Source of the DNA: Flavivirga algicola
GTDB lineage: Bacteria; Bacteroidota; Bacteroidia; Flavobacteriales; Flavobacteriaceae
Direction: 5' to 3'
DNA: 64,000 bases
Assembly: GCF_012910715.1 (NCBI RefSeq)
Contig: NZ_JABBHF010000002.1
Location: 67,001-131,000, forward strand
Part shown: piece after piece, positions 1 to 64,000 of the stretch
How positions within the stretch are numbered: the first letter of the stretch is position 1
Layout of the letters: each line of letters begins with the position of its first letter
Position numbers and translations under genes: made by a program
The notes under the pieces: generated by a model
What the model saw: the letters and a program-made list of their open reading frames with translations, nothing else
What the model was told of the DNA's origin: nothing
Databases searched by the model: none

Positions 1-1
1 T

Positions 2-3000
2 ATGTATGTTGAAACTTCCCTACCTGTCTTTGCGTATCAGGGTGTAGGAGCTACCAACAGCGAAGCCAACCAAGGGCTATTTTTTGTACCACCTTTAAGT
101 TGTGAAGCCAGAGGAAAACTGGACAATATTGCTCATATTGAAAACATTGGAAGTACAAATTACAATGGCGGTATTACTGTTGTTACAAAATCTGGAGCGA
201 CCGTAACCATTAACAACACACCAATAAGCAGCTTTTCGACAAGTGGACCTAATGCTGTTGACGGAAAACCTGATTATGTCACTTACAAGGTTACTGGGCT
301 TTCAGGAGATATCTCAGTAGAAAGTAGCGACGAATTATACTGCGCCTATTTTAATTTTAATGGGGCAGCAACATCTGGAAGTTTTTATTCTGGTTTTCCC
401 TCTGCACCAGAAATTAATTTCGATGCGCAATTTGCTACGTTGGGAAACTGTATTCCCAATATTACTTTAGAAGCTGCCAATACTCAAAATTTTGACAGCT
501 TTGAATGGTGGTTCGATGACGGAACAGGATTTCAGAACTTGTTTATAAGCTCACCTACTTTAACACCAACAGTACCTGGTAAATATAAACTCATTGGAGT
601 AATTACCTGTACACTTGAAAGATTGGAATCGGCCGAAGTCCCGGTAAGTATCTGTCCCGATGATATTGATAACGATGGTATTATTGACAATATTGATATC
701 GATAATGATAATGATGGGATACTTAATTGTACAGAGTCAAGAGGTGATGTTACCATAAACATTGCCAATACAAATCAACCACAACTCATTTTTCAAGATA
801 GTTCTATTGATACGGTCATAACATCATCGACATTTAGCCAAAACAATAGCTCTGGAAATGCAACTAATACAATAACGGGTAACAATACAGGCCGTTTTAC
901 AAGTATTGTTCAACCTGCAGCTAATGCAGAAAGCACCTATTCATTAGTTTATACAGAACCTGTGAATGTAAAATTTATGGAAGATACAGCGATCACCCAT
1001 GTGGAAACCTCTGGTGAATTTTTTATTGCAAAAATTTCACCAGTCAACAAAAATATCACGTTGGTAGATCCTGATAATCGTTTGTTGGTTGATTCCAATT
1101 TTGATGGTGTTTTTGAAACTGGTGTCACTCAAATTTCAGGATCCGAAATTCATTTCAAAATAAACCCTGCTCCTTTAGGTAACACCCATTATCAATTTTT
1201 TGCCAATCAGGTTGATGGATTTTCTTTTATTCATAGATTAACAAACACAACTACAGCCTCTACATTTAACGGTATACTGTCACTCACCTGCTTCAAAAAA
1301 GATACCGATATGGATGGTGTTAAAGATGAATTGGACCTGGATAGTGATAATGACGGACTCCCTGATATTATTGAAAACAGTGGTACGCTAATCACATTAT
1401 CAAATACAGATATAGATACCAATGGATTGGATGATGTTTTTAGTATTAACGACACACCATTGGATTCCGATACTGATGGCATTTACGATTTTTATGATTT
1501 AGATAGTGATAATGATGGAATATACGATTTAATAGAATCTGGACAACTGGGTATTACCCTATCCGATACTAATTTAGATGGAATAGAAGACGGACCAACC
1601 TTTGGAACAAATGGCTGGGCTGATGCTGCCGAAACGGCCCCAGACAGCAACATGGTTGGTTATACGCCTAATGATTCGGATAGTGATTCTGTGCTATCTT
1701 ATATCGATTTAGATAGCGATGGTGATACGTGTAGCGATGTCATCGAAGCTGGGTTTTCGGATGCCAATGGAGACGATTTATTAAGTGATAACCCTATTAC
1801 AACAGGCAATACTGGATTAGTTACCAATGCCAGCGACGGTTATACCATTCCCAATAGTGATTATTTAAATTATGCGCCCATAACCATAACAACACAACCA
1901 TCTGATACCGAAGTTTGCCAATCTGCAAACACCACCATATCTATAGCTACATCTGCCATTGATACGATTCAATGGGAAGTTAGTAGTGACAGTGTCAACT
2001 GGAGTGCGATTACTGACAATTCAGTATATAGCGGTTCTCAAACCTTCAATTTGAATATAACTTCGACTCCGTTATCGTTAGACACTTATCAGTATCGTGC
2101 TTTCCTAAACGTGGCTGGTAATACTTGTGGTACATATTCAGATATTATTGAATTAACCGTACGTCCACTACCTATAATCAATTCACCTGTGACATTAATA
2201 CAATGTGACGATGAAGACCTAACAACACTTGGCTTTAGCCCTTTTAACTTGACGGAAGCTAACAATGAAATTTCTACAAATGCTTCTAACGAAATATTTA
2301 CCTATTTTTTAACTCAGGCAGCTGCCATTTCAGGAGATACTACTAGTCCTGATTATATTGGCAATCCAACTACATTTGTGAATAGAACCGTTAGTTCGGA
2401 TATTGTTTGGGCGCGTGTAGAATCATCTTTTGGGTGCGCCCGTACTTCCGAGATTCAATTAAATGTATCGACCACGGTTATTCCTTCAACCTATCTATTA
2501 ACCTTTAATCAGTGTGATGATTTTTTAGATATTAATGGTCTTGACAATGCAAACAACGACGATAGAGATGGTATTGCAACATTCGACTTTAGTAGTGTAA
2601 CCAGTGCTATTCTAAGCAACATACCACCAGGACAAAACCCTTTACCTCCTCGTTATTTTAGAAATGAAACCGATGCCCTGGCAGAAATCAATGAAATTAC
2701 AAACATTTCAAATTATAGAAATATAGGTTACCCAGGATCGCAATTTATATATGTGAGAGTGGATAGTGATATTGCTAATGACTGCTTAGCCTTGGGGGCA
2801 CATGTTCTGTTAAATGTAGAAGCCTTGCCAACAGCTCATGATATCACCCCTTTTGTTGAATGTGATAATGATACGGACCCGAATAATGGATTCCTTTTTA
2901 ATACAAGCAACCTAGAAACTGACTTGTTAAATGGTCAGAGTTTAACAGATGTTTCAATTGCTTATTACGATAGTTCAGGAAATCAATTAACCGACTATGA

Positions 3001-4189
3001 TAACAATTTAATCTCCAGTCCATTTCCAAGTACATTTCTATCTACCTCACAAACTATTACCGTTCGGATTACCAATAACAATACGGCTGACCCCAATGGC
3101 CCTTGTTATGATGAAACTGACATTGAATTTAGAGTGGATGTTCAACCCATAGCGAACCCGATTTCTCCTCAAATAGTATGCGATGGTGACATAGATGATA
3201 TTGATAATGATGGTGAATACCCTTTTGATACGGCGATATTTAGCAGTACAATTTTAGGCACTCAAACTGGTATGGATATCTATTTTGATTATGTTGATGA
3301 AAATGGCACCTCAATAACAAACAGTACAACCCTTCCAAACCCTCTAATATCAGGAAATCAAACAATCACTGTAGCGGTTATAAACCCTGATAACACCTCT
3401 TGTACGGCAAATACAACTATTGATCTCGTGGTGAACCCTTTACCAGAATTCACCATTAACCCAGAAGAAATTGTATGCACTTCCGATCCAACATTCACTG
3501 TTGTCTTAGACCCTATAGAAGCTGATATTAACGAAATCTTCACTTATGAATGGGTTTATGAAGATGGTGCTATACTTTCTAATGATCCAACATTAACAGT
3601 ATCAAATCCAGGACTTTACTCTATTACTTTGACAAAAACAGATGGTACAGGTTGCTCCAGAACTTTGACGGTTGATGTAAAAGCTTCAGAAAGAGCAAAC
3701 ATTACCCAAGATGCTGTTACTATTGTTGATTTATCAGAAAACAACTCAGTAACCATAGACCCTACCAACCTAGGGCAAGGTAATTATGAATATGCTTTAA
3801 GAGCTGAAGACTCTTCTTTTATAATATATCAGGAAGACCCAGTTTTCAACAATGTAAAAGCTGGGTTTTATACCATTTATGTTCGGGATGCAATTTGTGG
3901 GGTTTCTACATTGCCTATTTCTGTTATAGGACACCCAAAATATTTTACTCCAAATGGCGATAATGTTAATGATTACTGGAAAATTAAAGGGATAAGTTCG
4001 ACCGTTCAGCCCAATAGTGCTGTTTTAATTTATGATCGATACGGAAAATTATTAAAACAGTTAACAGTTCAATCTGATGGTTGGGACGGGACTTTTAATG
4101 GCACACAACTGCCAACAGATGATTATTGGTTTAGAGTTTATCTGCAAGATGGCAGAGAATTTTCGGGACATTTTACTTTAAAACGATAG
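2..4189 (+). CDS. Large T9SS-exported surface protein with type B sorting domain (5' end outside window)
   Basis: This is the C-terminal 1395 residues or more of a very large secreted or surface protein; the frame is open at the window edge, so the first Met is probably not the real start. Asp-rich thrombospondin type 3-like repeats (motif DxDNDG) lie near residues 217-240, 428-450 and 485-510, and are typical calcium-binding spacers. Several Ig/PKD-like repeats follow, each with a conserved Cys-Asp pair. The last 90 residues, starting at YFTPNGDNVNDYW and containing IYDRYGK and GWDGTFNG, match the gliding-motility-type (type B) C-terminal signal of the type IX secretion system, so the protein is expected outside the outer membrane. 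No catalytic domain is visible; an adhesin or matrix role is inference. It ends 27 bp before uvrB. Confidence 0.88.
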   Translation: MYVETSLPVFAYQGVGATNSEANQGLFFVPPLSCEARGKLDNIAHIENIGSTNYNGGITVVTKSGATVTINNTPISSFSTSGPNAVDGKPDYVTYKVTGLSGDISVESSDELYCAYFNFNGAATSGSFYSGFPSAPEINFDAQFATLGNCIPNITLEAANTQNFDSFEWWFDDGTGFQNLFISSPTLTPTVPGKYKLIGVITCTLERLESAEVPVSICPDDIDNDGIIDNIDIDNDNDGILNCTESRGDVTINIANTNQPQLIFQDSSIDTVITSSTFSQNNSSGNATNTITGNNTGRFTSIVQPAANAESTYSLVYTEPVNVKFMEDTAITHVETSGEFFIAKISPVNKNITLVDPDNRLLVDSNFDGVFETGVTQISGSEIHFKINPAPLGNTHYQFFANQVDGFSFIHRLTNTTTASTFNGILSLTCFKKDTDMDGVKDELDLDSDNDGLPDIIENSGTLITLSNTDIDTNGLDDVFSINDTPLDSDTDGIYDFYDLDSDNDGIYDLIESGQLGITLSDTNLDGIEDGPTFGTNGWADAAETAPDSNMVGYTPNDSDSDSVLSYIDLDSDGDTCSDVIEAGFSDANGDDLLSDNPITTGNTGLVTNASDGYTIPNSDYLNYAPITITTQPSDTEVCQSANTTISIATSAIDTIQWEVSSDSVNWSAITDNSVYSGSQTFNLNITSTPLSLDTYQYRAFLNVAGNTCGTYSDIIELTVRPLPIINSPVTLIQCDDEDLTTLGFSPFNLTEANNEISTNASNEIFTYFLTQAAAISGDTTSPDYIGNPTTFVNRTVSSDIVWARVESSFGCARTSEIQLNVSTTVIPSTYLLTFNQCDDFLDINGLDNANNDDRDGIATFDFSSVTSAILSNIPPGQNPLPPRYFRNETDALAEINEITNISNYRNIGYPGSQFIYVRVDSDIANDCLALGAHVLLNVEALPTAHDITPFVECDNDTDPNNGFLFNTSNLETDLLNGQSLTDVSIAYYDSSGNQLTDYDNNLISSPFPSTFLSTSQTITVRITNNNTADPNGPCYDETDIEFRVDVQPIANPISPQIVCDGDIDDIDNDGEYPFDTAIFSSTILGTQTGMDIYFDYVDENGTSITNSTTLPNPLISGNQTITVAVINPDNTSCTANTTIDLVVNPLPEFTINPEEIVCTSDPTFTVVLDPIEADINEIFTYEWVYEDGAILSNDPTLTVSNPGLYSITLTKTDGTGCSRTLTVDVKASERANITQDAVTIVDLSENNSVTIDPTNLGQGNYEYALRAEDSSFIIYQEDPVFNNVKAGFYTIYVRDAICGVSTLPISVIGHPKYFTPNGDNVNDYWKIKGISSTVQPNSAVLIYDRYGKLLKQLTVQSDGWDGTFNGTQLPTDDYWFRVYLQDGREFSGHFTLKR

Positions 4190-4216
4190 CATGTATATTT
4201 TGCTTAATTTTGTAAA

Positions 4217-6220
4217 ATGCAGTTTAAAATTGAATCTGAATTTAGCCCTACAGGCGATCAACCACAAGCCATAAAACAGCTTGTTGACGGTATTACATCT
4301 AATGAAAAATATCAGACATTACTTGGTGTAACAGGGTCTGGAAAGACCTTTACCGTTGCTAATGTTATCGAAGAAGTACAACGCCCAACTCTGGTTCTGG
4401 CACATAACAAAACACTGGCAGCCCAATTATACTCGGAGTTTAAACAGTTTTTCCCTAATAATGCTGTCGAGTATTTTGTTTCTTATTATGATTACTATCA
4501 GCCAGAAGCTTACATTCCTGTTTCTGGTGTATACATAGAAAAAGACTTATCCATTAACGAAGAAATTGAGAAGATGCGCTTAAGTGCCACATCTTCCCTA
4601 CTTTCTGGTCGTCGGGATGTGCTCGTGATTGCATCAGTTTCATGTATTTATGGTATTGGAAACCCTATTGAATTTCAAAAAAATGTGGTGGCTCTAAAAC
4701 GAGATCAAGTCATTTCCAGAACAAAATTATTACATCAATTAGTACAGAGTTTATATTCCAGAACAGAAGCCGATTTCAAACACGGAAACTTTAGAATAAA
4801 AGGTGATACGGTAGACATTTTCCCTAGTTATGCCGATGACGCCTTTAGAGTTCACTTTTTCGGAGATGAAATTGAAGATATTGAATCATTCAATGTTCAA
4901 ACCAACGAGGTTATTGAAAAGTATGATCAGCTCACTATTTATCCTGCCAATATGTTTGTAACCTCTCCCGATGTATTACAAAATGCTATCAAGGATATCC
5001 AAGAGGATTTGGTAAAGCAGCATGATTATTTTAAAGAAATTGGCAAGCATTTAGAAGCTAAGCGACTTAAAGAACGTACCGAATTTGATTTAGAAATGAT
5101 TCGAGAACTGGGCTATTGTTCGGGTATTGAAAACTATTCGCGTTATCTGGACGGAAGGATGCCAGGCACCCGCCCTTTCTGCTTATTAGATTATTTTCCA
5201 GATGATTATTTAATGGTTGTAGATGAAAGTCATGTAACCATTTCCCAAGTACATGCCATGTATGGTGGTGATAGAAGCAGAAAAGAGAATCTGGTTGAAT
5301 ACGGCTTTAGACTGCCAGCTGCCATGGATAATCGCCCATTAAAATTTGAAGAATTTGAAGCCATTCAAAATCAAGTGATTTATGTAAGTGCCACACCAGC
5401 AGATTATGAGCTTCAAAAAACAGATGGTATTTATATTGAGCAGGTAATTCGCCCAACGGGCTTATTAGATCCTATTATTGAAGTGCGGCCAAGTTTAAAT
5501 CAAATTGATGATTTAATTGAGGAAATACAACAACGCGTTGAAAAAGATGAGCGTACTTTGGTTACCACACTTACTAAACGAATGGCGGAGGAATTAACCA
5601 AATATTTAGACAGGATACAGGTACGATGTCGTTATATTCATAGCGATGTTGATACATTGGAACGTGTTGAAATCATGCAGGATTTGCGCAAGGGATTATT
5701 TGATGTTTTGGTTGGTGTAAACCTTTTAAGAGAAGGTCTGGATTTACCTGAAGTCTCCCTTGTTGCTATTTTAGATGCCGATAAAGAAGGTTTTTTACGT
5801 TCAACACGTTCACTAACACAAACTGTAGGTAGAGCTGCAAGAAATTTGAATGGTAAAGCCATTATGTACGCCGACAAAATAACCAATAGTATGCAAAAAA
5901 CTATTGATGAAACTAATTACAGGCGTAAAAAACAAATTGCCTACAATACAAAAAACAATATAACCCCCAAAGCACTCAATAAAAACTTGGATAATGCTTT
6001 ATCTAAAAACTCAGTTAGCACCTATAGTTATGAATTAGAAGCTTTAAAAGCAGCAGAACCTGAAAGCGAATATTTAACAAAACCAGAATTAGAAAAGAAA
6101 ATTCGGGAAAAACGTAAGTTAATGGAAGAAGCTGCTAAGTCCTTAGATTTTCTTGTTGCAGCAAAATTACGTGACGAAATTAAAAGTTATCAGGATAAAC
6201 TAGAAAAGCTAAAAGTTTAA
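4217..6220 (+). CDS. uvrB: Excinuclease ABC subunit B (UvrB)
   Basis: UvrB is the damage-verifying helicase-like subunit of nucleotide excision repair, working with UvrA and UvrC in the cytoplasm. The 667-residue length is normal for the family. Seen in order: Walker A GVTGSGKT near residue 39, the beta-hairpin region with YYDYYQPEAYIP near residue 95, the DEAD-like motif VVDESH near residue 335, helicase motifs V and VI (VGVNLLREGLDLPEV and QTVGRAARN) around residues 500-545, and a C-terminal UVR motif (residues 625-660) that contacts UvrC. The ATG follows the T9SS gene by 27 bp. A perfect 32-bp palindrome overlaps the stop codon. Confidence 0.98.
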   Translation: MQFKIESEFSPTGDQPQAIKQLVDGITSNEKYQTLLGVTGSGKTFTVANVIEEVQRPTLVLAHNKTLAAQLYSEFKQFFPNNAVEYFVSYYDYYQPEAYIPVSGVYIEKDLSINEEIEKMRLSATSSLLSGRRDVLVIASVSCIYGIGNPIEFQKNVVALKRDQVISRTKLLHQLVQSLYSRTEADFKHGNFRIKGDTVDIFPSYADDAFRVHFFGDEIEDIESFNVQTNEVIEKYDQLTIYPANMFVTSPDVLQNAIKDIQEDLVKQHDYFKEIGKHLEAKRLKERTEFDLEMIRELGYCSGIENYSRYLDGRMPGTRPFCLLDYFPDDYLMVVDESHVTISQVHAMYGGDRSRKENLVEYGFRLPAAMDNRPLKFEEFEAIQNQVIYVSATPADYELQKTDGIYIEQVIRPTGLLDPIIEVRPSLNQIDDLIEEIQQRVEKDERTLVTTLTKRMAEELTKYLDRIQVRCRYIHSDVDTLERVEIMQDLRKGLFDVLVGVNLLREGLDLPEVSLVAILDADKEGFLRSTRSLTQTVGRAARNLNGKAIMYADKITNSMQKTIDETNYRRKKQIAYNTKNNITPKALNKNLDNALSKNSVSTYSYELEALKAAEPESEYLTKPELEKKIREKRKLMEEAAKSLDFLVAAKLRDEIKSYQDKLEKLKV

Positions 6221-6234
6221 ACTTTTAGCTTTTC
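6203..6234 (+). terminator. Perfect 32-bp palindrome across the uvrB stop codon
   Basis: Two 16-base arms (GAAAAGCTAAAAGTTT and its exact complement) abut with no spacer, and the uvrB TAA lies in the centre. As RNA it would fold into a strong hairpin. There is no U-tract beyond a short TTTTC, so it may act as a weak terminator or as a 3' end stabiliser, on either strand. Confidence 0.55.
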
Positions 6235-6289
6235 CAGAGCCCTCTTTACGAGGGAACAACACATTCAATAAATACTTAGCAGATTATTA

Positions 6290-6697
6290 TTAATTGTATT
6301 GTGTTTTAAATATATCAATCAACACATCTGGTGGTACAATTTTGTTTGGAAAACTTTCCATTAAATACAGTACCTTTGTAATGGACTCATGGCTTAGCCC
6401 CATACGTAAACCGAAATTATATAACTTTATAGCACCAGAAGGATTACCTTCATTTTCTTGGTCAATATTCATTAATAATACCAATCTATGAAACTGTACA
6501 ATCCGCTCGCTATGCGATTTCAAATGCGTATAAGTAACAGGATGATCTATTAAATATTCAAAATCTTCTCGTGTGATATCGAGTTGTTTTGCAACACCTA
6601 ATAAAAAGTTATACTCTATATCTTTTATGTCTTTATCATATTTTGCAAATGCAATCATTTCGGACAAAAGACTTAATTTTTCTACTCTATTAATCAT
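6290..6697 (-). CDS. TerB-like helical protein
   Basis: A 135-residue, all-helical soluble protein with no signal peptide. The N-terminal part (LSLLSEMIAFAKYDKDIKDIEYNFLLGVAKQLDITREDFEYLI) has the pattern of the TerB/DjlA-like fold: a helix with an acidic turn, then an EF-hand-like spacing of hydrophobic residues. Homologues are often named TerB family tellurite resistance protein, but there is no evidence here for a role in tellurite resistance. It is convergent with uvrB. Its cellular role is unknown. Confidence 0.6.
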   Translation of the reverse strand: MINRVEKLSLLSEMIAFAKYDKDIKDIEYNFLLGVAKQLDITREDFEYLIDHPVTYTHLKSHSERIVQFHRLVLLMNIDQENEGNPSGAIKLYNFGLRMGLSHESITKVLYLMESFPNKIVPPDVLIDIFKTQYN

Positions 6698-7066
6698 TAT
6701 TTCGGGGATTAATTAATTATAGTATAAAGGTACACACAACAGTAATTTAATAATCGTGTATATAATGTAACTTATCGAAAAACGGTAGGTATTTGGTCGT
6801 AAGTTTTATTTATTTCATCAATAACCACCTTTTATTCATCTAATAAAATTGCATTTCGTCATTTTTAAAAATTATTTTTGCATAAAAAAATATTTCACAA
6901 AATACTGACATACAGCAAATTACACATAAAAAACTTATCTTTAAAGTGAGCATTTAATAATCAATATTTAAGGTATCTTTGTTAAAACCAAGAAAACGCT
7001 GGGATGACATATCCTTTTGAATTAATTGAATGATTTTAAGAATTAAAAGACATATAAATTAATCTT
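6698..7066. other. Intergenic region holding promoters of the DUF1456 gene
   Basis: AT-rich region between the divergent TerB-like and DUF1456 genes. It holds one full Bacteroidetes promoter (6849-6880) and a second TAnnTTTG box (TATCTTTG, 6974-6981). The first would give a leader of about 180 nt. I see no ORF of interest and no strong hairpin. Confidence 0.6.
6849..6880 (+). promoter_or_regulatory. Bacteroidetes sigma-A-type promoter
   Basis: TTG at 6849-6851, a 21-base spacer, and TATTTTTG at 6873-6880. This matches the known Bacteroidetes consensus TTG-N17-23-TAnnTTTG. It points toward the DUF1456 gene. Confidence 0.6.
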
Positions 7067-7372
7067 ATGACAAATAATGATATTTTAAAAAAATTACGAG
7101 TTGCTTTAAAACTTCGCGACGATGATATAGTAAAAATTTTAAGTCTAGTTGATTTCAGAATATCCAAAAGTGAATTAGGTGCATTTTTTAGAAGAGAAGA
7201 CCATCCTAAATATATGGAATGTGGGGATCAAATTTTACGTAATTTTTTAAATGGACTTGTCATTCATTTAAGAGGTCCAATGCCTGAAAAAAAATCGAAA
7301 GTAATTTCTAAAAAGTCTAAAACTGACAAAAACTTCAGTACATCCAAACCACAAAAAAAGAGCAACAATTAA
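7067..7372 (+). CDS. DUF1456 (YehS-like) family protein
   Basis: A 101-residue protein. The first 75 residues (MTNNDILKKLRVAL, then SKSELGAFFRREDHPKYMECGDQ, then LRNFLNGLVIHLRG) follow the DUF1456 pattern, which in E. coli YehS occurs as two tandem copies; here there is about one copy followed by a Lys/Ser-rich basic tail. The tail could bind nucleic acid, but that is inference. The function of the family is not established. The stop codon lies in the loop of the downstream terminator, and two promoter-like boxes precede the gene. Confidence 0.78.
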   Translation: MTNNDILKKLRVALKLRDDDIVKILSLVDFRISKSELGAFFRREDHPKYMECGDQILRNFLNGLVIHLRGPMPEKKSKVISKKSKTDKNFSTSKPQKKSNN

Positions 7373-7386
7373 TGTTGCTCTTTTGT
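7354..7386. terminator. Bidirectional terminator between the DUF1456 gene and sucC
   Basis: Stem GAGCAACA (7360-7367) with TGTTGCTC (7373-7380), extended by A-runs facing T-runs on both sides. It can therefore end transcription of the plus-strand DUF1456 gene and of the convergent minus-strand sucC. Confidence 0.85.
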
Positions 7387-7431
7387 TTTACATAAACTCT
7401 TTGACTCGCTTAGAGTTCTTAATCTAAGAAA

Positions 7432-8622
7432 TTAAGCCAATACTTGCTGTACTTTATCTGCTGCTTCCTGGAATTCAGTAGCACTCATAACATCCAAACC
7501 AGAATTATCTATCAATTCTTTAGCAATATCAGCATTAGTTCCTTGCAGACGTACTATAATAGGTACATTTATAGTTCCCATATTTTTATAAGCATCAATA
7601 ACACCCTGTGCAACACGGTCGCAGCGCACAATACCTCCAAAGATGTTTATTAAAATAGCTTTTACCGCTGGATCTTTTAATATAATTTTAAAAGCAGCTT
7701 CAACACGAGCCGCATCTGCGGTACCACCTACATCTAAAAAGTTAGCTGGCTCTCCTCCTGCTTGTTTAATTAAATCCATGGTAGCCATAGCCAATCCAGC
7801 TCCATTTACCATACAACCAACATTTCCATCTAAATCGACATAGTTTAAACCAAGCTCTCCTGCTTCAACTTCAATAGCACTTTCTTCACGTACATCACGC
7901 AAATCAATATAATTTTTATGTCTATAAAGTGCATTATCATCAATAGTTACCTTAGCATCTACAGCCATTATCTTATTATCACTTGTTTTTAAAACAGGAT
8001 TAATCTCAAATAATGAAGAATCCGATTTTACATAAGCTGTATATAAAGCGGTAACAAATTTTGTCATTTCTTTAAATGCCAAACCAGATAAACCAAGGTT
8101 AAAAGCTACACGTCTAGCTTGAAATGGTAACAAACCAACGGCAGGATCAATCTCTTCAGTAAAAATCAAATCTGGAGTTTCTTCTGCTACAGTTTCAATA
8201 TCCATACCTCCCTCAGTAGAATACATGATCATGTTACGTCCTGTAGCCCTGTTTAGCAATACAGATACATAAAACTCATCGGTTTCGCTTTCTCCAGGGT
8301 AATAAACATCCTCGGCTACTAAAACTTGATGCACTTTTTTACCTTCCGCAGATGTTTGAGGCGTAATCAAATTCATTCCAATAATTTGTCCTGCTATTTC
8401 TTCTACCTCTTGTAAGTTTTTTGCTAGCTTTACACCGCCGCCTTTACCACGTCCTCCCGCATGAACTTGCGCTTTAATAACATGCCAGCTCGTTCCAGTT
8501 TCGTTTGTTAATTGTTTTGCAGCTGCCACTGCTTCATTAGCATTTTGGGCTACTATACCTCGTTGTATACGTACCCCGAAGCTACTTAATATTTCTTTAC
8601 CTTGATATTCGTGTAAGTTCAT
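7432..8622 (-). CDS. sucC: Succinyl-CoA synthetase (ADP-forming) beta subunit
   Basis: SucC joins with the alpha subunit SucD to interconvert succinyl-CoA and succinate with nucleotide phosphorylation in the TCA cycle. The start chosen is the ATG of MNLHEYQGKEIL, the near-invariant N-terminus of the family; the longer open frame adds 15 unsupported residues. An ATP-grasp domain comes first, including KAQVHAGGRGKGGGVK near residue 46, followed by the CoA-ligase-type C-terminal domain (NIFGGIVRCD near residue 320). The 396-residue length is normal. sucD is not adjacent, which is common in Bacteroidetes. A TAnnTTTG box lies upstream on the minus strand (8649-8656). Confidence 0.97.
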   Translation of the reverse strand: MNLHEYQGKEILSSFGVRIQRGIVAQNANEAVAAAKQLTNETGTSWHVIKAQVHAGGRGKGGGVKLAKNLQEVEEIAGQIIGMNLITPQTSAEGKKVHQVLVAEDVYYPGESETDEFYVSVLLNRATGRNMIMYSTEGGMDIETVAEETPDLIFTEEIDPAVGLLPFQARRVAFNLGLSGLAFKEMTKFVTALYTAYVKSDSSLFEINPVLKTSDNKIMAVDAKVTIDDNALYRHKNYIDLRDVREESAIEVEAGELGLNYVDLDGNVGCMVNGAGLAMATMDLIKQAGGEPANFLDVGGTADAARVEAAFKIILKDPAVKAILINIFGGIVRCDRVAQGVIDAYKNMGTINVPIIVRLQGTNADIAKELIDNSGLDVMSATEFQEAADKVQQVLA

Positions 8623-8797
8623 AATTCGCGTAATCGTTTTAAGAAAAGCAAATGTAAATAATCGCAATTACTTACCCTAAATTTAATTACGAAAACTTAC
8701 CAACATTCATATAGCAAAATTCAATTGTTAAATAATTAACATGTTGTTTAATTTGTACAATTTTTTAATTATTTATTTTTTATTTATTCGAATAAAA

Positions 8798-8805
8798 TAT
8801 CTTTG
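8798..8805 (+). promoter_or_regulatory. -7 element TATCTTTG upstream of the decarboxylase gene
   Basis: Exact TAnnTTTG match 17 bases before the chosen ATG at 8823. No TTG at the expected -33 spacing was found. A short leader like this is common in Flavobacteria. Confidence 0.5.
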
Positions 8806-8822
8806 AAAAAAATTTGAAAATT

Positions 8823-10058
8823 ATGTTAGAAAGTCAATTGCTGAAAATTGCACAAGATTTTGGGAGCCCCGTTTATGTATATGATGCTGAAAAAATTGAA
8901 AATCAATATAAAAGGCTTACTGGTGCCTTTAAAAATGTTAAAAAACTTAAAATTAACTATGCAGTTAAGGCATTATCTAATATATCTATATTAAAGCTTT
9001 TAAATTCACTAGGGTCTGGTATAGATACCGTATCTATTCAAGAAGTACAACTAGGTTTGGCTGCTGGTTTTTTACCTGAGCAAATTATTTTTACGCCCAA
9101 TGGTGTGTCTCTAGCTGAAATTGAAGAGGCTGCTAAATTGGGAGTAAAAATCAATATAGACAACCTTTCAATATTAGAACAGTTTGGAACCAAACATCCA
9201 AAAACACCCGTATGTATTCGTATTAACCCACATGTTATGGCAGGTGGTAATAGTAATATTTCTGTTGGACATATCGATTCAAAGTTTGGAATTTCCATCC
9301 ATCAAATACCACATATATTACGTATAGTAGAAAATACTAAAATGACTATTAATGGTATTCATATGCACACTGGTAGCGATATCTTAGATATTGAAGTCTT
9401 TTTATATGCTAGTGAAATATTATTTGAAACTGCTAAACAATTCCAAAATTTAGATTTTATTGATTTTGGCTCTGGTTTTAAAGTACCCTACAAGCAAGGT
9501 GATATTGAGACCAATATTGAAGAATTAGGAAAAAAACTATCGGCTAGGTTCAACGAATTTTGCAAAAATTACGGAAAAGAACTAACACTGGCTTTTGAAC
9601 CTGGTAAGTTTTTGGTAAGTGAATCTGGAAGCTTTTTAACTAAAGTGAATGCTGTAAAACAAACAACATCTACTGTTTTTGCACAGGTAGATTCTGGTTT
9701 TAATCATCTTATTAGACCCATGTTTTATGGATCTCATCACGATATTGTAAATATATCCAACCCTAAAGGTCGTGAACGTTTTTACACGGTTGTAGGTTAT
9801 ATTTGTGAAACTGACACCTTTGGAAACAACCGTCGGATTAATGAAATAAACGAAGGCGATGTTTTATGTTTTAAAAATGCTGGCGCTTATTGTTTCTCAA
9901 TGGCTAGTAATTATAATTCCAGATATCGCCCTGCCGAAGTTTTATGGTATAATAACAAAGCGCATTTAATTAGAAAAAGGGAAACTTTTGAGGATATTAC
10001 TAAAAATCAAATTGAAGTAGATTTTTCTCAAAAAAAAGAAAAAGTGCTAGCTAAATAA
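8823..10058 (+). CDS. lysA: Diaminopimelate decarboxylase (LysA-like, PLP enzyme)
   Basis: Fold type III PLP-dependent decarboxylase, expected to convert meso-diaminopimelate to L-lysine. The ATG at 8823 (MLESQLLKIAQDFGSPVYVYDAE) is preferred to a TTG nine bases upstream. Seen: PLP lysine region INYAVKALSN near residue 45, HMHTGSDI near residue 180, the glycine-rich phosphate-binding FGSGFKVPY, EPGKFLV near residue 260, and CFKNAGAYCFSMASNYN near the C-terminus. At 411 residues the length suits LysA. Ornithine or carboxynorspermidine decarboxylases share the fold, so substrate is inferred. It stands alone, with its own terminator. Confidence 0.88.
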   Translation: MLESQLLKIAQDFGSPVYVYDAEKIENQYKRLTGAFKNVKKLKINYAVKALSNISILKLLNSLGSGIDTVSIQEVQLGLAAGFLPEQIIFTPNGVSLAEIEEAAKLGVKINIDNLSILEQFGTKHPKTPVCIRINPHVMAGGNSNISVGHIDSKFGISIHQIPHILRIVENTKMTINGIHMHTGSDILDIEVFLYASEILFETAKQFQNLDFIDFGSGFKVPYKQGDIETNIEELGKKLSARFNEFCKNYGKELTLAFEPGKFLVSESGSFLTKVNAVKQTTSTVFAQVDSGFNHLIRPMFYGSHHDIVNISNPKGRERFYTVVGYICETDTFGNNRRINEINEGDVLCFKNAGAYCFSMASNYNSRYRPAEVLWYNNKAHLIRKRETFEDITKNQIEVDFSQKKEKVLAK

Positions 10059-10081
10059 TAGCTTAGGATTAAGAACCAAAT

Positions 10082-10116
10082 AAAATGTCCAATATATAAC
10101 TATATTGGACATTTTT
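10082..10116 (+). terminator. Terminator after lysA
   Basis: Stem AAAATGTCCAATATA paired with TATATTGGACATTTT, four-base loop, followed by a short T-run. It sits 24 bp after the lysA stop. Confidence 0.85.
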
Positions 10117-10478
10117 AATTTCAGAATTTTTGTTACTCTCTGCACTTACAATACTGAAATTACATAATTCAAATATCTATACTACAAGCAACAGTTTAAA
10201 GCGTTTCAGCTTATGTGTTTTTCTGTTTGGTTATAATCATTTAGAATTAATCCTAAATAATATTTTATCATAAAATGTAGTATTATACAACAATATAATA
10301 AAAAAATACTTAATATTTAAACAAATATCTTTAATCTGCTTATAATCTGGGTTAATCTACTAAAACATCTTGAATTCAATAATAAATAACCTGTTTACTA
10401 TGTTGCTTTATTTAAGTTGATTGCCTACTTTTAAGACCTATAGGTTACAATTAGTAATTAAAACTTCGTAGATTATTT
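10117..10478. other. Intergenic region without a recognisable gene
   Basis: About 360 bp of very AT-rich DNA between lysA and the membrane acyltransferase gene. Near-matches to the -7 box (TATCTTTA near 10326, TACTTTTA near 10429) could drive the downstream pair. No ORF or strong hairpin was seen. Confidence 0.5.
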
Positions 10479-11660
10479 ATGCAGATAAAAACCAGCCGCA
10501 TCGAATCCATTGACATTTTAAGAGGTGCTGTTATGGTTATTATGGCATTAGATCATGTTAGAGACTTTTTTCATTATGGGGCTTTTAGTAGTGATCCTAC
10601 AAATTTGGACACGACCACCCCTTTTTTATTTTTCACCCGATTTATAACACATTACTGTGCCCCTGTTTTTGTTTTTTTAGCTGGCACTTCTGCTTTTTTA
10701 TACGGTACAAAAAAAACCAAACTCAAACTATTTAAGTTTTTATTAACCAGAGGCTTATGGTTAATCCTTTTAGAAATTGTCTTGAATAATTTATTGTGGT
10801 GGTTTGATTTTACATATAGCTTTATAGTACTCCAGGTAATTTGGGCCATAGGTTTGAGTATGCTTTTTTTATCCTTTTTAATTTATTTGCCTAAAAAAGT
10901 CATTTTGATTATCGGTATTATACTTGTTGCTGGTCATAATGCCTTAGATGGTGAAATTATGCAGGGAACAAGTTTTAAGTCCATAATATGGTATATCCTA
11001 CATCAACAACAATTTGTGCCTATTGATTCAACTCGTGTAGTAGTATTTGCTTATCCAATAATTCCATGGATCGGTTTAATGGCATTAGGATATTGCTTAG
11101 GTTCTTTTTATCAAAAAGATTTTAATGTAAGTATTCGTAAAAAATGGCTACTTATCTTGGGGATTGGTTCTACAACACTATTCTTTGTCTTAAGAGGACT
11201 CAATGTTTATGGTGATTTGGTACCATGGTCTGTGCAAGATACCACAACAAAAACCATTTTATCATTTTTTAAGGTCACCAAATATCCACCTTCATTAGTA
11301 TATGTATTAATAACAATAGGGCCTTCATTGTTATTTTTATACGGTATAGAAACGGTTAAAAATAAAATTTCAGACTTTTTTTTAGTTTTTGGGCGTGTAC
11401 CATTGTTTTACTATTTTCTACACGTATTTGTCATTCACACTTTGGCTATAATTGGACTTTTAATCTTTGAAGGCAACTGGAAATACATGATATTATCCGC
11501 CAATGCTTTCAGCAACCAAAATTTTGCCAATTACGGTTATTCTTTGTTCATAGTCTATTTAATATGGATTGGTGTGATCGCTCTTCTGTATTTTCCATCT
11601 AAAAAATACATGATTTATAAAACAAATAATAAAGATAAATGGTGGTTAAGCTACTTATAA
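10479..11660 (+). CDS. DUF1624 / heparan-alpha-glucosaminide N-acetyltransferase-like membrane protein
   Basis: A polytopic inner-membrane protein of 393 residues with about ten hydrophobic segments. The N-terminus RIESIDILRGAVMVIMALDHVRDFFH is the hallmark of the DUF1624/YeiB/HGSNAT-like group, in which a membrane acyltransferase fold moves acyl groups onto sugars or other acceptors. A conserved loop with THYCAPVFVFLAGTSAFLYG follows. The acceptor cannot be read from the sequence. It ends 4 bp before the APC permease start, so the two are probably co-transcribed. Confidence 0.85.
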   Translation: MQIKTSRIESIDILRGAVMVIMALDHVRDFFHYGAFSSDPTNLDTTTPFLFFTRFITHYCAPVFVFLAGTSAFLYGTKKTKLKLFKFLLTRGLWLILLEIVLNNLLWWFDFTYSFIVLQVIWAIGLSMLFLSFLIYLPKKVILIIGIILVAGHNALDGEIMQGTSFKSIIWYILHQQQFVPIDSTRVVVFAYPIIPWIGLMALGYCLGSFYQKDFNVSIRKKWLLILGIGSTTLFFVLRGLNVYGDLVPWSVQDTTTKTILSFFKVTKYPPSLVYVLITIGPSLLFLYGIETVKNKISDFFLVFGRVPLFYYFLHVFVIHTLAIIGLLIFEGNWKYMILSANAFSNQNFANYGYSLFIVYLIWIGVIALLYFPSKKYMIYKTNNKDKWWLSYL

Positions 11661-11664
11661 CTGT

Positions 11665-12963
11665 ATGAAACAAAAAAAAGAGGATTTTAAAAGAACGGTT
11701 GGTGTTCTGGGCTTATCTGCCAATATTGTTAATATTATTATTGGAGCGGGTATTTTTGCATTACCAGCAGTGATAGCTTCTAAAATGGGGGCTTCAAGTA
11801 TTATTGCTTATATTTTTTGTGGTATTTTAATAGCACTAGTCATGCTATGCTTTGCTGAAGCTGGCAGCAAAGTAACAAATACTGGGGGGCCGTATACCTA
11901 CATTGAAACGGCTTTTGGAAAGTATGCTGGATTTTTGGGAGGTATTTTTGCCATAGGAGCTGCACTATTCGCAGATGCATCAGTATCTAATGCCTTAGTA
12001 AATATATTAAGTTCAGCTTATCCAAGTTTTGAACGTGAATGGGTTCGCTTATTGTTTCTATTTGTCATTTTCTTCGGATTGGCCTATATCAATATCATCG
12101 GTTTAAAACAGGGCATTGGTTTGGTTAAATTCAATACCATTGCCAAATTAACACCTTTACTCGTTCTAGTGCTTATTGGATGGAAAGACGTATCATTTAG
12201 TAATCTATATATTGACAATATGCCTAGTGCTGGAAAGATTGGGGAAACATCTCTAATTTTATTCTTTGCCTTTCAAGGTGCAGAAACTGGGCTTGTTGTT
12301 GGCGGAGAAGTTGTCAACCCAAAACGTACGGTTCCAAAGGGTATTTTTATTAGTATTTTAACGGTAGTATGCATGTATATTTTAATACAAACCGTGTCAC
12401 AAGGTGTTTTAGGCAATGATCTCCCTAATTTTAAAGCTGCTCCACTAGCAGAAACTGCTAAAGTTGTTTTTGGTCCCTTTGGGTATACTTTATTATTTAT
12501 CGGCGCTGTTGTTTCTATGTTTGGTTTTTTAAGCGGCTCTATTCTAAACAATCCAAGGGTTGTATACGCATTGTCCAGAGACCATGTTATCCCTTTAAAA
12601 ATAGTATCTAAAATTCACAAGTCATTTAAAACACCACACATAGCTATTATTGTATATGCCATTATTGGCTTTATACTCTCTGTTAGTGGTAGTTTTGAAA
12701 AATTGGCTATCATTGCCAGCAGTGCCATGTTAATTATATATTTAGGTGTAGCACTGTCTGTTATGAAATTACGTAAGTCTCAAAAACCTAAAGAAGGAGA
12801 GTTCAAAATCCCTGGTGGCTATATCGTTCCCATTCTTTCTATCGCTATTATTTTATACTTTTTATCTAATTTATCTATAGATGAAATGACGTCTACAGGT
12901 ATTTTTATAGCCATTTTATCTCTTATTTATGGCATATTTAAACTAAGAAACGTAGACTTCTAA
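11665..12963 (+). CDS. APC-superfamily amino acid permease
   Basis: A 432-residue inner-membrane transporter with about 12 hydrophobic helices. The first helix has the unwound Gly-rich motif NIIIGAGIFALPA, and GGPYTYIETAFGKYAGFLGG, FFAFQGAETGLVVGGEVVNPKRTVPKGI and the SRDHVIP-type loop are typical of the APC family. Substrate is likely an amino acid, but which one cannot be judged. It lies 4 bp after the DUF1624 gene. Confidence 0.9.
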   Translation: MKQKKEDFKRTVGVLGLSANIVNIIIGAGIFALPAVIASKMGASSIIAYIFCGILIALVMLCFAEAGSKVTNTGGPYTYIETAFGKYAGFLGGIFAIGAALFADASVSNALVNILSSAYPSFEREWVRLLFLFVIFFGLAYINIIGLKQGIGLVKFNTIAKLTPLLVLVLIGWKDVSFSNLYIDNMPSAGKIGETSLILFFAFQGAETGLVVGGEVVNPKRTVPKGIFISILTVVCMYILIQTVSQGVLGNDLPNFKAAPLAETAKVVFGPFGYTLLFIGAVVSMFGFLSGSILNNPRVVYALSRDHVIPLKIVSKIHKSFKTPHIAIIVYAIIGFILSVSGSFEKLAIIASSAMLIIYLGVALSVMKLRKSQKPKEGEFKIPGGYIVPILSIAIILYFLSNLSIDEMTSTGIFIAILSLIYGIFKLRNVDF

Positions 12964-13023
12964 AATAACAAGTGTCTAAAAAATAACTCGAATTTCAAAT
13001 TCTACTACTTCAACTTTATTCTA

Positions 13024-13112
13024 TCTTGAGCAGTGTTGAAATTCCCAGCACAAGCAAGGATAAACTTTTAATGCCTATTTTTTTGAGTCATCTTTACTGT
13101 GCTCGATAGGGC
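13024..13112. repeat. Imperfect inverted repeat in the APC-DinB intergenic region
   Basis: CTATCTTGAGCA on the left and TGCTCGATAG on the right face each other across roughly 65 bp. This may be a degenerate flavobacterial intergenic palindrome of the GAGC/GCTC type. It lies between two convergent genes and has no T-run, so it does not look like a terminator. Confidence 0.3.
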
Positions 13113-13173
13113 TGTTTCTGTTTTCAATACTTCTATTTTTTTTAAACAGTTTTTTTATTCTTTGTAGTTTTTT

Positions 13174-13731
13174 TTACTCTTTCAATTTTCCACTAAAAAC
13201 ACTTACTTTAGAGTTAAAGGGGTTTCCTGAAGCACGACGGAGCATAACGACCTGTCCCGTATGCCATAAAGCATCTGCAATAGGACCATTAATAATATTC
13301 CAAAAAGGAAATCTATCATTATCAAATTTTGAGACATCATCCATAACTCTTAAAATATCTGAGGCCTTTTTAAAATTTAATAAGGTTTGTTTTCTTTTCT
13401 CTTCAAACGTGAGCTCTGTTTGTTTAGTTCTTTCTCCTTGTTCTGATATTGAACTAAGAATAAAATTTGAAAGTCCCAATATGTGCTCTATAGTCTCTGC
13501 ACTTGAGCGTCCAGTTTCACTAGGTTTATAAGCAAGATCTTCATTTCGTAAACCTTCTGTAGCCCAATAGTAGCGAAAACCCAACCCATCTAACATTCTG
13601 GAAGTTACTGTTCCTGCGGTATAGTTTTCTGAATGATTTGGGATTTCATAATAAGGCAATGCTTCTTTTTCGGATTGTGCCATTACTTGCGTTGATACCA
13701 GTAAGATTAATAACATAGCAACTTTTTTCAT
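13174..13731 (-). CDS. Secreted DinB-like (DUF664-type) four-helix protein
   Basis: A signal peptide (MKKVAMLLILLVSTQVMAQ) precedes a 165-residue helical domain. The pattern fits the DinB/YfiT-like bundle: an early helix with RYYWATEGL, AETIEHILGLSNFI with a possible metal-ligand His, and GPIADALWHTGQVVMLRR with the second conserved His. DinB-like bundles are often metal-binding thiol transferases, but the reaction here is unknown. It is the last gene of a three-gene minus-strand operon behind an M28 peptidase and a small protein, separated by 6 and 2 bp. Confidence 0.7.
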   Translation of the reverse strand: MKKVAMLLILLVSTQVMAQSEKEALPYYEIPNHSENYTAGTVTSRMLDGLGFRYYWATEGLRNEDLAYKPSETGRSSAETIEHILGLSNFILSSISEQGERTKQTELTFEEKRKQTLLNFKKASDILRVMDDVSKFDNDRFPFWNIINGPIADALWHTGQVVMLRRASGNPFNSKVSVFSGKLKE

Positions 13732-13737
13732 TTTATT

Positions 13738-14061
13738 CTATTTTGGTTCTAGTGACATGACGTAATCGTAACTTTCATTTAAATAACAGGCAACATGATC
13801 TAAATCTTCTAACATGTTTTGAGGAATTAGTACATAACCTTTCATGACGGCTCCGTAAGACCTATATATTGACGAATTAAACTCTTTTATATATTTTTCT
13901 TGAATTTCTTTTGAAAATCTAATACCTATTTCACAATCTTTATTAAAAAGAGAAAACATATAGCCATTGGCAGAAGTATATGGCATCGTTTTTCCTTTCC
14001 GCTCAAATCTTGGGCATTTATCAATGAGCTGATCGTAAATCTTTAGTTTTTCATCCCACAT
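13738..14061 (-). CDS. Small TfoX N-terminal-like protein
   Basis: A 107-residue cytoplasmic protein. The middle part, MPYTSANGYMFSLFNKDCEIGIRFSKE followed by YGAVMKGYVLIP, has the order of strands and the lysine-glycine-tyrosine end seen in TfoX/Sxy N-terminal-like and MmcQ/YjbR-like proteins. This is a weak family call made by pattern only. It is packed between the M28 peptidase and the DinB-like gene, so it is surely co-transcribed. Its role is unknown. Confidence 0.45.
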   Translation of the reverse strand: MWDEKLKIYDQLIDKCPRFERKGKTMPYTSANGYMFSLFNKDCEIGIRFSKEIQEKYIKEFNSSIYRSYGAVMKGYVLIPQNMLEDLDHVACYLNESYDYVMSLEPK

Positions 14062-14063
14062 AA

Positions 14064-15485
14064 TTATTTTTTTATTTGTTTTCCATTTGCAATAGGATTA
14101 ACACCATATTTATCAAACAAGTAAACAAGTGCTGTCATTGTAGCAGCTCCTAATTCCAATTCGCGTTTATTAACAGCATCAAAAGTATCGTTACTGGCAT
14201 GATGATGATCAAAATAACGTTGGGAGTCTGGTCTTAACCCTGCCAATACATTGGTCTTTGTTTTAAGAGGCCCAACATCAGCACCGCTGCCTCCTTTTTC
14301 AAAATAATGAATTAAATAAGGTTTGAACAACGGCTGCCAACTTAATACCTGATTAAAACTTGCATCGTTACAATCGAAAGAAAATCCACGTGGTGTAAAC
14401 CCTCCAGCATCACTCTCCAGAGCGAATACATGGTTTTCTCCTTTTTGTCTAGCCACTTCGGCATATTTTTTCCCACCTCGCAAACCATTCTCTTCATTCA
14501 TGAATAATACAACCCGAATACTTCTTTTAGGTTTTATTCCAGATATTTTCAATAGGCGTAATACATCCATAGATTGTACTACACCAGCCCCATCATCGTG
14601 AGAACCATCACCTAAATCCCAAGAATCCAAATGACCACCAACAATCATATACTCATTTGGAAATTCACTTCCGGTTATTTGTCCGATAACATTATAAGAC
14701 AAGACATCTTTAAATTGCTTACAATTTTGCTTAAAATAGAATTTTAGTGATTTGTTTAGCTTTAGCATCGTACTCAACAACTCGGCATCATTGGTACTGA
14801 TAGCCGCAGATGGTATACGATCTGCAACAGGTAAATCACCATAAATCATACTTCCTGTATGTGGAAAATCGTCTAATCTTAAATTCATGGATCTAACAAT
14901 TACCCCAACAGCTCCATACTTTGAAGCCTCTACAGCTCCTTTATAACGTTGATTAACACAGCCTCCGTATGCCTCAAATGTGCTAATTAAATCTGCTTGC
15001 ATGGGTCTGTTATAAAATACTATTTTACCTTCTATATTTTCTTTGCCTAGTGTTTTTAACTCTTCAAAATTTTTAACTTCAACAACATGTGCTTTTAAAC
15101 CTAAAGCTGGCGTGGCCACAGAACCTCCTAAAGCACAGATATTTACAGTTGTTGTTTTAGTTCTTTTTCCTTTCTCCGACTCTATGTAAGCATATTCTTT
15201 AAAACCACGCACCCATTTAGGAACCATTACGGGTTGTAGCCAAACCTTATCTAGGCCTAGTTTATCGAGTTCTTCTTTTGTATAATTAACTGCTTTCTCT
15301 GCATTTAAGGACCCTGATAAACGTCCGCCTATTTGGTTAGATAAGTAATTCAACCAATCGTAACTTTTACCATTGGTTAAAGATGCTTTATAGATTTTTT
15401 TCAGGACTTCGGCATCATTTTGAGCATATGTATTAATTGAAAATATGATTCCTAAGAGGTAAATTGGCCATTTTAATTTTCTCAT
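14064..15485 (-). CDS. Secreted M28-family zinc aminopeptidase
   Basis: A 473-residue exported metallopeptidase beginning with a signal peptide that ends at NTYAQ. A PA-domain-like insert (residues 130-250, with VGVIVRSMNLR) precedes the catalytic part. Zinc ligands can be seen in GGHLDSWDLGDGSHDDGAG near residue 280, NEENGLRGG near residue 328, and the C-terminal HHHASNDTFDAV near residue 425, as in the carboxypeptidase Q/aminopeptidase group of family M28. It likely trims peptides in the periplasm or outside the cell. It leads the operon with the TfoX-like and DinB-like genes. Confidence 0.92.
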   Translation of the reverse strand: MRKLKWPIYLLGIIFSINTYAQNDAEVLKKIYKASLTNGKSYDWLNYLSNQIGGRLSGSLNAEKAVNYTKEELDKLGLDKVWLQPVMVPKWVRGFKEYAYIESEKGKRTKTTTVNICALGGSVATPALGLKAHVVEVKNFEELKTLGKENIEGKIVFYNRPMQADLISTFEAYGGCVNQRYKGAVEASKYGAVGVIVRSMNLRLDDFPHTGSMIYGDLPVADRIPSAAISTNDAELLSTMLKLNKSLKFYFKQNCKQFKDVLSYNVIGQITGSEFPNEYMIVGGHLDSWDLGDGSHDDGAGVVQSMDVLRLLKISGIKPKRSIRVVLFMNEENGLRGGKKYAEVARQKGENHVFALESDAGGFTPRGFSFDCNDASFNQVLSWQPLFKPYLIHYFEKGGSGADVGPLKTKTNVLAGLRPDSQRYFDHHHASNDTFDAVNKRELELGAATMTALVYLFDKYGVNPIANGKQIKK

Positions 15486-15571
15486 ATAATTTTTTAAGTT
15501 TAAAGATACTACTTATTATAGGCATGGAATCTAAACAAAATCATAAAAAATTAATCCTGTTATCAGATGAT

Positions 15572-16423
15572 CTACTCATTGTTTAATTCTTCCTTGTACT
15601 GTTGGAGATTCTCCTTAATTTTATCATCAAGTTCGGGTTCCCTGATATCTGTATATTTACTCAAAACATCGTACATTATTTTGGCCACCATATAACGTGC
15701 TGTAGGTTTATCATCTGCTGGAATCGTATACCATGGTGCATGTGGTTTCGATGTTCTGTTTATAGCATCTTCATAACATTCTTGATACTTATCCCAAAGC
15801 TTACGTTCTTTTAGATCGCCCGGAGAAAACTTCCAATTTTTTTCTTGTTTTTCTAAACGTCGAAGCAATCTTCTTTTTTGTTCTTCTTTTGAAAGATTTA
15901 AGAAAAATTTAAAAATGATGGTTCCGTTGTCAGCTATATGTTTTTCAAAATTATTAATTTCATCAAAGCGTTTATCCCAGAAAGCATCATCAATATCATC
16001 AACAGTATTTACTGTTGGCATGTTTTCCCCTAAGATATATCCTGGATGCACTCTTGTTACCAATACATTTTCATAGTGCGTTCGGTTAAAAACACCAAAT
16101 TTACCTCGAGCTGGAAGCGCTATATAATGCCTCCAAATGTAGTCATGTTTAAGCTCCAACTCTGTAGGAACCTTAAAACTATGAACGACAACACCACGAG
16201 CATTAAAATCTTTAAAAACTTCACGTATTAAACTATCCTTTCCTGAAGTATCCATTCCTTGTAAGCAGACTAAAACAGCATATTTACCATGGGCATAAAT
16301 AGTGTCTTGAAGTTTACCTAATTTCTTTCTAACGCTTTTTAATTCTTTCTCTGCATGATCAATTATAACTTTAGTTTCAGAATTTTTTAATGTTATGTTT
16401 GTGGTTACTTTGTAATTGTCCAT
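15572..16423 (-). CDS. ppk2: Polyphosphate kinase 2 family protein
   Basis: PPK2 enzymes move phosphate between polyphosphate and nucleotides. The 283-residue, single-domain protein has Walker A in QGMDTSGKDSLIREV near residue 57, the following HSFKVPTELELKHDYIWRH, a FNRTHYENVLVTRVHP strand, and the lid region SKEEQKRRLLRRLEKQEKNWKFSPGD, all typical of PPK2. The sequence does not tell whether AMP or ADP is the preferred acceptor. It is monocistronic, upstream of (but not tightly linked to) the M28 operon. Confidence 0.93.
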   Translation of the reverse strand: MDNYKVTTNITLKNSETKVIIDHAEKELKSVRKKLGKLQDTIYAHGKYAVLVCLQGMDTSGKDSLIREVFKDFNARGVVVHSFKVPTELELKHDYIWRHYIALPARGKFGVFNRTHYENVLVTRVHPGYILGENMPTVNTVDDIDDAFWDKRFDEINNFEKHIADNGTIIFKFFLNLSKEEQKRRLLRRLEKQEKNWKFSPGDLKERKLWDKYQECYEDAINRTSKPHAPWYTIPADDKPTARYMVAKIMYDVLSKYTDIREPELDDKIKENLQQYKEELNNE

Positions 16424-16574
16424 TGTTAAATGTTTATGTGGCTTAAATATATAAAAATGCCATCGATTATATTCTATTAGCTAATCAATTATATCATACC
16501 GACCATTAATTGTTTCTATTGAAAACAGCTAAATAAATGTCTTATGAATTGTTCCTTTGATATTATTTTAAATT

Positions 16575-17090
16575 ATGAAAAGAAGCGTAATAATACAAGG
16601 GAGTTCAAGAAGCCATGGAGATACTAACAAAATAGTCAATTATATGGCGATGAAAAATAACATGGATATTATTGATTTAAACACGAAAAATATTGGTCAT
16701 TATGATTATGACTATAAAAATGAAGATGATGATTTTTTAGGTTTAATCACACATATTATTGAAACTTATGATACTATAATTTTCGCTACTCCAGTTTATT
16801 GGTATAGCATGAGTGGTATTTTAAAAGTGTTTTTTGATAGAATTTCAGATCTATTGAGAGTACATAAAATTACCGGTAGAAAATTAAGGGGTAAAAGTAT
16901 GGCTATGATAAGTTGTAGTAATTCTGATGACTTAAAAGAGGGCTTTTCTATGCCATTTTTAGAGTCTGCAAACTATTTAGGCATGCATTATCTAGGAAAT
17001 ATTCATACATATATTGAAAATGGGACTATTAATAGTGAAATAAAACTTAGAATTGATCATTTTATAAAAACCATAAGCCATGTTATGTAA
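16575..17090 (+). CDS. NAD(P)H-dependent FMN oxidoreductase, flavodoxin-like fold
   Basis: A 171-residue cytoplasmic flavoprotein. GSSRSHGDTNKIVNYM at the N-terminus is the FMN phosphate-binding loop, and FATPVYWYSMSGILKVFFDRISDLL near residue 75 is the second conserved flavin contact of the NADPH-dependent FMN reductase/flavodoxin_2-like group. It may reduce quinones or other electrophiles; the substrate is unknown. It stands alone. Confidence 0.85.
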   Translation: MKRSVIIQGSSRSHGDTNKIVNYMAMKNNMDIIDLNTKNIGHYDYDYKNEDDDFLGLITHIIETYDTIIFATPVYWYSMSGILKVFFDRISDLLRVHKITGRKLRGKSMAMISCSNSDDLKEGFSMPFLESANYLGMHYLGNIHTYIENGTINSEIKLRIDHFIKTISHVM

Positions 17091-17247
17091 TTGAATTATT
17101 TTAACAAAAAAGTAATACAAAAGCTACAATTTAAACAATTTATCGATTAAAAATCACATTAAAGGCGTTTTATTTCGATGAAATACATGTTTTTTATAAT
17201 CTTTTTAATACATTGCTATCCCTATTTATGTTATTAAAACCAATTCT

Positions 17248-18015
17248 ATGAAAAATTATTACTTATTATTCTTTCTAATCGCATCATTAGTTGTTAATGG
17301 GCAAGGAGATTGTGACTATACCAATTCTTATCTTGTTAGTGCCTACTCGCATGTTAAGGATTCATATGATTCTAATAATATAAATCATTTACAATATTAT
17401 GCCAACAGGTCTTTAGAATCGTTTAAGCTTGCTAAAAAAACACTAAGTGATTGTAATTGTGAACCTGCACTAGAACTTGCCGATAAATGTATAGAATTAT
17501 TGGCAAAAGTTGATGGTGCTGAAACTTTTGAAGCTGGCCGTTTTTATGTAAAGCGTGCCAGAGATTATAGTAAAAACAGTGTAATCGAAATTGATAAATG
17601 TTCTGTTTCTACGCCATCTAACGATGATAGTGGAGATCTTGCTCAAGCTGAAAGCCAAGATGTTGGTCTTTCCGACTTAGAAAAAGAACAACTAAGGCTA
17701 AAACAACAGCAGGAGGCTTTAAAGCTTAAAGAGCAGCAAATCAAAATGAAATTGGCTGAGCAAAAAGAAAAGGAATTAATAATTAAAAAGAAAAAATTAA
17801 TTCTTTCTTACGAAAGTGCTATTTCTTCAAACATAGATGCATACAATGAGACATTAAACACTTGTGAGTGTATTAATTATAAGCCTTTTAGGGACAACAA
17901 CTCACTTGAAGATATGACAGAAAAAAGTATTGAAGAGGTAAAAATTCACTACACCAACCGTATCAAATCTATGGCCTCTGAATATTTAGCACTATTAAAT
18001 AGTTGCGATCAATAA
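17248..18015 (+). CDS. Secreted coiled-coil protein of unknown function
   Basis: A 255-residue protein with a signal peptide (MKNYYLLFFLIASLVVNGQ). The mature N-terminal part (residues 20-115) is helical with several Cys residues, including DCNCEPALELADKCIEL. A low-complexity acidic linker leads to a Lys/Glu/Gln-rich coiled coil around residues 140-185. A second small Cys-containing region (NTCECINYKPF) follows. I do not recognise a family. It is probably periplasmic, where the cysteines could pair. A strong terminator follows it. Confidence 0.65.
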   Translation: MKNYYLLFFLIASLVVNGQGDCDYTNSYLVSAYSHVKDSYDSNNINHLQYYANRSLESFKLAKKTLSDCNCEPALELADKCIELLAKVDGAETFEAGRFYVKRARDYSKNSVIEIDKCSVSTPSNDDSGDLAQAESQDVGLSDLEKEQLRLKQQQEALKLKEQQIKMKLAEQKEKELIIKKKKLILSYESAISSNIDAYNETLNTCECINYKPFRDNNSLEDMTEKSIEEVKIHYTNRIKSMASEYLALLNSCDQ

Positions 18016-18045
18016 TTTAGACTTAATACAACAAATTAAGTTTAT

Positions 18046-18092
18046 AAAAACGAGGCTGCCAGAAAAGTGTTTCAGGCAGCCTCGTTTTTTTT
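18046..18092 (+). terminator. Strong rho-independent terminator
   Basis: Stem CGAGGCTGCC paired with GGCAGCCTCG, flanked by an A-run and an eight-base T-run. It is shared by the convergent coiled-coil gene and the sigma-54 regulator gene. Confidence 0.93.
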
Positions 18093-18106
18093 ATAATCTA
18101 TTCTAT

Positions 18107-19270
18107 TTACTTAGAAGCAAACAACTTCACATCTTCCTCACTCACTTCACTACCTCCAAGAATAATTAAGCGTTCTACAACGTTACGTAATTCTCTAATG
18201 TTTCCTGTCCAATCATAATCTTGAAGTAACTTAATAGCTTTACTTGAAAACGATTTTTTAGCAGTTCCCTGTTCACTGGCAATTTTTTCTGTAAAGTGAT
18301 TTACCAATAAGGGAATATCATCTCGCCTATCATTTAAAGCTGGTACTTTAATCAATATAACGGCTAGTCTGTGATATAAATCTTCACGAAACCTTCCCTC
18401 AGCAATTTCCTTCTTTAAATCTTTATTTGTAGCTGCTACGACACGCACATTTACCTTAATATCCTTATCACTTCCTACACGCTGGATACGGCTTTCCTGT
18501 AATGCTCGAAGTACCTTTGCTTGTGCAGGCAAACTCATATCTCCAATTTCATCTAAAAAAATAGTCCCCCCATTGGCTGCTTCAAATTTACCAGCTCTAT
18601 CCTTTACTGCACTGGTAAAGGCTCCTTTAACATGACCGAATAATTCACTCTCTATCAATTCACTAGGAATTGCTGCGCAATTAACCTCTATCATGGCCCC
18701 TTTTGATCTATCACTTTTTTGGTGTAACCAATGTGCAACCAGTTCTTTTCCTGTTCCATTAGGTCCCGTGATAAGTACACGTGCATCTGTTTGCGCTACT
18801 TTTTCAATAATAGATTTTATATGAGAAATGGCTTTGCTTTCTCCAATCATCTCAAAATTCTTGCTTACTTTCTTTTTAAGCAATTTATTTTCGACTACTA
18901 ATTCCTTTTTATCCAATGCATTACGGACTGTATTTAGCAATCTATTTAAATCTGGTGGTTTCGATATGTAATCAAAAGCCCCTAGACGCATAGTATTTAC
19001 TGCTGTATCCAGATCTCCATGACCTGAAATCATGACAATAGGTGTTTCTGGTTTAATTTTTTTTACTGCCTCTAAAACTTCAACACCATCCATTTTTGGC
19101 ATTTTTATATCACAAAGCACTAAATCGAAATCGTCATTTTTTATTTTTTCAATTCCTGATAAACCATCTTCTGCTTCATCAACTTGGTACTTATCATTTT
19201 CTTCTGAAAGAATTTTTACTAACACCCGTCTAATGGCTGCTTCGTCTTCTATTACTAGTATTTTTGGCAT
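18107..19270 (-). CDS. Sigma-54-dependent response regulator lacking a DNA-binding domain
   Basis: A 387-residue NtrC-type protein. A receiver domain (residues 1-120, phospho-Asp in VLCDIKMPKMDG near residue 53) is followed by an AAA+ sigma-54 activator domain (residues 140-370: Walker A GPNGTGKE, Walker B GGTIFLDEIGDM, R-finger region FREDLYHRL). The sigma-54 contact loop reads GAFTSA instead of the usual GAFTGA. The protein ends right after the AAA+ C-subdomain (VVERLIILGGSEVSEEDVKLFASK), so the Fis-type helix-turn-helix is absent. It may act from solution or through a partner. It is the last gene of the ABC exporter-MscS operon; no kinase is adjacent. Confidence 0.92.
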   Translation of the reverse strand: MPKILVIEDEAAIRRVLVKILSEENDKYQVDEAEDGLSGIEKIKNDDFDLVLCDIKMPKMDGVEVLEAVKKIKPETPIVMISGHGDLDTAVNTMRLGAFDYISKPPDLNRLLNTVRNALDKKELVVENKLLKKKVSKNFEMIGESKAISHIKSIIEKVAQTDARVLITGPNGTGKELVAHWLHQKSDRSKGAMIEVNCAAIPSELIESELFGHVKGAFTSAVKDRAGKFEAANGGTIFLDEIGDMSLPAQAKVLRALQESRIQRVGSDKDIKVNVRVVAATNKDLKKEIAEGRFREDLYHRLAVILIKVPALNDRRDDIPLLVNHFTEKIASEQGTAKKSFSSKAIKLLQDYDWTGNIRELRNVVERLIILGGSEVSEEDVKLFASK

Positions 19271-19329
19271 TTTATTTTAAATTAAAGAATATGGATGAAA
19301 AGCATCTGTATTCAATTTGTAAATTTATT

Positions 19330-20256
19330 TTAATCTTTATTCTGTGAAATAATATGTATATCTCTCTGTGGAAATGGTATACTTATATTATTTTCTCTAA
19401 ATAGCCTATCTATTTCAAAACGGATATCGCTTTTTGGGTATAGGGCTTTAAAACTATCATTTATTGTGAAAATAACTTTAAAATTCAGAGAACTATCTCC
19501 AAAATCTGTAAACACTACGGCGGGTTCTGGTGTGCTAATTACATCTGAATGGGTACTCGCAGCTTGTAGCAATAGTTTCTTTACTAACTGTACATCGCTA
19601 CCATAGGCCACTCCTATGCTAACAGATTCTCTAGTTGTCGTTCCATTCTGGGTCCAATTGTATAAGCTATTTTCTAAATATAAATGATTGGGAATTACCA
19701 AAACCTTATTATCGATAGTCACTGCTCTGGTTGTTCTTAATTTAATTTCTTCTACACGACCAACTTTTCCATCAATTTCAATGATATCTCCAACATGGAC
19801 GGATTGATCTATAAGGATAAATATTCCTGAAATTATATCTTTAAACAATGTCTGTAGAGCTAAACCAACTCCAATTAATAAAGCGGCAGAGGCTGCAAAA
19901 ATAGCAGTAACATTTATGCCTATTGAATCAAAAACAACAAGGGTAACAATAATATAAGTAATCCATCTGGCAAAAGAAAAAACAGAGTTGAACTTTGCTT
20001 TATCTTCAACTGGCATCTTCCTCGTTACTAATTTCTTAATCCATCTTAAAAGATACGTTGTAATAATAATAACAGCGATTACGAGCAGAACATACTTCAC
20101 TTTAAGAACAATATGATGAATATTGTCTCCTGTACCATAAGTAAAATCTATAAGCTTAAACTCCAGAAAATCACCAAATTTTTCCCATACAGAACTTTTG
20201 GTAATAGCTTCACCTATTTCTTCTACACTTTCTTCTATTTTATTTCCTTCTTGCAT
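19330..20256 (-). CDS. MscS-family mechanosensitive ion channel
   Basis: A 308-residue inner-membrane protein with an N-terminal helical stretch, two or three transmembrane segments (residues 50-130) and the pore-lining helix AASAALLIGVGLALQTLFKDIISGIFIL, typical of MscS. The beta domain follows with VHVGDIIEIDGKVGRVEEIKLRTT. It would open under membrane tension to release solutes during hypo-osmotic shock. It lies 1 bp from the ABC permease gene, so envelope stress may link the operon. Confidence 0.92.
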   Translation of the reverse strand: MQEGNKIEESVEEIGEAITKSSVWEKFGDFLEFKLIDFTYGTGDNIHHIVLKVKYVLLVIAVIIITTYLLRWIKKLVTRKMPVEDKAKFNSVFSFARWITYIIVTLVVFDSIGINVTAIFAASAALLIGVGLALQTLFKDIISGIFILIDQSVHVGDIIEIDGKVGRVEEIKLRTTRAVTIDNKVLVIPNHLYLENSLYNWTQNGTTTRESVSIGVAYGSDVQLVKKLLLQAASTHSDVISTPEPAVVFTDFGDSSLNFKVIFTINDSFKALYPKSDIRFEIDRLFRENNISIPFPQRDIHIISQNKD

Positions 20257-20257
20257 C

Positions 20258-21571
20258 TTAGTATTTAATCCACTTTATCAATTCTTTATAACTTGGTTTC
20301 TTACCATACATTAAAATTCCGACCCTGTATATTTTCGCTGCAAACCAGACCGTAAACATAAAAGAACCAATTAATAACAATAATGATACCAATTGTTGCC
20401 ATAGTGGCACTCCAAAAGGAATACGCATCAGCATCACCACGGGTGACGTAAATGGTATAAAAGAAAATACCGTAGATACTGTGCCGTGCGGATCTTCAAT
20501 CACTGTAAAGATACCAATATAAACTGCTAAAATGAGAGGCAAAATAATTGGTAGTAAAAACTGCTGTGTATCGGTTTCATTATCGACAGCTGCTCCGATA
20601 GCCGCATATAATGAACTAAATAATAAATAGCCGCCAATAAAAAATAATATAAATGCAATAATAAGATTCATCAATGGTAAATTTTGCATAGCAGTTTTAA
20701 AAGATTCAAAATAAAAATTAAAACCAGAACCTTGTGGAGCCAATTGCATGAACTCTTGCTGAGATGTTGCTGTATCGAATAGATTTATACCTATTACTAA
20801 TGATACAATAGTCATTAACAGACCTCCAAAAATCATCCAAATAACAAACTGGGTAATACCAGCCAAAGAGGTTCCAATAATTTTACCAAGCATTAACTGC
20901 ACGGGTTTTACAGAAGAAATAATTATCTCTATAATTCTGCTTGTTTTTTCCTCAATCACACTACGCATAATCATATTACCATAAATGATGATAAACATAA
21001 ACAACAGATAGCCCGCAGCGATTCCAAAACCAAGTTTAGCAAAACTATCTATCTTTGACGTTTTTTCGCCTTCAAAGCTTTCCTGGGCTATCTCAACTCT
21101 TATTTTTGAAGCATTAATCAAATCAATATCTATGTCTTGCTGTTGCAATTTAATATTAGTAAATGTCTTCTCTAATTTATTCTCTAAATCTGATATCAAA
21201 GTAAGCGATGGAGATTCTTCTGAATAAAACTTAACATGATCTGAAACTGTTTCTATGGTATCAAACTTCCCTATATGCAACAGTCCGTAAGATGCTGTTT
21301 CTTTTGATAATAGTTTTGCTTCTTCCAAAGACATGTTCTCTAAAAAGTGGTAGGTAGTTTTATCTGATTTTTTAAAGGTCTCTTGTACCAATCCAGACTC
21401 ATCCAAAACAGAAACTGTGCGTACCTTATCATTATTTAATTGTGATAAATAAGCAACAACTGCAATAAGAACTATCATTATAATCGGACTTAAAATAGTC
21501 ATCACTATAAATGATTTATTTTTAACTTTCGTTAAATATTCACGCTTTATTATAAGTGGTAAATGGTTCAT
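20258..21571 (-). CDS. ABC-2 type transporter permease (NatB-like)
   Basis: A 437-residue inner-membrane permease. It has an N-terminal anchor (KNKSFIVMTILSPIIMIVLIAVVAYLSQL), a large extracytoplasmic domain (residues 45-170), then five or six more membrane helices including MRSVIEEKTSRIIEIIISSVKPVQLMLGKIIG, the conserved coupling region of NatB/ABC-2 exporters. It pairs with the ATPase encoded 5 bp upstream. The exported substrate (Na+, drug or other) is not readable. Confidence 0.9.
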   Translation of the reverse strand: MNHLPLIIKREYLTKVKNKSFIVMTILSPIIMIVLIAVVAYLSQLNNDKVRTVSVLDESGLVQETFKKSDKTTYHFLENMSLEEAKLLSKETASYGLLHIGKFDTIETVSDHVKFYSEESPSLTLISDLENKLEKTFTNIKLQQQDIDIDLINASKIRVEIAQESFEGEKTSKIDSFAKLGFGIAAGYLLFMFIIIYGNMIMRSVIEEKTSRIIEIIISSVKPVQLMLGKIIGTSLAGITQFVIWMIFGGLLMTIVSLVIGINLFDTATSQQEFMQLAPQGSGFNFYFESFKTAMQNLPLMNLIIAFILFFIGGYLLFSSLYAAIGAAVDNETDTQQFLLPIILPLILAVYIGIFTVIEDPHGTVSTVFSFIPFTSPVVMLMRIPFGVPLWQQLVSLLLLIGSFMFTVWFAAKIYRVGILMYGKKPSYKELIKWIKY

Positions 21572-21576
21572 AAAAA

Positions 21577-22503
21577 TTAATTATTCTTTACAGTTTGAAT
21601 AAAAATGTCATTCACACTTGGTATCAACTCAACAAAATGCGAGATCTCTCCTTTTGAGCTTAAATAACTTAATAAATCGTTTGGTTTATCTGTTTCAGAA
21701 AGTTTTATATTCAATTTTAATTCATCCTCTAAAGTTTTAAAATTAGCTTCAGAAATGTCAAACTTATTTGATAATTCTTGTTCTAAAATTTCTTTGTTAT
21801 TAACACGAATACCAACTTCGTATGTATTTATTTTATACTGTTTTTTAACGTCAATTAATTTTCCATCAAGAATTTTATTCGATTTGTGGATCAATGCTAT
21901 ATCATCACATAACTCTTCGACAGATTCCATTCTATGGGTTGAAAAAATAACAGTTGCTCCATCTTCTCGTAAACGTAAAATTTCGTCTTTAATCAAATTG
22001 GCATTTATAGGATCGAATCCTGAAAAAGGCTCATCAAAGATTAAAAGTTTTGGTTGGTGTAACACTGTAACTACGAACTGTATTTTTTGGGCCATTCCCT
22101 TAGACAACTCTTGAATTTTCTTATTCCACCAGTCACCAATCTCTAAACGCTCAAACCAATACTTTAATCGTGTTCTTGCATCCTTTTTACTTAAACCTTT
22201 CAACTGCGCTAAATATAAAGCTTGCTCCCCTACTTTCATGGACTTATAAAGCCCTCGTTCTTCTGGCAAATAACCAATATCTTTAATATGGGTAGGATTG
22301 AGCAATTCGCCATCTAAAAATACCTGCCCTTGATCTGGAATGGTTATTTGGTTAATAATCCGTATAAGGGTTGTTTTACCAGCACCATTAGGCCCTAACA
22401 AACCAAATATACTACCCTTAGGAACTGTTATTGATACCTTATTGAGTGCTTTAAAGTTTCCGAAGTTTTTAGAAACCTCTTTAACTTCTAGTAAGTTGTT
22501 CAT
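21577..22503 (-). CDS. ABC exporter ATP-binding protein (NatA-like)
   Basis: A 308-residue ATPase with Walker A GPNGAGKTTLI near residue 38, signature motif ELSKGMAQKIQFVVTVLHQPKLLIFDEPFSGFDP (C-loop and Walker B) around residues 130-160, the switch His in STHRMES, and a C-terminal DUF4162-like extension (residues 215-305). With the permease gene it forms a two-component ABC-2 exporter. It is the first gene of an operon ATPase, permease, MscS channel, sigma-54 activator. Confidence 0.93.
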   Translation of the reverse strand: MNNLLEVKEVSKNFGNFKALNKVSITVPKGSIFGLLGPNGAGKTTLIRIINQITIPDQGQVFLDGELLNPTHIKDIGYLPEERGLYKSMKVGEQALYLAQLKGLSKKDARTRLKYWFERLEIGDWWNKKIQELSKGMAQKIQFVVTVLHQPKLLIFDEPFSGFDPINANLIKDEILRLREDGATVIFSTHRMESVEELCDDIALIHKSNKILDGKLIDVKKQYKINTYEVGIRVNNKEILEQELSNKFDISEANFKTLEDELKLNIKLSETDKPNDLLSYLSSKGEISHFVELIPSVNDIFIQTVKNN

Positions 22504-22815
22504 TTTTATTTTTTAATTGGCTTGATAAATGTAAATATATTAAATGTTATAGTTATAAATAATATATTAAATAATGTTGTAAAAGCGTCCAAATGCTTGT
22601 ATTGACTATATAAAAAACAAAACCCACCCTTAATAAATTAAGGATGGGAAAAAAATTGCTATGAAAAAGAAAAATTATCACTAAAATAAATTAGTGATGA
22701 TCCAAATATAGTTATTTTTTACATACTAATAACAAAACTATAAAAGAACTTTCTTTTATAGTTTAAAAAATTTGTATACACAAACCTTATCTATATTAAT
22801 GATAGTGCGTTGTTT
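22504..22815. other. Intergenic region with two minus-strand stem-loops
   Basis: This 312-bp stretch separates dnaJ (whose 3' end is here) from the ABC operon promoter region. It contains a perfect inverted repeat at 22735-22764 (AAACTATAAAAG and its complement around a six-base loop) and a terminator-like hairpin at 22619-22648. No coding potential was seen. Confidence 0.6.
22610..22648 (-). terminator. Probable terminator of the grpE-dnaJ operon
   Basis: Inverted repeat CCCACCCTTAA / TTAAGGATGGG with one mismatch. On the minus strand the hairpin is followed by TTTTGTTTTTTA. It lies about 170 bp beyond the dnaJ stop; a second hairpin (22735-22764) nearer dnaJ may also contribute. Confidence 0.65.
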
Positions 22816-23934
22816 TTAAGAGAACATATCTTTTACTTTTTCAAAAAACGATTTATCAGAACTTTCTGGCTTAGGATCGAAATGTTCATCATTTCTCATG
22901 GATTCAAAAAATTCTTTTTGTTGTTTATTTAAGGTCTTGGGGGTCCATACATTTACATGCACCAACAAATCTCCTTTACCGTAACCGTTTATACTTGGTA
23001 TACCTTTTCCACGTAAGCGTAAAATTTTACCCGATTGTACACCTGCTTCTACTTTAATACGTACTTTGCCTGTAACTGTGTCAATTTCTTTGGTGGTCCC
23101 TAAAACAGCATCAGGATAGCTTACATATAAATCATAGTGTAAATTATCACCTTCACGTTGTAATTTATCATGCGCTTCTTCTTCTATAAGCACTATAAGA
23201 TCTCCTGAAACACCATTACCAGGTGCTTCATTTCCTTTTCCAGATACTTTAAGTTGCATCCCATCTACAACGCCTGCCGGTATTTTTATAGAAACGGTCT
23301 CCTCTGCTACTTTTAGTCCTTGAGAATCTGCGTCATTAGGTTTTTTATCGATGGTCTGCCCTGCACCGCCACACACATTACAAGGTGCAGATGTTTGCAT
23401 TCTACCTAGGATAGTATTTGCTATACGTGTTACTTGTCCACTACCATTACATGTAGAGCATGTTTTATAAGTAGTTCCTGGTGCTTGAATTTTACGTTTA
23501 ACCTTTATTTTTTTCTCAATGCCATTGGCAATTTCCTCCAAAGTCAATTTTACACGAATGCGAAGGTTACTTCCTTTTACACGACGTTGACCTCCGCCAC
23601 CTCCAAAACCAGAGAAACCGCCACCAAAGCCACCACCAAAAATATCACCAAATTGACTGAAAATGTCATCCATATTCATGCCACCTCCGCCAAAACCACC
23701 ACCGCCATTTTCAAAGGCTTGATGACCAAATTGATCGTAACGTGCTTTTTTATCGGCATCACTCAACACTTCATAAGCTTCGGCTGCTTCTTTAAACTTA
23801 GCTTCTGCTTCTTTATCATCTGGATTTTTATCTGGGTGAAACTCAATTGCTTTTTTTCGGTAAGCTTTTTTAATTTCACTTGCAGATGCTCCTTTGCTAA
23901 TTCCTAATACCTCGTAATAATCTCTTTTAGCCAT
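22816..23934 (-). CDS. dnaJ: Chaperone DnaJ (Hsp40), zinc domain reduced to two Cys motifs
   Basis: DnaJ delivers unfolded proteins to DnaK and triggers its ATPase. The 372-residue protein has the J domain with HPD (residues 1-70), a Gly/Phe-rich linker (75-120) and the C-terminal substrate domains with [21 protein letters not shown]. The zinc-finger region has only two CxxCxGxG-type motifs (CSTCNGSG and CNVCGGAG), where E. coli DnaJ has four. One four-Cys zinc site could still form from the two. grpE lies 9 bp upstream in the same operon. Confidence 0.96.
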
Positions 23935-23943
23935 ATCTATGTT

Positions 23944-24495
23944 TTATTGCCCTATAACAACTTTTGGAAAACGAATTACCTTTTCACCAAGCTTATAACC
24001 TTTTTCAATAACATCAATAATTTTTCCTTTTAAGTCATCACTAGGAGCTGGTATTTGAGTTACGGCTTCATGGTCATCTGCATTAAAAGCATCTCCTTTT
24101 TCTACCTTAACGGCTGTTAATCCTTTTTGTTCTAAAGTTTTTACTAATTTTTGATAGATTAATAAAACACCTTTACGCAATTCTTCTGCTTCTTTATCCT
24201 CTTCGATATGTGTTAATGCACGCTCAAAATCATCTAGAATTGGCAATAGTGTTTTCATTACATCTTCACTTGCTGTCGAAAATAACTCGATACGTTCTTT
24301 AGAAGTTCGTCGCTTATAATTTTCAAATTCGGCGAATAAACGTAAATATTTGTCTTTTTCTTGTTTTAATTCTGCCTGAAGCCTCTCTTCTGCTGTTTGT
24401 TCTTCAACTACTTGCTCTTCAACTTCAACAGTTTCATTTTGTGGACTATCTATTTGATCGTTCTCTATATCGTTTGTTGTTTCTTTCTTGCTCAT
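23944..24495 (-). CDS. grpE: Nucleotide exchange factor GrpE
   Basis: GrpE releases ADP from DnaK. The 183-residue protein has an acidic, Glu/Gln-rich N-terminal tail (residues 1-40), a long dimerisation coiled coil (KQEKDKYLRLFAEFENYKRRTSKER) and the C-terminal beta domain ending in VEKGYKLGEKVIRFPKVVIGQ, close to the family signature. It is the first gene of the grpE-dnaJ operon; dnaK is not in this window. Confidence 0.97.
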   Translation of the reverse strand: MSKKETTNDIENDQIDSPQNETVEVEEQVVEEQTAEERLQAELKQEKDKYLRLFAEFENYKRRTSKERIELFSTASEDVMKTLLPILDDFERALTHIEEDKEAEELRKGVLLIYQKLVKTLEQKGLTAVKVEKGDAFNADDHEAVTQIPAPSDDLKGKIIDVIEKGYKLGEKVIRFPKVVIGQ

Positions 24496-24736
24496 TATTG
24501 CATTTAAATTTTATACAAATACTAAATTTAGTTGGCAAAAGTACTGCCAATATTATAAAAATGTCATAATGTCATTAAATATTTTTTTAGTTAACCTCAT
24601 TATTCAATCATATAATCTAAAAGATATATATGTTCTAGCCTTTAATTTTAAATATTTGTAAGATTTCACTTCTATAAATGAACAGTTTATACTATATTTT
24701 GCAATATCTATTCTACTAAAACAACATCGATTTGCC

Positions 24737-24744
24737 TACTTTTG
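24737..24744 (+). promoter_or_regulatory. -7 element TACTTTTG of an orphan plus-strand transcript
   Basis: Exact TAnnTTTG match with no plus-strand gene downstream before 26.4 kb and beyond. A correctly spaced TTG was not found, so the box alone is suggestive. It lies about 330 bp upstream of a plus-strand terminator. Confidence 0.4.
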
Positions 24745-24814
24745 TAAACAGAAGTAAACAAAGAAGTCCTAGTGATCATAATATATTAACCAACAATGGT
24801 CACAATAAAAAAAT

Positions 24815-24880
24815 ATGACATACCTGAGCGCCGTAAGAGAAAGACCAATACTCTCATTTAAAAATTTGGTCAGATATTAA
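24815..24880 (+). CDS. 21-residue basic ORF inside the candidate RNA
   Basis: ATG-started frame of 21 codons ending TAA (MTYLSAVRERPILSFKNLVRY minus its last residue is the visible core). It has four Arg/Lys beyond one Glu and a mixed, protein-like composition. It overlaps the long-range stem of the candidate RNA, so it could be a chance frame, a leader peptide, or make the RNA dual-function. Confidence 0.25.
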   Translation: MTYLSAVRERPILSFKNLVRY

Positions 24881-25025
24881 TGCAATAATTCTAAACCCTA
24901 AGCTCACTAATATTGCAAAGGCGCCATGGTATGTAATACCAATTGAAAGCGTATGGTATTAACAAAAATAATATAGATTAATAGCCAATTCCCCTTATTT
25001 ATTATGTAATTGAGCTAAATGTTTT

Positions 25026-25077
25026 GAAGCACTTTGTCATTTTACATTACCATAAAATGGTAAAGTGTTTTTGTTTT
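25026..25077 (+). terminator. Plus-strand terminator of the orphan RNA
   Basis: A 15-bp stem pairs CACTTTGTCATTTTA (25030-25044) with TAAAATGGTAAAGTG (25053-25067), including tandem G-U pairs, followed by TTTTTGTTTT. On the minus strand no T-run follows, so it is oriented for a plus-strand transcript. Confidence 0.85.
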
Positions 25078-25122
25078 GTGACTAAGCAAGCATTAATCTA
25101 CCTAATTTACTATAAATAGGTA

Positions 25123-26202
25123 TTATTCATTGATTATTGCAGGAAGCAAATATTTTTCTAACATATCATAATAGTCCGATTCATTATTATAGTTTCCTGC
25201 AGTAATAACAACCACCATATTAAGCTCTGGAAATACTGCTATTGTTTGTCCTCCATGCCCTAAAGCATTATAATAATTTATTTGTTGGTTATTTACAGTA
25301 ATTGTTGGTTCTATATACCACATATAACCATAATCTACAAACTCGAATAATTTACCATAAGGCGTTAGACTTTCTTCTATCCAATCTTCTGAAATAACCC
25401 GTTTCCCATTCCAAAGTCCTTTATTTAAATATAACTGACCAAATCTTGCCATATCTCTTGGGGTCATATCTGCTCCCATTCCCATAGCTGGATTTCCTTT
25501 AGGCGTTTTTTCCCATTTAAAGCTTTTTATTCCAATAGGTTCAAACAGAAACTTTGATGCAAAATTTTCGACTGAATAATTCGTACTTTTTTTCAAAACA
25601 GGTTCTAACAATTGGGTACTACCCGTACAGTAAGCATTTACTTTATCGGGTTCATGAATCATTTTTACATTTAGCATATAGTCTATATAATCGCTTGAAC
25701 GTAAAAAAGTATTAAAATCGCCCGAAGTTTTATTATCAAAATCATCACAGTCCAAACCGTGGCGCATCGTCAATAAATCTTTAATCCTGATATTTCTCTT
25801 TAAACTATCCCATTTATGCTCATATACAGAACCTTTGTAAAACGATGCTACCGAAGATGATGCATTTTCTATATGCCCCTGATCAATCGCAATCCCAATC
25901 AATGCAGAAGTAATACTTTTGGTAACTGATGCGATGTCATGTGTTTTATCTTTGTGATAGCCTTTATAATAGGATTCGAAAACTAATTTTTTATCTTTAA
26001 CGATTAGTAAACTATGAATATCTTTATATTTTTCTCCATTTATCTGTTCTTTTAATAAGTTTACTTTTTCTAAACTCATCTTTACATTTTCTACATGATC
26101 TGTTTCCCAATCGTTTTCAACTTTTTCAGGAATACTATATTTATCTTGGGAGTTGCAAGAACATACTAAAAGGCACAATAAACCAGCATAAAGAAACTTC
26201 AT
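25123..26202 (-). CDS. Serine hydrolase lipoprotein, beta-lactamase class C-like
   Basis: A 359-residue lipoprotein (lipobox LVCSC near residue 16) with the penicillin-binding/class C fold. The catalytic SxxK is SVTK near residue 91, the second motif reads YCTGS near residue 196 (normally YxN), and GHGGQTI near the C-terminus serves as the KTG-like third motif. Such proteins are esterases or peptidases more often than true beta-lactamases. It is anchored in the envelope. It is monocistronic. Confidence 0.88.
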   Translation of the reverse strand: MKFLYAGLLCLLVCSCNSQDKYSIPEKVENDWETDHVENVKMSLEKVNLLKEQINGEKYKDIHSLLIVKDKKLVFESYYKGYHKDKTHDIASVTKSITSALIGIAIDQGHIENASSSVASFYKGSVYEHKWDSLKRNIRIKDLLTMRHGLDCDDFDNKTSGDFNTFLRSSDYIDYMLNVKMIHEPDKVNAYCTGSTQLLEPVLKKSTNYSVENFASKFLFEPIGIKSFKWEKTPKGNPAMGMGADMTPRDMARFGQLYLNKGLWNGKRVISEDWIEESLTPYGKLFEFVDYGYMWYIEPTITVNNQQINYYNALGHGGQTIAVFPELNMVVVITAGNYNNESDYYDMLEKYLLPAIINE

Positions 26203-26273
26203 AATATCAATATTTATTCAACAATAAATATGTCTAAATGAAGGGTGTTTTGTTACACTAATTTTAAAAATAT

Positions 26274-27179
26274 CTATTGCAAAATATTCACTAAAGCAGA
26301 CCTTACATGATGATACTTAAAATTGAATCCCCTATTTTCAATTTTTTTAGAACTTACACGCTGACTTTCAAATAATAATGTATGCATCTCTCCCAATACT
26401 GACCTTAAAAAGAATTTAGGGATATTTGGTAAAAATAATGGTTTGCGCAGTATATTGGCTATCGTTTTTATTAACTCATTATTTGTTACGGGATTTGGGG
26501 CTACACCATTATAAACACCTTTTAAGTTATTTTCTAAAATATATAAAAACATATCAGCCAAATCTTGAATATGTATCCAAGACTGCCATTGTTTTCCATT
26601 ACCAAAGGCAGCACCTAACCCAAACTTAATTGGTTTAATCATTTCTTGTAATGCGCCTCCTTCTTTCGCCAAAACCAACCCTATTCTTATTTTAGAAACT
26701 TCTATACCTAATTTAGCAAAGGCATCAACTTCTTCTTCCCATAGCTGTACAACATTACTTAAAAAAGACTTACCAAAATCTTTAGAACCTTCTTCATAAT
26801 AATTAGTTAGGGAATCTGAATAAATTCCAATAGCACTTGCTGAAATAACTTGTTTTATAGTATGTGTTTCTCCTTTTAAAGTATTTATTAGTAATTGTGT
26901 AGACGCTTTTCTGCTTGACAAAATTTCCTTTTTATAAGTAGGGGTCCAACGTTTAGATACTGTTGCACCTGCTAAATGTATAATCGCATCTATATTTTTA
27001 AAACAATCTGTATCTATTTCTTGGGTCTTCGGATTCCAGTAATACCCACGATAGTTTTCTCCTTGAGATATTTTAGAATTATTGGTCGTTAGATAATTTA
27101 CTGCAATATTTTTTTCCTGGCAAAGTTTTACAATTTCCTGCCCAATTAAACCTGTCGCTCCTGTTATTAAAACTCGCAT
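26274..27179 (-). CDS. TIGR01777-type NAD-dependent epimerase (SDR39U1/YfcH-like)
   Basis: A 301-residue atypical extended short-chain dehydrogenase. The N-terminal Rossmann motif is ITGATGLIGQEIVKLC, followed by NIDAIIHLAGATVSKRWT and the C-terminal DUF1731-like segment (residues 250-300, with FFLRSVLGEMHTLLFESQRVSSKKI). The family is widespread and named after cell-division inhibitor SulA in old annotations, without support. Its substrate is unknown. Confidence 0.9.
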   Translation of the reverse strand: MRVLITGATGLIGQEIVKLCQEKNIAVNYLTTNNSKISQGENYRGYYWNPKTQEIDTDCFKNIDAIIHLAGATVSKRWTPTYKKEILSSRKASTQLLINTLKGETHTIKQVISASAIGIYSDSLTNYYEEGSKDFGKSFLSNVVQLWEEEVDAFAKLGIEVSKIRIGLVLAKEGGALQEMIKPIKFGLGAAFGNGKQWQSWIHIQDLADMFLYILENNLKGVYNGVAPNPVTNNELIKTIANILRKPLFLPNIPKFFLRSVLGEMHTLLFESQRVSSKKIENRGFNFKYHHVRSALVNILQ

Positions 27180-27316
27180 GCTCTTTTTTTATAAAGTTAC
27201 AAAAAGCCCCATCAGTTTACTAATGATTTATATTAGGTTTAACAGTATTTTTAGATATTCCTAAGCATCGTATCGCGATTCTTTGTAGGGCATAATATTT
27301 GGATAAATACTAATAC

Positions 27317-28006
27317 TCAGGCCTTTTTAGTAGCCCTGAGCATTTCACGTTTACCAGGAGGCCCAGGCAAACGTTCAACTTTAAAACCTACAGCTTCCAT
27401 AGCACGACGCACACTTCCTTTTGCGGAATAAGTTACTAAAACTCCTTCTATCTGTAAGGCATCATACATTTTTGAGAATATGGACTCTGTCCATAATTCG
27501 GGTTGTACTCTAGCTCCAAAAGCATCAAAGTATATAATATTGTATGCTTCTTTTTCCTTTATTTCTGAAAAGAAACGGTTTTGTTTTTCTATTGAAAAAT
27601 TTCTGGAAAGCTTATGAGTTTCTTCCCAAGATATTTTATGAAGTTCTTTAAAAATTCCTTTTTTATTTTCTATATTTAATTCAGATGGGTAATTTAACTG
27701 ATCTATTTCACCCATTGAAACTGGATAGCCTTCAACTCCAAAATAATTAATACTAACATCTAATTTTTCCGATTCTATCAAGGTAATAAAGGCATTTAAA
27801 CCTGTCCCAAAACCAATTTCTAAAATAGAGATGTGTTTATGTCCACTTGATATTGGTACAGTATTATAAAAGTGATGTAGTCCATGCTTTATAAACACAT
27901 GATAGGCTTCTTGTATAGCGCCATGTTTAGAGTGATACTGCTCATCCCAATCGGGTAAATGAATGGTAGATGAACCATCAGCAGTTATTACAACTTCTCG
28001 TTTCAT
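27317..28006 (-). CDS. mnmD: tRNA (mnm5s2U34) methyltransferase MnmD
   Basis: A 229-residue SAM-dependent methyltransferase corresponding to the N-terminal half of E. coli MnmC; it performs the last methylation of the wobble uridine in tRNAs. Seen: TADGSSTIHLP at the N-terminus, SAM-binding motif ILEIGFGTGLNAFI near residue 64, and IIYFDAFGARVQPELWT near residue 155, all diagnostic of DUF752/MnmD. The FAD oxidoreductase part (MnmC2) is absent, as usual outside proteobacteria. Confidence 0.92.
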   Translation of the reverse strand: MKREVVITADGSSTIHLPDWDEQYHSKHGAIQEAYHVFIKHGLHHFYNTVPISSGHKHISILEIGFGTGLNAFITLIESEKLDVSINYFGVEGYPVSMGEIDQLNYPSELNIENKKGIFKELHKISWEETHKLSRNFSIEKQNRFFSEIKEKEAYNIIYFDAFGARVQPELWTESIFSKMYDALQIEGVLVTYSAKGSVRRAMEAVGFKVERLPGPPGKREMLRATKKA

Positions 28007-28094
28007 GCAGTTATTTTATTTGTAAAATTGTTACCTGTAACATCTACAATGATTATAGTTAAATTAAAAAAGGAACAAGAAGGATGTTTCAAAA

Positions 28095-28598
28095 TCATTG
28101 CTTTAGCAAAACACCATCCGCTTCAAACGAGTAAGTTCTTTTAGATGCTGTAATAGCTTCTATGGCTTCAGCAGACTTCCCTGCATCTTCAGCGTAATGT
28201 TTCAATTCATCAACTGGGATTTCCTTTATATAAGCCTTTCCATTCACAATAACCTCTTTTCCAGCAATATCTTTGGGCACAAAAAAACCATAATCTTTAA
28301 ATTTTACCATGACTTCTTTATTATCATCCAAATTTAAAGTCATCCAACATCCCTTTGCCTGACAAACACCAGTAACTTTAGCAATCATTTTAGAATTGAT
28401 AGAATCTCCAGCATTCATGGTTTTATAGTGATACGCCATAGAAGTCGCTGCAATAGCATCATCTGCAATAATCTCTTTTCCAAAAGATGTATATACAATG
28501 TCTTCTGTTTTTGGGATAATTTCGAGCTTTTCTTCACTTTTATTTTTGCAAGAATTTAACACTAAAACACATATAATTACTAAGGTAATTGACTTCAT
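28095..28598 (-). CDS. DUF4920 lipoprotein
   Basis: A 167-residue lipoprotein (signal ending LVLNSC near residue 16). The body, with FGKEIIADDAIAATSMA, KVTGVCQAKGCWMTLNL and VMVKFKDYGFFVPKDIAGKEVIVNGKA, matches DUF4920, an OB-like fold common in Bacteroidetes. Two Cys in VCQAKGCW could bind a metal; that is inference. It is divergent from ilvE. Confidence 0.88.
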   Translation of the reverse strand: MKSITLVIICVLVLNSCKNKSEEKLEIIPKTEDIVYTSFGKEIIADDAIAATSMAYHYKTMNAGDSINSKMIAKVTGVCQAKGCWMTLNLDDNKEVMVKFKDYGFFVPKDIAGKEVIVNGKAYIKEIPVDELKHYAEDAGKSAEAIEAITASKRTYSFEADGVLLKQ

Positions 28599-28663
28599 GC
28601 TGTGAATATTTCAATTTTAAACGATTTATGTAAATATACCGTTTTTTTAAAAACGTTTTTACT

Positions 28664-28671
28664 TAAATTTG
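28664..28671 (+). promoter_or_regulatory. -7 element TAAATTTG of ilvE
   Basis: Exact TAnnTTTG 21 bp before the ilvE ATG. No properly spaced TTG was noted. Confidence 0.45.
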
Positions 28672-28692
28672 TATGAATAAATAACTAGACTT

Positions 28693-29760
28693 ATGAACCC
28701 TATAATCAACAATATTGAGATTATAAAAGCCAAAACTACTAAAATTAATGATGTAGATTTTGACAATTTAAAATTTGGACATGTTTTTTCCGATCACATG
28801 CTGGAATGTCATTTTAAAGATGGTGCATGGCAAGCTCCTAAGGTCATTCCTTATCAGGCGATTAGTTTAGATCCATCTGCTAAAATCTTTCATTATGGCC
28901 AATCTGTCTTTGAAGGCATGAAAGCTTACAAAGATGCCAATGAAGATGTCTGGTTATTTCGCCCAATAGATAATTTTAAACGCCTGAATATATCGTCTAA
29001 ACGTTTAGCCATTCCTGAATTACCAGAAAGCTATTTTATGGACGGTCTTAAAACTTTGTTACAAGTTGATAATGAATGGATCCCTAAAAAAGATGGGAGT
29101 TCGTTATACATAAGACCTTTTGTTTTTGCTTCTGGAAATGGTTTTCATGCCTCTCCAGCAGATGAATACACCTTTATTATTGCGACAGCGCCTTCTGGTG
29201 CCTATTTTTCTGGAAAAGTAAAGGTGTTAATTGAAGAGAGATACTCACGTTCTGCTAATGGTGGTGTTGGTTTTGCTAAAGCTGGTGGTAACTACGCCGG
29301 ACAGTTTTACCCAACACAATTGGCTATAGAAAAAGGATATCAACAAGTTATTTGGACAGACGATAATACGCATGAATATATTGAAGAAGCTGGTGCCATG
29401 AATATTTTTGTTCGTATTAATGACACACTTATAACTGGCCCCACTAGTGATCGAATTCTAGATGGTATTACACGTAAAAGTATTATTGAATTAGCAGAAG
29501 CTGAAGGTATTCCTGTGGAAGTTAGAAAATTATCTGTTCAAGAAGTAGTTACTGCTGCAAAAGATGGTTCTTTAAAAGAAATGTTTGGAGCTGGTACGGC
29601 TGCGGTTATTTCTCCTATTGCCGGATTCGGTTATAAGGATACGGATTATGACCTACCAGAATCAGAAGACACTTATGCAAACTTTTTAAAGAAACGCATT
29701 ACCGATATACAAACGAACAAAACCGAAGACCCTTTTGGTTGGAGGTATAAGGTTGAATAA
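28693..29760 (+). CDS. ilvE: Branched-chain amino acid aminotransferase
   Basis: A 355-residue class IV PLP aminotransferase of the eukaryotic-like long type. FHYGQSVFEGMKAYK near residue 75, LYIRPFVFASG, the PLP lysine in GVGFAKAGGNYAG near residue 197, and EEAGAMNIFV near residue 232 are family signatures. It carries out the last step of Leu, Ile and Val synthesis and the first of their breakdown; the latter may feed isobutyryl-CoA to the IcmF encoded 20 kb away, which is inference. Confidence 0.96.
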   Translation: MNPIINNIEIIKAKTTKINDVDFDNLKFGHVFSDHMLECHFKDGAWQAPKVIPYQAISLDPSAKIFHYGQSVFEGMKAYKDANEDVWLFRPIDNFKRLNISSKRLAIPELPESYFMDGLKTLLQVDNEWIPKKDGSSLYIRPFVFASGNGFHASPADEYTFIIATAPSGAYFSGKVKVLIEERYSRSANGGVGFAKAGGNYAGQFYPTQLAIEKGYQQVIWTDDNTHEYIEEAGAMNIFVRINDTLITGPTSDRILDGITRKSIIELAEAEGIPVEVRKLSVQEVVTAAKDGSLKEMFGAGTAAVISPIAGFGYKDTDYDLPESEDTYANFLKKRITDIQTNKTEDPFGWRYKVE

Positions 29761-29780
29761 GCTTTTTAAGTATTGTTCAT

Positions 29781-29940
29781 ATTTATAAAGTCTGAAAAAA
29801 TATTTTAGATACAATTGAGAGCTTTTTATTAGAAAAAGCGAGCCATATAGATTAACAGATTTCCATAGTCGTTTGTCTTCGACTACGCCCAAACTAGAAC
29901 TCTCTAACAATACAAGGTGTTTTTCAGACTTTTTATTTAT
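29781..29940. repeat. MITE-like nested inverted-repeat element
   Basis: Terminal inverted repeats AAAGTCTGAAAAA (29787-29799) and its complement (29920-29932) bound a 134-nt interior and are flanked by ATTTAT on both sides (29781-29786 and 29935-29940), like a 6-bp target duplication. Inside are further arms: GCTTTTT/AAAAAGC (from 29821), TAGTCG/CGACTA (near 29866 and 29880), and GAGAG/CTCTC. Either a small non-autonomous element or a structured RNA 3' of ilvE. Confidence 0.45.
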
Positions 29941-29959
29941 CCTATCTATACAATACGTT

Positions 29960-30349
29960 CTATTTATCCAATATAGATTCAATATTAGGCTTAAAATAAT
30001 TAGGACCTTTAAGTACTTTACCATCTTCTCTATAAATAGGCTGACCGTCTTCCCCTAATTTGCTCATATTGCTGCGTTGTATTTCGTCAAATACTTCTTC
30101 GATTTTATACTGCATGCCATGCTCTATAATGGTGCCGCATAAAATATAAAGCATATCTCCCAAAGCATCAGCAACTTCAACCAAATCATTATTATTGGCG
30201 GCTTCTAAATACTCCTCGTTTTCTTCTTTCATTAAATTAAAACGCAGTGTGTTCTTCTCGGTTCCCAAATCTGCTTTCGGAGTTTCCCTGTGCCCTATCT
30301 TAAATGCCGTATGAAATGCCTTTACGGCTTCAATTTTATTTTTCATCAA
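29960..30349 (-). CDS. MazG-like nucleoside triphosphate pyrophosphohydrolase
   Basis: A 129-residue all-alpha NTP-PPase. The metal-binding pattern EENEEY followed by EVADALGDMLYIL matches the EExxE...ExxD signature of MazG/HisE-type enzymes, which hydrolyse NTPs or modified nucleotides. Two adjacent ATGs (MMKNK) make the start uncertain by one codon. It shares a short divergent promoter region with the small membrane protein gene at 30418. Confidence 0.85.
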   Translation of the reverse strand: MMKNKIEAVKAFHTAFKIGHRETPKADLGTEKNTLRFNLMKEENEEYLEAANNNDLVEVADALGDMLYILCGTIIEHGMQYKIEEVFDEIQRSNMSKLGEDGQPIYREDGKVLKGPNYFKPNIESILDK

Positions 30350-30394
30350 AAATATTTTTTATTTCCCTGAGAAAGGAAATCTTTAGTGTTTTAT

Positions 30395-30402
30395 TAAATT
30401 TG
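30395..30402 (+). promoter_or_regulatory. -7 element TAAATTTG of the small membrane protein gene
   Basis: Exact TAnnTTTG 15 bp before the ATG at 30418, within the short divergent gap to the MazG-like gene. It helps choose the short start of that gene. Confidence 0.5.
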
Positions 30403-30417
30403 CATAAAAATAACCAT

Positions 30418-30603
30418 ATGTTTAGTAAAGGTCAAATCATTTTCGGAGTTTTATTCTTTGTCGTCTTTGCTATTATTATAGGTTATACTTACCGAAAAGA
30501 TTTAAAACTTCACAAACGCTTTTACGCTGGCAGTATATGGATACTCATAGCTTTTATTGCTTTTATTTTATTCATAACAGCCATTAAATTCTTTTTAAAA
30601 TAG
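30418..30603 (+). CDS. Small two-helix membrane protein
   Basis: The 61-residue frame starting MFSKGQIIFG is preferred to a longer 99-residue frame that would overlap the MazG-like gene; a TAnnTTTG box stands just upstream of this ATG. It has two hydrophobic helices (residues 5-24 and 38-58) joined by a basic loop YRKDLKLHKRFY. No family is recognised; such proteins are common in Flavobacteria. Confidence 0.7.
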   Translation: MFSKGQIIFGVLFFVVFAIIIGYTYRKDLKLHKRFYAGSIWILIAFIAFILFITAIKFFLK

Positions 30604-30742
30604 CATTTTATCGATATTTATTGCTTTTTGTCGATTATTTTGTTTTTTTTTGCATCATCTGCAGCTTATGTTTGTGAAATCAAACTAATATTTTTTAGTT
30701 ATGCAGAACAAATCTATTATTAACCAATTAACAATCAATTAC

Positions 30743-31822
30743 ATGAAAATTACCAAAACCCTACTTACATTAATCGCTTTTACTGTGTTAGCATATTCCT
30801 GTTCATCGGATGATGGAAACAACAATGGAAATGAGCAATTAGCAGATGAACAAAATCAATTAGAAGAAGCTCCCGTTCCTGTTGAAAATTTGAATTCTGA
30901 TATTTCTATTGAAGGCGCAACAAAAAACCAAGGCACTCCTCCTGCACCTAATAGCAGTTTAAATTTAGAAATAAGTTCGGACAAAGCTGAAGCTTTTCAA
31001 AGCTCAGGTTTTAATTTAAAATTCTCTTCAACTGAAACCAACATTGCTGGTGCTTATCTCTTATTTAAAGACGCTGATAATAACACTGCTTCTGATTATT
31101 TCGATATTCCTGTTTCTAGTTTTAAAACAAACAAATCTGGTGGCACCAAAGAAAATCAGTCTTCAAAAAAGAATCCACTATTTAAAAACAATAATCTTAT
31201 AGATGGTGAGTATGAAATCGATGTAGATTTTGATAACACTTTTCCTCCAGGAAAATTTTGTGGGGATCTATGTATTTATGACGAAGAGAATAATATTAGT
31301 CAAATTGTTACCGTTTGTGTAGAAGTAGAAGCATGGGGTGGAAACGCTACCATAGTTGGCGAATGGATTTTAGAAGAATCCACTGATGGTGATAAATATA
31401 CTGTTAACTGCGAAAATCAAGAAACTGTAGAAGCTGACTATAATCAAATTATTAAAGAAGAGGCTATACTAAGTATTGAAAGTAATGGAAGTTTCTATTT
31501 AACAGAATATGAAGAATATAAATCTTTAAACTTTGAAGCTTCTTCAACTAACTGTGAAGCTGTTTACTTTGACGAGGTCGAAAAATATGACATCAAAGAA
31601 ACAGGTAAATGGGCATACAACGAGACTGACAATACGTTAACGTTAATATCATTTAAATATGAAGATTTTATCGAATCTCAATATAGCGAAGATTATGCCA
31701 ATGGAGATTTGATATTAGAAAGTGGTAAAGTAGAATTTTTAAATGGAAAGCTAATCGTTACCGAAACTTATACAGATGGTAACGAAACTTATACGGATAC
31801 ATTTACTTTTATAAAAAAATAG
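30743..31822 (+). CDS. Lipoprotein with lipocalin-like domain
   Basis: The start MKITKTLLTLIAF is chosen because a lipoprotein signal with lipobox VLAYSC follows at once; the longer frame adds 14 residues before it. A Ser/Asn/Glu-rich linker comes after the lipidated Cys. Residues about 85-215 form a beta-rich region with DLCIYDEENNISQIVTVCVEVE, and the C-terminal 130 residues (IVGEWILEEST ... GKWAYNETDNTLTLI) resemble lipocalin-like domains of flavobacterial lipoproteins. Probably surface or outer-membrane anchored; ligand unknown. Confidence 0.75.
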   Translation: MKITKTLLTLIAFTVLAYSCSSDDGNNNGNEQLADEQNQLEEAPVPVENLNSDISIEGATKNQGTPPAPNSSLNLEISSDKAEAFQSSGFNLKFSSTETNIAGAYLLFKDADNNTASDYFDIPVSSFKTNKSGGTKENQSSKKNPLFKNNNLIDGEYEIDVDFDNTFPPGKFCGDLCIYDEENNISQIVTVCVEVEAWGGNATIVGEWILEESTDGDKYTVNCENQETVEADYNQIIKEEAILSIESNGSFYLTEYEEYKSLNFEASSTNCEAVYFDEVEKYDIKETGKWAYNETDNTLTLISFKYEDFIESQYSEDYANGDLILESGKVEFLNGKLIVTETYTDGNETYTDTFTFIKK

Positions 31823-31873
31823 CCGATTAATTATTTTAATTAATTTAAAGCCTTTTCAAATAGGTTAACACTT

Positions 31874-31908
31874 AAAAGCCAGGGAATTTAAATTCCCTGG
31901 TTTTTTCT
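31874..31908 (+). terminator. Strong terminator after the lipocalin-like lipoprotein gene
   Basis: CCAGGGAATTT directly followed by its exact complement AAATTCCCTGG, preceded by AAAA and followed by TTTTTT. Confidence 0.93.
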
Positions 31909-32051
31909 TTTATATGATTAGCCATTTCTTACCAATAAATTAACATTACTAATTTACTTTCAATACTTTATAGCTAAAACAATTTTTGTGTTCAATTTCC
32001 TAATCAAAGAAGGAAATACCCTTAAATAAAATACATTTTATATCTTAATAG

Positions 32052-32101
32052 CCCAATATACCCAGTATTGGGTATGTTTTTGTGTCAAAAAACATGACAC
32101 A
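32052..32101 (+). promoter_or_regulatory. Operator region of the membrane protein-protease operon
   Basis: Palindrome ATACCCA-GTAT-TGGGTAT (32058-32075) is followed by GTTTTTGTG and a second inverted repeat TGTGTCA/TGACACA (32081-32101). The first palindrome and its 3' flank recur before the orphan LuxR gene (36423-36450): both read TAT.CCC, six bases ending TATT, GGG, then .ATGTTTT.GTG. A LuxR-type dimer is a plausible binder. Confidence 0.55.
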
Positions 32102-32134
32102 TTTGCAATATTAATTAACCAATCCAACCCTCTC

Positions 32135-32470
32135 ATGAAAAAACTAGTCGCTCCCATTACCATGTTTTTATTTGGGATCATTTCATTTGCTGTGATAATG
32201 ATTATCACCCATAAAATGGAACTTGACTTTAAAAACGACCCTCACTTTTGGTTTTACCGTGTATTGACAGCTCTTGCCGCAGCATCCATTAGTATTTCAA
32301 TACCAGGAATGATTTCCTTAAATAACAAACCAGATGGAAACCCTCTTACACGTTTGAATGCAGAAGGTACAAACGAATGTAATCCCATGTCTCTTTTAGA
32401 AAAAGAACCTACCATTAGTGCTTCGAGTGCTATAGCTGTTTTGGTTTGGTTTATTTGTTTAATCCTTTAA
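32135..32470 (+). CDS. Small membrane protein of the protease locus
   Basis: A 111-residue inner-membrane protein with three hydrophobic segments (residues 6-25, 42-60 and 93-111). The middle segment FYRVLTALAAASISISIPGMISL resembles a recurring membrane motif (RV..ALAAA...PG) that I know from small membrane components near bacterial effector and sensor proteins; this is pattern memory, not a family assignment. It leads a unit of membrane protein, trypsin-like protease and unknown protein, 12 bp before the protease start. Confidence 0.6.
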   Translation: MKKLVAPITMFLFGIISFAVIMIITHKMELDFKNDPHFWFYRVLTALAAASISISIPGMISLNNKPDGNPLTRLNAEGTNECNPMSLLEKEPTISASSAIAVLVWFICLIL

Positions 32471-32482
32471 TTTAAAATTATT

Positions 32483-33541
32483 ATGGATGAGAAAGATGCT
32501 AACGATTTATTAATAGAAATAACTAAAGGAATGGAAAGTATTCCTTTTATAAGTTACGCTGCTGTGGTTGAAAACCCCCTGCATAAAAATTATTACTTCA
32601 TAGAATATGGACTATTCGAAAAGTATCGAATATTCCAGTATGAGCATTCTAAAAAATGGAGTATCAGGAATAAGGAAAATAGTGGTTTATATACATTTTT
32701 AAAAAACAGCAATTTATCAGATCTAGAATCTGATTTATATGATCAAAAACCTGTAATTAACCTATCGGAAATGTTCAAAAAAGAAACTTCTTATATTACC
32801 TTTCCAAGTTCTGGAGTTGAGACTTTACATAAAGAAAAGTCAAAAAACGATAAAGAAGAAAGGATTATTACTGGAGGGATTTCAATTGGAAATTTAAATA
32901 TAGATGATAAAGGAGGCACATTAGGAGCTTTATTTTATTTACAAAAAAACGATAAGTTATATGCTATTACTAATTCTCATGTTGTTGCAAATGGTGACTC
33001 GAAAATAAATGAGGAAATTCATTTCCCTTCTTTAATACATGATCTCCCAAAACTTAGACATCATAAAATTGGGGAGCTAAAAAAATGGTTTCACAATTCA
33101 AAAATGGATGTTGCCATAGTAGAAATTACGAATGAAAAAAAATATCCATTACAATCAGGAGATAGAATTTGTAAAACTCCATTCAAAGGTCTAAACACTC
33201 CTAAGAAAAATTCTCTGGTATATAAAGTCGGTTATAATGGCAAAAGTTGTGGACACATAAGATCCTTAAATGCTTCTTTTCGAATTGATTCAAGTTATAA
33301 TGGAGAAAGAAAACCTATAATTATGACAAATCAAATCATGATAGAAAATATCGATGTTGGCAAAGGGGACTCAGGCTCTGTAATCACAAATGAGAATAGA
33401 GAAGTTGTAGGAGTTTTATTTGCTAGGGACAAAGAAGCTAAACGATCTTTTTTTACCCCTATAAATGGCATTTTTGTAAATGAAGGAGGAAATGATATTA
33501 ATAAAAACCCACCTTATAACTTTCATGAATTTTTACAATAA
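32483..33541 (+). CDS. Trypsin-like serine protease without signal peptide
   Basis: A 352-residue protein. Residues 1-120 form an N-terminal domain I do not recognise; residues 130-340 are a chymotrypsin-fold protease. The triad is visible: His166 in TNSHVV, Asp209 in MDVAIV, Ser297 in GKGDSGS. No signal peptide or membrane helix is present, so it should be cytoplasmic, unlike DegP-type proteases, and no PDZ domain follows. Together with the small membrane protein upstream and the two-component genes downstream it suggests a regulated proteolytic switch; the target is unknown. Confidence 0.85.
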   Translation: MDEKDANDLLIEITKGMESIPFISYAAVVENPLHKNYYFIEYGLFEKYRIFQYEHSKKWSIRNKENSGLYTFLKNSNLSDLESDLYDQKPVINLSEMFKKETSYITFPSSGVETLHKEKSKNDKEERIITGGISIGNLNIDDKGGTLGALFYLQKNDKLYAITNSHVVANGDSKINEEIHFPSLIHDLPKLRHHKIGELKKWFHNSKMDVAIVEITNEKKYPLQSGDRICKTPFKGLNTPKKNSLVYKVGYNGKSCGHIRSLNASFRIDSSYNGERKPIIMTNQIMIENIDVGKGDSGSVITNENREVVGVLFARDKEAKRSFFTPINGIFVNEGGNDINKNPPYNFHEFLQ

Positions 33542-33569
33542 TAAATTATAAATTTAAACATTATCAGAT

Positions 33570-34022
33570 ATGAATCACAATCACTACAAAGAACCTAAAG
33601 AAAAATTAATTCCAAGAAACACAGAAAAGGAGTATATTGTTTATCATACTTCATCTGAATTAATAACAGTTCAATTTATCAAATGGAATGACAACAAAAT
33701 TCAAAAGGCTAGGTTTACAATACATGCATCCAGCACAATAAGAAATTTGCATAAAGCAGAAATATGTCCGCCTTCTCCTGATATGCCTGGATATAGGTTA
33801 AGTTTACATTCATTACATTTGGCAAGCCCTCCCCCTCCACCTAAAAAAAAATATGAACTAGACATAGATAATTTAGAAATTAAAACGGGACAGGATTTGA
33901 TATTTGCATATATTAGATATTTAAAAGATGAAGAATACGACTCGAAATGGACATGCCACCATTTTGAAGATGCAGGAGGGGTTCCAGAAGTAAAAAAAGG
34001 TAATATACTAGTGGGACAATAA
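33570..34022 (+). CDS. Unknown protein of the protease locus
   Basis: A 150-residue soluble protein without signal peptide. It is beta-rich in the first 75 residues (EYIVYHTSSELITVQFIKW, KARFTIHASSTIRNLHKAEI), has a Pro-rich joint (SPPPPPKKK) and an acidic/aromatic C-terminal part with WTCHHFEDAGG. I recognise no family. It sits 28 bp after the protease gene and 6 bp before the histidine kinase gene, so it is likely co-expressed; it could be a substrate, inhibitor or adaptor of the protease. Confidence 0.65.
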   Translation: MNHNHYKEPKEKLIPRNTEKEYIVYHTSSELITVQFIKWNDNKIQKARFTIHASSTIRNLHKAEICPPSPDMPGYRLSLHSLHLASPPPPPKKKYELDIDNLEIKTGQDLIFAYIRYLKDEEYDSKWTCHHFEDAGGVPEVKKGNILVGQ

Positions 34023-34028
34023 TAATTT

Positions 34029-35801
34029 TTGAAGACATATTATCTAAATATTAACCACTTTATACAAGTATGTATTTTTATACATACTTGTTTTTGTTTT
34101 TCTCAAAAAATCAACTTAAAACATGTATATAGCGCGTTAGAAGAGCGCAGAGCTGATGAAGCTATATTAATACTAAGTAAAATTGACACTTTAAAAACAA
34201 CTACATACGATAAAGCCTTAATTAAATACTATCTAGGCGAAGCTAATTTGATAGTAGATAATCATGGACTAGCTTACAAATACATGTCTGCCTCTAAGCT
34301 CCTTTTCAAACAAGTTGATAGCGTAAAAGATGTTGCCGATTGTAATATAGCTCTTCTACGTATATTAAGCCATCAAAACAATGTTAATATAGAAACAAAA
34401 TCTATCATAGGTGAACTAAAAAATTACGCATTAGAAAATAATGATTACAAATCCTTAAGAAGCATATATCATAAAATCGCTTCAAATTATTTAGATGAAA
34501 ACAAAGGTCTTTTGGCTAATAACTATTTCAATAAATATATAGAACTATCCAAACAAAACAATGACACACTCTATGTCGCTTATGGCCTCATGAATAAAGG
34601 CACTGTTTTTAATGACTATATAAAAAATTCAGATTCAGCTATTTTTTATTTTAAAAAATCATTGCCTACTTTCTTTAAGTATAAAGATATTGAAACTATA
34701 GCTTATAATTATAATAACCAAGGAAAGGCTTATTATAATTTAAATGATTGTAAAAAAGCTTTAATCTATTATTTAAAAGCTGATTCAACCCCAATTAAAA
34801 ATAACATTGCTAAAAGCAAAGCGGTTTTTTACAAAAATATATCTAACGCATATTCCAAATGTAATGATTATGAAAATGCATATATCTATTCAAACAAATT
34901 AAATAGCCTAAAAGACAGTATCAATGACACTCAACAAAACATTGAAATATCAAAAATCAAAGAACAATACGACAACGAAAAACTCCGTGCCAATAATCTA
35001 GAAATAGAAGGCAAACGAAAACAAAATTTCAATTTATTAATAGGCGCCTTGGCATTTATTTTTTTTGGAGGGATCACGACTTTCCTTATTCATAAAAGCA
35101 CGAAACGGAAACAAAAACTGGCCGAACAAGAAAAAGACTTAGAAACCCAAAAACTGGCAACCGTTTTAAAAGAACAGGAACTTTTAAGTATTGATGCCAT
35201 GATTGAAGGTCAGGAAAAAGAACGTCAACGTATCGCCAATGATTTACACGATGATTTAGGCGGATTAATGGCAACGGTCAAACTTCATTTTAATGCTCTT
35301 AAAGACAAGCATACTCCAGAATTATTTGACAAAACAACAGATTTACTGGATGAAACTTATCAAAAAATCCGTTCTATAGCGCATGCCAAAAACTCGGGGG
35401 TGATTGCCAAACAAGGGCTTTTAAAAGCGATACAGAATATGGCAGATAAAGTATCTTCGTCAAACAAAATTAACATTGAGGTGATTGATCATGGCCTAGA
35501 AGACCGCTTAGAAAATAGTTTGGAATTGACTATCTTTAGGATGGTTCAGGAATTGGTTACCAATATTATTAAACATGCCGAAGCTACAGAAGCCATCATA
35601 CATTTAACCAATCATGATGAAAGCCTAAACATTATGGTAGAAGATAATGGCAAAGGGTTTAACCAAAGTCAAATAACCACTAAAAACAAAGGTATGGGGA
35701 TACATAGCATCGATAAGCGTATTGAACACTTAAACGGTACGATGACCATAGAATCTGAAATTGATAATGGCACCACAATAATAATAGACATTCCTATATG
35801 A
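34029..35801 (+). CDS. TPR-containing membrane sensor histidine kinase (NarX/LytS-like, HisKA_3)
   Basis: A 590-residue sensor. No in-frame ATG exists near the start; TTG at 34029 gives a convincing signal peptide (hydrophobic core ending FCFSQ). A periplasmic TPR-type helical sensor (residues 25-320) is followed by one membrane helix (LLIGALAFIFFGGITTFLI, near residue 340), a coiled coil, HisKA_3 with phospho-acceptor His407 in ERQRIANDLHDDLGG, and an HATPase domain (VQELVTNIIKHA, DNGKGF, GMGIHSI). It overlaps the response regulator gene by 4 bp (ATGA), so the two form a pair. Confidence 0.92.
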   Translation: MKTYYLNINHFIQVCIFIHTCFCFSQKINLKHVYSALEERRADEAILILSKIDTLKTTTYDKALIKYYLGEANLIVDNHGLAYKYMSASKLLFKQVDSVKDVADCNIALLRILSHQNNVNIETKSIIGELKNYALENNDYKSLRSIYHKIASNYLDENKGLLANNYFNKYIELSKQNNDTLYVAYGLMNKGTVFNDYIKNSDSAIFYFKKSLPTFFKYKDIETIAYNYNNQGKAYYNLNDCKKALIYYLKADSTPIKNNIAKSKAVFYKNISNAYSKCNDYENAYIYSNKLNSLKDSINDTQQNIEISKIKEQYDNEKLRANNLEIEGKRKQNFNLLIGALAFIFFGGITTFLIHKSTKRKQKLAEQEKDLETQKLATVLKEQELLSIDAMIEGQEKERQRIANDLHDDLGGLMATVKLHFNALKDKHTPELFDKTTDLLDETYQKIRSIAHAKNSGVIAKQGLLKAIQNMADKVSSSNKINIEVIDHGLEDRLENSLELTIFRMVQELVTNIIKHAEATEAIIHLTNHDESLNIMVEDNGKGFNQSQITTKNKGMGIHSIDKRIEHLNGTMTIESEIDNGTTIIIDIPI

Positions 35802-36421
35802 TACGACTCGCTATAGCAGAAGATCACCAGTCATTAATAGATGGTATTCAATTACTCCTAGAATATGAAGACGGCATAAGCATTGTAGGTACAGCAAACG
35901 ATGGCGTTGCATTAATGGAAATCGTTGAACGTAAACAACCAAATGTCGTATTAACAGATATTAGAATGCCAAAAATGGATGGGATCGAAGCCACAAGAAA
36001 AATTAAAAAAAAGTATCCAAATATACATGTGCTTGCCTTTACTATGTTTGAGCAAATTGAAGCCATTCAGCAAATGATGCAAGCAGGAGCTTCTGGATAT
36101 ATCCTAAAAAACGCATCCCTAAAGGAGGTACACCATGCTATTTTAACAGTCTCAAAAGGTGAAACCTATATAGATGGCAACATTAACACCAATGTTTTAA
36201 ATTCAAAATCGTATATTAAAACAAAGGGCGTTTTAACAAAACGGCAAATAGAAATCCTTGGACTTATCGCTCAAGGTAAAACGTCTCGAGAAATTGCCGA
36301 TTTACTATTTATTGGTGTTTATACCGTCGATACCCATCGTAAAAATATGGCACGTATTTTAGGACTTCAGGGAAAAGGGGAATTACTACGCTATGCTTTA
36401 GAGAAAAAATACAAGTTTTAG
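35798..36421 (+). CDS. LuxR/NarL-family response regulator
   Basis: A 207-residue regulator: receiver (residues 1-120, phospho-Asp in VVLTDIRMPKMDG near residue 53, KNASLKEV lysine region) and LuxR-type helix-turn-helix (residues 143-205: LTKRQIEILGLIAQGKTSREIADLLFIGVYTVDTHRKN). Its start overlaps the kinase stop. An operator-like palindrome begins right after its stop codon and recurs before the protease operon, so it may regulate both; that is inference. Confidence 0.95.
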   Translation: MIRLAIAEDHQSLIDGIQLLLEYEDGISIVGTANDGVALMEIVERKQPNVVLTDIRMPKMDGIEATRKIKKKYPNIHVLAFTMFEQIEAIQQMMQAGASGYILKNASLKEVHHAILTVSKGETYIDGNINTNVLNSKSYIKTKGVLTKRQIEILGLIAQGKTSREIADLLFIGVYTVDTHRKNMARILGLQGKGELLRYALEKKYKF

Positions 36422-36422
36422 G

Positions 36423-36450
36423 TATCCCCTCTATTGGGGATGTTTTCGTG
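36423..36450 (+). promoter_or_regulatory. Second copy of the operator-like element, before the orphan LuxR gene
   Basis: ATCCCC-N6-GGGGAT (36424-36441) followed by GTTTTCGTG. Aligned on CCC-N6-GGG it agrees with the element at 32055-32084 in TAT before CCC, TATT before GGG, and ATGTTTT plus GTG after it. It begins just after the response regulator stop codon. Confidence 0.55.
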
Positions 36451-36556
36451 ATAGTATAGTTCATAGATTTATAAGTCTATAAAAGACATTTTTAATCACC
36501 TAACTTTAAGTTGATTAGAATTAAAACTATAACACAAATACCGCTCCAAATTTACA

Positions 36557-36943
36557 ATGACAGCTATTCACGAAATTTTAAAAACTATTAACAATCTAAA
36601 GGAAAAGAACAATCTGCTCTCAAAAGGAGATATTCGTAAACTTTTAATAGCCACAAAATCTATAACCCAACATAAGGACCTCATAGATTCAATGATATTT
36701 CTTTTTACGACTCAAGACCATAATATTCAAAAAAAAATAGCGTGCTTAACCAAAAGGGAATTACAAATTCTGCAACAAATAGGCTATGGTAAAAACACAA
36801 AGGATATTGCTCTTCTACTAAACATAAAAAACTCAACAATAGAAACGCACCGAAAAAATATTAGAAAAAAATTAGACCTTGTGGGAAAGGGAAAACTTAT
36901 TCAATATGCTATTTTAAATAATTTAAGAGCATCTATTTCTTAG
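36557..36943 (+). CDS. Orphan LuxR-type HTH protein
   Basis: A 128-residue protein with a helical N-terminal part (residues 1-55, no receiver) and a LuxR/GerE helix-turn-helix (residues 62-122: LTKRELQILQQIGYGKNTKDIALLLNIKNSTIETHRKNIRKKLDL). The HTH resembles that of the response regulator upstream. Its own upstream region carries the operator-like element. It may compete with or assist the response regulator at shared sites. Confidence 0.85.
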   Translation: MTAIHEILKTINNLKEKNNLLSKGDIRKLLIATKSITQHKDLIDSMIFLFTTQDHNIQKKIACLTKRELQILQQIGYGKNTKDIALLLNIKNSTIETHRKNIRKKLDLVGKGKLIQYAILNNLRASIS

Positions 36944-37170
36944 TAAAGATAATCATATAACTATCAACAACATAGATCCTAGAACGTAAGAAATTAATTA
37001 TATTTTTAGTATATTTATTGTTTTAATCAGTCAATATGGCATATTAATTGATATATCGTAGAAACTAGGTAGGAAAAAGAAGATTTAAACTGTTATATAA
37101 ATAGATGTAATATTTTACGCAACCATTTTTAATTTTCTGCATCTAGTAGATAACTAAACGAATATGACAA
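36944..37170. other. Intergenic region without recognised gene
   Basis: AT-rich stretch after the orphan LuxR gene. No clear TAnnTTTG box or hairpin was seen before the 28-residue ORF at 37171. Confidence 0.45.
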
Positions 37171-37257
37171 ATGAAAATACTAATTATTATTAGCATCCTT
37201 ATCGTTGTTAATTTGATTCTTTTGACTTTTAGTGTTAATAAAAGAACAGATCCTTGA
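37171..37257 (+). CDS. 28-residue hydrophobic peptide
   Basis: ATG-started frame: MKILIIISILIVVNLILLTF then SVNKRTDP. It is a single membrane helix with a short charged tail, the layout of small membrane peptides and type I toxins. Its last codons form the 5' arm of a strong plus-strand terminator, which supports a real transcript. No antisense RNA signal was identified, so a toxin role is speculation. Confidence 0.4.
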   Translation: MKILIIISILIVVNLILLTFSVNKRTDP

Positions 37258-37284
37258 CAAAAAGAATCTGTTCTTTTATTTTTT
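37237..37284 (+). terminator. Terminator downstream of the 28-residue ORF, also facing the DPP III gene
   Basis: A 15-bp perfect stem: AATAAAAGAACAGAT (37237-37251) with ATCTGTTCTTTTATT (37266-37280), then TTTT. The stem is symmetric enough to act on the minus-strand peptidase gene as well, whose stop is at 37292. Confidence 0.85.
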
Positions 37285-37291
37285 AAACAGT

Positions 37292-39331
37292 CTAGTTAAC
37301 CTCTGGTAAGAAATTATAGTTTTTACTGTAATCTAACATCTGACCAGCAAAGGTTTCTGGTTGTGTTACTTTTACTTCAATTATTTCCCCAGCCTCATTT
37401 TTATGTGCTACTAATACTGGGTTTACAAAACCACTATAAGGTGCTGATAAAAATTGTTTATTACGCTCCAAAACTTCAGCGTGGATCGCTTGGTCTACTT
37501 TTACCCCATAAGTCTCCACTAAGGTCTCTACGGCTTCATAATCACCTTCAGACTTAATACGTTGCGTTTCACGTAATAGCTGCCCAAAAAGTGACCGCAA
37601 TTTCTCATAATCGTTAATATTAAAATATGTTTTTCCATCACGTACTACCTTTTCAATGACATGGTCAGTTTTTCCCTTTTCAAATACCCAGGCACTTACC
37701 CATTGTCTATTTCGCATATGTGCTTCTTCAACATCATCTCCTAGATTTAAACGGATTAGCTGCATAACAAGTCCGTTTCTTATATAGTCATCATAGGCTG
37801 TTTTACCTACACTTTTCCAATCATCAACTAAGCCCAATTCCTGTAATTTAGCATCATACAAATAATACAGTCCGACCAAATCTGCACGTCCTTCCTCTAA
37901 AGTTGACGCATAATTTTTTAATGTTTCTTTAGTCTCTCCTACCCCTGGGTTTAACTGTCCAGAAGCGTGGCCAATAACCTCGTGTAAAGCTGTGTGTAAT
38001 TTATCGGCCAATTGTCCATACTTCTCTACTAACTGCAACTCTTCTTCATCGTGAACAAACTCCTTTAAACGTTCCGAACCACCCGCATTATTATAGGCAT
38101 GTATAATATTTCCCAGCGAAACAGATTTACTCCCTACTTCTTTTCTTATCCAATTGGCATTAGGTAAATTAACACCAATTGGCGTACTTGGTGAGGCATC
38201 TCCAGCTTCGCCTGCTACTGTTACTACTTTATAAGTAACACCAACAACACTATCTTTTTTATGAGCCTCCATTAGCGGTGCATGATCTTCGAACCACTGT
38301 GCATTATCCGATAGCACCTTCATTTTTTGAGACATATCAAAATCATTAATCTGCACAATGTTTTCGTACGATCCGCGATACCCCAATGGGTCATTATATA
38401 CTTCTATGAAACTATTTATATAATCAATATTACCTTTAGTGGCAGCTGTCCATGCCACATTGTAATCATCCCAAGTTTGCAGATCGCCTGTTTTATAATA
38501 ATCGATCAACAATCCCAAAGCATGACCCTGATCATCATTTTCAGCAACACTTTTGGCTAATTCCAACCATTTAACGATTTCATCTATGGCCGAACCATAT
38601 AATCCACCAGATTTATATACACGTTCTTTTACTACGCCATTTTCTTTTACCAATTGAGAATTCAATCCAAACGACAACGGCTTTTCTGGGTCTGGAGATT
38701 GTTTTTTAGCATAAAAGCTTCGCACATCGTCATTAGTAACATTGGGTGCATAAAAGTTAACCGCAGAAAGACCAACGTTGTCAACTCCTTTTGCCTGATT
38801 TACTTTCTTGGTATCTGCATCATTAAATATAACATCGAAAGCTTCGCCCTCCAAAGATGTATGGGTATCAGCTAATAATTGCTTTAAATAGTCTGAGGAG
38901 AACTCTGGTTTTAACTTATCGTTAGAATAATGGTGATGAATCCCATTACTAAACCAAACACGCTTTAAATAAGTCTCGAAAGCATCCCAGTCTGTAGACG
39001 TTTTATCTCCCTTATAACTTTTGTAAATATGCTCAAGCGCTTTTCTTATAGTCAGGTTATGTCTATAATTTTGATCCCACATAATATCTCTTCCTGCCAA
39101 ACCAGCTTGGGTAAGATAGTATACCAAAGTCTTTTCTTTTAAAGTCAGATTTTCCCATCCAGGAATTTGATAACGGAGTATTTTAATATCTGCAAATTGC
39201 TCCACATTATAATCAAATGCAACACGTTCATTTACGGCTTTATTTTCTGTGTTTTCTTTAGATTTATCCTTACCGCATGATAAGAACAAAGTAACAATCA
39301 GTACTAAACTTAGTATGGATTTTAATTTCAT
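37292..39331 (-). CDS. Dipeptidyl-peptidase III family (M49) lipoprotein
   Basis: A 679-residue zinc exopeptidase that removes dipeptides from the N-terminus of oligopeptides. The M49 signature HEXXGH is seen as HEVIGHASG near residue 450, and the third-ligand motif EEGRADLVG lies about 30 residues on. A lipoprotein signal (LFLSCGKDKS, Cys near residue 19) places it on the envelope, whereas eukaryotic DPP III is cytosolic; this is common in Bacteroidetes. It is monocistronic. Confidence 0.92.
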   Translation of the reverse strand: MKLKSILSLVLIVTLFLSCGKDKSKENTENKAVNERVAFDYNVEQFADIKILRYQIPGWENLTLKEKTLVYYLTQAGLAGRDIMWDQNYRHNLTIRKALEHIYKSYKGDKTSTDWDAFETYLKRVWFSNGIHHHYSNDKLKPEFSSDYLKQLLADTHTSLEGEAFDVIFNDADTKKVNQAKGVDNVGLSAVNFYAPNVTNDDVRSFYAKKQSPDPEKPLSFGLNSQLVKENGVVKERVYKSGGLYGSAIDEIVKWLELAKSVAENDDQGHALGLLIDYYKTGDLQTWDDYNVAWTAATKGNIDYINSFIEVYNDPLGYRGSYENIVQINDFDMSQKMKVLSDNAQWFEDHAPLMEAHKKDSVVGVTYKVVTVAGEAGDASPSTPIGVNLPNANWIRKEVGSKSVSLGNIIHAYNNAGGSERLKEFVHDEEELQLVEKYGQLADKLHTALHEVIGHASGQLNPGVGETKETLKNYASTLEEGRADLVGLYYLYDAKLQELGLVDDWKSVGKTAYDDYIRNGLVMQLIRLNLGDDVEEAHMRNRQWVSAWVFEKGKTDHVIEKVVRDGKTYFNINDYEKLRSLFGQLLRETQRIKSEGDYEAVETLVETYGVKVDQAIHAEVLERNKQFLSAPYSGFVNPVLVAHKNEAGEIIEVKVTQPETFAGQMLDYSKNYNFLPEVN

Positions 39332-39577
39332 GGATTTATGTTTATTGATTTTTAATTGTTGTTGTAGGCTTTGATATTTGAAATAATCTTTTCACTGTGC
39401 GCTTATTCTCAATCCTGTTATTTCATTTTATAAAAAGTTCTTTAACTCTTGTTTAAAAAAACGATTCATAACAGTTCTTAAATTATTGATTAACAGAAAA
39501 ATCAGCTTATCGATTGAAAAAAATCTATTTTTAACGCAACAAATATAATAATTTATTAAATGAGGTTTAAAAATGAT

Positions 39578-39585
39578 TATATTTG
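39578..39585 (+). promoter_or_regulatory. -7 element TATATTTG of the SRPBCC gene
   Basis: Exact TAnnTTTG 25 bp before the ATG at 39611. A matching TTG at the usual distance was not found. Confidence 0.45.
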
Positions 39586-39610
39586 ATTTGTCTAATTAAT
39601 CAAAAAAATA

Positions 39611-40630
39611 ATGAAAACTTTTAAGTACATTTTGTTCTTACTACTTATCGCTATTATAGGAACTGCTATTTACATTGCCGTGCAACCTAACTCTTTTGAA
39701 GTTACCAGAACCCGAACTATAAAAGCACCTGCTGCTGTTATATATAATAATGTGATTGATTTTAAAAATTGGGAGGCTTGGTCTTCTTGGGTGGAAGCTG
39801 ACCCTGATATGAAAATTACACTTGCGGAACAGACTAAAGGTGTTAATGGCTCCTATTCTTGGGAAGATAAAGATGGTATTGGAACGATGAAAAACATAGA
39901 AACTGAAGAAAACAAATCGATTACCCAAGAAATGCAATTTGCGGAGTTTCCAAAATCAGATGTGTCTTGGAAATTTACATCTAATGAAGATGGCTCCACG
40001 GATGCTACCTGGACGATCTCAGGAAAAGATCTACCCTTTGGTTTTAAGGCATTCGCAACCTTCATGGGCGGTATGGAAAAACAAATTGCACCTCATTATG
40101 AACGAAGTCTTGAAAAATTAGATAGCATCGTGATGTCGGATATGAAAAAATACAGTGTAAAAGTTGATGGTATTACCCAACATAGTGGTGGTTACTATCT
40201 GTATAACACAGCTTCTTGTAAAATAACAGAGTTGGAAGCAAAAATGACCGAAATGATGCCTAAAATTGGTCATTATGCTATGACTAATAAAATAGCAATG
40301 GCTGGGGCTCCTTTTACATATTATCACAAATGGGACGAAGAAAATAACGCGGTTATGTTCTCGTGTTGTGTTCCAACTACTACTAAAGTAATAAGTGCAG
40401 ATAGTGATATTTTAACTGGACAGCTAGAACCTTTTAAAGCTGTTAAAACAACGCTTAAAGGCGATTATGAAAATTTAAAAGAAGCCTGGGAAACGTCCAT
40501 GAAACATCTCACAGAAAATGGTTTAGAATTTACAGAGAACGGCCCTATGCTGGAGACTTATCTAACAGACCCTATGAGTACACCTAATCCAGCTGACTGG
40601 GTTACAGAAATATACATTGCTGTAAAATAA
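39611..40630 (+). CDS. Membrane-anchored SRPBCC + GyrI-like effector-binding protein
   Basis: A 339-residue protein with one N-terminal membrane helix (residues 4-22). Residues 28-170 form an SRPBCC/polyketide cyclase-like domain (TRTIKAPAAVIYNNVIDFKNWEAWSSW). Residues 180-339 resemble the GyrI-like/AraC effector-binding domain (YYLYNTASCKITELEAKMTEMMPKIGHYAM and YEIY-type C-terminus TEIYIAVK). Both parts bind small hydrophobic or cationic ligands in other proteins; together on a membrane anchor they suggest ligand sensing or sequestering, but no DNA-binding part is present. crcB follows after 1 bp. Confidence 0.82.
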   Translation: MKTFKYILFLLLIAIIGTAIYIAVQPNSFEVTRTRTIKAPAAVIYNNVIDFKNWEAWSSWVEADPDMKITLAEQTKGVNGSYSWEDKDGIGTMKNIETEENKSITQEMQFAEFPKSDVSWKFTSNEDGSTDATWTISGKDLPFGFKAFATFMGGMEKQIAPHYERSLEKLDSIVMSDMKKYSVKVDGITQHSGGYYLYNTASCKITELEAKMTEMMPKIGHYAMTNKIAMAGAPFTYYHKWDEENNAVMFSCCVPTTTKVISADSDILTGQLEPFKAVKTTLKGDYENLKEAWETSMKHLTENGLEFTENGPMLETYLTDPMSTPNPADWVTEIYIAVK

Positions 40631-40631
40631 T

Positions 40632-40997
40632 ATGAAACAGCTTTTACTGGTTTTTTTAGGTGGTGGCTTTGGTAGTGTGCTACGGTTTCTTATTGGCAAA
40701 TATTTAAACAGTGCAGAAACAGGTATTCCTTACGGTACGTTTGCTGCCAATATTTTAGGAAGTTTACTTATTGGTCTCATTCTTGGATTGGCGGCAAAAA
40801 ATGATTCATTAACACAAAACCAGACCTTACTCTTAGCTACTGGTTTTTGTGGTGGTTTTACGACCTTTTCAACCTTTGCCTACGAGAATCATGTGTTTTT
40901 AAAATCGGGGGATTTTACAAGCTTTGCCATGTATACCATTGCTAGTTTTGTCATTGGGTTTTTAGCTGTGTTTTTTGGGATGTTTTTGGTGAGGTAA
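40632..40997 (+). CDS. crcB: Fluoride channel CrcB/FluC
   Basis: A 121-residue, four-helix inner-membrane protein. GGGFGSVLRFLIGKY at the N-terminus, YGTFAANILGSLLIG near residue 37, and the pore motif GFCGGFTTFSTF near residue 80 are the hallmarks of Fluc channels, which release fluoride as dual-topology dimers. It directly follows the SRPBCC gene. No fluoride riboswitch was recognised upstream of the pair. Confidence 0.95.
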   Translation: MKQLLLVFLGGGFGSVLRFLIGKYLNSAETGIPYGTFAANILGSLLIGLILGLAAKNDSLTQNQTLLLATGFCGGFTTFSTFAYENHVFLKSGDFTSFAMYTIASFVIGFLAVFFGMFLVR

Positions 40998-41142
40998 ATT
41001 TTCGTTTGACTTAATGAACAAAACGACTCATAAATTGGATGTTAAAAAACATTTTGGTGAAACTTAAGTAATAAGTACTAACAATGTAATTAGTTTATTA
41101 AAGACCATTAATAAGTTATAGCTACTACTAATGATAAACATA

Positions 41143-41751
41143 TCAATATTTCCCAAAAGCCTTCACCCCAGCCTCTACCCTAGTTTTTAAATAGTTTTTT
41201 CTAGGTACTAAAGGACACGAATACTTTTCATTATAAGCGCAATAAGGATTATACGCTTTATTAAAATCTATAATAAAAGTATTTCCTTCGGGGATACTGG
41301 CATCAATATAACGCCCGCCTCCATAAGTTTCCAATCCGTTGGTTTCATCTAAAAAAGGTAGAAATAAGTGGTTCTCGTAACCTGGCTCGTTCATTAATTC
41401 CTGCCCTTGATATATCTCTAATTCAAATTTTTCGCCTTTCAATTCAAAAGACAAAATCCCAAAAACACGCTCTTTAGAAACCCTGTCCGTGGTCGTTTTC
41501 ATATGAAACCATTCAGAATTAGGTGTTCGCTTCAATATAGCTTTTACAACATAAGCAGAATCAAACTTAAAGAAATCCAAACCCTCAAAGTGCTTTCTAT
41601 CTTTATCTTTTAAAGGTGATGTGGTAGCATCTTTATATTCGGCATTTATTTTTCTTTGAAATTCAGTATCACCCAAAAGCGGTTTCTTTTCTTGTCCGCA
41701 GTTGAACAATAATACTAAAAATAGTAGTATTAAAAGGTTCTTTTTCATCAT
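41143..41751 (-). CDS. DUF1684 lipoprotein
   Basis: A 202-residue lipoprotein (LFNCGQEKK, Cys near residue 18). The conserved DUF1684 pattern is clear: FFKFDSAYVVKA, the strand GILSFELKGEKFELEIYQ, then FLPFLDETNGLETYGGGRYIDA, and IIDFNKAYNPYCAYNEKYSCPLVPRKNYL with two Cys. The family function is unknown. It lies 5 bp after the P450 gene, so the two are co-transcribed. Confidence 0.9.
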   Translation of the reverse strand: MMKKNLLILLFLVLLFNCGQEKKPLLGDTEFQRKINAEYKDATTSPLKDKDRKHFEGLDFFKFDSAYVVKAILKRTPNSEWFHMKTTTDRVSKERVFGILSFELKGEKFELEIYQGQELMNEPGYENHLFLPFLDETNGLETYGGGRYIDASIPEGNTFIIDFNKAYNPYCAYNEKYSCPLVPRKNYLKTRVEAGVKAFGKY

Positions 41752-41756
41752 CGTTT

Positions 41757-43169
41757 TTATCTTTTTGTTGCTGGTAAGAAAGTTACCTTTAAGTTTTCTG
41801 GATACATCGTAAACTCAAAGCGTTCCCTGATGGTTTCAGGGTTTACTTCTAATTTAAAATCGAAATGCTTACATAGTACAGAAATTAATACGATCATTTC
41901 TGTTTTTGCCAAATGCATCCCAGGACAATATCTTGCACCGCCTCCAAAGGCTCTCATAACATTAGGTGAATGATTTTTATGCATCGGGCACCCATTTGTC
42001 AGCCACCTTTGTGGAATAAAATCGTTAGGGTTGGAAAAATAATGATCTTGTGTTTGCGCTACTTTATTCTGTAAAATAATGCTGGTTCCTTTTGGTATAG
42101 ACACATTATTGACTGTAATATCTTCGTTAGATTCCAAATACAACTGAGGCGTTGTTGGCTTTAATCTCATCGCTTCTTGAGCCACCGCATGGGCATATTT
42201 TAGTCCATCTACATACTCGTAACTATCTGGTATATTCTCAGTATATATGGCCTTAGCTTCTTCCCTAACTTTCATAACAATCTCGGGGTGTTGTGCTAAA
42301 TAAAACATACACCAAGACAACGAGTTTGAAGTCGTGTCTTCTCCTGCCAATAGCATGGTAAATACGTTTCCGTAGATTTCTTCATCCGTAAAATTTACGT
42401 CTTCATTTTCTACCAATAAAGCTTCCAAGAAATTTGAAGGTTGCTCTTTTAACTTGGGATTTTCCGTTAATCGTTTTTTAGCATCATCTATGAATCCATG
42501 GATTACTTTTTCTATGGATTTTAAAGATACGTCCAATGTTTTATCCTTTTTCCTTTTGAAATACCGCCATGTAGGAATTGGTGCCGTAACACGTTCATTA
42601 ATCATTGGAAAAATAACTTCCAAATGCTTTTGAAAGCTATTCGACTTGTTATTTATAGTATCCAATTTATGTCCGAAAGCAATCTCGGTAGTAATATCAA
42701 TTGTAAAGGCCATAAACTCTTTTTGTACATCTACAATTGTTTTTTGCTGAGCATAGTCTTTAAATTTTTCGAGAACACTCTTGGTTTTATCTAAAATTAT
42801 AGGATAGAATGCCTTAACATTCTTTACGCTCAAAGCTTCTGCTGTTGGTTTCCTATGTCGTTTCCACCTATTGCCTTCTGCATTAAAAACACCATCGACA
42901 CCCATTTCTTTTAAAATTTCATCAATCTTGGAAAAACGTTTAAAACCTTCTGGTCTCAATCGGAGCATTTTATTATTAAAATCTGGGTTTGCAGATACTA
43001 CAAATTCCTTTCCAACAAAATGTATTTTAAACAAATCTCCACACTCTTCAACCCAACGTTCCAAGACCTGATGCTTATTGTAAGTATTAAATTGAGGTAA
43101 ATGTCCTAATAAGAATGCGCCTTTTGGAGATTTTAAATTTTTAATTTTAATCAACTGATTATCAGACAT
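41757..43169 (-). CDS. Cytochrome P450
   Basis: A 470-residue soluble bacterial P450. The oxygen-binding I-helix is MLLAGEDTTSNSLSW near residue 290, the K-helix ExxR is EAMRLKP near residue 345, and the haem loop FGGGARYCPGMHLA carries the thiolate Cys near residue 413. It would hydroxylate a hydrophobic substrate with electrons from a ferredoxin or reductase, not encoded nearby. It leads a two-gene unit with DUF1684. The substrate is unknown. Confidence 0.95.
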   Translation of the reverse strand: MSDNQLIKIKNLKSPKGAFLLGHLPQFNTYNKHQVLERWVEECGDLFKIHFVGKEFVVSANPDFNNKMLRLRPEGFKRFSKIDEILKEMGVDGVFNAEGNRWKRHRKPTAEALSVKNVKAFYPIILDKTKSVLEKFKDYAQQKTIVDVQKEFMAFTIDITTEIAFGHKLDTINNKSNSFQKHLEVIFPMINERVTAPIPTWRYFKRKKDKTLDVSLKSIEKVIHGFIDDAKKRLTENPKLKEQPSNFLEALLVENEDVNFTDEEIYGNVFTMLLAGEDTTSNSLSWCMFYLAQHPEIVMKVREEAKAIYTENIPDSYEYVDGLKYAHAVAQEAMRLKPTTPQLYLESNEDITVNNVSIPKGTSIILQNKVAQTQDHYFSNPNDFIPQRWLTNGCPMHKNHSPNVMRAFGGGARYCPGMHLAKTEMIVLISVLCKHFDFKLEVNPETIRERFEFTMYPENLKVTFLPATKR

Positions 43170-43272
43170 AAATACGGTTTGTTTTTAATCTAAAAGGTGT
43201 TTAGATCTTATTATTTTTTAAAATTTTAAAAAATATTCGCATTTCAAAAATACAACTTAAGAATATTTTGCA

Positions 43273-43280
43273 TAGCTTTG
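43273..43280 (+). promoter_or_regulatory. -7 element TAGCTTTG of the MFS operon leader
   Basis: Exact TAnnTTTG 18 bp before the leader ORF start and about 220 bp before the MFS gene. No TTG at the standard spacing was found. Confidence 0.45.
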
Positions 43281-43297
43281 ATGCCATTAAAATAAAA

Positions 43298-43378
43298 ATG
43301 CGTCATAACGTCACAATTTGTAAAAAGCAATGGGCCTCTTTAAAGAGAAAGGGTCGGGCTTGTCATATATTGTGGTGA
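43298..43378 (+). CDS. 26-residue leader peptide of the MFS operon attenuator
   Basis: ATG (after an A-rich stretch) opens 26 codons ending TGG TGA: MRHNVTICKKQW, then ASLKRKGRACHILW. It is basic, with two Trp, two Cys and K/R-x-K/R steps at residues 16-20. A ribosome reaching the stop would cover the 5' strand of the antiterminator hairpin and favour the terminator; a ribosome stalled near residues 8-13 would leave it free. This geometry is that of translation-coupled attenuation; real translation is not shown. Confidence 0.45.
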   Translation: MRHNVTICKKQWASLKRKGRACHILW

Positions 43379-43439
43379 TATAAATATAAAATATAACAAT
43401 ATATAAAAGTCCGACTTCACAGTCGGACTTTTTATTTTT
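43353..43439 (+). promoter_or_regulatory. Antiterminator/terminator pair before the MFS transporter gene
   Basis: Terminator: AAAAGTCCGACT (43405-43416) with AGTCGGACTTTT (43421-43432), four-base loop, then T-rich tract; 12 perfect pairs. Antiterminator: GTCGGGCTT (43353-43361) with AAGTCCGAC (43407-43415, one G-U) plus ATATATTGT (43365-43373) with ACAATATAT (43396-43404), 18 pairs around a small internal loop. The two share AAGTCCGAC, so they exclude each other. No plus-strand gene but the leader ORF precedes the terminator. Confidence 0.6.
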
Positions 43440-43502
43440 AGTCAACTGTAGACTTTAAAACAAAACTATATGTAAAAACAGAAACTTGAACAATTAGAAC
43501 TC

Positions 43503-44753
43503 ATGAAAACTTTATTCAACAATTACGTAAACACTTTTAAAGGCTTATCAAAAGAGGTATGGTGGCTTGCTTTAATTACACTAATAAACAGAGCAGGTAC
43601 AATGGTCATTCCGTTTTTATCACTTTACTTAACCAAAAGCCTTAATTTTACTTTAAGTGATGTCGGATGGATTATGAGTGCTTTTGGTTTGGGGTCTGTG
43701 ATTGGTTCTTGGTTAGGTGGAAAATTAACCGATAAAATTGGTTATTATAAAGTGATGGTATTTAGTTTACTTGTAACAGGTATACTATTTATTGCCTTAC
43801 AATTTTTAAGCACATTTATACTGTTTTGCTTTGGTATTTTCTTGGTTATGCTCGTTGCAGATATGTTTCGCCCTGCTATGTTTGTAGCATTAAGCGCCTA
43901 TAGCAAACCTAAAAACAAAATACGATCTGTGACTTTAATCCGATTGGCAATAAACCTTGGTTTTTCTGCTGGTCCAGCTATTGGAGGTATCATTATAACA
44001 TCACTAAGCTATGGTGGTTTATTTTGGGTAGATGGCATTACATGTGTTATAGCTACACTTGTTTTAATAAATGTTTTGAATCCCAAAAAAGCAAAAATAC
44101 TGGATGATGTTACAACAGAAAATCCGAAGTCGGCATATAGTGATAAAGCATTTTTAATTTTTCTTGCAGCTATGGTGCTATTTGGAATTGTATTCTTGCA
44201 ATATTTTTCGACCATGCCTTTGTATTATAAAGATGCACATTATTTAAGTGAATTTGATATTGGTATTCTTTTGGGAATGAATGGTTTTCTCATTTTTGTT
44301 TTCGAGATGCCTTTAATAAAATGGCTTGAAAACACCAATTTCACCAAGTCTGGACTCATGCTTTTTGGAGCTGTTTTAACAGGTTTAAGTTTTATTATCT
44401 TAAACTTTACAAATTGGGCTGGTGTATTAATAATCGGTATGTTATTGATGACATTTGGTGAAATGATAACCTTTCCTTTTTCAAATGCATTTACTATGGA
44501 TAGAGCAAAAAAAGGAAACCAGGGTGAATACATGGCCTTGTACAGTATCGCATTTTCCATAGCGCACATATTTGGTCATAATGCGGGCATGCGTATGGTT
44601 GATGCACTTGGTTTTGACAACACCTGGTATATCATTACAGGTCTTGCTGCCCTTTGTGTATTTTTATTATTTGCACTAAGACAATATTTGAATGCACGTA
44701 AGAGGCGCAAAGAAAAAGTCATAGAAGAAGAAACAGAAATATTATGGATTTAA
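43503..44753 (+). CDS. MFS transporter
   Basis: A 416-residue inner-membrane transporter with 12 hydrophobic helices. The loop 2-3 motif GKLTDKIGYYKVMVF is the MFS motif A, and SAGPAIGGIII in helix 5 matches motif C of drug/H+ antiporters, so export is likely; the substrate is not readable. It is preceded by a leader ORF with a possible transcription attenuator, and it overlaps the VOC gene by 10 bp. Confidence 0.9.
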   Translation: MKTLFNNYVNTFKGLSKEVWWLALITLINRAGTMVIPFLSLYLTKSLNFTLSDVGWIMSAFGLGSVIGSWLGGKLTDKIGYYKVMVFSLLVTGILFIALQFLSTFILFCFGIFLVMLVADMFRPAMFVALSAYSKPKNKIRSVTLIRLAINLGFSAGPAIGGIIITSLSYGGLFWVDGITCVIATLVLINVLNPKKAKILDDVTTENPKSAYSDKAFLIFLAAMVLFGIVFLQYFSTMPLYYKDAHYLSEFDIGILLGMNGFLIFVFEMPLIKWLENTNFTKSGLMLFGAVLTGLSFIILNFTNWAGVLIIGMLLMTFGEMITFPFSNAFTMDRAKKGNQGEYMALYSIAFSIAHIFGHNAGMRMVDALGFDNTWYIITGLAALCVFLLFALRQYLNARKRRKEKVIEEETEILWI

Positions 44754-45121
44754 ACCAAATTACAATACCATCATTAGATGTTGAAAAAGCAACAACATTT
44801 TACAAAACTTTGGGATTGCATCTTATCGTTGATGCCATCCCAGGGTATGTGAGATTTGAGTGTCCTGATGGTGACAGCACTTTTTCAATTCATAAAGTAG
44901 ATCTATTGCCAAAAGGTAGCGGTGTTACCATTTATTTTGAAGATAATAATCTGGATAATTTAGTTTCAAACCTTCAAGAAAAAGGTATTATTTTTACGCA
45001 ATTGCCTGAGGATAAATCATGGTTATGGCGTGAGGCTCATTTACAAGATCCAGATGGAAATAACATCATTTTATACCATGCCGGGAAGAACAGAAAAAAT
45101 CCGCCATGGCGTATCAAATAA
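44744..45121 (+). CDS. VOC-superfamily (glyoxalase/bleomycin resistance-like) protein
   Basis: A 125-residue protein with two beta-alpha-beta-beta-beta halves: LNQITIPSLDVEKATTFYKTLGLHLIVD and the C-terminal REAHLQDPDGNNIILYHAGKN with the conserved metal-site region. VOC proteins are metal-dependent lyases or antibiotic-binding proteins. Its start overlaps the MFS stop, so the transporter and this protein are translated together; a joint role in coping with a toxic small molecule is inference. Confidence 0.87.
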   Translation: MDLNQITIPSLDVEKATTFYKTLGLHLIVDAIPGYVRFECPDGDSTFSIHKVDLLPKGSGVTIYFEDNNLDNLVSNLQEKGIIFTQLPEDKSWLWREAHLQDPDGNNIILYHAGKNRKNPPWRIK

Positions 45122-45136
45122 TTATGAAATAAATAC

Positions 45137-45896
45137 GTGAAACACATTTTTTATATACTCACTCTCCTGCTCTTTATAAGTTGTAATTCTTCAGGAGAAA
45201 AGAAAGTATCGACTAATAATGATACTTCAAAATCCATTGAGGACATTAAAAAATTCCCTGAACTTGCTCCTAAATAGATATAATGTCGCGTTTCTAATAA
45301 TGAACGGCACATACAATACAGAACTAACTGCCCCTTTTGATATTTTTCAGCACACCATTTTTAGAGATAGCATTAAAGCCATGAATGTATTTACGGTTGC
45401 CAATACCGATGATGTTATTACAACTTTTGAAGGTATACGAATGCTACCAGATTTTAATTATTTAAAGGACCCGCTTCCTAAAATCGATATTCTGGTTGTA
45501 CCAAGTGCTGAGCATCATTTAGACTCCGATTTAGAAGATACTACGATGATTAATTTTGTAAAGCAGGTAGATAAAAATGCACAATTTGTTACCTCCCACT
45601 GCGATGGGGCTTTTGTTCTGGCTAAAGCAGGGTTACTCGACCATGCTGTTTCTACAACTTTCCCCAGCGATATTGATAAAATGAGACATATGTTCCCCAA
45701 ACTAGACATTAGAAAAGAGGTTTTGTTTGTCCATGATGGAAAATATATTACCTCGGCAGGTGGTGCAAAAAGTTTTGAAGCTGCTTTATATTTATGTGAG
45801 TTTCTTTATGGGAAAAATGTTGCTCAATCTTTAGCAGGTGGCTTAGTGATTGATTGGAATTTAGAAAAAGTTCCTCATATAATAATCAATAAATAA
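45137..45896 (+). pseudogene. DJ-1/PfpI-family lipoprotein gene with +1 frameshift
   Basis: The frame from GTG 45137 encodes a lipoprotein signal (HIFYILTLLLFISC) and a linker ending FPELAPK, then stops at TAG 45275-45277. The adjoining frame continues RYNVAFLIMNGTYNTELTAP and the whole DJ-1/ThiJ domain (nucleophile Cys in VTSHCDGAFVLAKAG, near 45600) to 45896. Removing one T at 45275 joins the two into one plausible lipoprotein of about 250 residues. Either a recent mutation, a sequencing error, or a shift at AAA-TAG. If the downstream part is translated alone, ATGs at 45219 or 45300 could be used. Confidence 0.75.
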
Positions 45897-45900
45897 TTTT

Positions 45901-46404
45901 ATGGATAAATGGAAAAAACTACCTGTATTTCAAAAAGCCATGGAAATACAAAAATTAGTAGATTATATCGTCGAATCTGTCGAAAAAACCGACATTGATT
46001 TTGAGTATGAGATTCAAGCAGAAATGATAAAAAATAACATAAGTTATATGCGGGAAAACTCATTAATTATTCCTTCTAAAATTGCTGGAGCATCAGGTGA
46101 CGACATGCTATATGATATAAAAATGGAACATGCTGCTATAATCCGCAAAGCTGCCCGAGAACTTATTACAGATGCTCGTGGCTTAGAAATGCATGGTTTT
46201 AAGGATACTGAATATTTAGACTTGCTAAGAACAGAAATAGAGATGTTTCGAATCTTATTTGCTGAATGGGTAAAGAGCTTTGACCAGTGGAATTATATTA
46301 TTGACCGTTGGGGGCTTTTTAATCCTCCAGGTGTGGATTATGATGATAAAGACCCTGACGATGATATCCCCTTTAATCCAGACGATTTTTTTGAAGATCT
46401 TTAG
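45901..46404 (+). CDS. Helical-bundle protein of unknown function
   Basis: A 167-residue acidic, mostly helical cytoplasmic protein. The N-terminus LPVFQKAMEIQKLVDYIVE resembles LPIYKKAVEIFTLSQNI in the protein encoded at 46974, and both recall the four-helix-bundle family linked to 23S rRNA intervening sequences and retron/DGR accessory proteins. The C-terminus is a very acidic tail (DYDDKDPDDDIPFNPDDFFEDL without its last residues). It follows the DJ-1 gene by 4 bp, and is convergent with lrp. Confidence 0.5.
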   Translation: MDKWKKLPVFQKAMEIQKLVDYIVESVEKTDIDFEYEIQAEMIKNNISYMRENSLIIPSKIAGASGDDMLYDIKMEHAAIIRKAARELITDARGLEMHGFKDTEYLDLLRTEIEMFRILFAEWVKSFDQWNYIIDRWGLFNPPGVDYDDKDPDDDIPFNPDDFFEDL

Positions 46405-46407
46405 TGT

Positions 46408-46851
46408 TTATTTCAACGATTTTATTTCTTTTTGTTTAACAACATCAGACAACACGATTTGTGTTTTGCTTTCTCCATAAATAATAAGTTGATCTATAAA
46501 CGATTCTAAGTGTTTTTGATTTTTTAAAACGACCTCCATAACAATATTTTCGTCTCCAGTTATGCGATAACAATTCACAACTTCATCATAGGTTTTCACC
46601 TTTTCTAAAAACGGTTTTAGCTTCCCCATAAAAGCTCGTAATGTTATAATAGCCTTAAGTTGATAACCAACTTCAAACGGAGAAACAATAGCCTTGTAGC
46701 CTTCTATAAGCCCCAAGTCTTCCATTTTTTTAATACGCTCTGAAACTGCTGGTGAACTAACCCCAACACGACGTCCAATTTCGGCATTAGAGAGACGTGC
46801 ATTCTCTTGTAAACACTTTAAAATCTTCCAATTAAGCCTATCAATATCCAT
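46408..46851 (-). CDS. Lrp/AsnC-family transcriptional regulator
   Basis: A 147-residue regulator: winged helix-turn-helix (residues 1-60, LNWKILKCLQENARLSNAEIGRRVGVSSPAVSERIKKMEDLGLI) and the RAM ligand-binding domain (residues 70-140, with YRITGDENIVMEVVLKN). It probably senses an amino acid and forms octamers. A TAnnTTTG box lies upstream on the minus strand (46889-46896). It lies between two related helical-bundle genes and is divergent from the second. Confidence 0.95.
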   Translation of the reverse strand: MDIDRLNWKILKCLQENARLSNAEIGRRVGVSSPAVSERIKKMEDLGLIEGYKAIVSPFEVGYQLKAIITLRAFMGKLKPFLEKVKTYDEVVNCYRITGDENIVMEVVLKNQKHLESFIDQLIIYGESKTQIVLSDVVKQKEIKSLK

Positions 46852-46919
46852 TTAATGAAATTTAACCATAAATAATTAAAATCTAAAGCAAATATACGTT
46901 TTTACTTTAAAACCTAAAG

Positions 46920-46948
46920 TTGAATCTAATTTCTTGTGATTAATTTTG
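46920..46948 (+). promoter_or_regulatory. Bacteroidetes promoter of the second helical-bundle gene
   Basis: TTG (46920-46922), an 18-base spacer and TAATTTTG (46941-46948). The region also holds the divergent lrp promoter, so Lrp may control both. Confidence 0.6.
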
Positions 46949-46973
46949 ATAAAAACGCTAAGAAATAAAGAAT

Positions 46974-47369
46974 ATGTCGTCTAATACCCCATTAAATCTA
47001 TCGGAATTACCGATTTACAAAAAAGCTGTTGAGATTTTCACGCTTTCTCAAAATATTTCTACATATCTCAATCATGATTTATCTACTTTGAAAAATGATG
47101 GTACTGAAGATTCTAATATTTATTTCTCTGGTGACATCGTGCAACAATCTGTATCTCTGGCCCCTGAAATTTTAAATGCAGAATTAGAACGCTATTCAGA
47201 AAGAAAATACAAACACATTGCTTCGCTTAAACGCCTTACCAATATGCTTTATAAAAATTCTTATCGTTTAGAGCGTTCAAACAGTAATGGTAAAGACTTT
47301 TTACCTATTTTACGTAGTGAACTAAAAAAGTTTAAGAAGTTACAACACACTTGGTTGTTAACGCTTTAG
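46974..47369 (+). CDS. Helical-bundle protein, likely relative of the 45901 protein
   Basis: A 131-residue basic, helical cytoplasmic protein. LSELPIYKKAVEIFTLSQNISTYL and the later DIVQQSVSLAPEILNAELERYSERKYKHIASLKRLTNMLYKNSYRL follow the helix pattern of four-helix-bundle proteins. Weak resemblance to the 45901 product over the first helix only. It is divergent from lrp behind a good promoter. Its role is unknown. Confidence 0.55.
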   Translation: MSSNTPLNLSELPIYKKAVEIFTLSQNISTYLNHDLSTLKNDGTEDSNIYFSGDIVQQSVSLAPEILNAELERYSERKYKHIASLKRLTNMLYKNSYRLERSNSNGKDFLPILRSELKKFKKLQHTWLLTL

Positions 47370-47607
47370 ATAGTTGTTTTTACATTTTTTTGCCCGTAAC
47401 CTTATCCATGGGTAATGGGTACCACAATATTAAATCGACGTCCTTGATATTATAAAAACACCTTTGCTTAATTACAGCTAATAAACTTTATTTAATAAAA
47501 TCCTCGGTCTGCACTCGGAATTAGCGACTCTCTTTTCGTTTTTCAAAAAAGTGATTTTTTTGTGTAACACTTGAACTTCTTTTACTTTTATTCTAATTCT
47601 ATTATTT

Positions 47608-48504
47608 TTATTCTTCAAATATATTTTCACATATTTTTAAATATTCTTCTAAATCCAAGTTTAAATGTTCTTCTGCAAGTTGCATATATACATCATTTAA
47701 GCTCTCTGATATATCATGACAACATGGATAACACTCAAAATTAGACTCAAAAAGAGAATGCTCCTTAAAATCTTGTTTCAATTTGGCACATACGCGATAT
47801 AAAATGAATAATAATTCGTCATAAATGCCATAAGAATCTTCTGTTTTTTCTGTCCATGCCTCTAAATATTCCGTTTCGTGAATATTAATATTTGATATTA
47901 GCATGATTCCGTCATTTAGATCATCACTATTATTTGGAGCATTTATATAAAAACAATCTAGCTCGTGTTCTCCCCAATATAAAACAAGGCTATTAATTTT
48001 TTCATTAAAAATTGTAGACTCACCTTCCTTTTTCACAGAAATACCTCCAAAATAGTTTTGTTGTAATTGATCAAATGAGCGTGTTATTGCAATATGGAAA
48101 TATTCCTCAACATTAGCAATAGTTTCTATTGAAATATTTTTCCGATCATATCCCAACCAAAACAAATGATATTCATAATGTGTTATATGTGATACTGAAG
48201 AAAATCCAGCTATCTCTGTATATGCATTAAACTCCTCTTCCAGTTTGCTAAAGTCAATATTATTATAAGAATACTTTAGCCTTAATCTGATAGGGATGCC
48301 AAAATATTTTAAATAACTTAATCCCTTTTTTATGTCTTCTCCACTTATTCGTTCATATTCGAGATTATGAAAAACTAATATTTCTTCCTTTGAAAATTGA
48401 AAAATAAGAGATGTAGGGATAGTCTCTTCACTATATTCCATGGATTTTTTAAGAAATTCCTCTTTAAAAGAAGTAAATAAAAATTCGGGGGTAATTATAC
48501 TCAT
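47608..48504 (-). CDS. Protein of unknown function
   Basis: A 298-residue acidic soluble protein without signal peptide or membrane helix. I do not recognise a family. It has a mixed alpha/beta look, with paired aromatic and acidic residues (HYEYHLFWLGYDRKN, LVLYWGEHELDCFYIN) and a late Cys-rich spot FECYPCCHDI. It stands alone between intergenic stretches, which could suggest acquired accessory DNA. Confidence 0.6.
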   Translation of the reverse strand: MSIITPEFLFTSFKEEFLKKSMEYSEETIPTSLIFQFSKEEILVFHNLEYERISGEDIKKGLSYLKYFGIPIRLRLKYSYNNIDFSKLEEEFNAYTEIAGFSSVSHITHYEYHLFWLGYDRKNISIETIANVEEYFHIAITRSFDQLQQNYFGGISVKKEGESTIFNEKINSLVLYWGEHELDCFYINAPNNSDDLNDGIMLISNINIHETEYLEAWTEKTEDSYGIYDELLFILYRVCAKLKQDFKEHSLFESNFECYPCCHDISESLNDVYMQLAEEHLNLDLEEYLKICENIFEE

Positions 48505-49021
48505 ATTAATAATTTTAATGTTAAAAATAATTTATGCTTTCATCTTATTGTCCAGTATAAAAACCAATTTATATCATCGTACTAAATTAGATCAAAAGCA
48601 CATCTTAAACATCACTGTAAACAGGGTATAAAACAAAGGCCTAAAAAAGCTACCTCTCTTATTATATTTTTTATCTAACAGAGTAATAGTAAAACGCATG
48701 ATATAATTAAATTCTATTATCTATTACGTACACAACAAATCCTCTTTTTACATAAATGAATAGTCTTTTATTTTAATACTTAATATATTACTACTAGAAA
48801 ATTCCACTAAACATTTTAATGTCTATTCAAAAAATGCAATTAGACATACAGCTTTTTAAATATATGTTTGCAGAGTAACCTTTAGGCGTTCATTTGAAAA
48901 ATTGAGACATCTTTTTTTATTGTATTCTTTTTTAAATATTTGTTTTAAGCTACTTAATACCAGAAAAAATAGAGTTAACAATGATATTAATTTAAAATAT
49001 AACATCTTTTAATAGACTCGA
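48505..49021. other. Intergenic region without recognised gene
   Basis: About 520 bp of very AT-rich DNA upstream of the unknown 47608 gene. I see no convincing ORF, promoter with both boxes, or stable hairpin. It ends at the first of two palindromic repeats. Confidence 0.5.
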
Positions 49022-49062
49022 GGTAAGCGACTCACACACTTTTTGCTTGGGCAAAAAGTGGT
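49022..49062. repeat. Palindromic intergenic repeat, copy 1
   Basis: A 41-bp unit starting GGTAAGCGACTCACA and containing the inverted repeat CACTTTTTGC/GCAAAAAGTG around a TTGG loop. An identical copy lies 86 bp downstream. No T-run follows on either strand. Confidence 0.8.
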
Positions 49063-49107
49063 AAAGAATTTATAGCTCTTATTTAAAGACCCTTCGGCTT
49101 CGCTCAG

Positions 49108-49148
49108 GGTAAGCGACTCACACACTTTTTGCTTGGGCAAAAAGTGGT
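49108..49148. repeat. Palindromic intergenic repeat, copy 2
   Basis: Exact second copy of the 41-bp unit, preceded by CTTCGGCTTCGCTCAGG, a string typical of flavobacterial intergenic repeats. It lies just beyond the icmF stop, where the hairpin could mark the mRNA 3' end. Confidence 0.8.
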
Positions 49149-49155
49149 TCGCTGC

Positions 49156-52100
49156 TTACATGTTTCTACGATACTGCCCTCCTACCTCAAACAATGCATT
49201 CGTAATTTCTCCTAATGAGCATACTTTACAAACTTCCATAAGTACTTCAAAAATATTTTCGTTGCGAATGGCTTTCGTTTGTAATTCTTTTAACAATCCC
49301 TTTGTATCATTAGCTTTATGAAGATTTTCTAATGTTTTTATTTGGAACTGTTTTTCTTCTTCTGTAGCTCGAATGACCTCTTTTGGAAGTACTGTTGGAG
49401 AGCCTTTCGAGCTTAAAAATGTATTGACCCCAATGATTGGGAAATTACCATTGTGTTTTAAGGTTTCGTAATACAAACTTTCTTCTTGAATTTTACTACG
49501 CTGATACATGGTTTCCATCGCACCTAAAACACCTCCACGCTCCGTAATTCTATCAAATTCAAGTAATACGGCCTCTTCAACCAAATCGGTCAATTCTTCA
49601 ATAATAAAAGATCCTTGGATTGGATTTTCATTCTTGGCTAATCCCAATTCTTTATTTATGATAAGTTGAATGGCCATAGCCCGACGCACCGATTCTTCGG
49701 TAGGTGTAGTAATCGCTTCATCATAAGCATTGGTGTGCAACGAATTACAATTATCGTATATAGCATATAATGCCTGAAGAGTCGTACGAATATCATTAAA
49801 ATCTATTTCCTGGGCATGTAAACTACGTCCTGACGTTTGGATATGATATTTAAGCATTTGCGCCCTGGTATTCGCCCCGTATTTATGTTTCATCGCTTTT
49901 GCCCATATTTTTCGAGCTACACGACCAATAACCGCATATTCTGGATCGATACCATTTGAAAAAAAGAATGACAAGTTTGGACCAAATCTATTAATATCCA
50001 TACCACGGCTTAAATAATACTCTACATACGTAAAACCGTTAGAAAGCGTTAAGGCTAACTGCGTGATAGGGTTAGCACCTGCTTCTGCTATATGATACCC
50101 AGAAATAGATACCGAATAAAAATTACGCACATTATTTTCAATAAAATACGCTTGTACATCGCCCATTAATCGCAATGCAAATTCGGTTGAAAAAATGCAC
50201 GTGTTTTGAGCCTGGTCTTCTTTTAAAATATCAGCTTGAACCGTTCCTCGAACCTGCGCTATGGTTTTTGCTTTTATGTCATTGTAAATAGCTGTTGGCA
50301 ATACCTGATCTCCCGTAACCCCCAACAGCATAAGGCCTAAACCATTGTTTCCTTCTGGTAGTTCCCCATAATATTTTGGTCGCTCCTTTCCTTTATAAAT
50401 AGTAGCTATTTTAGCTTCAGTTTCTTTTTCTAGACCTTTTTCTTTTATATATATTTCGCATTGCTGATCGATAGCAGCATTCATAAAGAAGCCTAATAAC
50501 ATTGGAGCTGGACCATTAATGGTCATACTCACCGAAGTCATGACATCTGCTAAATTGAAACCAGAATACAACTTTTTGGCATCATCTAAACAACAAACCG
50601 AAACACCTGCATTTCCTATTTTTCCATAAATATCTGGGCGGTGGTCTGGGTCACTTCCATAAAGCGTTACACTATCAAATGCGGTAGACAAACGTTTTGC
50701 TGGCAATCCCATACTTACGTAATGAAAACGACGGTTAGTACGCTCTGGACCCCCTTCTCCTGCAAACATCCGTGCTGGGTCTTCTCCTGTTCTTTTAAAT
50801 GGGTACAGTCCTGATGCAAAAGGAAATTCTCCTGGAACATTTTCCTGCAAACACCAACGTAAAATATCTCCCCATGCTTGATATTTAGGTAGTGCTACTT
50901 TCGGAATTTGGGTATACGATAAAGATTCTGTATGCGTTTCTATTTTAATGTCTTTATCTCGAACTTTAAATGAATAGATTGGATTTTTATACCTATTCAC
51001 TTTTTCATCCCAACTTATTATAATTTCCCAATTGTAAGGATCTAGATTTAATTTGACCTTATCAAATTCACTAACAAGCAATTTAACAAAATCTGTATTG
51101 TTGTCTTGAACGTATTTCTGGATCTCATCATCATTAATACCGTATTTATCAAGAAAGGATTGCCTGGTTTCATTTACATTAACATTTAATACAGATTCTA
51201 AGGTTTTATAGATTCCATAAAGCTTTTGAGCTACTTCTACTTGACTATTCACTTTCTGGTCGTAAGCTCGATTCGTTTCTGCTATTTCAGATAGATAACG
51301 TGTTCTTGAAGGTGGGATCACAAAAATCTTCTCACTTATTTCATCAGAAATAGTAAATGTTGATTTTAAATCTGCTTCTGCTTTTTCAACCAACATATCA
51401 ATAACCGCCTTATAAAGCGTATTCATGCCAGGGTCGTTAAACTGTGATGCTATGGTTCCGAAAACTGGTAATTTATCTTGAGGGGTCTCCCACAAATTAT
51501 TATTACGCATGTACTGTTTTTTAACATCACGTAAAGCATCTAGAGCACCACGTTTATCAAATTTATTAATGGCTACCAAATCTGCAAAATCGAGCATATC
51601 GATTTTTTCTAACTGGGTGGCAGCTCCAAATTCGGGAGTCATGACATACAACGACACATCAGAATGTTCAATAATTTCGGTATCCGATTGCCCAATACCC
51701 GAAGTTTCTAAAATAATTAAATCATATTCAGCAGCCTTTAAAACTTCAACAGCTTCGTTTACATACTTAGATAGTGCCAGATTAGATTGACGTGTCGCCA
51801 AACTACGCATATAAACTTGAGGGGAATTAATCGCATTCATTCGAATTCGATCTCCCAACAAAGCACCTCCTGTTTTTCGTTTTGAAGGATCAACAGAAAC
51901 AATACCAATCGTTTTCTTTGGAAAATCTAATAAAAACCGTCTCACCAACTCATCAACCAAACTTGATTTCCCAGCACCTCCGGTTCCTGTTATCCCTAAA
52001 ACTGGTGTTTTAGAATGCTTATTCCTTAAATGTATTTTATCTAAAGTATCTTTAGCAACTTCAGGAAAATTTTCTGCAGAAGAAATAATACGGGCTATTG

Positions 52101-52593
52101 ATCTTGGGTGTTTTTTTTCTAGCGTATCAATTTCCCCATTTAAAACATCTCCGATGGCAAAATCTGATTTTTTTACTAAATCATTAATCATACCTTGTAA
52201 GCCCATTTCGCGTCCATCGTCAGGAGAATAAATACGGGCAATCCCATAATCCATTAAATCTTTAATTTCTGAAGGCAGGATAACACCGCCTCCGCCTCCA
52301 AAAATTTTAATATGATCGGCTCTTCTTTCCTTCAACAAATCATGCATATACTTGAAATACTCATTATGTCCACCTTGGTAAGAGGTCAAACAAATAGCAT
52401 TTACATCTTCCTGAATCGCTGTATTTACAACCTCTTCTACACTTCTATCATGTCCTAAATGGATCACCTCAACACCAGTCGCTTGAATGATTCGGCGCAT
52501 AATATTTATAGAGGCATCATGACCATCAAATAATGATGCCGCTGTTACTATACGTACTTTATGTTTAGGTTTGTATGCCTCTTGTTGTTTCAT
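49156..52593 (-). CDS. icmF: Fused isobutyryl-CoA mutase (IcmF)
   Basis: IcmF is an adenosylcobalamin enzyme that interconverts isobutyryl-CoA and n-butyryl-CoA, with its G-protein chaperone built in. In 1145 residues: B12 domain (1-140; base-off motif DGHDAS with His25, and FGGGGG), MeaB-like GTPase (190-400; Walker [10 protein letters not shown] near residue 200, NKFD), linker, and mutase barrel (550-1145). Where methylmalonyl-CoA mutase has TMYRFRPWT and MVRNTY, this protein has [11 protein letters not shown] and QAQNTC; the Arg-to-Gln change points to isobutyryl-CoA. It probably serves valine or butyrate metabolism. Confidence 0.93.
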
Positions 52594-52709
52594 TCGTAAA
52601 GAATCTAAGTTTTAAGTATTGCAATTTACGAAATATTCAAAAAAAATAGCTGTTTACATGAAATTATCTAAAATTATAACTACCGTTACTTCTTATCTAT
52701 TTTTTAAAC

Positions 52710-52717
52710 TAATTTTG
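52710..52717 (+). promoter_or_regulatory. -7 element TAATTTTG of purU
   Basis: Exact TAnnTTTG 26 bp before the purU ATG, in the short gap divergent from icmF. Confidence 0.45.
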
Positions 52718-52743
52718 AGCGCGTTAATTCATTTTCTAGTCTC

Positions 52744-53598
52744 ATGAATAAAATTACACTTTTAATCCATTGTAAGGATCGTTCCAATATTATTGCTTCT
52801 GTAACAAATTTTATTGCTAAAGAAGGCGGCAATATTGTTTATATAGACCAACACGTAGATAGAGAACAGAACATCTTTTTCATGCGATTAGAAAGTGAAT
52901 TTACAATAGGTAACTTTACTACAGATAGTTTTAAGGAGTCGTTTAAGAATACCTTAGCCGACGAATTTGAAATGAAATGGCGGATTTATTCTTCGGAAAA
53001 CAAACCCAAAATGGCTTTGTTTATTTCTAAGTATGACCATTGTTTATACGATTTGTTAGGGCGCTATAATTCTGGCGAACTTAATTTAGAAATCCCGTTT
53101 ATAATAAGTAATCATTTAGATTTAAAACCTATTGCTGACAGTTTTAAAATTCCATTTCATCACATTCCCGTTACCAAGGACACAAAAAATGAAGCTGAAA
53201 ACAAACAGTTGGAATTATTAGAGCAATACAATATAGACTTTATAGTCTTAGCAAGGTATATGCAAATTGTTTCTGGAAAACTTATAAACAAATACCCAAA
53301 TAAAATAATTAATATCCACCACTCTTTTCTCCCAGCATTTGTTGGCGCAAAACCATATCATTCGGCATATAAACGTGGTGTAAAAATTATTGGAGCGACC
53401 AGTCATTATGTTACAGAAGAGCTTGATGCCGGTCCGATTATAGAACAAGATGTTGCACATGTATCCCATACACATTCTATTAAAGACTTAATAGCCAAAG
53501 GACGTGACTTAGAGAAGATTGTTTTAGCCAATGCTGTTAAATTACACACCGACAGAAAAGTAATGGTTTATAATAACAAAACGGTAATTTTCTCATAG
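52744..53598 (+). CDS. purU: Formyltetrahydrofolate deformylase
   Basis: PurU hydrolyses 10-formyl-tetrahydrofolate to formate and tetrahydrofolate, balancing one-carbon pools. The 284-residue protein has an N-terminal ACT domain (residues 1-80, LLIHCKDRSNIIASVTNFIAKEGGNIVYIDQHVD) and a C-terminal formyl transferase-type domain with INIHHSFLPAFVGAKPYHSAYKRGVK near residue 195 and DAGPIIEQDV. The length and motifs are normal. It is divergent from icmF. Confidence 0.96.
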   Translation: MNKITLLIHCKDRSNIIASVTNFIAKEGGNIVYIDQHVDREQNIFFMRLESEFTIGNFTTDSFKESFKNTLADEFEMKWRIYSSENKPKMALFISKYDHCLYDLLGRYNSGELNLEIPFIISNHLDLKPIADSFKIPFHHIPVTKDTKNEAENKQLELLEQYNIDFIVLARYMQIVSGKLINKYPNKIINIHHSFLPAFVGAKPYHSAYKRGVKIIGATSHYVTEELDAGPIIEQDVAHVSHTHSIKDLIAKGRDLEKIVLANAVKLHTDRKVMVYNNKTVIFS

Positions 53599-53800
53599 AA
53601 AAACTTATTATTAATAGCAACAAACCGTTAAAACTACTCCCGTTTAGCTCTATCCTAATATACTAAAACAATTTTTGATATTCTTTTTTCAAAAAAGTGT
53701 GACTTTATTTTTTATCTGTGTCTAATATGTAGGTTTAAGATAAAAAGCCCATAACTAGATGTTTTTTTGAAACGCTGGTGGGATTATTTTAGTTTGCACG

Positions 53801-53836
53801 AAAGGCACCTTACTCTCACAAGGTGCCTTCTTTTTA
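53801..53836 (+). terminator. Rho-independent terminator downstream of purU
   Basis: AAGGCACCTT (53802-53811) with AAGGTGCCTT (53820-53829), eight-base loop, then CTTTTT. It lies about 200 bp after the purU stop; the stretch between holds no recognised gene. Confidence 0.85.
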
Positions 53837-53871
53837 TTAATCAAATCTCAAAAAAAGTATATTAGGTATAT

Positions 53872-53905
53872 TTGAAGTGATTTTAACATCTAAAACATAT
53901 ATTTG
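53872..53905 (+). promoter_or_regulatory. Promoter of the DUF4197 gene
   Basis: TTG (53872-53874), a 23-base spacer and TATATTTG (53898-53905), 21 bp before the chosen ATG. A second TATATTTG overlaps the upstream box (53867-53874). Confidence 0.55.
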
Positions 53906-53926
53906 TTACATATAAAACCCAAAACT

Positions 53927-54637
53927 ATGATTCGTAAATTTTTAGCAGCCGTCTTAATTTTTAATCTTACTGCATGTGCAGAGCTACAACAAGTTGTTAA
54001 CCAACTACCTCAAGGTGGTGGCATTGGTAATGCCGAAATTGCTTCGGGATTGAGACAAGCACTGGATTTTGGAATAGACAAACAAGTAACTAAGCTAACT
54101 CAAACCGATGGTTTTTTTAAAAATGAATTAGTAAAAATATTATTGCCTCAGGAACTACATAAAGTAGACAAAGCGCTTCGAGATGTCGGTTTAAGCAAAT
54201 TAGCAGATGAGGGCTTAAAAGTCCTTAACAGAGCTGCTGAAGATGCCGTAAAAGAAGCCACTCCTATTTTTGTCGATGCTGTTAAGGGGATTACGTTTGC
54301 AGACGCCAAAAATATTCTACTTGGTAATAATGATGCTGCAACCCGCTATTTAAACAGTAAAACCCAAACAGCTTTATACAATAAATTTAGCCCTGTTATA
54401 AAAAACTCATTTAGCAAAGTTGGAGCAGACAGAATTTGGAATAACCTGATAAACAAATACAACAATCTGCCTTTTACAAATAACGTGAACCCTGATTTAA
54501 CAGACTATGTTACTGGTGAAGCTTTAAAAGGCGTATTTACCATGATAGCTATTGAAGAAACAGAAATTCGTACCAAACTATCATCTAGAACAACAGATTT
54601 GTTGAAAAAGGTTTTTGCCTTACAGGATAACAAATAG
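53927..54637 (+). CDS. DUF4197 lipoprotein
   Basis: The ATG at 53927 is chosen because MIRKFLAAVLIFNLTAC is a clean lipoprotein signal just after a good promoter; the upstream frame adds eight residues. The 236-residue protein has the DUF4197 layout: EIASGLRQALDFGIDKQVTKL, KILLPQELHKVDKALRDVGL, FADAKNILLGNNDAATRYLNSKT, and a helical C-terminus. The family occurs in Bacteroidetes and proteobacteria, and has no known function. It should be anchored in the envelope. Confidence 0.9.
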   Translation: MIRKFLAAVLIFNLTACAELQQVVNQLPQGGGIGNAEIASGLRQALDFGIDKQVTKLTQTDGFFKNELVKILLPQELHKVDKALRDVGLSKLADEGLKVLNRAAEDAVKEATPIFVDAVKGITFADAKNILLGNNDAATRYLNSKTQTALYNKFSPVIKNSFSKVGADRIWNNLINKYNNLPFTNNVNPDLTDYVTGEALKGVFTMIAIEETEIRTKLSSRTTDLLKKVFALQDNK

Positions 54638-54693
54638 TTTTACAAACATATAAGGTTTTTAAAGGGGTCTGAAGAGTAAATTATAATGACTTT

Positions 54694-55203
54694 TCAGATC
54701 TTCTCTTTTTTATACACTCCATTAAAGGTTACATTAGTATATATATCATTAGTAATCGTTTCCCATTGATTTCCTAAAGTACCATCTTCATTTATTGTCC
54801 AAATAACGCGATAGTAAAAAGAGTCCCCTCTTTCATCTTTAGTAACTTCAGATTTAAAAATCATCTGATTACCAATTCTATTGCCTTTAAAAGACAAACT
54901 TCTCCCCTCATTATCAACCCAAACTTGCTCCCACTGTTTCGTACTATAATTATAAAAATTACTGCTTGTTCCTCTATAATCCCCTTCGGCTCTAGCAAAT
55001 TTTTCTATTAACAGGCAATTATCTCTAATTTTGTTAACGACATCTCTCCCCACAAGCTCTCCTTCTGCATTGGTGACAATCCACGTACCTATCCAAAAGT
55101 CAAATTCATTATATTTTTCCGTACAACATTTACAATTAGTTTCTTGTGCATAATTCGCAAATGAAAAAAACAGGACAAAAAGTATACTTAAAAATAATTT
55201 CAT
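54694..55203 (-). CDS. Secreted DUF1579-like protein
   Basis: A 169-residue protein with a signal peptide ending NYAQ. The mature part is beta-rich: FDFWIGTWIVTNAEGELVGRD, NFYNYSTKQWEQVWVDNEGRSLSFKG, and the C-terminal FNGVYKKEK, resembling DUF1579/lipocalin-like barrels that often bind small molecules. CKCC close to the mature N-terminus is unusual and could bind a metal. Convergent with the DUF4197 gene. Confidence 0.7.
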   Translation of the reverse strand: MKLFLSILFVLFFSFANYAQETNCKCCTEKYNEFDFWIGTWIVTNAEGELVGRDVVNKIRDNCLLIEKFARAEGDYRGTSSNFYNYSTKQWEQVWVDNEGRSLSFKGNRIGNQMIFKSEVTKDERGDSFYYRVIWTINEDGTLGNQWETITNDIYTNVTFNGVYKKEKI

Positions 55204-55369
55204 GATGGTAAATTTGGTTAACCCCTCAAAGCTATTTAATCTTTTTTAATTAACATAGGTTTATAACCAACTAAAAATGAAGGTTTTTTAAATAAATACT
55301 TCGAACATTCCTTTTAATTCTTGAATAAAAAATGTATATTTAGTTACTCTCTAACTATGTGTAGGACAC

Positions 55370-55567
55370 ATGAAAAACTTGGACGATATAAAAATGCATC
55401 AAAGAAAACTCAATAGGCGCTATAAAGAGCTTATAGAGCAGGCTTATAATTTTCGTCAAACGGATTCTGCTTTAAGCGATATTTCTGAATTTAAAGCCAT
55501 CAAACTCCTTGATGAACTTAATCGGTTAAAATACCTCGCTAGGGAATGCTCTCACCTATCCCTATAG
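55370..55567 (+). CDS. Small helical protein, Lacal_2735-like
   Basis: A 65-residue helical, basic protein. The core KLNRRYKELIEQAYNFRQTDSALSDISEFKAIKLLDEL has the spacing of the small flavobacterial family named Lacal_2735 (KY..L..EAY.L...DR..SD.K..EA). Assignment is by pattern only. Function unknown. Confidence 0.6.
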   Translation: MKNLDDIKMHQRKLNRRYKELIEQAYNFRQTDSALSDISEFKAIKLLDELNRLKYLARECSHLSL

Positions 55568-55641
55568 TAATATTTAGCAATTCTTTAACTTTTTTATTAC
55601 ATCCAAGACACACTATTATACGTATTTTATAAAAAAAAGTT

Positions 55642-55788
55642 ATGAGTACACATTTTTGTAGAGTTGGTAAAATAAAACCAAACTTAAATAAGCTAATTAG
55701 CTTAAAAGAATTAGAGTCTAAAATTGCAAACTTTGTAGAGGATACTACTAAGATCGAGTATACTAAAGATTTAGGCGCAAGTTTTTAA
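55642..55788 (+). CDS. Possible 48-residue protein
   Basis: ATG-started frame MSTHFCRVGKIKPNLNKLIS, then a Lys/Glu-rich helical stretch, ending LGASF. Its composition looks coding and its stop lies 26 bp inside the convergent BtuF-like gene. No homologue is known to me. No clear promoter was seen. Confidence 0.4.
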   Translation: MSTHFCRVGKIKPNLNKLISLKELESKIANFVEDTTKIEYTKDLGASF

Positions 55789-56566
55789 AATATTTAAAAG
55801 CTTTAGTTAGCCTGGACCCGTACCAGGAAAACATCTCACCATCTGCCAATATAATGTTGGCTTTGGGATAAAACTCTTGTATATCCTTTTTATGCTTTTC
55901 TTTAAACGGGTAAGGCTCACTAGATAAAAGCACCATATCCACTTCTCTATTTTTAGTCGATTTATTAAATGCTATTTCTGGATAGCGAATCTTATTTCCA
56001 AAAACATTATCAAACTTATTGAGTTTCAACAAATAATTAATAAACGTATTATTTGCGGCAACCATCCATGGGTCTCTCCATATAAAATAAGCTGCTTTTA
56101 ATGTTGGTTTATTTTTGATGAACACATTAAAATCTTCTAATTCACTTTTAATGGTGTTTATTATAGCTAAAGCCTCTTTTGACTTATTAAAAACCTCTCC
56201 GTATTGCTGAATCAATTCCAGACTATCGTTAATTGTAAAAATATCAGAAACATGCACATTACAAATAAGCTCGCAGGATTCTACAATATCTTTAGTATTT
56301 TCTTCTTTATTACAAAGAATAATATCTGGTTGCAATGCTTTTATTTTATCTATATGAATTTGCTTTGTACCACCAACAACAGCAACATTGGTTCTAATAT
56401 GATGTGGATGGACACAAAACTTGGTCACACCAACTAACGAGCTCTCCAAGCCTAGATCACATAATAACTCTGTTTGGCTTGGTACTAACGAAATAATTCG
56501 TTTTGGAATATATCTTAAATGAATACTTCTGTTCAGTTGATCTTTTATTGTTTTGGTTTTTGCCAT
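55763..56566 (-). CDS. BtuF-like helical-backbone metal-receptor protein without signal peptide
   Basis: A 267-residue protein with the fold of vitamin B12/iron-chelate ABC binding proteins: KRIISLVPSQTELLCDLGLESSLVGVTKFCVHPHH at the N-terminus and IKALQPDIILCNKEENTKDIVE. Unlike true binding proteins it starts MAKTKTIKDQLN with no signal peptide, and no permease or ATPase gene is near. It may be cytoplasmic, handling cobalamin or a metal complex; B12 is needed by IcmF, but no link is shown. Confidence 0.8.
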   Translation of the reverse strand: MAKTKTIKDQLNRSIHLRYIPKRIISLVPSQTELLCDLGLESSLVGVTKFCVHPHHIRTNVAVVGGTKQIHIDKIKALQPDIILCNKEENTKDIVESCELICNVHVSDIFTINDSLELIQQYGEVFNKSKEALAIINTIKSELEDFNVFIKNKPTLKAAYFIWRDPWMVAANNTFINYLLKLNKFDNVFGNKIRYPEIAFNKSTKNREVDMVLLSSEPYPFKEKHKKDIQEFYPKANIILADGEMFSWYGSRLTKAFKYFKNLRLNL

Positions 56567-56641
56567 CGATCTTAAGTATTACCTTTGACGTCTAGTATTT
56601 TTTTTATTTATTTGATTTTTTATTTACGCTAAATATAGACA

Positions 56642-59600
56642 ATGATTTATTCTTCTCATTTCAATTCTAAAAGTTTAATTTTAATTCTCCTTTTTTTTAC
56701 GACTACCCTCTCTCTCAGCGCCCAAAAGAACAATCAAATCTGGGAAGCTCTTTTAAAAAATGACAGAAATCAAGCTTTAGAGCTTGTAAAAAAACTAAAT
56801 ATAAACGATGATATAGAAAATTTAATGCTTAAGAAACTTGTCCAAATGGAAAATGGAATCATGCAAAGTAATTCTGACTTCATTTCCAAAATAACTAGTT
56901 ATTCAAATTATGAAAACTATTTATTTTCTAATTGGATGTTACCATATTTTTTTAATGACTATATTGAAAATGGGTTTAGCAATAATACTTATAAAGCTTC
57001 TAATCAAATTGATGCTTCAAAAATTTCTAATTCTACGGTTAAAGGTGGGCTTTATTATTTACAAGCAATTACAAAGAGGCATAAAAGGCAATGGGAGCAA
57101 TATAATAACTTGCTTAAAAACATAAATGTTATTCATGATTGGGAATATTGTGGTGTTTTTGAAAACTTAAACTCAAGCGGAATTGAAATGCCATACCCTC
57201 CAGAAGAAATTACCTCTTCTAATATTATGTTCGATGCTCAAAGCAATGGAGATGCTATGTGGTACAAGCGAAGAGAAAATAATGAAGTTTACAATTTTTT
57301 CTTAAATCACTCTGAATATGGATCTGGCGTGCATTATGCCCAAACATTTATCTATTCTCCAAGTGATAGAAGAGTTCATTTGAAATTGGGTAAAGGTGGT
57401 TTGATTCGGCTTTGGCTCAATGATGCTCTTATCTTAGAAAGTGATGATAAATATATTACCGAATTAGATGCTTATACTTATGCTGTCAATTTACAAAAAG
57501 GAGTCAATAGAATTTTAATCAAATCTGCAACTAGTGGAGAAACGCCGTACTTTATTTTGCGACTCGAAGAGTTAAACGGACTGCCATGTAAAGAACTTAA
57601 TGTTACATTCAAAAACAAGAAATATAATAAACGTACTATTGAAGAAGTAAATCCAATATTAGTACCACATAGCGTAGAGACTTATTTTAAAAATAAACTG
57701 GAAGATCAAAATAGTGATATCAACTTAAATCGATTTTGTCTTTTTCTTACTTATAATAGAAACGGTCACATAAACAAGGCTATAGAGCTCCTAAAAGAAT
57801 GGTCAAAAGAACATCCAAATAGTTCATTAATAAGGTCCTGTCTTGCAGAATGCTATACTAAAATGGGGGATAGTAATGCATTAACAAAAATACAAAACAA
57901 TATTACAAGATCTGATCCTGATTATTATTTATCATTAATGTTAGAATTTGAGAATTTTAATGAATTAATGAAATTAGATATAGAAGAATATGAATCGAAG
58001 CTAAAAAAAATTGGAAACTCTGTTGATTATTCATTTATGAATATCGCTGCCGAATTTATGATTTCGTTACGTCAAAATAATAGAGACGAAATGAGACAAA
58101 AGCTAGATGCTTTATTAAATGACAAAAATATACCTTCTACATTTGTACCAATATTTTCTGAATTCTATTCAAAAATATTTAATGATGACAACAAAACGAT
58201 AAAGGTTTTAGAAAAGTTCAATGAACTAGAATACGATTGGCAAACAATAACATATTTAGCCTATTATTATAAAAAGCTAAACAAAATTGAGGAAGCCATA
58301 CAGCTTTATATTAGCTCATTAGAAAGATTTGATTTTGATAACAATGTCCATAATAATTTAATAACGCTTTTACATAACACTGGTCAATATCAGCGATCTT
58401 TAAAATACATTGAAATGGCATTGAAGAACTACCCAACTTCATACCTATTCACAAAACTAAAAGCTGATGCTTATACACAGTTGAGCAAAAAAAATGAGGC
58501 CATCAAATTATATGAAATCGCATTAAAAAGAAGCCCTTCCAATAAGCAATTAAGAAATAAAATTAATGATTTACGAAAAAGCAGCAATCCCCTAAATGAA
58601 TTTCATATTGACAATGCATATAATTATATAAAAGAAAAAAGAAATACTATTGAAACCAATAATTATGGTCTAAATGTGCTTCTGAATCAAACTGATTTAT
58701 ATGCTTATAAAAATGGAGGTGGTGAATACAAAACGACACTTATATACGAAATAACCTCTCAAAATGGAATAGACATTTTTAAAGAATACAACCTAGGGCT
58801 TTCAGGGGATTATTTGATTAAAAAATCTGAGATTGTAAAACCAAGTGGCGAAACTGTGCCAGCAGATCGTAATGGGTCTGATTTAGTGTTTGACGAACTA
58901 GAAATTGGTGACGTAATATACATTGATTACGAAAAGAGATATACAAGAAATGGTAGGTTTTATAACGATCAAATTTTAACGCATAGCTTTGGTGGCTATC
59001 ATCCAACAATAAAAAATATCTACCGATATTTAACTCACGACAAAAAGGTGAATCATGCTATTACTAAAGGTAAAGCTGAATATAAAACGTATAAAAAAGA
59101 AGATCTTTATGTCCATGAGTGGTATTTAAATAATACTTCTGGAATTCCGATTGCTGAAGATTATATGCCTCCTTTTAACGATGTGAAAACAACACTTCAT
59201 ATAAGCACTATAGATACTTGGGGAGAAATTGCAACATGGTATTCGGATATCGTAAGAAATCAACTAAAATTTGATAGTGTAGTTAAAGAAGTTTTTAATT
59301 CAATATTTCCTAATGGATACCAACAATTCTCTGAAGAAGAAAGGGCCAAGAAAATTTATTACTATATAACCAATAATATGAATTATAGTTCTGTGAGTTT
59401 CAGGCAAAGTGGATACATTCCACAAAAACCATCGAAAACAATAAAAACAAAACTTGGGGATTGTAAAGATTTTTCTTCTTTGTTTCTTGTTCTTTCGCAA
59501 CAGGCTAAACTAAATGCTAAAATGGTACTTATCCTCACATCAGATTATGGTAAAAATGAATTGGTTTTACCTAGTTCAGATTTTAATCATTGCATTGTTA

Positions 59601-60415
59601 AAGTTAAAATTAACGGGAAAGAACAATTTCTGGAACTTACTGATAAATACCTCCCTTTTGCAGCTTTACCTCTTTCCCTGCGAGATGCTTCAGCCCTTGA
59701 AATCCCTTTTGATAGTTCGGTAAAATTTACATCAGAATTAATTCACCTTAAAAATGTATTGAGAAAATCTGCCAAATTTCAAAGCGATTATATAATGGAT
59801 CTAGAATCAAATATTTCAAAAATCAATATTAACACTACTGTTTCTGGAAATATTGCATCATATTATATTGATCTTTTTAAAAATAAAAAAGGTCAATTAT
59901 TGGAAGAAACACTGGAAGAAGAAATATCTAACAGATCCAGTGAGGAAATAAAGTTAGTTGATATAACCTCTGTAAAGCATGATAAAAATAGTGGTACAAT
60001 AAATTTTAAGACCAACCTTACCACAGAATTGAAAGTGAATAAAGTTGGGGATTTATTTACCTTCAAAATTCCTTATTTTTTAAATCCATATAATAATGCT
60101 ATCATTAAAAATGAGAGTCGTTCTTACCCTATTGATTATAAGCAATATGAAAACGCAGATCATTATAGTGAAAGTATCCTTATAAGACTTAAGGAAAATC
60201 AGAAGTTTGCTGAAATCCCTTCAAACGTAAATTATAAATTTAAAGAACATACATTTTCGATAAAATATAGTACACCTAAATCTAATGAAATAAAAATAGA
60301 CATTTTATCTAATGTAAATACGAATAACATTTCTATCGACGAATACTCCGAATTTAAAGATTATGTAAAAAAAGTGTTAGACACAAGGGAGATGATTATT
60401 AAATTTAGCTCTTAA
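56642..60415 (+). CDS. DUF3857 protein with TPR repeats and transglutaminase-like domain
   Basis: A 1257-residue exported protein with a signal peptide ending LSAQ. The N-terminal 620 residues are mostly TPR-like helices with one beta-rich insert (residues 190-310). DUF3857 (about 660-840, VKPSGETVPADRNGSDLVFDELEIGDVIYIDY) is followed by a transglutaminase-like domain (about 870-1040) with the Cys in TKLGDCKDFSSLFLVL and a His in SDFNHCIVKV. Such proteins are common in Bacteroidetes envelopes, without a proven reaction. It is divergent from the BtuF-like gene. Confidence 0.9.
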   Translation: MIYSSHFNSKSLILILLFFTTTLSLSAQKNNQIWEALLKNDRNQALELVKKLNINDDIENLMLKKLVQMENGIMQSNSDFISKITSYSNYENYLFSNWMLPYFFNDYIENGFSNNTYKASNQIDASKISNSTVKGGLYYLQAITKRHKRQWEQYNNLLKNINVIHDWEYCGVFENLNSSGIEMPYPPEEITSSNIMFDAQSNGDAMWYKRRENNEVYNFFLNHSEYGSGVHYAQTFIYSPSDRRVHLKLGKGGLIRLWLNDALILESDDKYITELDAYTYAVNLQKGVNRILIKSATSGETPYFILRLEELNGLPCKELNVTFKNKKYNKRTIEEVNPILVPHSVETYFKNKLEDQNSDINLNRFCLFLTYNRNGHINKAIELLKEWSKEHPNSSLIRSCLAECYTKMGDSNALTKIQNNITRSDPDYYLSLMLEFENFNELMKLDIEEYESKLKKIGNSVDYSFMNIAAEFMISLRQNNRDEMRQKLDALLNDKNIPSTFVPIFSEFYSKIFNDDNKTIKVLEKFNELEYDWQTITYLAYYYKKLNKIEEAIQLYISSLERFDFDNNVHNNLITLLHNTGQYQRSLKYIEMALKNYPTSYLFTKLKADAYTQLSKKNEAIKLYEIALKRSPSNKQLRNKINDLRKSSNPLNEFHIDNAYNYIKEKRNTIETNNYGLNVLLNQTDLYAYKNGGGEYKTTLIYEITSQNGIDIFKEYNLGLSGDYLIKKSEIVKPSGETVPADRNGSDLVFDELEIGDVIYIDYEKRYTRNGRFYNDQILTHSFGGYHPTIKNIYRYLTHDKKVNHAITKGKAEYKTYKKEDLYVHEWYLNNTSGIPIAEDYMPPFNDVKTTLHISTIDTWGEIATWYSDIVRNQLKFDSVVKEVFNSIFPNGYQQFSEEERAKKIYYYITNNMNYSSVSFRQSGYIPQKPSKTIKTKLGDCKDFSSLFLVLSQQAKLNAKMVLILTSDYGKNELVLPSSDFNHCIVKVKINGKEQFLELTDKYLPFAALPLSLRDASALEIPFDSSVKFTSELIHLKNVLRKSAKFQSDYIMDLESNISKININTTVSGNIASYYIDLFKNKKGQLLEETLEEEISNRSSEEIKLVDITSVKHDKNSGTINFKTNLTTELKVNKVGDLFTFKIPYFLNPYNNAIIKNESRSYPIDYKQYENADHYSESILIRLKENQKFAEIPSNVNYKFKEHTFSIKYSTPKSNEIKIDILSNVNTNNISIDEYSEFKDYVKKVLDTREMIIKFSS

Positions 60416-60466
60416 AGAGACTTTAAAAGGTAAAGATATTTTTATTAGTTCTTAATTATAAAGATA

Positions 60467-61456
60467 TCAATACCGAAACAATAATCCCCCTATAGAAAAA
60501 CCAGCAGACGTTCCTATAAGTAAACAGATTTGCCCCCTTTTTAGTTTTTTTTGTGTTATGACATGATGAAGCGTTAAAGGGATTGATGCGGCTATACAAT
60601 TACCATTCATAGCTAGTGTATCTATAACTTGAGATTCATTGAAAGGGTACATTTTCTTAAAAACCGCAAGCCCTGTAGACGATGCCTGATGTGGTATAAT
60701 AACATCCACATCTTCTATTTTAATTGGAAGATCATCAAAAAAATCTTTGATAAAAATTGGCAGCTTTTTCTTTGCCAAACGCAACAGGTTTTTTCCTTGC
60801 ATCCTAAAAAATATATCTTTGGAATTTATGCCAGTATTATTAAAATAATTGGCAATACCACCTCCTTCAATTATAGTATGGTATACGCCTTCTGAATAGG
60901 TTTTTTGTTGACTTTTAACTACTAATGATTCTTCAAAAGGATCATAAGCAATTATGGTTGCAGCTGCTCCATCACCAAATAAAGTAGCCGTTTCCCAGTT
61001 TGAAGGATCTAATCCTTTTGATGCTACTTCGGTAGACACAAGTAATATTCGCTTATAAGTTTGTCCATCCAGTATACTGGCAGCCATTTCCAAACCAGAG
61101 ATAAAACTTAAGCAGGTGCTATCAATATCAATAGCTGGAAAATCGAAAGAAGCACCTCTTAATTCATGCTTGATCACACTTGCTTGATTAGGCAAAGGGT
61201 AGTCGTATGAACTCCCCGCAGAGATTAGCATGTCTATATCTCTTAAAGTTAAGTCAGCACTTTGTAAAGCTTGTTCTGCAGCTCTGGCCCCCATAAAACC
61301 GTTAGTTTCAAACGTTACATGATGCCTGTTTTTCACTCCTGAGTATTTTTCACTCCAACCAAGTGGAATACCAAGCATTTTTTCTATGGTTTCAGAAGAT
61401 TTCGCTTCTGGTAAATAAACCCCAGTTCCTTCTATTTTAATTGATTTTCCAATCAT
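60467..61456 (-). CDS. 3-oxoacyl-ACP synthase III-like ketosynthase
   Basis: A 329-residue thiolase-fold enzyme of the FabH/OleA group. The triad is visible: Cys near residue 114 in IDSTCLSFISGLEMA, His in IIPHQASSTG near residue 245, Asn in MNGNCIAASIP near residue 275. It is the last gene of a minus-strand operon with an adenylate-forming enzyme, an MBL hydrolase and an NAD-epimerase, which suggests a special acyl pathway rather than housekeeping fatty acid synthesis. It overlaps the preceding gene by 20 bp. Confidence 0.92.
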   Translation of the reverse strand: MIGKSIKIEGTGVYLPEAKSSETIEKMLGIPLGWSEKYSGVKNRHHVTFETNGFMGARAAEQALQSADLTLRDIDMLISAGSSYDYPLPNQASVIKHELRGASFDFPAIDIDSTCLSFISGLEMAASILDGQTYKRILLVSTEVASKGLDPSNWETATLFGDGAAATIIAYDPFEESLVVKSQQKTYSEGVYHTIIEGGGIANYFNNTGINSKDIFFRMQGKNLLRLAKKKLPIFIKDFFDDLPIKIEDVDVIIPHQASSTGLAVFKKMYPFNESQVIDTLAMNGNCIAASIPLTLHHVITQKKLKRGQICLLIGTSAGFSIGGLLFRY

Positions 61457-62720
61457 TTTGTATCCTTCTTAATTTATTCCCTTTTACATGATTTCTAACA
61501 AGCGCCTTTTCAATTATAATATCTTTTACACCTCGGGATTCAAGATAACTTTTCACAGCCTTAGCTGCCAATTCATACGCATTGTTATTTCCGACATATA
61601 ACTCCAATGTATCCAAATCCCTTTGTACAAGTGTATAATCATTAATTGAAGGGTCTGCTAATATAATGGTTCGTCTTAAAAAATCGGGATATACTTTTAC
61701 GTCTTTACCAGTTATGGATTTAAATCTTAACACATCGTCCGACCTACCTTCAATCTTATCTATTGCGGTGAAATGGCTACCGCAAGGACAGTTAGACTTT
61801 TCATGAATAATATCATTTAACTCGTATCTGATTATGGGCTGGGTGGTTCTTAATAAATCTGTAATTATAGGATGAAAACGTTTTTTCTCTTTGTCCAGGT
61901 ATTTTTTCTCTATTATCAAAAAATCCTCATTAAAATGCAAGGTTCCATGAGCGCATGTTGAAGCCAGTAATCCTTCTGTACATTGATATACTTGATGAAT
62001 GGTTTGCTTAAAGATCCGTTTTAAAAAAGTAGCATCTTCCTGATATAATACCTCAGCTACCGAAATTATTTTGGTAGGGCTTATTGATAATTCTCTTTTT
62101 TCTACATAGGAGGCTAATTCCAATAACACACTTGGTTGAGCTACTAAAATTGTAGGTTGTAGCTTATTTAATCTGCCTGTATGGGTCTCCATATTTTTGA
62201 GAATATCGAAGAATTCAAATTGCAAGGATTTCGACGTCACAGAATCGTATAAATTACTATTCGCTCTTAAAAAAAAAGCAACACGGCGTTTTTTTAAAGA
62301 AAACCCAATTACTCGATCCAATACACAAGCTACCCACTGAGCTCTTTCTTCCTCTGTTGCCAAAAACACACCTCTATTACCGCTGGTCCCAGTTGATAAA
62401 CCAACCGTTATCCCATTTATCAATGGCGAAAAATCACGTGATTCTTCTGCTTTAATGGCTACTTCCAGAGCCTTTTTAAGAGAGACCCTTTTGGTATTGA
62501 TTATATCAAAATCTGCCATAAAATGAGCTTTATTGATTATGGGGTACTCATTTAATGGCGTGTTCTTTTTCGCCTTATCTCTGTAAAAAGGTGATTTTAA
62601 CAACGTATTATTTAACCGGATCCATCGCTTTTCTTGTAGCTTGTTCAGTCTGTTTTTATACCACTTCTTATGTATTTTAAGTGACAACAACTTGTATAGG
62701 ATCTGAATTTTAAAGAACAT
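61437..62720 (-). CDS. Adenylate-forming enzyme, coenzyme F390 synthetase/PaaK-like
   Basis: About 427 residues from the ATG at 62720 (MFFKIQILYKLLSLKIHKKW); a start at 62750 would deepen the overlap with the MBL gene to 41 bp. The AMP-binding loop GLSTGTSGNRGVFLAT, the later QCTEGLLASTC, ELNDIIHEKSNCPCGS with a Cys-x-Cys, and GRSDDVLRFK follow the PaaK/F390 synthetase-like group (the clade I know as TIGR02304). It should activate a carboxylic acid as acyl-AMP; the acid is unknown. Confidence 0.85.
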   Translation of the reverse strand: MFFKIQILYKLLSLKIHKKWYKNRLNKLQEKRWIRLNNTLLKSPFYRDKAKKNTPLNEYPIINKAHFMADFDIINTKRVSLKKALEVAIKAEESRDFSPLINGITVGLSTGTSGNRGVFLATEEERAQWVACVLDRVIGFSLKKRRVAFFLRANSNLYDSVTSKSLQFEFFDILKNMETHTGRLNKLQPTILVAQPSVLLELASYVEKRELSISPTKIISVAEVLYQEDATFLKRIFKQTIHQVYQCTEGLLASTCAHGTLHFNEDFLIIEKKYLDKEKKRFHPIITDLLRTTQPIIRYELNDIIHEKSNCPCGSHFTAIDKIEGRSDDVLRFKSITGKDVKVYPDFLRRTIILADPSINDYTLVQRDLDTLELYVGNNNAYELAAKAVKSYLESRGVKDIIIEKALVRNHVKGNKLRRIQNDWKIN

Positions 62721-63555
62721 CCAAGTCAATTTTTTTAAGTACCAAAGCATCTGTAGTTTCAGAACAATGGGTCGGAATAATTATTGTTTCAGGGTATTTC
62801 TCATGGTATTTTCTTAAGCGCGTTAAGCTATTTTTAAAGTCTTTCCACGAGTGAAAAAATAAACGCACTATAGGATTTGGCAGCGTTCCTTTTTGATATG
62901 TTTCTTTTAACCAGCAAGCGTCCGCTATTAAAAAGTAGGTCTGCTTTTTCGTAGAAATTACCAACCCCATTTGACCAGCCGCATGTCCTGGCAGAGGAAC
63001 GGCTATTAAATGTCCATCTCCAAATAAATCATACACCTCGCCCAGTTCAGGTATATTTGTTTTAATACTGGTTTCAATAACAGAGGTTCGTTCCATATAA
63101 TCTTTAGGGAGTAAGTCTTTTAATATACCTTTTGTAAACCCTAAAACTTTTGGAATCCTGTTTAGTTGTTTTATCGCTTTTTTAGAAGCATGAAGTGTGG
63201 CATTTGGAAAGTCTTTTAAACCTGCTATATGATCTGCATGAAAATGTGAAATAAAGATATGTTTAATGGATGCTGGCATAATACCATGGGCGATCAATTG
63301 GGTCTTCGCTTCACGTGACTGATCTATAGATACTTTTGTTATTTTAGCATATATTTTATTGGGGTAGGATGATGTAGCTTGATAGAATCGGTTGGTATAT
63401 CCCGTGTCAAAAAGTATCAAGCCTTGGGTTGGGTGTTCAATGAGTCCCCATAACGCTTTAAATTTGATATGTTGTTTTCTTCCTCCCCGAATGGCTTCGC
63501 TTTCCTTTGCCAAACAATGTCCGGCATAACCTAAATAGAGTTTACTATTTTCCAT
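62710..63555 (-). CDS. MBL-fold metallo-hydrolase (AHL lactonase-like)
   Basis: A 281-residue cytoplasmic metallo-beta-lactamase-fold enzyme. The dinuclear metal motif HFHADH lies near residue 105, a further His in VPLPGHAAGQMG near residue 192, Asp in LIADACW, and His in PTHCSET near the end. The layout resembles AttM/AiiA lactonases, but within this operon it may hydrolyse an acyl thioester or lactone product. Overlaps both neighbours slightly. Confidence 0.9.
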   Translation of the reverse strand: MENSKLYLGYAGHCLAKESEAIRGGRKQHIKFKALWGLIEHPTQGLILFDTGYTNRFYQATSSYPNKIYAKITKVSIDQSREAKTQLIAHGIMPASIKHIFISHFHADHIAGLKDFPNATLHASKKAIKQLNRIPKVLGFTKGILKDLLPKDYMERTSVIETSIKTNIPELGEVYDLFGDGHLIAVPLPGHAAGQMGLVISTKKQTYFLIADACWLKETYQKGTLPNPIVRLFFHSWKDFKNSLTRLRKYHEKYPETIIIPTHCSETTDALVLKKIDLDVL

Positions 63556-64000
63556 TTGATAAATACCAATTTGTAAATTCAGTAATCGCTTCTTCTGTTG
63601 TGACTTTTGGGTTATAGCCCAACAGACGCTTTGCTTTAGAAATATCCATAGTAAGGGACTTGGCTAAAGTACCAACTCCATACCTTGTTAATGCTGGTTC
63701 CTTTTTATTCGTTAAAATCGATTTAAATTCAAGTAAAGTGGCTATTGTTTTAACCAACTTATACGGGAGTTTTTTAACAGGTTTTTTTTTACCTAATTGC
63801 GTCAAAACATCTGCAATGGCATCCCAAAGAACAACAGGGGCTCCATTGGTGATGTTATAAGTCTGATTAAGCGCTTCTTCTTTTGCCTGCAACGATAACA
63901 GAATGGCAGTAGCAACATTTTCTACCGAAGTGAGGTCGGCAATATTTTTTCCGTTCCCTATTATTTTTAAACGCCCTTCATCAAACACCCGAATTAATCG
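63545..64000 (-). CDS. NAD(P)-dependent epimerase/dehydratase, C-terminal part (5' end outside window)
   Basis: The frame is open at the window edge (RLIRVFDEGRLKIIGNGKN); 151 residues are visible. The part seen is the C-terminal half of an extended short-chain dehydrogenase of the 3-beta-HSD/OleD-like type: IADLTSVENVATAILLSL, QTYNITNGAPVVLWDAIADVL, and KRLLGYNPKVTTEEAI, a typical ending. The Rossmann motif and catalytic Tyr-x3-Lys lie outside. It is the first visible gene of the operon and overlaps the MBL gene by 11 bp. Confidence 0.85.
   Translation of the reverse strand, partial: RLIRVFDEGRLKIIGNGKNIADLTSVENVATAILLSLQAKEEALNQTYNITNGAPVVLWDAIADVLTQLGKKKPVKKLPYKLVKTIATLLEFKSILTNKKEPALTRYGVGTLAKSLTMDISKAKRLLGYNPKVTTEEAITEFTNWYLSNGK

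Follow-up and report, generated by a model that had tools for sequence, protein, structure and literature searches.

The region upstream of an MFS exporter gene in Flavivirga algicola very probably carries a ribosome-mediated transcription attenuator that precedes an exporter operon and responds to a slow-down of translation. We analysed a stretch of 64,000 nucleotides (hereafter the window; contig NZ_JABBHF010000002.1, positions 67,001 to 131,000 of the forward strand) together with related loci from one bacterial family. The layout of the element and its alternative pairings are shown by comparison of sequences among these loci, and the switching between the pairings is proposed on the strength of folding calculations. 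RNA polymerase would start just downstream of a TAnnTTTG box and make a leader that holds a 26-codon ORF. Under free translation, a ribosome in the second half of the ORF would cover the two segments of strand 2 (B and C), strands 3 and 4 would pair, and transcription would stop before the MFS gene. A ribosome slowed at about codons 2-13 would leave B and C free to pair with strand 3, no terminator would form, and the exporter gene would be transcribed, along with the VOC gene where one is present. The signal would be a slow-down of translation in the first half of the leader, and we lean towards a ribosome-targeting toxic compound removed by the exporter as its most likely cause.

Layout of the leader region and its genes

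The features are as follows, with coordinates counted from the first base of the window.

41757-43169, minus strand: P450 gene, the divergent neighbour upstream of the attenuator
43248-43258, plus strand: AAATACAACTT, upstream promoter element (in 16 aligned upstream regions its columns show 90% identity or more)
43273-43280, plus strand: TAGCTTTG, TAnnTTTG box in the P450-MFS intergenic region
43298 (ATG) to 43376-43378 (TGA), plus strand: leader ORF MRHNVTICKKQWASLKRKGRACHILW, 26 codons plus TGA
43307-43339, plus strand: leader codons 4-14, a restricted-alphabet stretch inside the zone where a stall is predicted to permit the antiterminator
43309-43317, plus strand: strand 1 (A), CGTCACAAT, pairing with ATTGTGGTG at 43369-43377
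43353-43361, plus strand: strand 2 (B), GTCGGGCTT, 5' arm of the antiterminator, pairing with AAGTCCGAC at 43407-43415
43368-43377, plus strand: strand 2 (C), overlapping the leader stop; its partner is strand 1 or, for TATTGT at 43368-43373, positions 43396-43401
43396-43401, plus strand: ACAATA, 3' partner of C, which lengthens the antiterminator and could also form beside the terminator
43405-43416, plus strand: strand 3 (D), AAAAGTCCGACT, common to the antiterminator and the terminator
43421-43432, plus strand: strand 4 (E), AGTCGGACTTTT, 3' arm of the terminator, with a T-rich tract to 43439
43503-44753, plus strand: MFS exporter gene, 416 aa (PF07690, E 9e-61)
44744-45121, plus strand: VOC (glyoxalase/bleomycin-resistance-like) gene (PF00903), with a 10-base overlap with the MFS stop
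45219-45896, plus strand: DJ-1/PfpI gene, 3' of the MFS/VOC pair
46408-46851, minus strand: Lrp/AsnC-type regulator gene, 3' of the MFS/VOC pair

The element consists of three competing pairings, namely a leader helix (1:2), an antiterminator (2:3) and a terminator (3:4). The box, the 26-codon leader ORF and the terminator had all been described in an initial annotation of this DNA and lie where it placed them, with the terminator stem (43405-43416/43421-43432) comprising 12 pairs followed by the T-rich tract. The 18-bp antiterminator that it proposed resolves into an upper helix of 10 pairs and a lower one of 8, and D lies within both hairpins, in keeping with the common strand at 43407-43415 claimed there. 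The pairing of A with ATTGTGGTG over the leader stop was absent from that annotation and completes the 1:2 / 2:3 / 3:4 arrangement. When folded, positions 43280-43445 give −42.7 kcal/mol (z = −4.67), with 0 of 200 shuffles as stable. We scanned the window on both strands for terminators of −11 kcal/mol or better accompanied by a complementary upstream strand and obtained this site alone, and the exact stem pattern occurs at a single place in the 5.02-Mb genome, so a common genomic terminator repeat can be set aside.

Together, AAATACAACTT and TAGCTTTG look like a Bacteroidota promoter, in which AAATACAACTT would by its position presumably be the −33 element and TAGCTTTG is what we take to be the −7 box of Bacteroidota type (TAnnTTTG). 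Locus L015 is without an upstream element of the AAATACAACTT type. In 99 of 121 loci a TAnnTTTG box is present no more than 45 nt upstream of the leader ATG (control windows, 98 of 1694), and in 1 of 121 one lies between the terminator and the MFS start; this distribution suggests that the exporter gene is not transcribed solely from a start past 43440. No consensus ribosome-binding site was found before the leader ATG of the window.

The gene after the attenuator appears from its sequence to encode an MFS transporter of NorA-like character. All seven solved sequences that match the protein are NorA, a distant likeness (E 1.1e-9), and none of the 25 NCBIfam models shown (the best 25 of 31) scored above its own cut-off. 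A relative of the VOC gene lies inside the fetched flanks of 43 of 80 named loci. On the other side, the next gene beyond P450 is a DUF1684 gene, on the opposite strand from MFS. P450 is the divergent neighbour in 12 of 12 same-genus loci; in loci L016, L017 and L019, from other genera, a DUF1684-like lipoprotein ORF was seen by eye at the place of P450, and DUF1684 is present in 76 of 80 named loci. The P450 gene at the divergent position looks like a later insertion. Among same-genus loci, the interval between the terminator and the MFS start is longer by about 60-70 bases in L006, L012, L013, L015 and L009, and by about 30 bases in L008 and L010. In L016 the attenuator is intact and the MFS match consists of two pieces that lie in different frames, which may reflect either a broken gene or a fault in the sequence.

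Conservation and covariation of the paired strands

MFS relatives at E 1e-80 or better were present in 173 of 299 genomes of the family. We examined 142 related MFS loci (102 plus 40), which cover part of the matching genomes of this one family, and looked for an intrinsic terminator no farther than 300 nt from the MFS start and for an ATG ORF, 17-30 codons long, whose end lies 15-45 nt ahead of that terminator. The terminator was found in 128 of the 142 loci and the leader ORF was in place in 121 of those 128, leaving 21 loci in which one or the other was missing. For the same 128 stretches, reverse complements gave an ORF in 4 cases and mononucleotide shuffles in 11.4 on average (maximum 18), and antisense MFS stretches gave one in 55 of 426. 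Terminator and ORF were found together in 21 of 32 loci at 50-59% MFS identity, 32 of 37 at 60-69%, 38 of 42 at 70-79%, 23 of 24 at 80-89% and 6 of 6 at 90-99%, in addition to the window itself; by eye, some misses resemble failures of detection (L254) and some matches are doubtful (L243). The leader ORF that the initial annotation proposed to look for in relatives is thus conserved in 121 of 142 loci, mostly with a length of 22-28 codons. In the set of 87 loci that had been preselected for having an ORF, the leader frame stays open for 22 codons in 83, as against 14 and 5 for the other two frames. We take the attenuator to be real because it accompanies most of the related genes that we examined in this family.

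A DNA search of 40 genomes, the own genome included, matched 17, among them all 11 other genomes of the genus; at least one of these matches (G026, 26 bases) may be due to chance. In each of the 12 same-genus genomes (own included) a strong model match of 158-172 bits precedes this MFS gene. Under strict filters there is no other strong match in these 12 genomes, which speaks against the same element standing before other genes there. Weaker matches score at most 42 bits in the own genome, and those in other genera include one of 45 bits in G013 (which showed no MFS match) and one of 54 bits in G020. Beyond the clade, the terminator was found at L215 alone among 24 further loci. In a large genus (g142; L218-L233, MFS 46-53% identical) none of the 16 best loci showed the attenuator as defined above; in all 16 of these loci, the start of a TAnnTTTG box lies 24-30 nt ahead of the start of MFS.

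The pairing of the antiterminator arms was assessed by exchanging partners among loci, a procedure that is free of alignment, with the terminator located by script in 99 of 102 loci. For 33 distinct stem cores, B folds with its own D at −11.45 kcal/mol and with swapped ones at −9.11 kcal/mol (sd 0.39), and 0 of 5000 swaps were as good; all 99 loci taken together gave the same verdict (−11.74 vs. −10.12). Such swaps do not preserve the relatedness of the loci, and the signal is an average effect: among the 33 D strands, the own one is within the top 10 for 20 of the 33 B strands. For A and C the corresponding values are −12.0 and −9.2 in 87 of the 99 loci (the remainder being without box or ORF by script), again with 0 of 5000 swaps as good. 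In the controls, which comprised six pairings with unrelated stretches plus that of A and D (seven in total), 696 to 1981 of 2000 swaps were as good. The terminators of relatives are therefore accompanied by an antiterminator arm that covaries with them.

A broad model alignment of 79 loci (78 distinct rows, from 100 sources searched) was fitted to helices 1:2 and 3:4. In this alignment the two helices together are 89.2% paired, compared to 36.4-48.0% for slid versions, and 21 of 31 pairs are changed on both sides, compared to 10-13; both figures are to be read with the fitting in mind. Helix 1:2 alone, to which the alignment was likewise fitted, is 90.1% paired with 8 of 12 pairs changed on both sides, and the terminator helix 3:4 is 98.2% paired over the 78 rows. 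The alignment was not fitted to 2:3, which is 87.6% paired vs. 32.5-41.5% when slid and has a covariation score of 0.154 vs. 0.015-0.059; none of the five measures is reached by any of 500 column shuffles. The 2:3 cells changed on both sides number 12, with no excess over slid versions (9-22). A narrow alignment of 30 rows was uninformative for covariation, with 2:3 being 97.6% paired and no better than shuffles (410 of 500), so the broad set is needed; the consensus fold of these 30 near relatives contains the terminator plus C with its 3' partner and does not include 1:2. Ribosome-mediated attenuation before the MFS/VOC pair, as initially proposed, is thus supported by the conservation of the ORF, the covariation of the arms and the position of the promoter box.

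Predicted switching and the composition of the leader peptide

To describe the effect of a ribosome on the competing pairings, we folded the leader, cut just after D, with a mask, assuming a transcript start and a footprint that begins 14 nt upstream of the first P-site base and reaches 15 nt beyond it. Across 87 loci the mean predicted probability of the B:D pairing, P(B:D), is 0.81-0.87 for a stall at codons 2-13, 0.62 at codon 14, 0.34 at codon 15 and at most 0.14 at codons 16-25. The corresponding values for the window are 0.99 at codons 2-13, 0.87 at 14, 0.50 at 15 and 0.13 at 16. For most loci, then, the antiterminator is predicted to be allowed by a stall at codons 2-13 and blocked by one at codons 16-25. 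With no ribosome on the leader, P(B:D) has a mean of 0.66 (0.99 in the window) and exceeds 0.5 in 60 of 87 loci, and a lack of translation may therefore also turn the gene on, because the ribosome-free truncated transcript favours B:D. For the window, the mask model yields 0.69 when the P site holds the final sense codon of the leader, which means that the off state would depend on timing.

The first half of the leader, where a stall is predicted to permit the antiterminator, also has an unusual composition. Across 119 distinct leaders the residues A, D, E, G, P, H, L and F account for 80 of 1309 positions in codons 4-14 (6.1%) and for 353 of 1247 after codon 14 (28.3%), and 0 of 5000 shuffles of the order within leaders match this. 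These residues are absent altogether from codons 4-14 in 69 of the 119 leaders, compared to 0 of 37 long ORFs of the window. Codons 2 and 3 are looser (avoided residues in 13 and 26 of 119 leaders), and the other two reading frames show no comparable gap. Because the set was first picked after all leaders had been viewed, the test is not entirely blind; a rule run on 91 of the leaders reproduced the set, which was then counted in the other 28. In these 28 leaders, with MFS identity below 65%, the avoided set makes up 32 of 364 residues in frame 0 (8.8%), as against 39.9% and 41.0% in the other frames and 32.4% expected from shuffles. When leaders are lined up at the last codon that the folding model predicts to be permissive (117 of 119 leaders; this codon falls in 12-15 for 106 of 119), the share of the avoided set climbs from 10% there to 37% one codon later. 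A bias of early codons in general does not account for this, given that 42.3% of residues 4-14 of the 37 window ORFs (longer than 200 aa, mechanically called) belong to the avoided set, vs. 6.1% in the leaders. A cause at the level of the RNA also seems unlikely, since the effect is specific to the frame and is absent from the pairing partner, codons 15 onward.

The peptide sequence itself drifts across the family and is not conserved, and a fixed-sequence arrest peptide was not seen among the leaders. The ratio pN/pS for codons 2-14 is 0.72-0.83 in the leader frame and 0.65-1.14 in frame +2; being only slightly below 1, it suggests that the constraint on the exact residues is no more than weak. 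The leader peptides are basic and nearly free of acidic residues, with at least one K in 114 of 119 and R in 88 of 119, which agrees with the K/R-rich stretch pointed out initially. The motif [KR]x[KR], which we take to be the macrolide-type stall motif (erm, mef, msr), is present in residues 2-18 of 41 of 119 leaders alone, and a macrolide stall motif was rejected on this count as the general feature. Codons 2-14 hold at least one Thr in 116 of 119 leaders and at least two in 91 (81 and 34 expected), the leaders without Thr in these codons being L049, L078 and L118. Trp occurs there in 37 of 119 leaders (7 expected) and Cys in 69 (26 expected), and Gln and Val are also enriched. The regulatory Trp and Cys codons of the initial annotation thus hold up as an enrichment over shuffles and fail as a shared starvation signal, with 82 and 50 of 119 leaders lacking them and neither residue ever in tandem.

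This composition bears on the main alternative to a toxic compound, namely that the leader senses limitation of particular aminoacyl-tRNAs in the manner of trp or his leaders, with the codons of a few amino acids in its first half stalling the ribosome. The avoidance of eight residues in the stall-permissive codons, the richness in Thr and the enrichment of Trp, Cys, Gln and Val would all fit, and leader-peptide attenuation before amino-acid biosynthesis operons is on record for the family in excerpts of one source (PMC9723704). Against this, tandem residues are rare, with none in more than 21 of 119 leaders (Thr), and the target is an exporter, at times with a VOC gene, instead of a biosynthetic operon; we therefore regard such a sensor as rather unlikely.

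Excerpts of a further source add that borrelidin, an inhibitor of Thr-tRNA synthetase, stalls ribosomes at Thr codons and, from a title cited there, that tetracenomycin X acts at QK motifs (PMC13410324). One possible reading, which we offer tentatively, is that the leader is a broad sensor of translation stress in which selection keeps the alphabet and not the peptide sequence, and in which the alphabet sets which stalls open the exporter gene. On this view the sequence would be free to drift among the twelve amino acids that are left.

Other readings and known attenuators

A metabolite riboswitch with an incidental short ORF would account for the strong alternative structures, and riboswitches too use 2:3 / 3:4 competition. 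Rfam returned 0 matches in the window at the gathering score, for riboswitches as for any known RNA family, and the 47 matches of a lenient scan were all below gathering, many of them over the terminator hairpin. A riboswitch is made very unlikely by the ORF, which 121 of 142 loci have in place and whose frame is selectively kept open, and by the frame-specific residue bias of codons 4-14. A plain terminator that serves an upstream or antisense transcript, in which case the other pairings would be coincidental, is least probable of all: the stem is nearly symmetrical and scores as terminator-like on both strands, but the P450 gene points away, the listed plus-strand ORFs from the far end of P450 to the box are at most 66 aa, and the covariation seen in both strand pairs, B:D and A:C, is not expected under it.

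The preferred reading, a ribosome-mediated attenuator, can be set beside known systems. Attenuators of the trp type have the 1:2 / 2:3 / 3:4 layout, with the leader stop near the end of strand 2. The family described here differs from them in having no runs of regulatory codons and in preceding an exporter instead of a biosynthetic operon, and the state without translation is predicted to be on in the window. By target, the nearest described case is mef(E)/mel of Streptococcus, which like the window has a leader ORF, an intrinsic terminator and alternative stem-loops before an MFS efflux gene, and whose induction needs translation of the leader, according to excerpts of the source (PMC4335068). 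The mef(E)/mel leader described there has 8 codons (MTASMRLR), a stall motif of the macrolide type and a ribosome-binding site that fits the consensus (PMC4335068), whereas the present family has mostly 22-28 codons and no fixed motif, the window has no such site, and the phylum is another.

In ermK, vmlR, bmrCD, lmo0919 and tetM a drug-stalled ribosome favours the antiterminator (PMC5418344, in excerpts), which resembles what our folding model predicts for the window. The transcription attenuators covered by those excerpts come from Bacillus, Listeria, Streptococcus and Enterococcus, and tetQ of Bacteroides acts on translation (PMC5418344); attenuators of HflXr, MsrD and yxjB are also on record. 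In E. coli topAI, the toiL uORF detects antibiotics of several ribosome-targeting classes through stalls at different positions and works via translation and Rho, going by excerpts of its description (PMC12121999), whereas the window has an intrinsic terminator. In Flavobacterium psychrophilum, besides the leader-peptide attenuation before amino-acid operons, other structured 5' elements are conserved in the family, as excerpts of the source have it (PMC9723704), and the element of the window may already be among them. The kind of attenuator is known; a description of this family of it was not found in the one literature library searched.

If the reading is correct, much of one Bacteroidota family would carry a ribosome-dependent transcription attenuator of an exporter that is supported by covariation, which would contrast with tetQ, a Bacteroidota case of the drug type that acts on translation in the excerpts consulted (PMC5418344). 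If the tentative view of the leader is also correct, its alphabet would define the permitted stalls, by drug context or by tRNA supply. The frame-specific alphabet, which ends at about the codon where the predicted sense changes, would give a direct handle on the reading of a sensory uORF without conservation of the peptide. For these bacteria, the prediction is an inducible, intrinsic export response.
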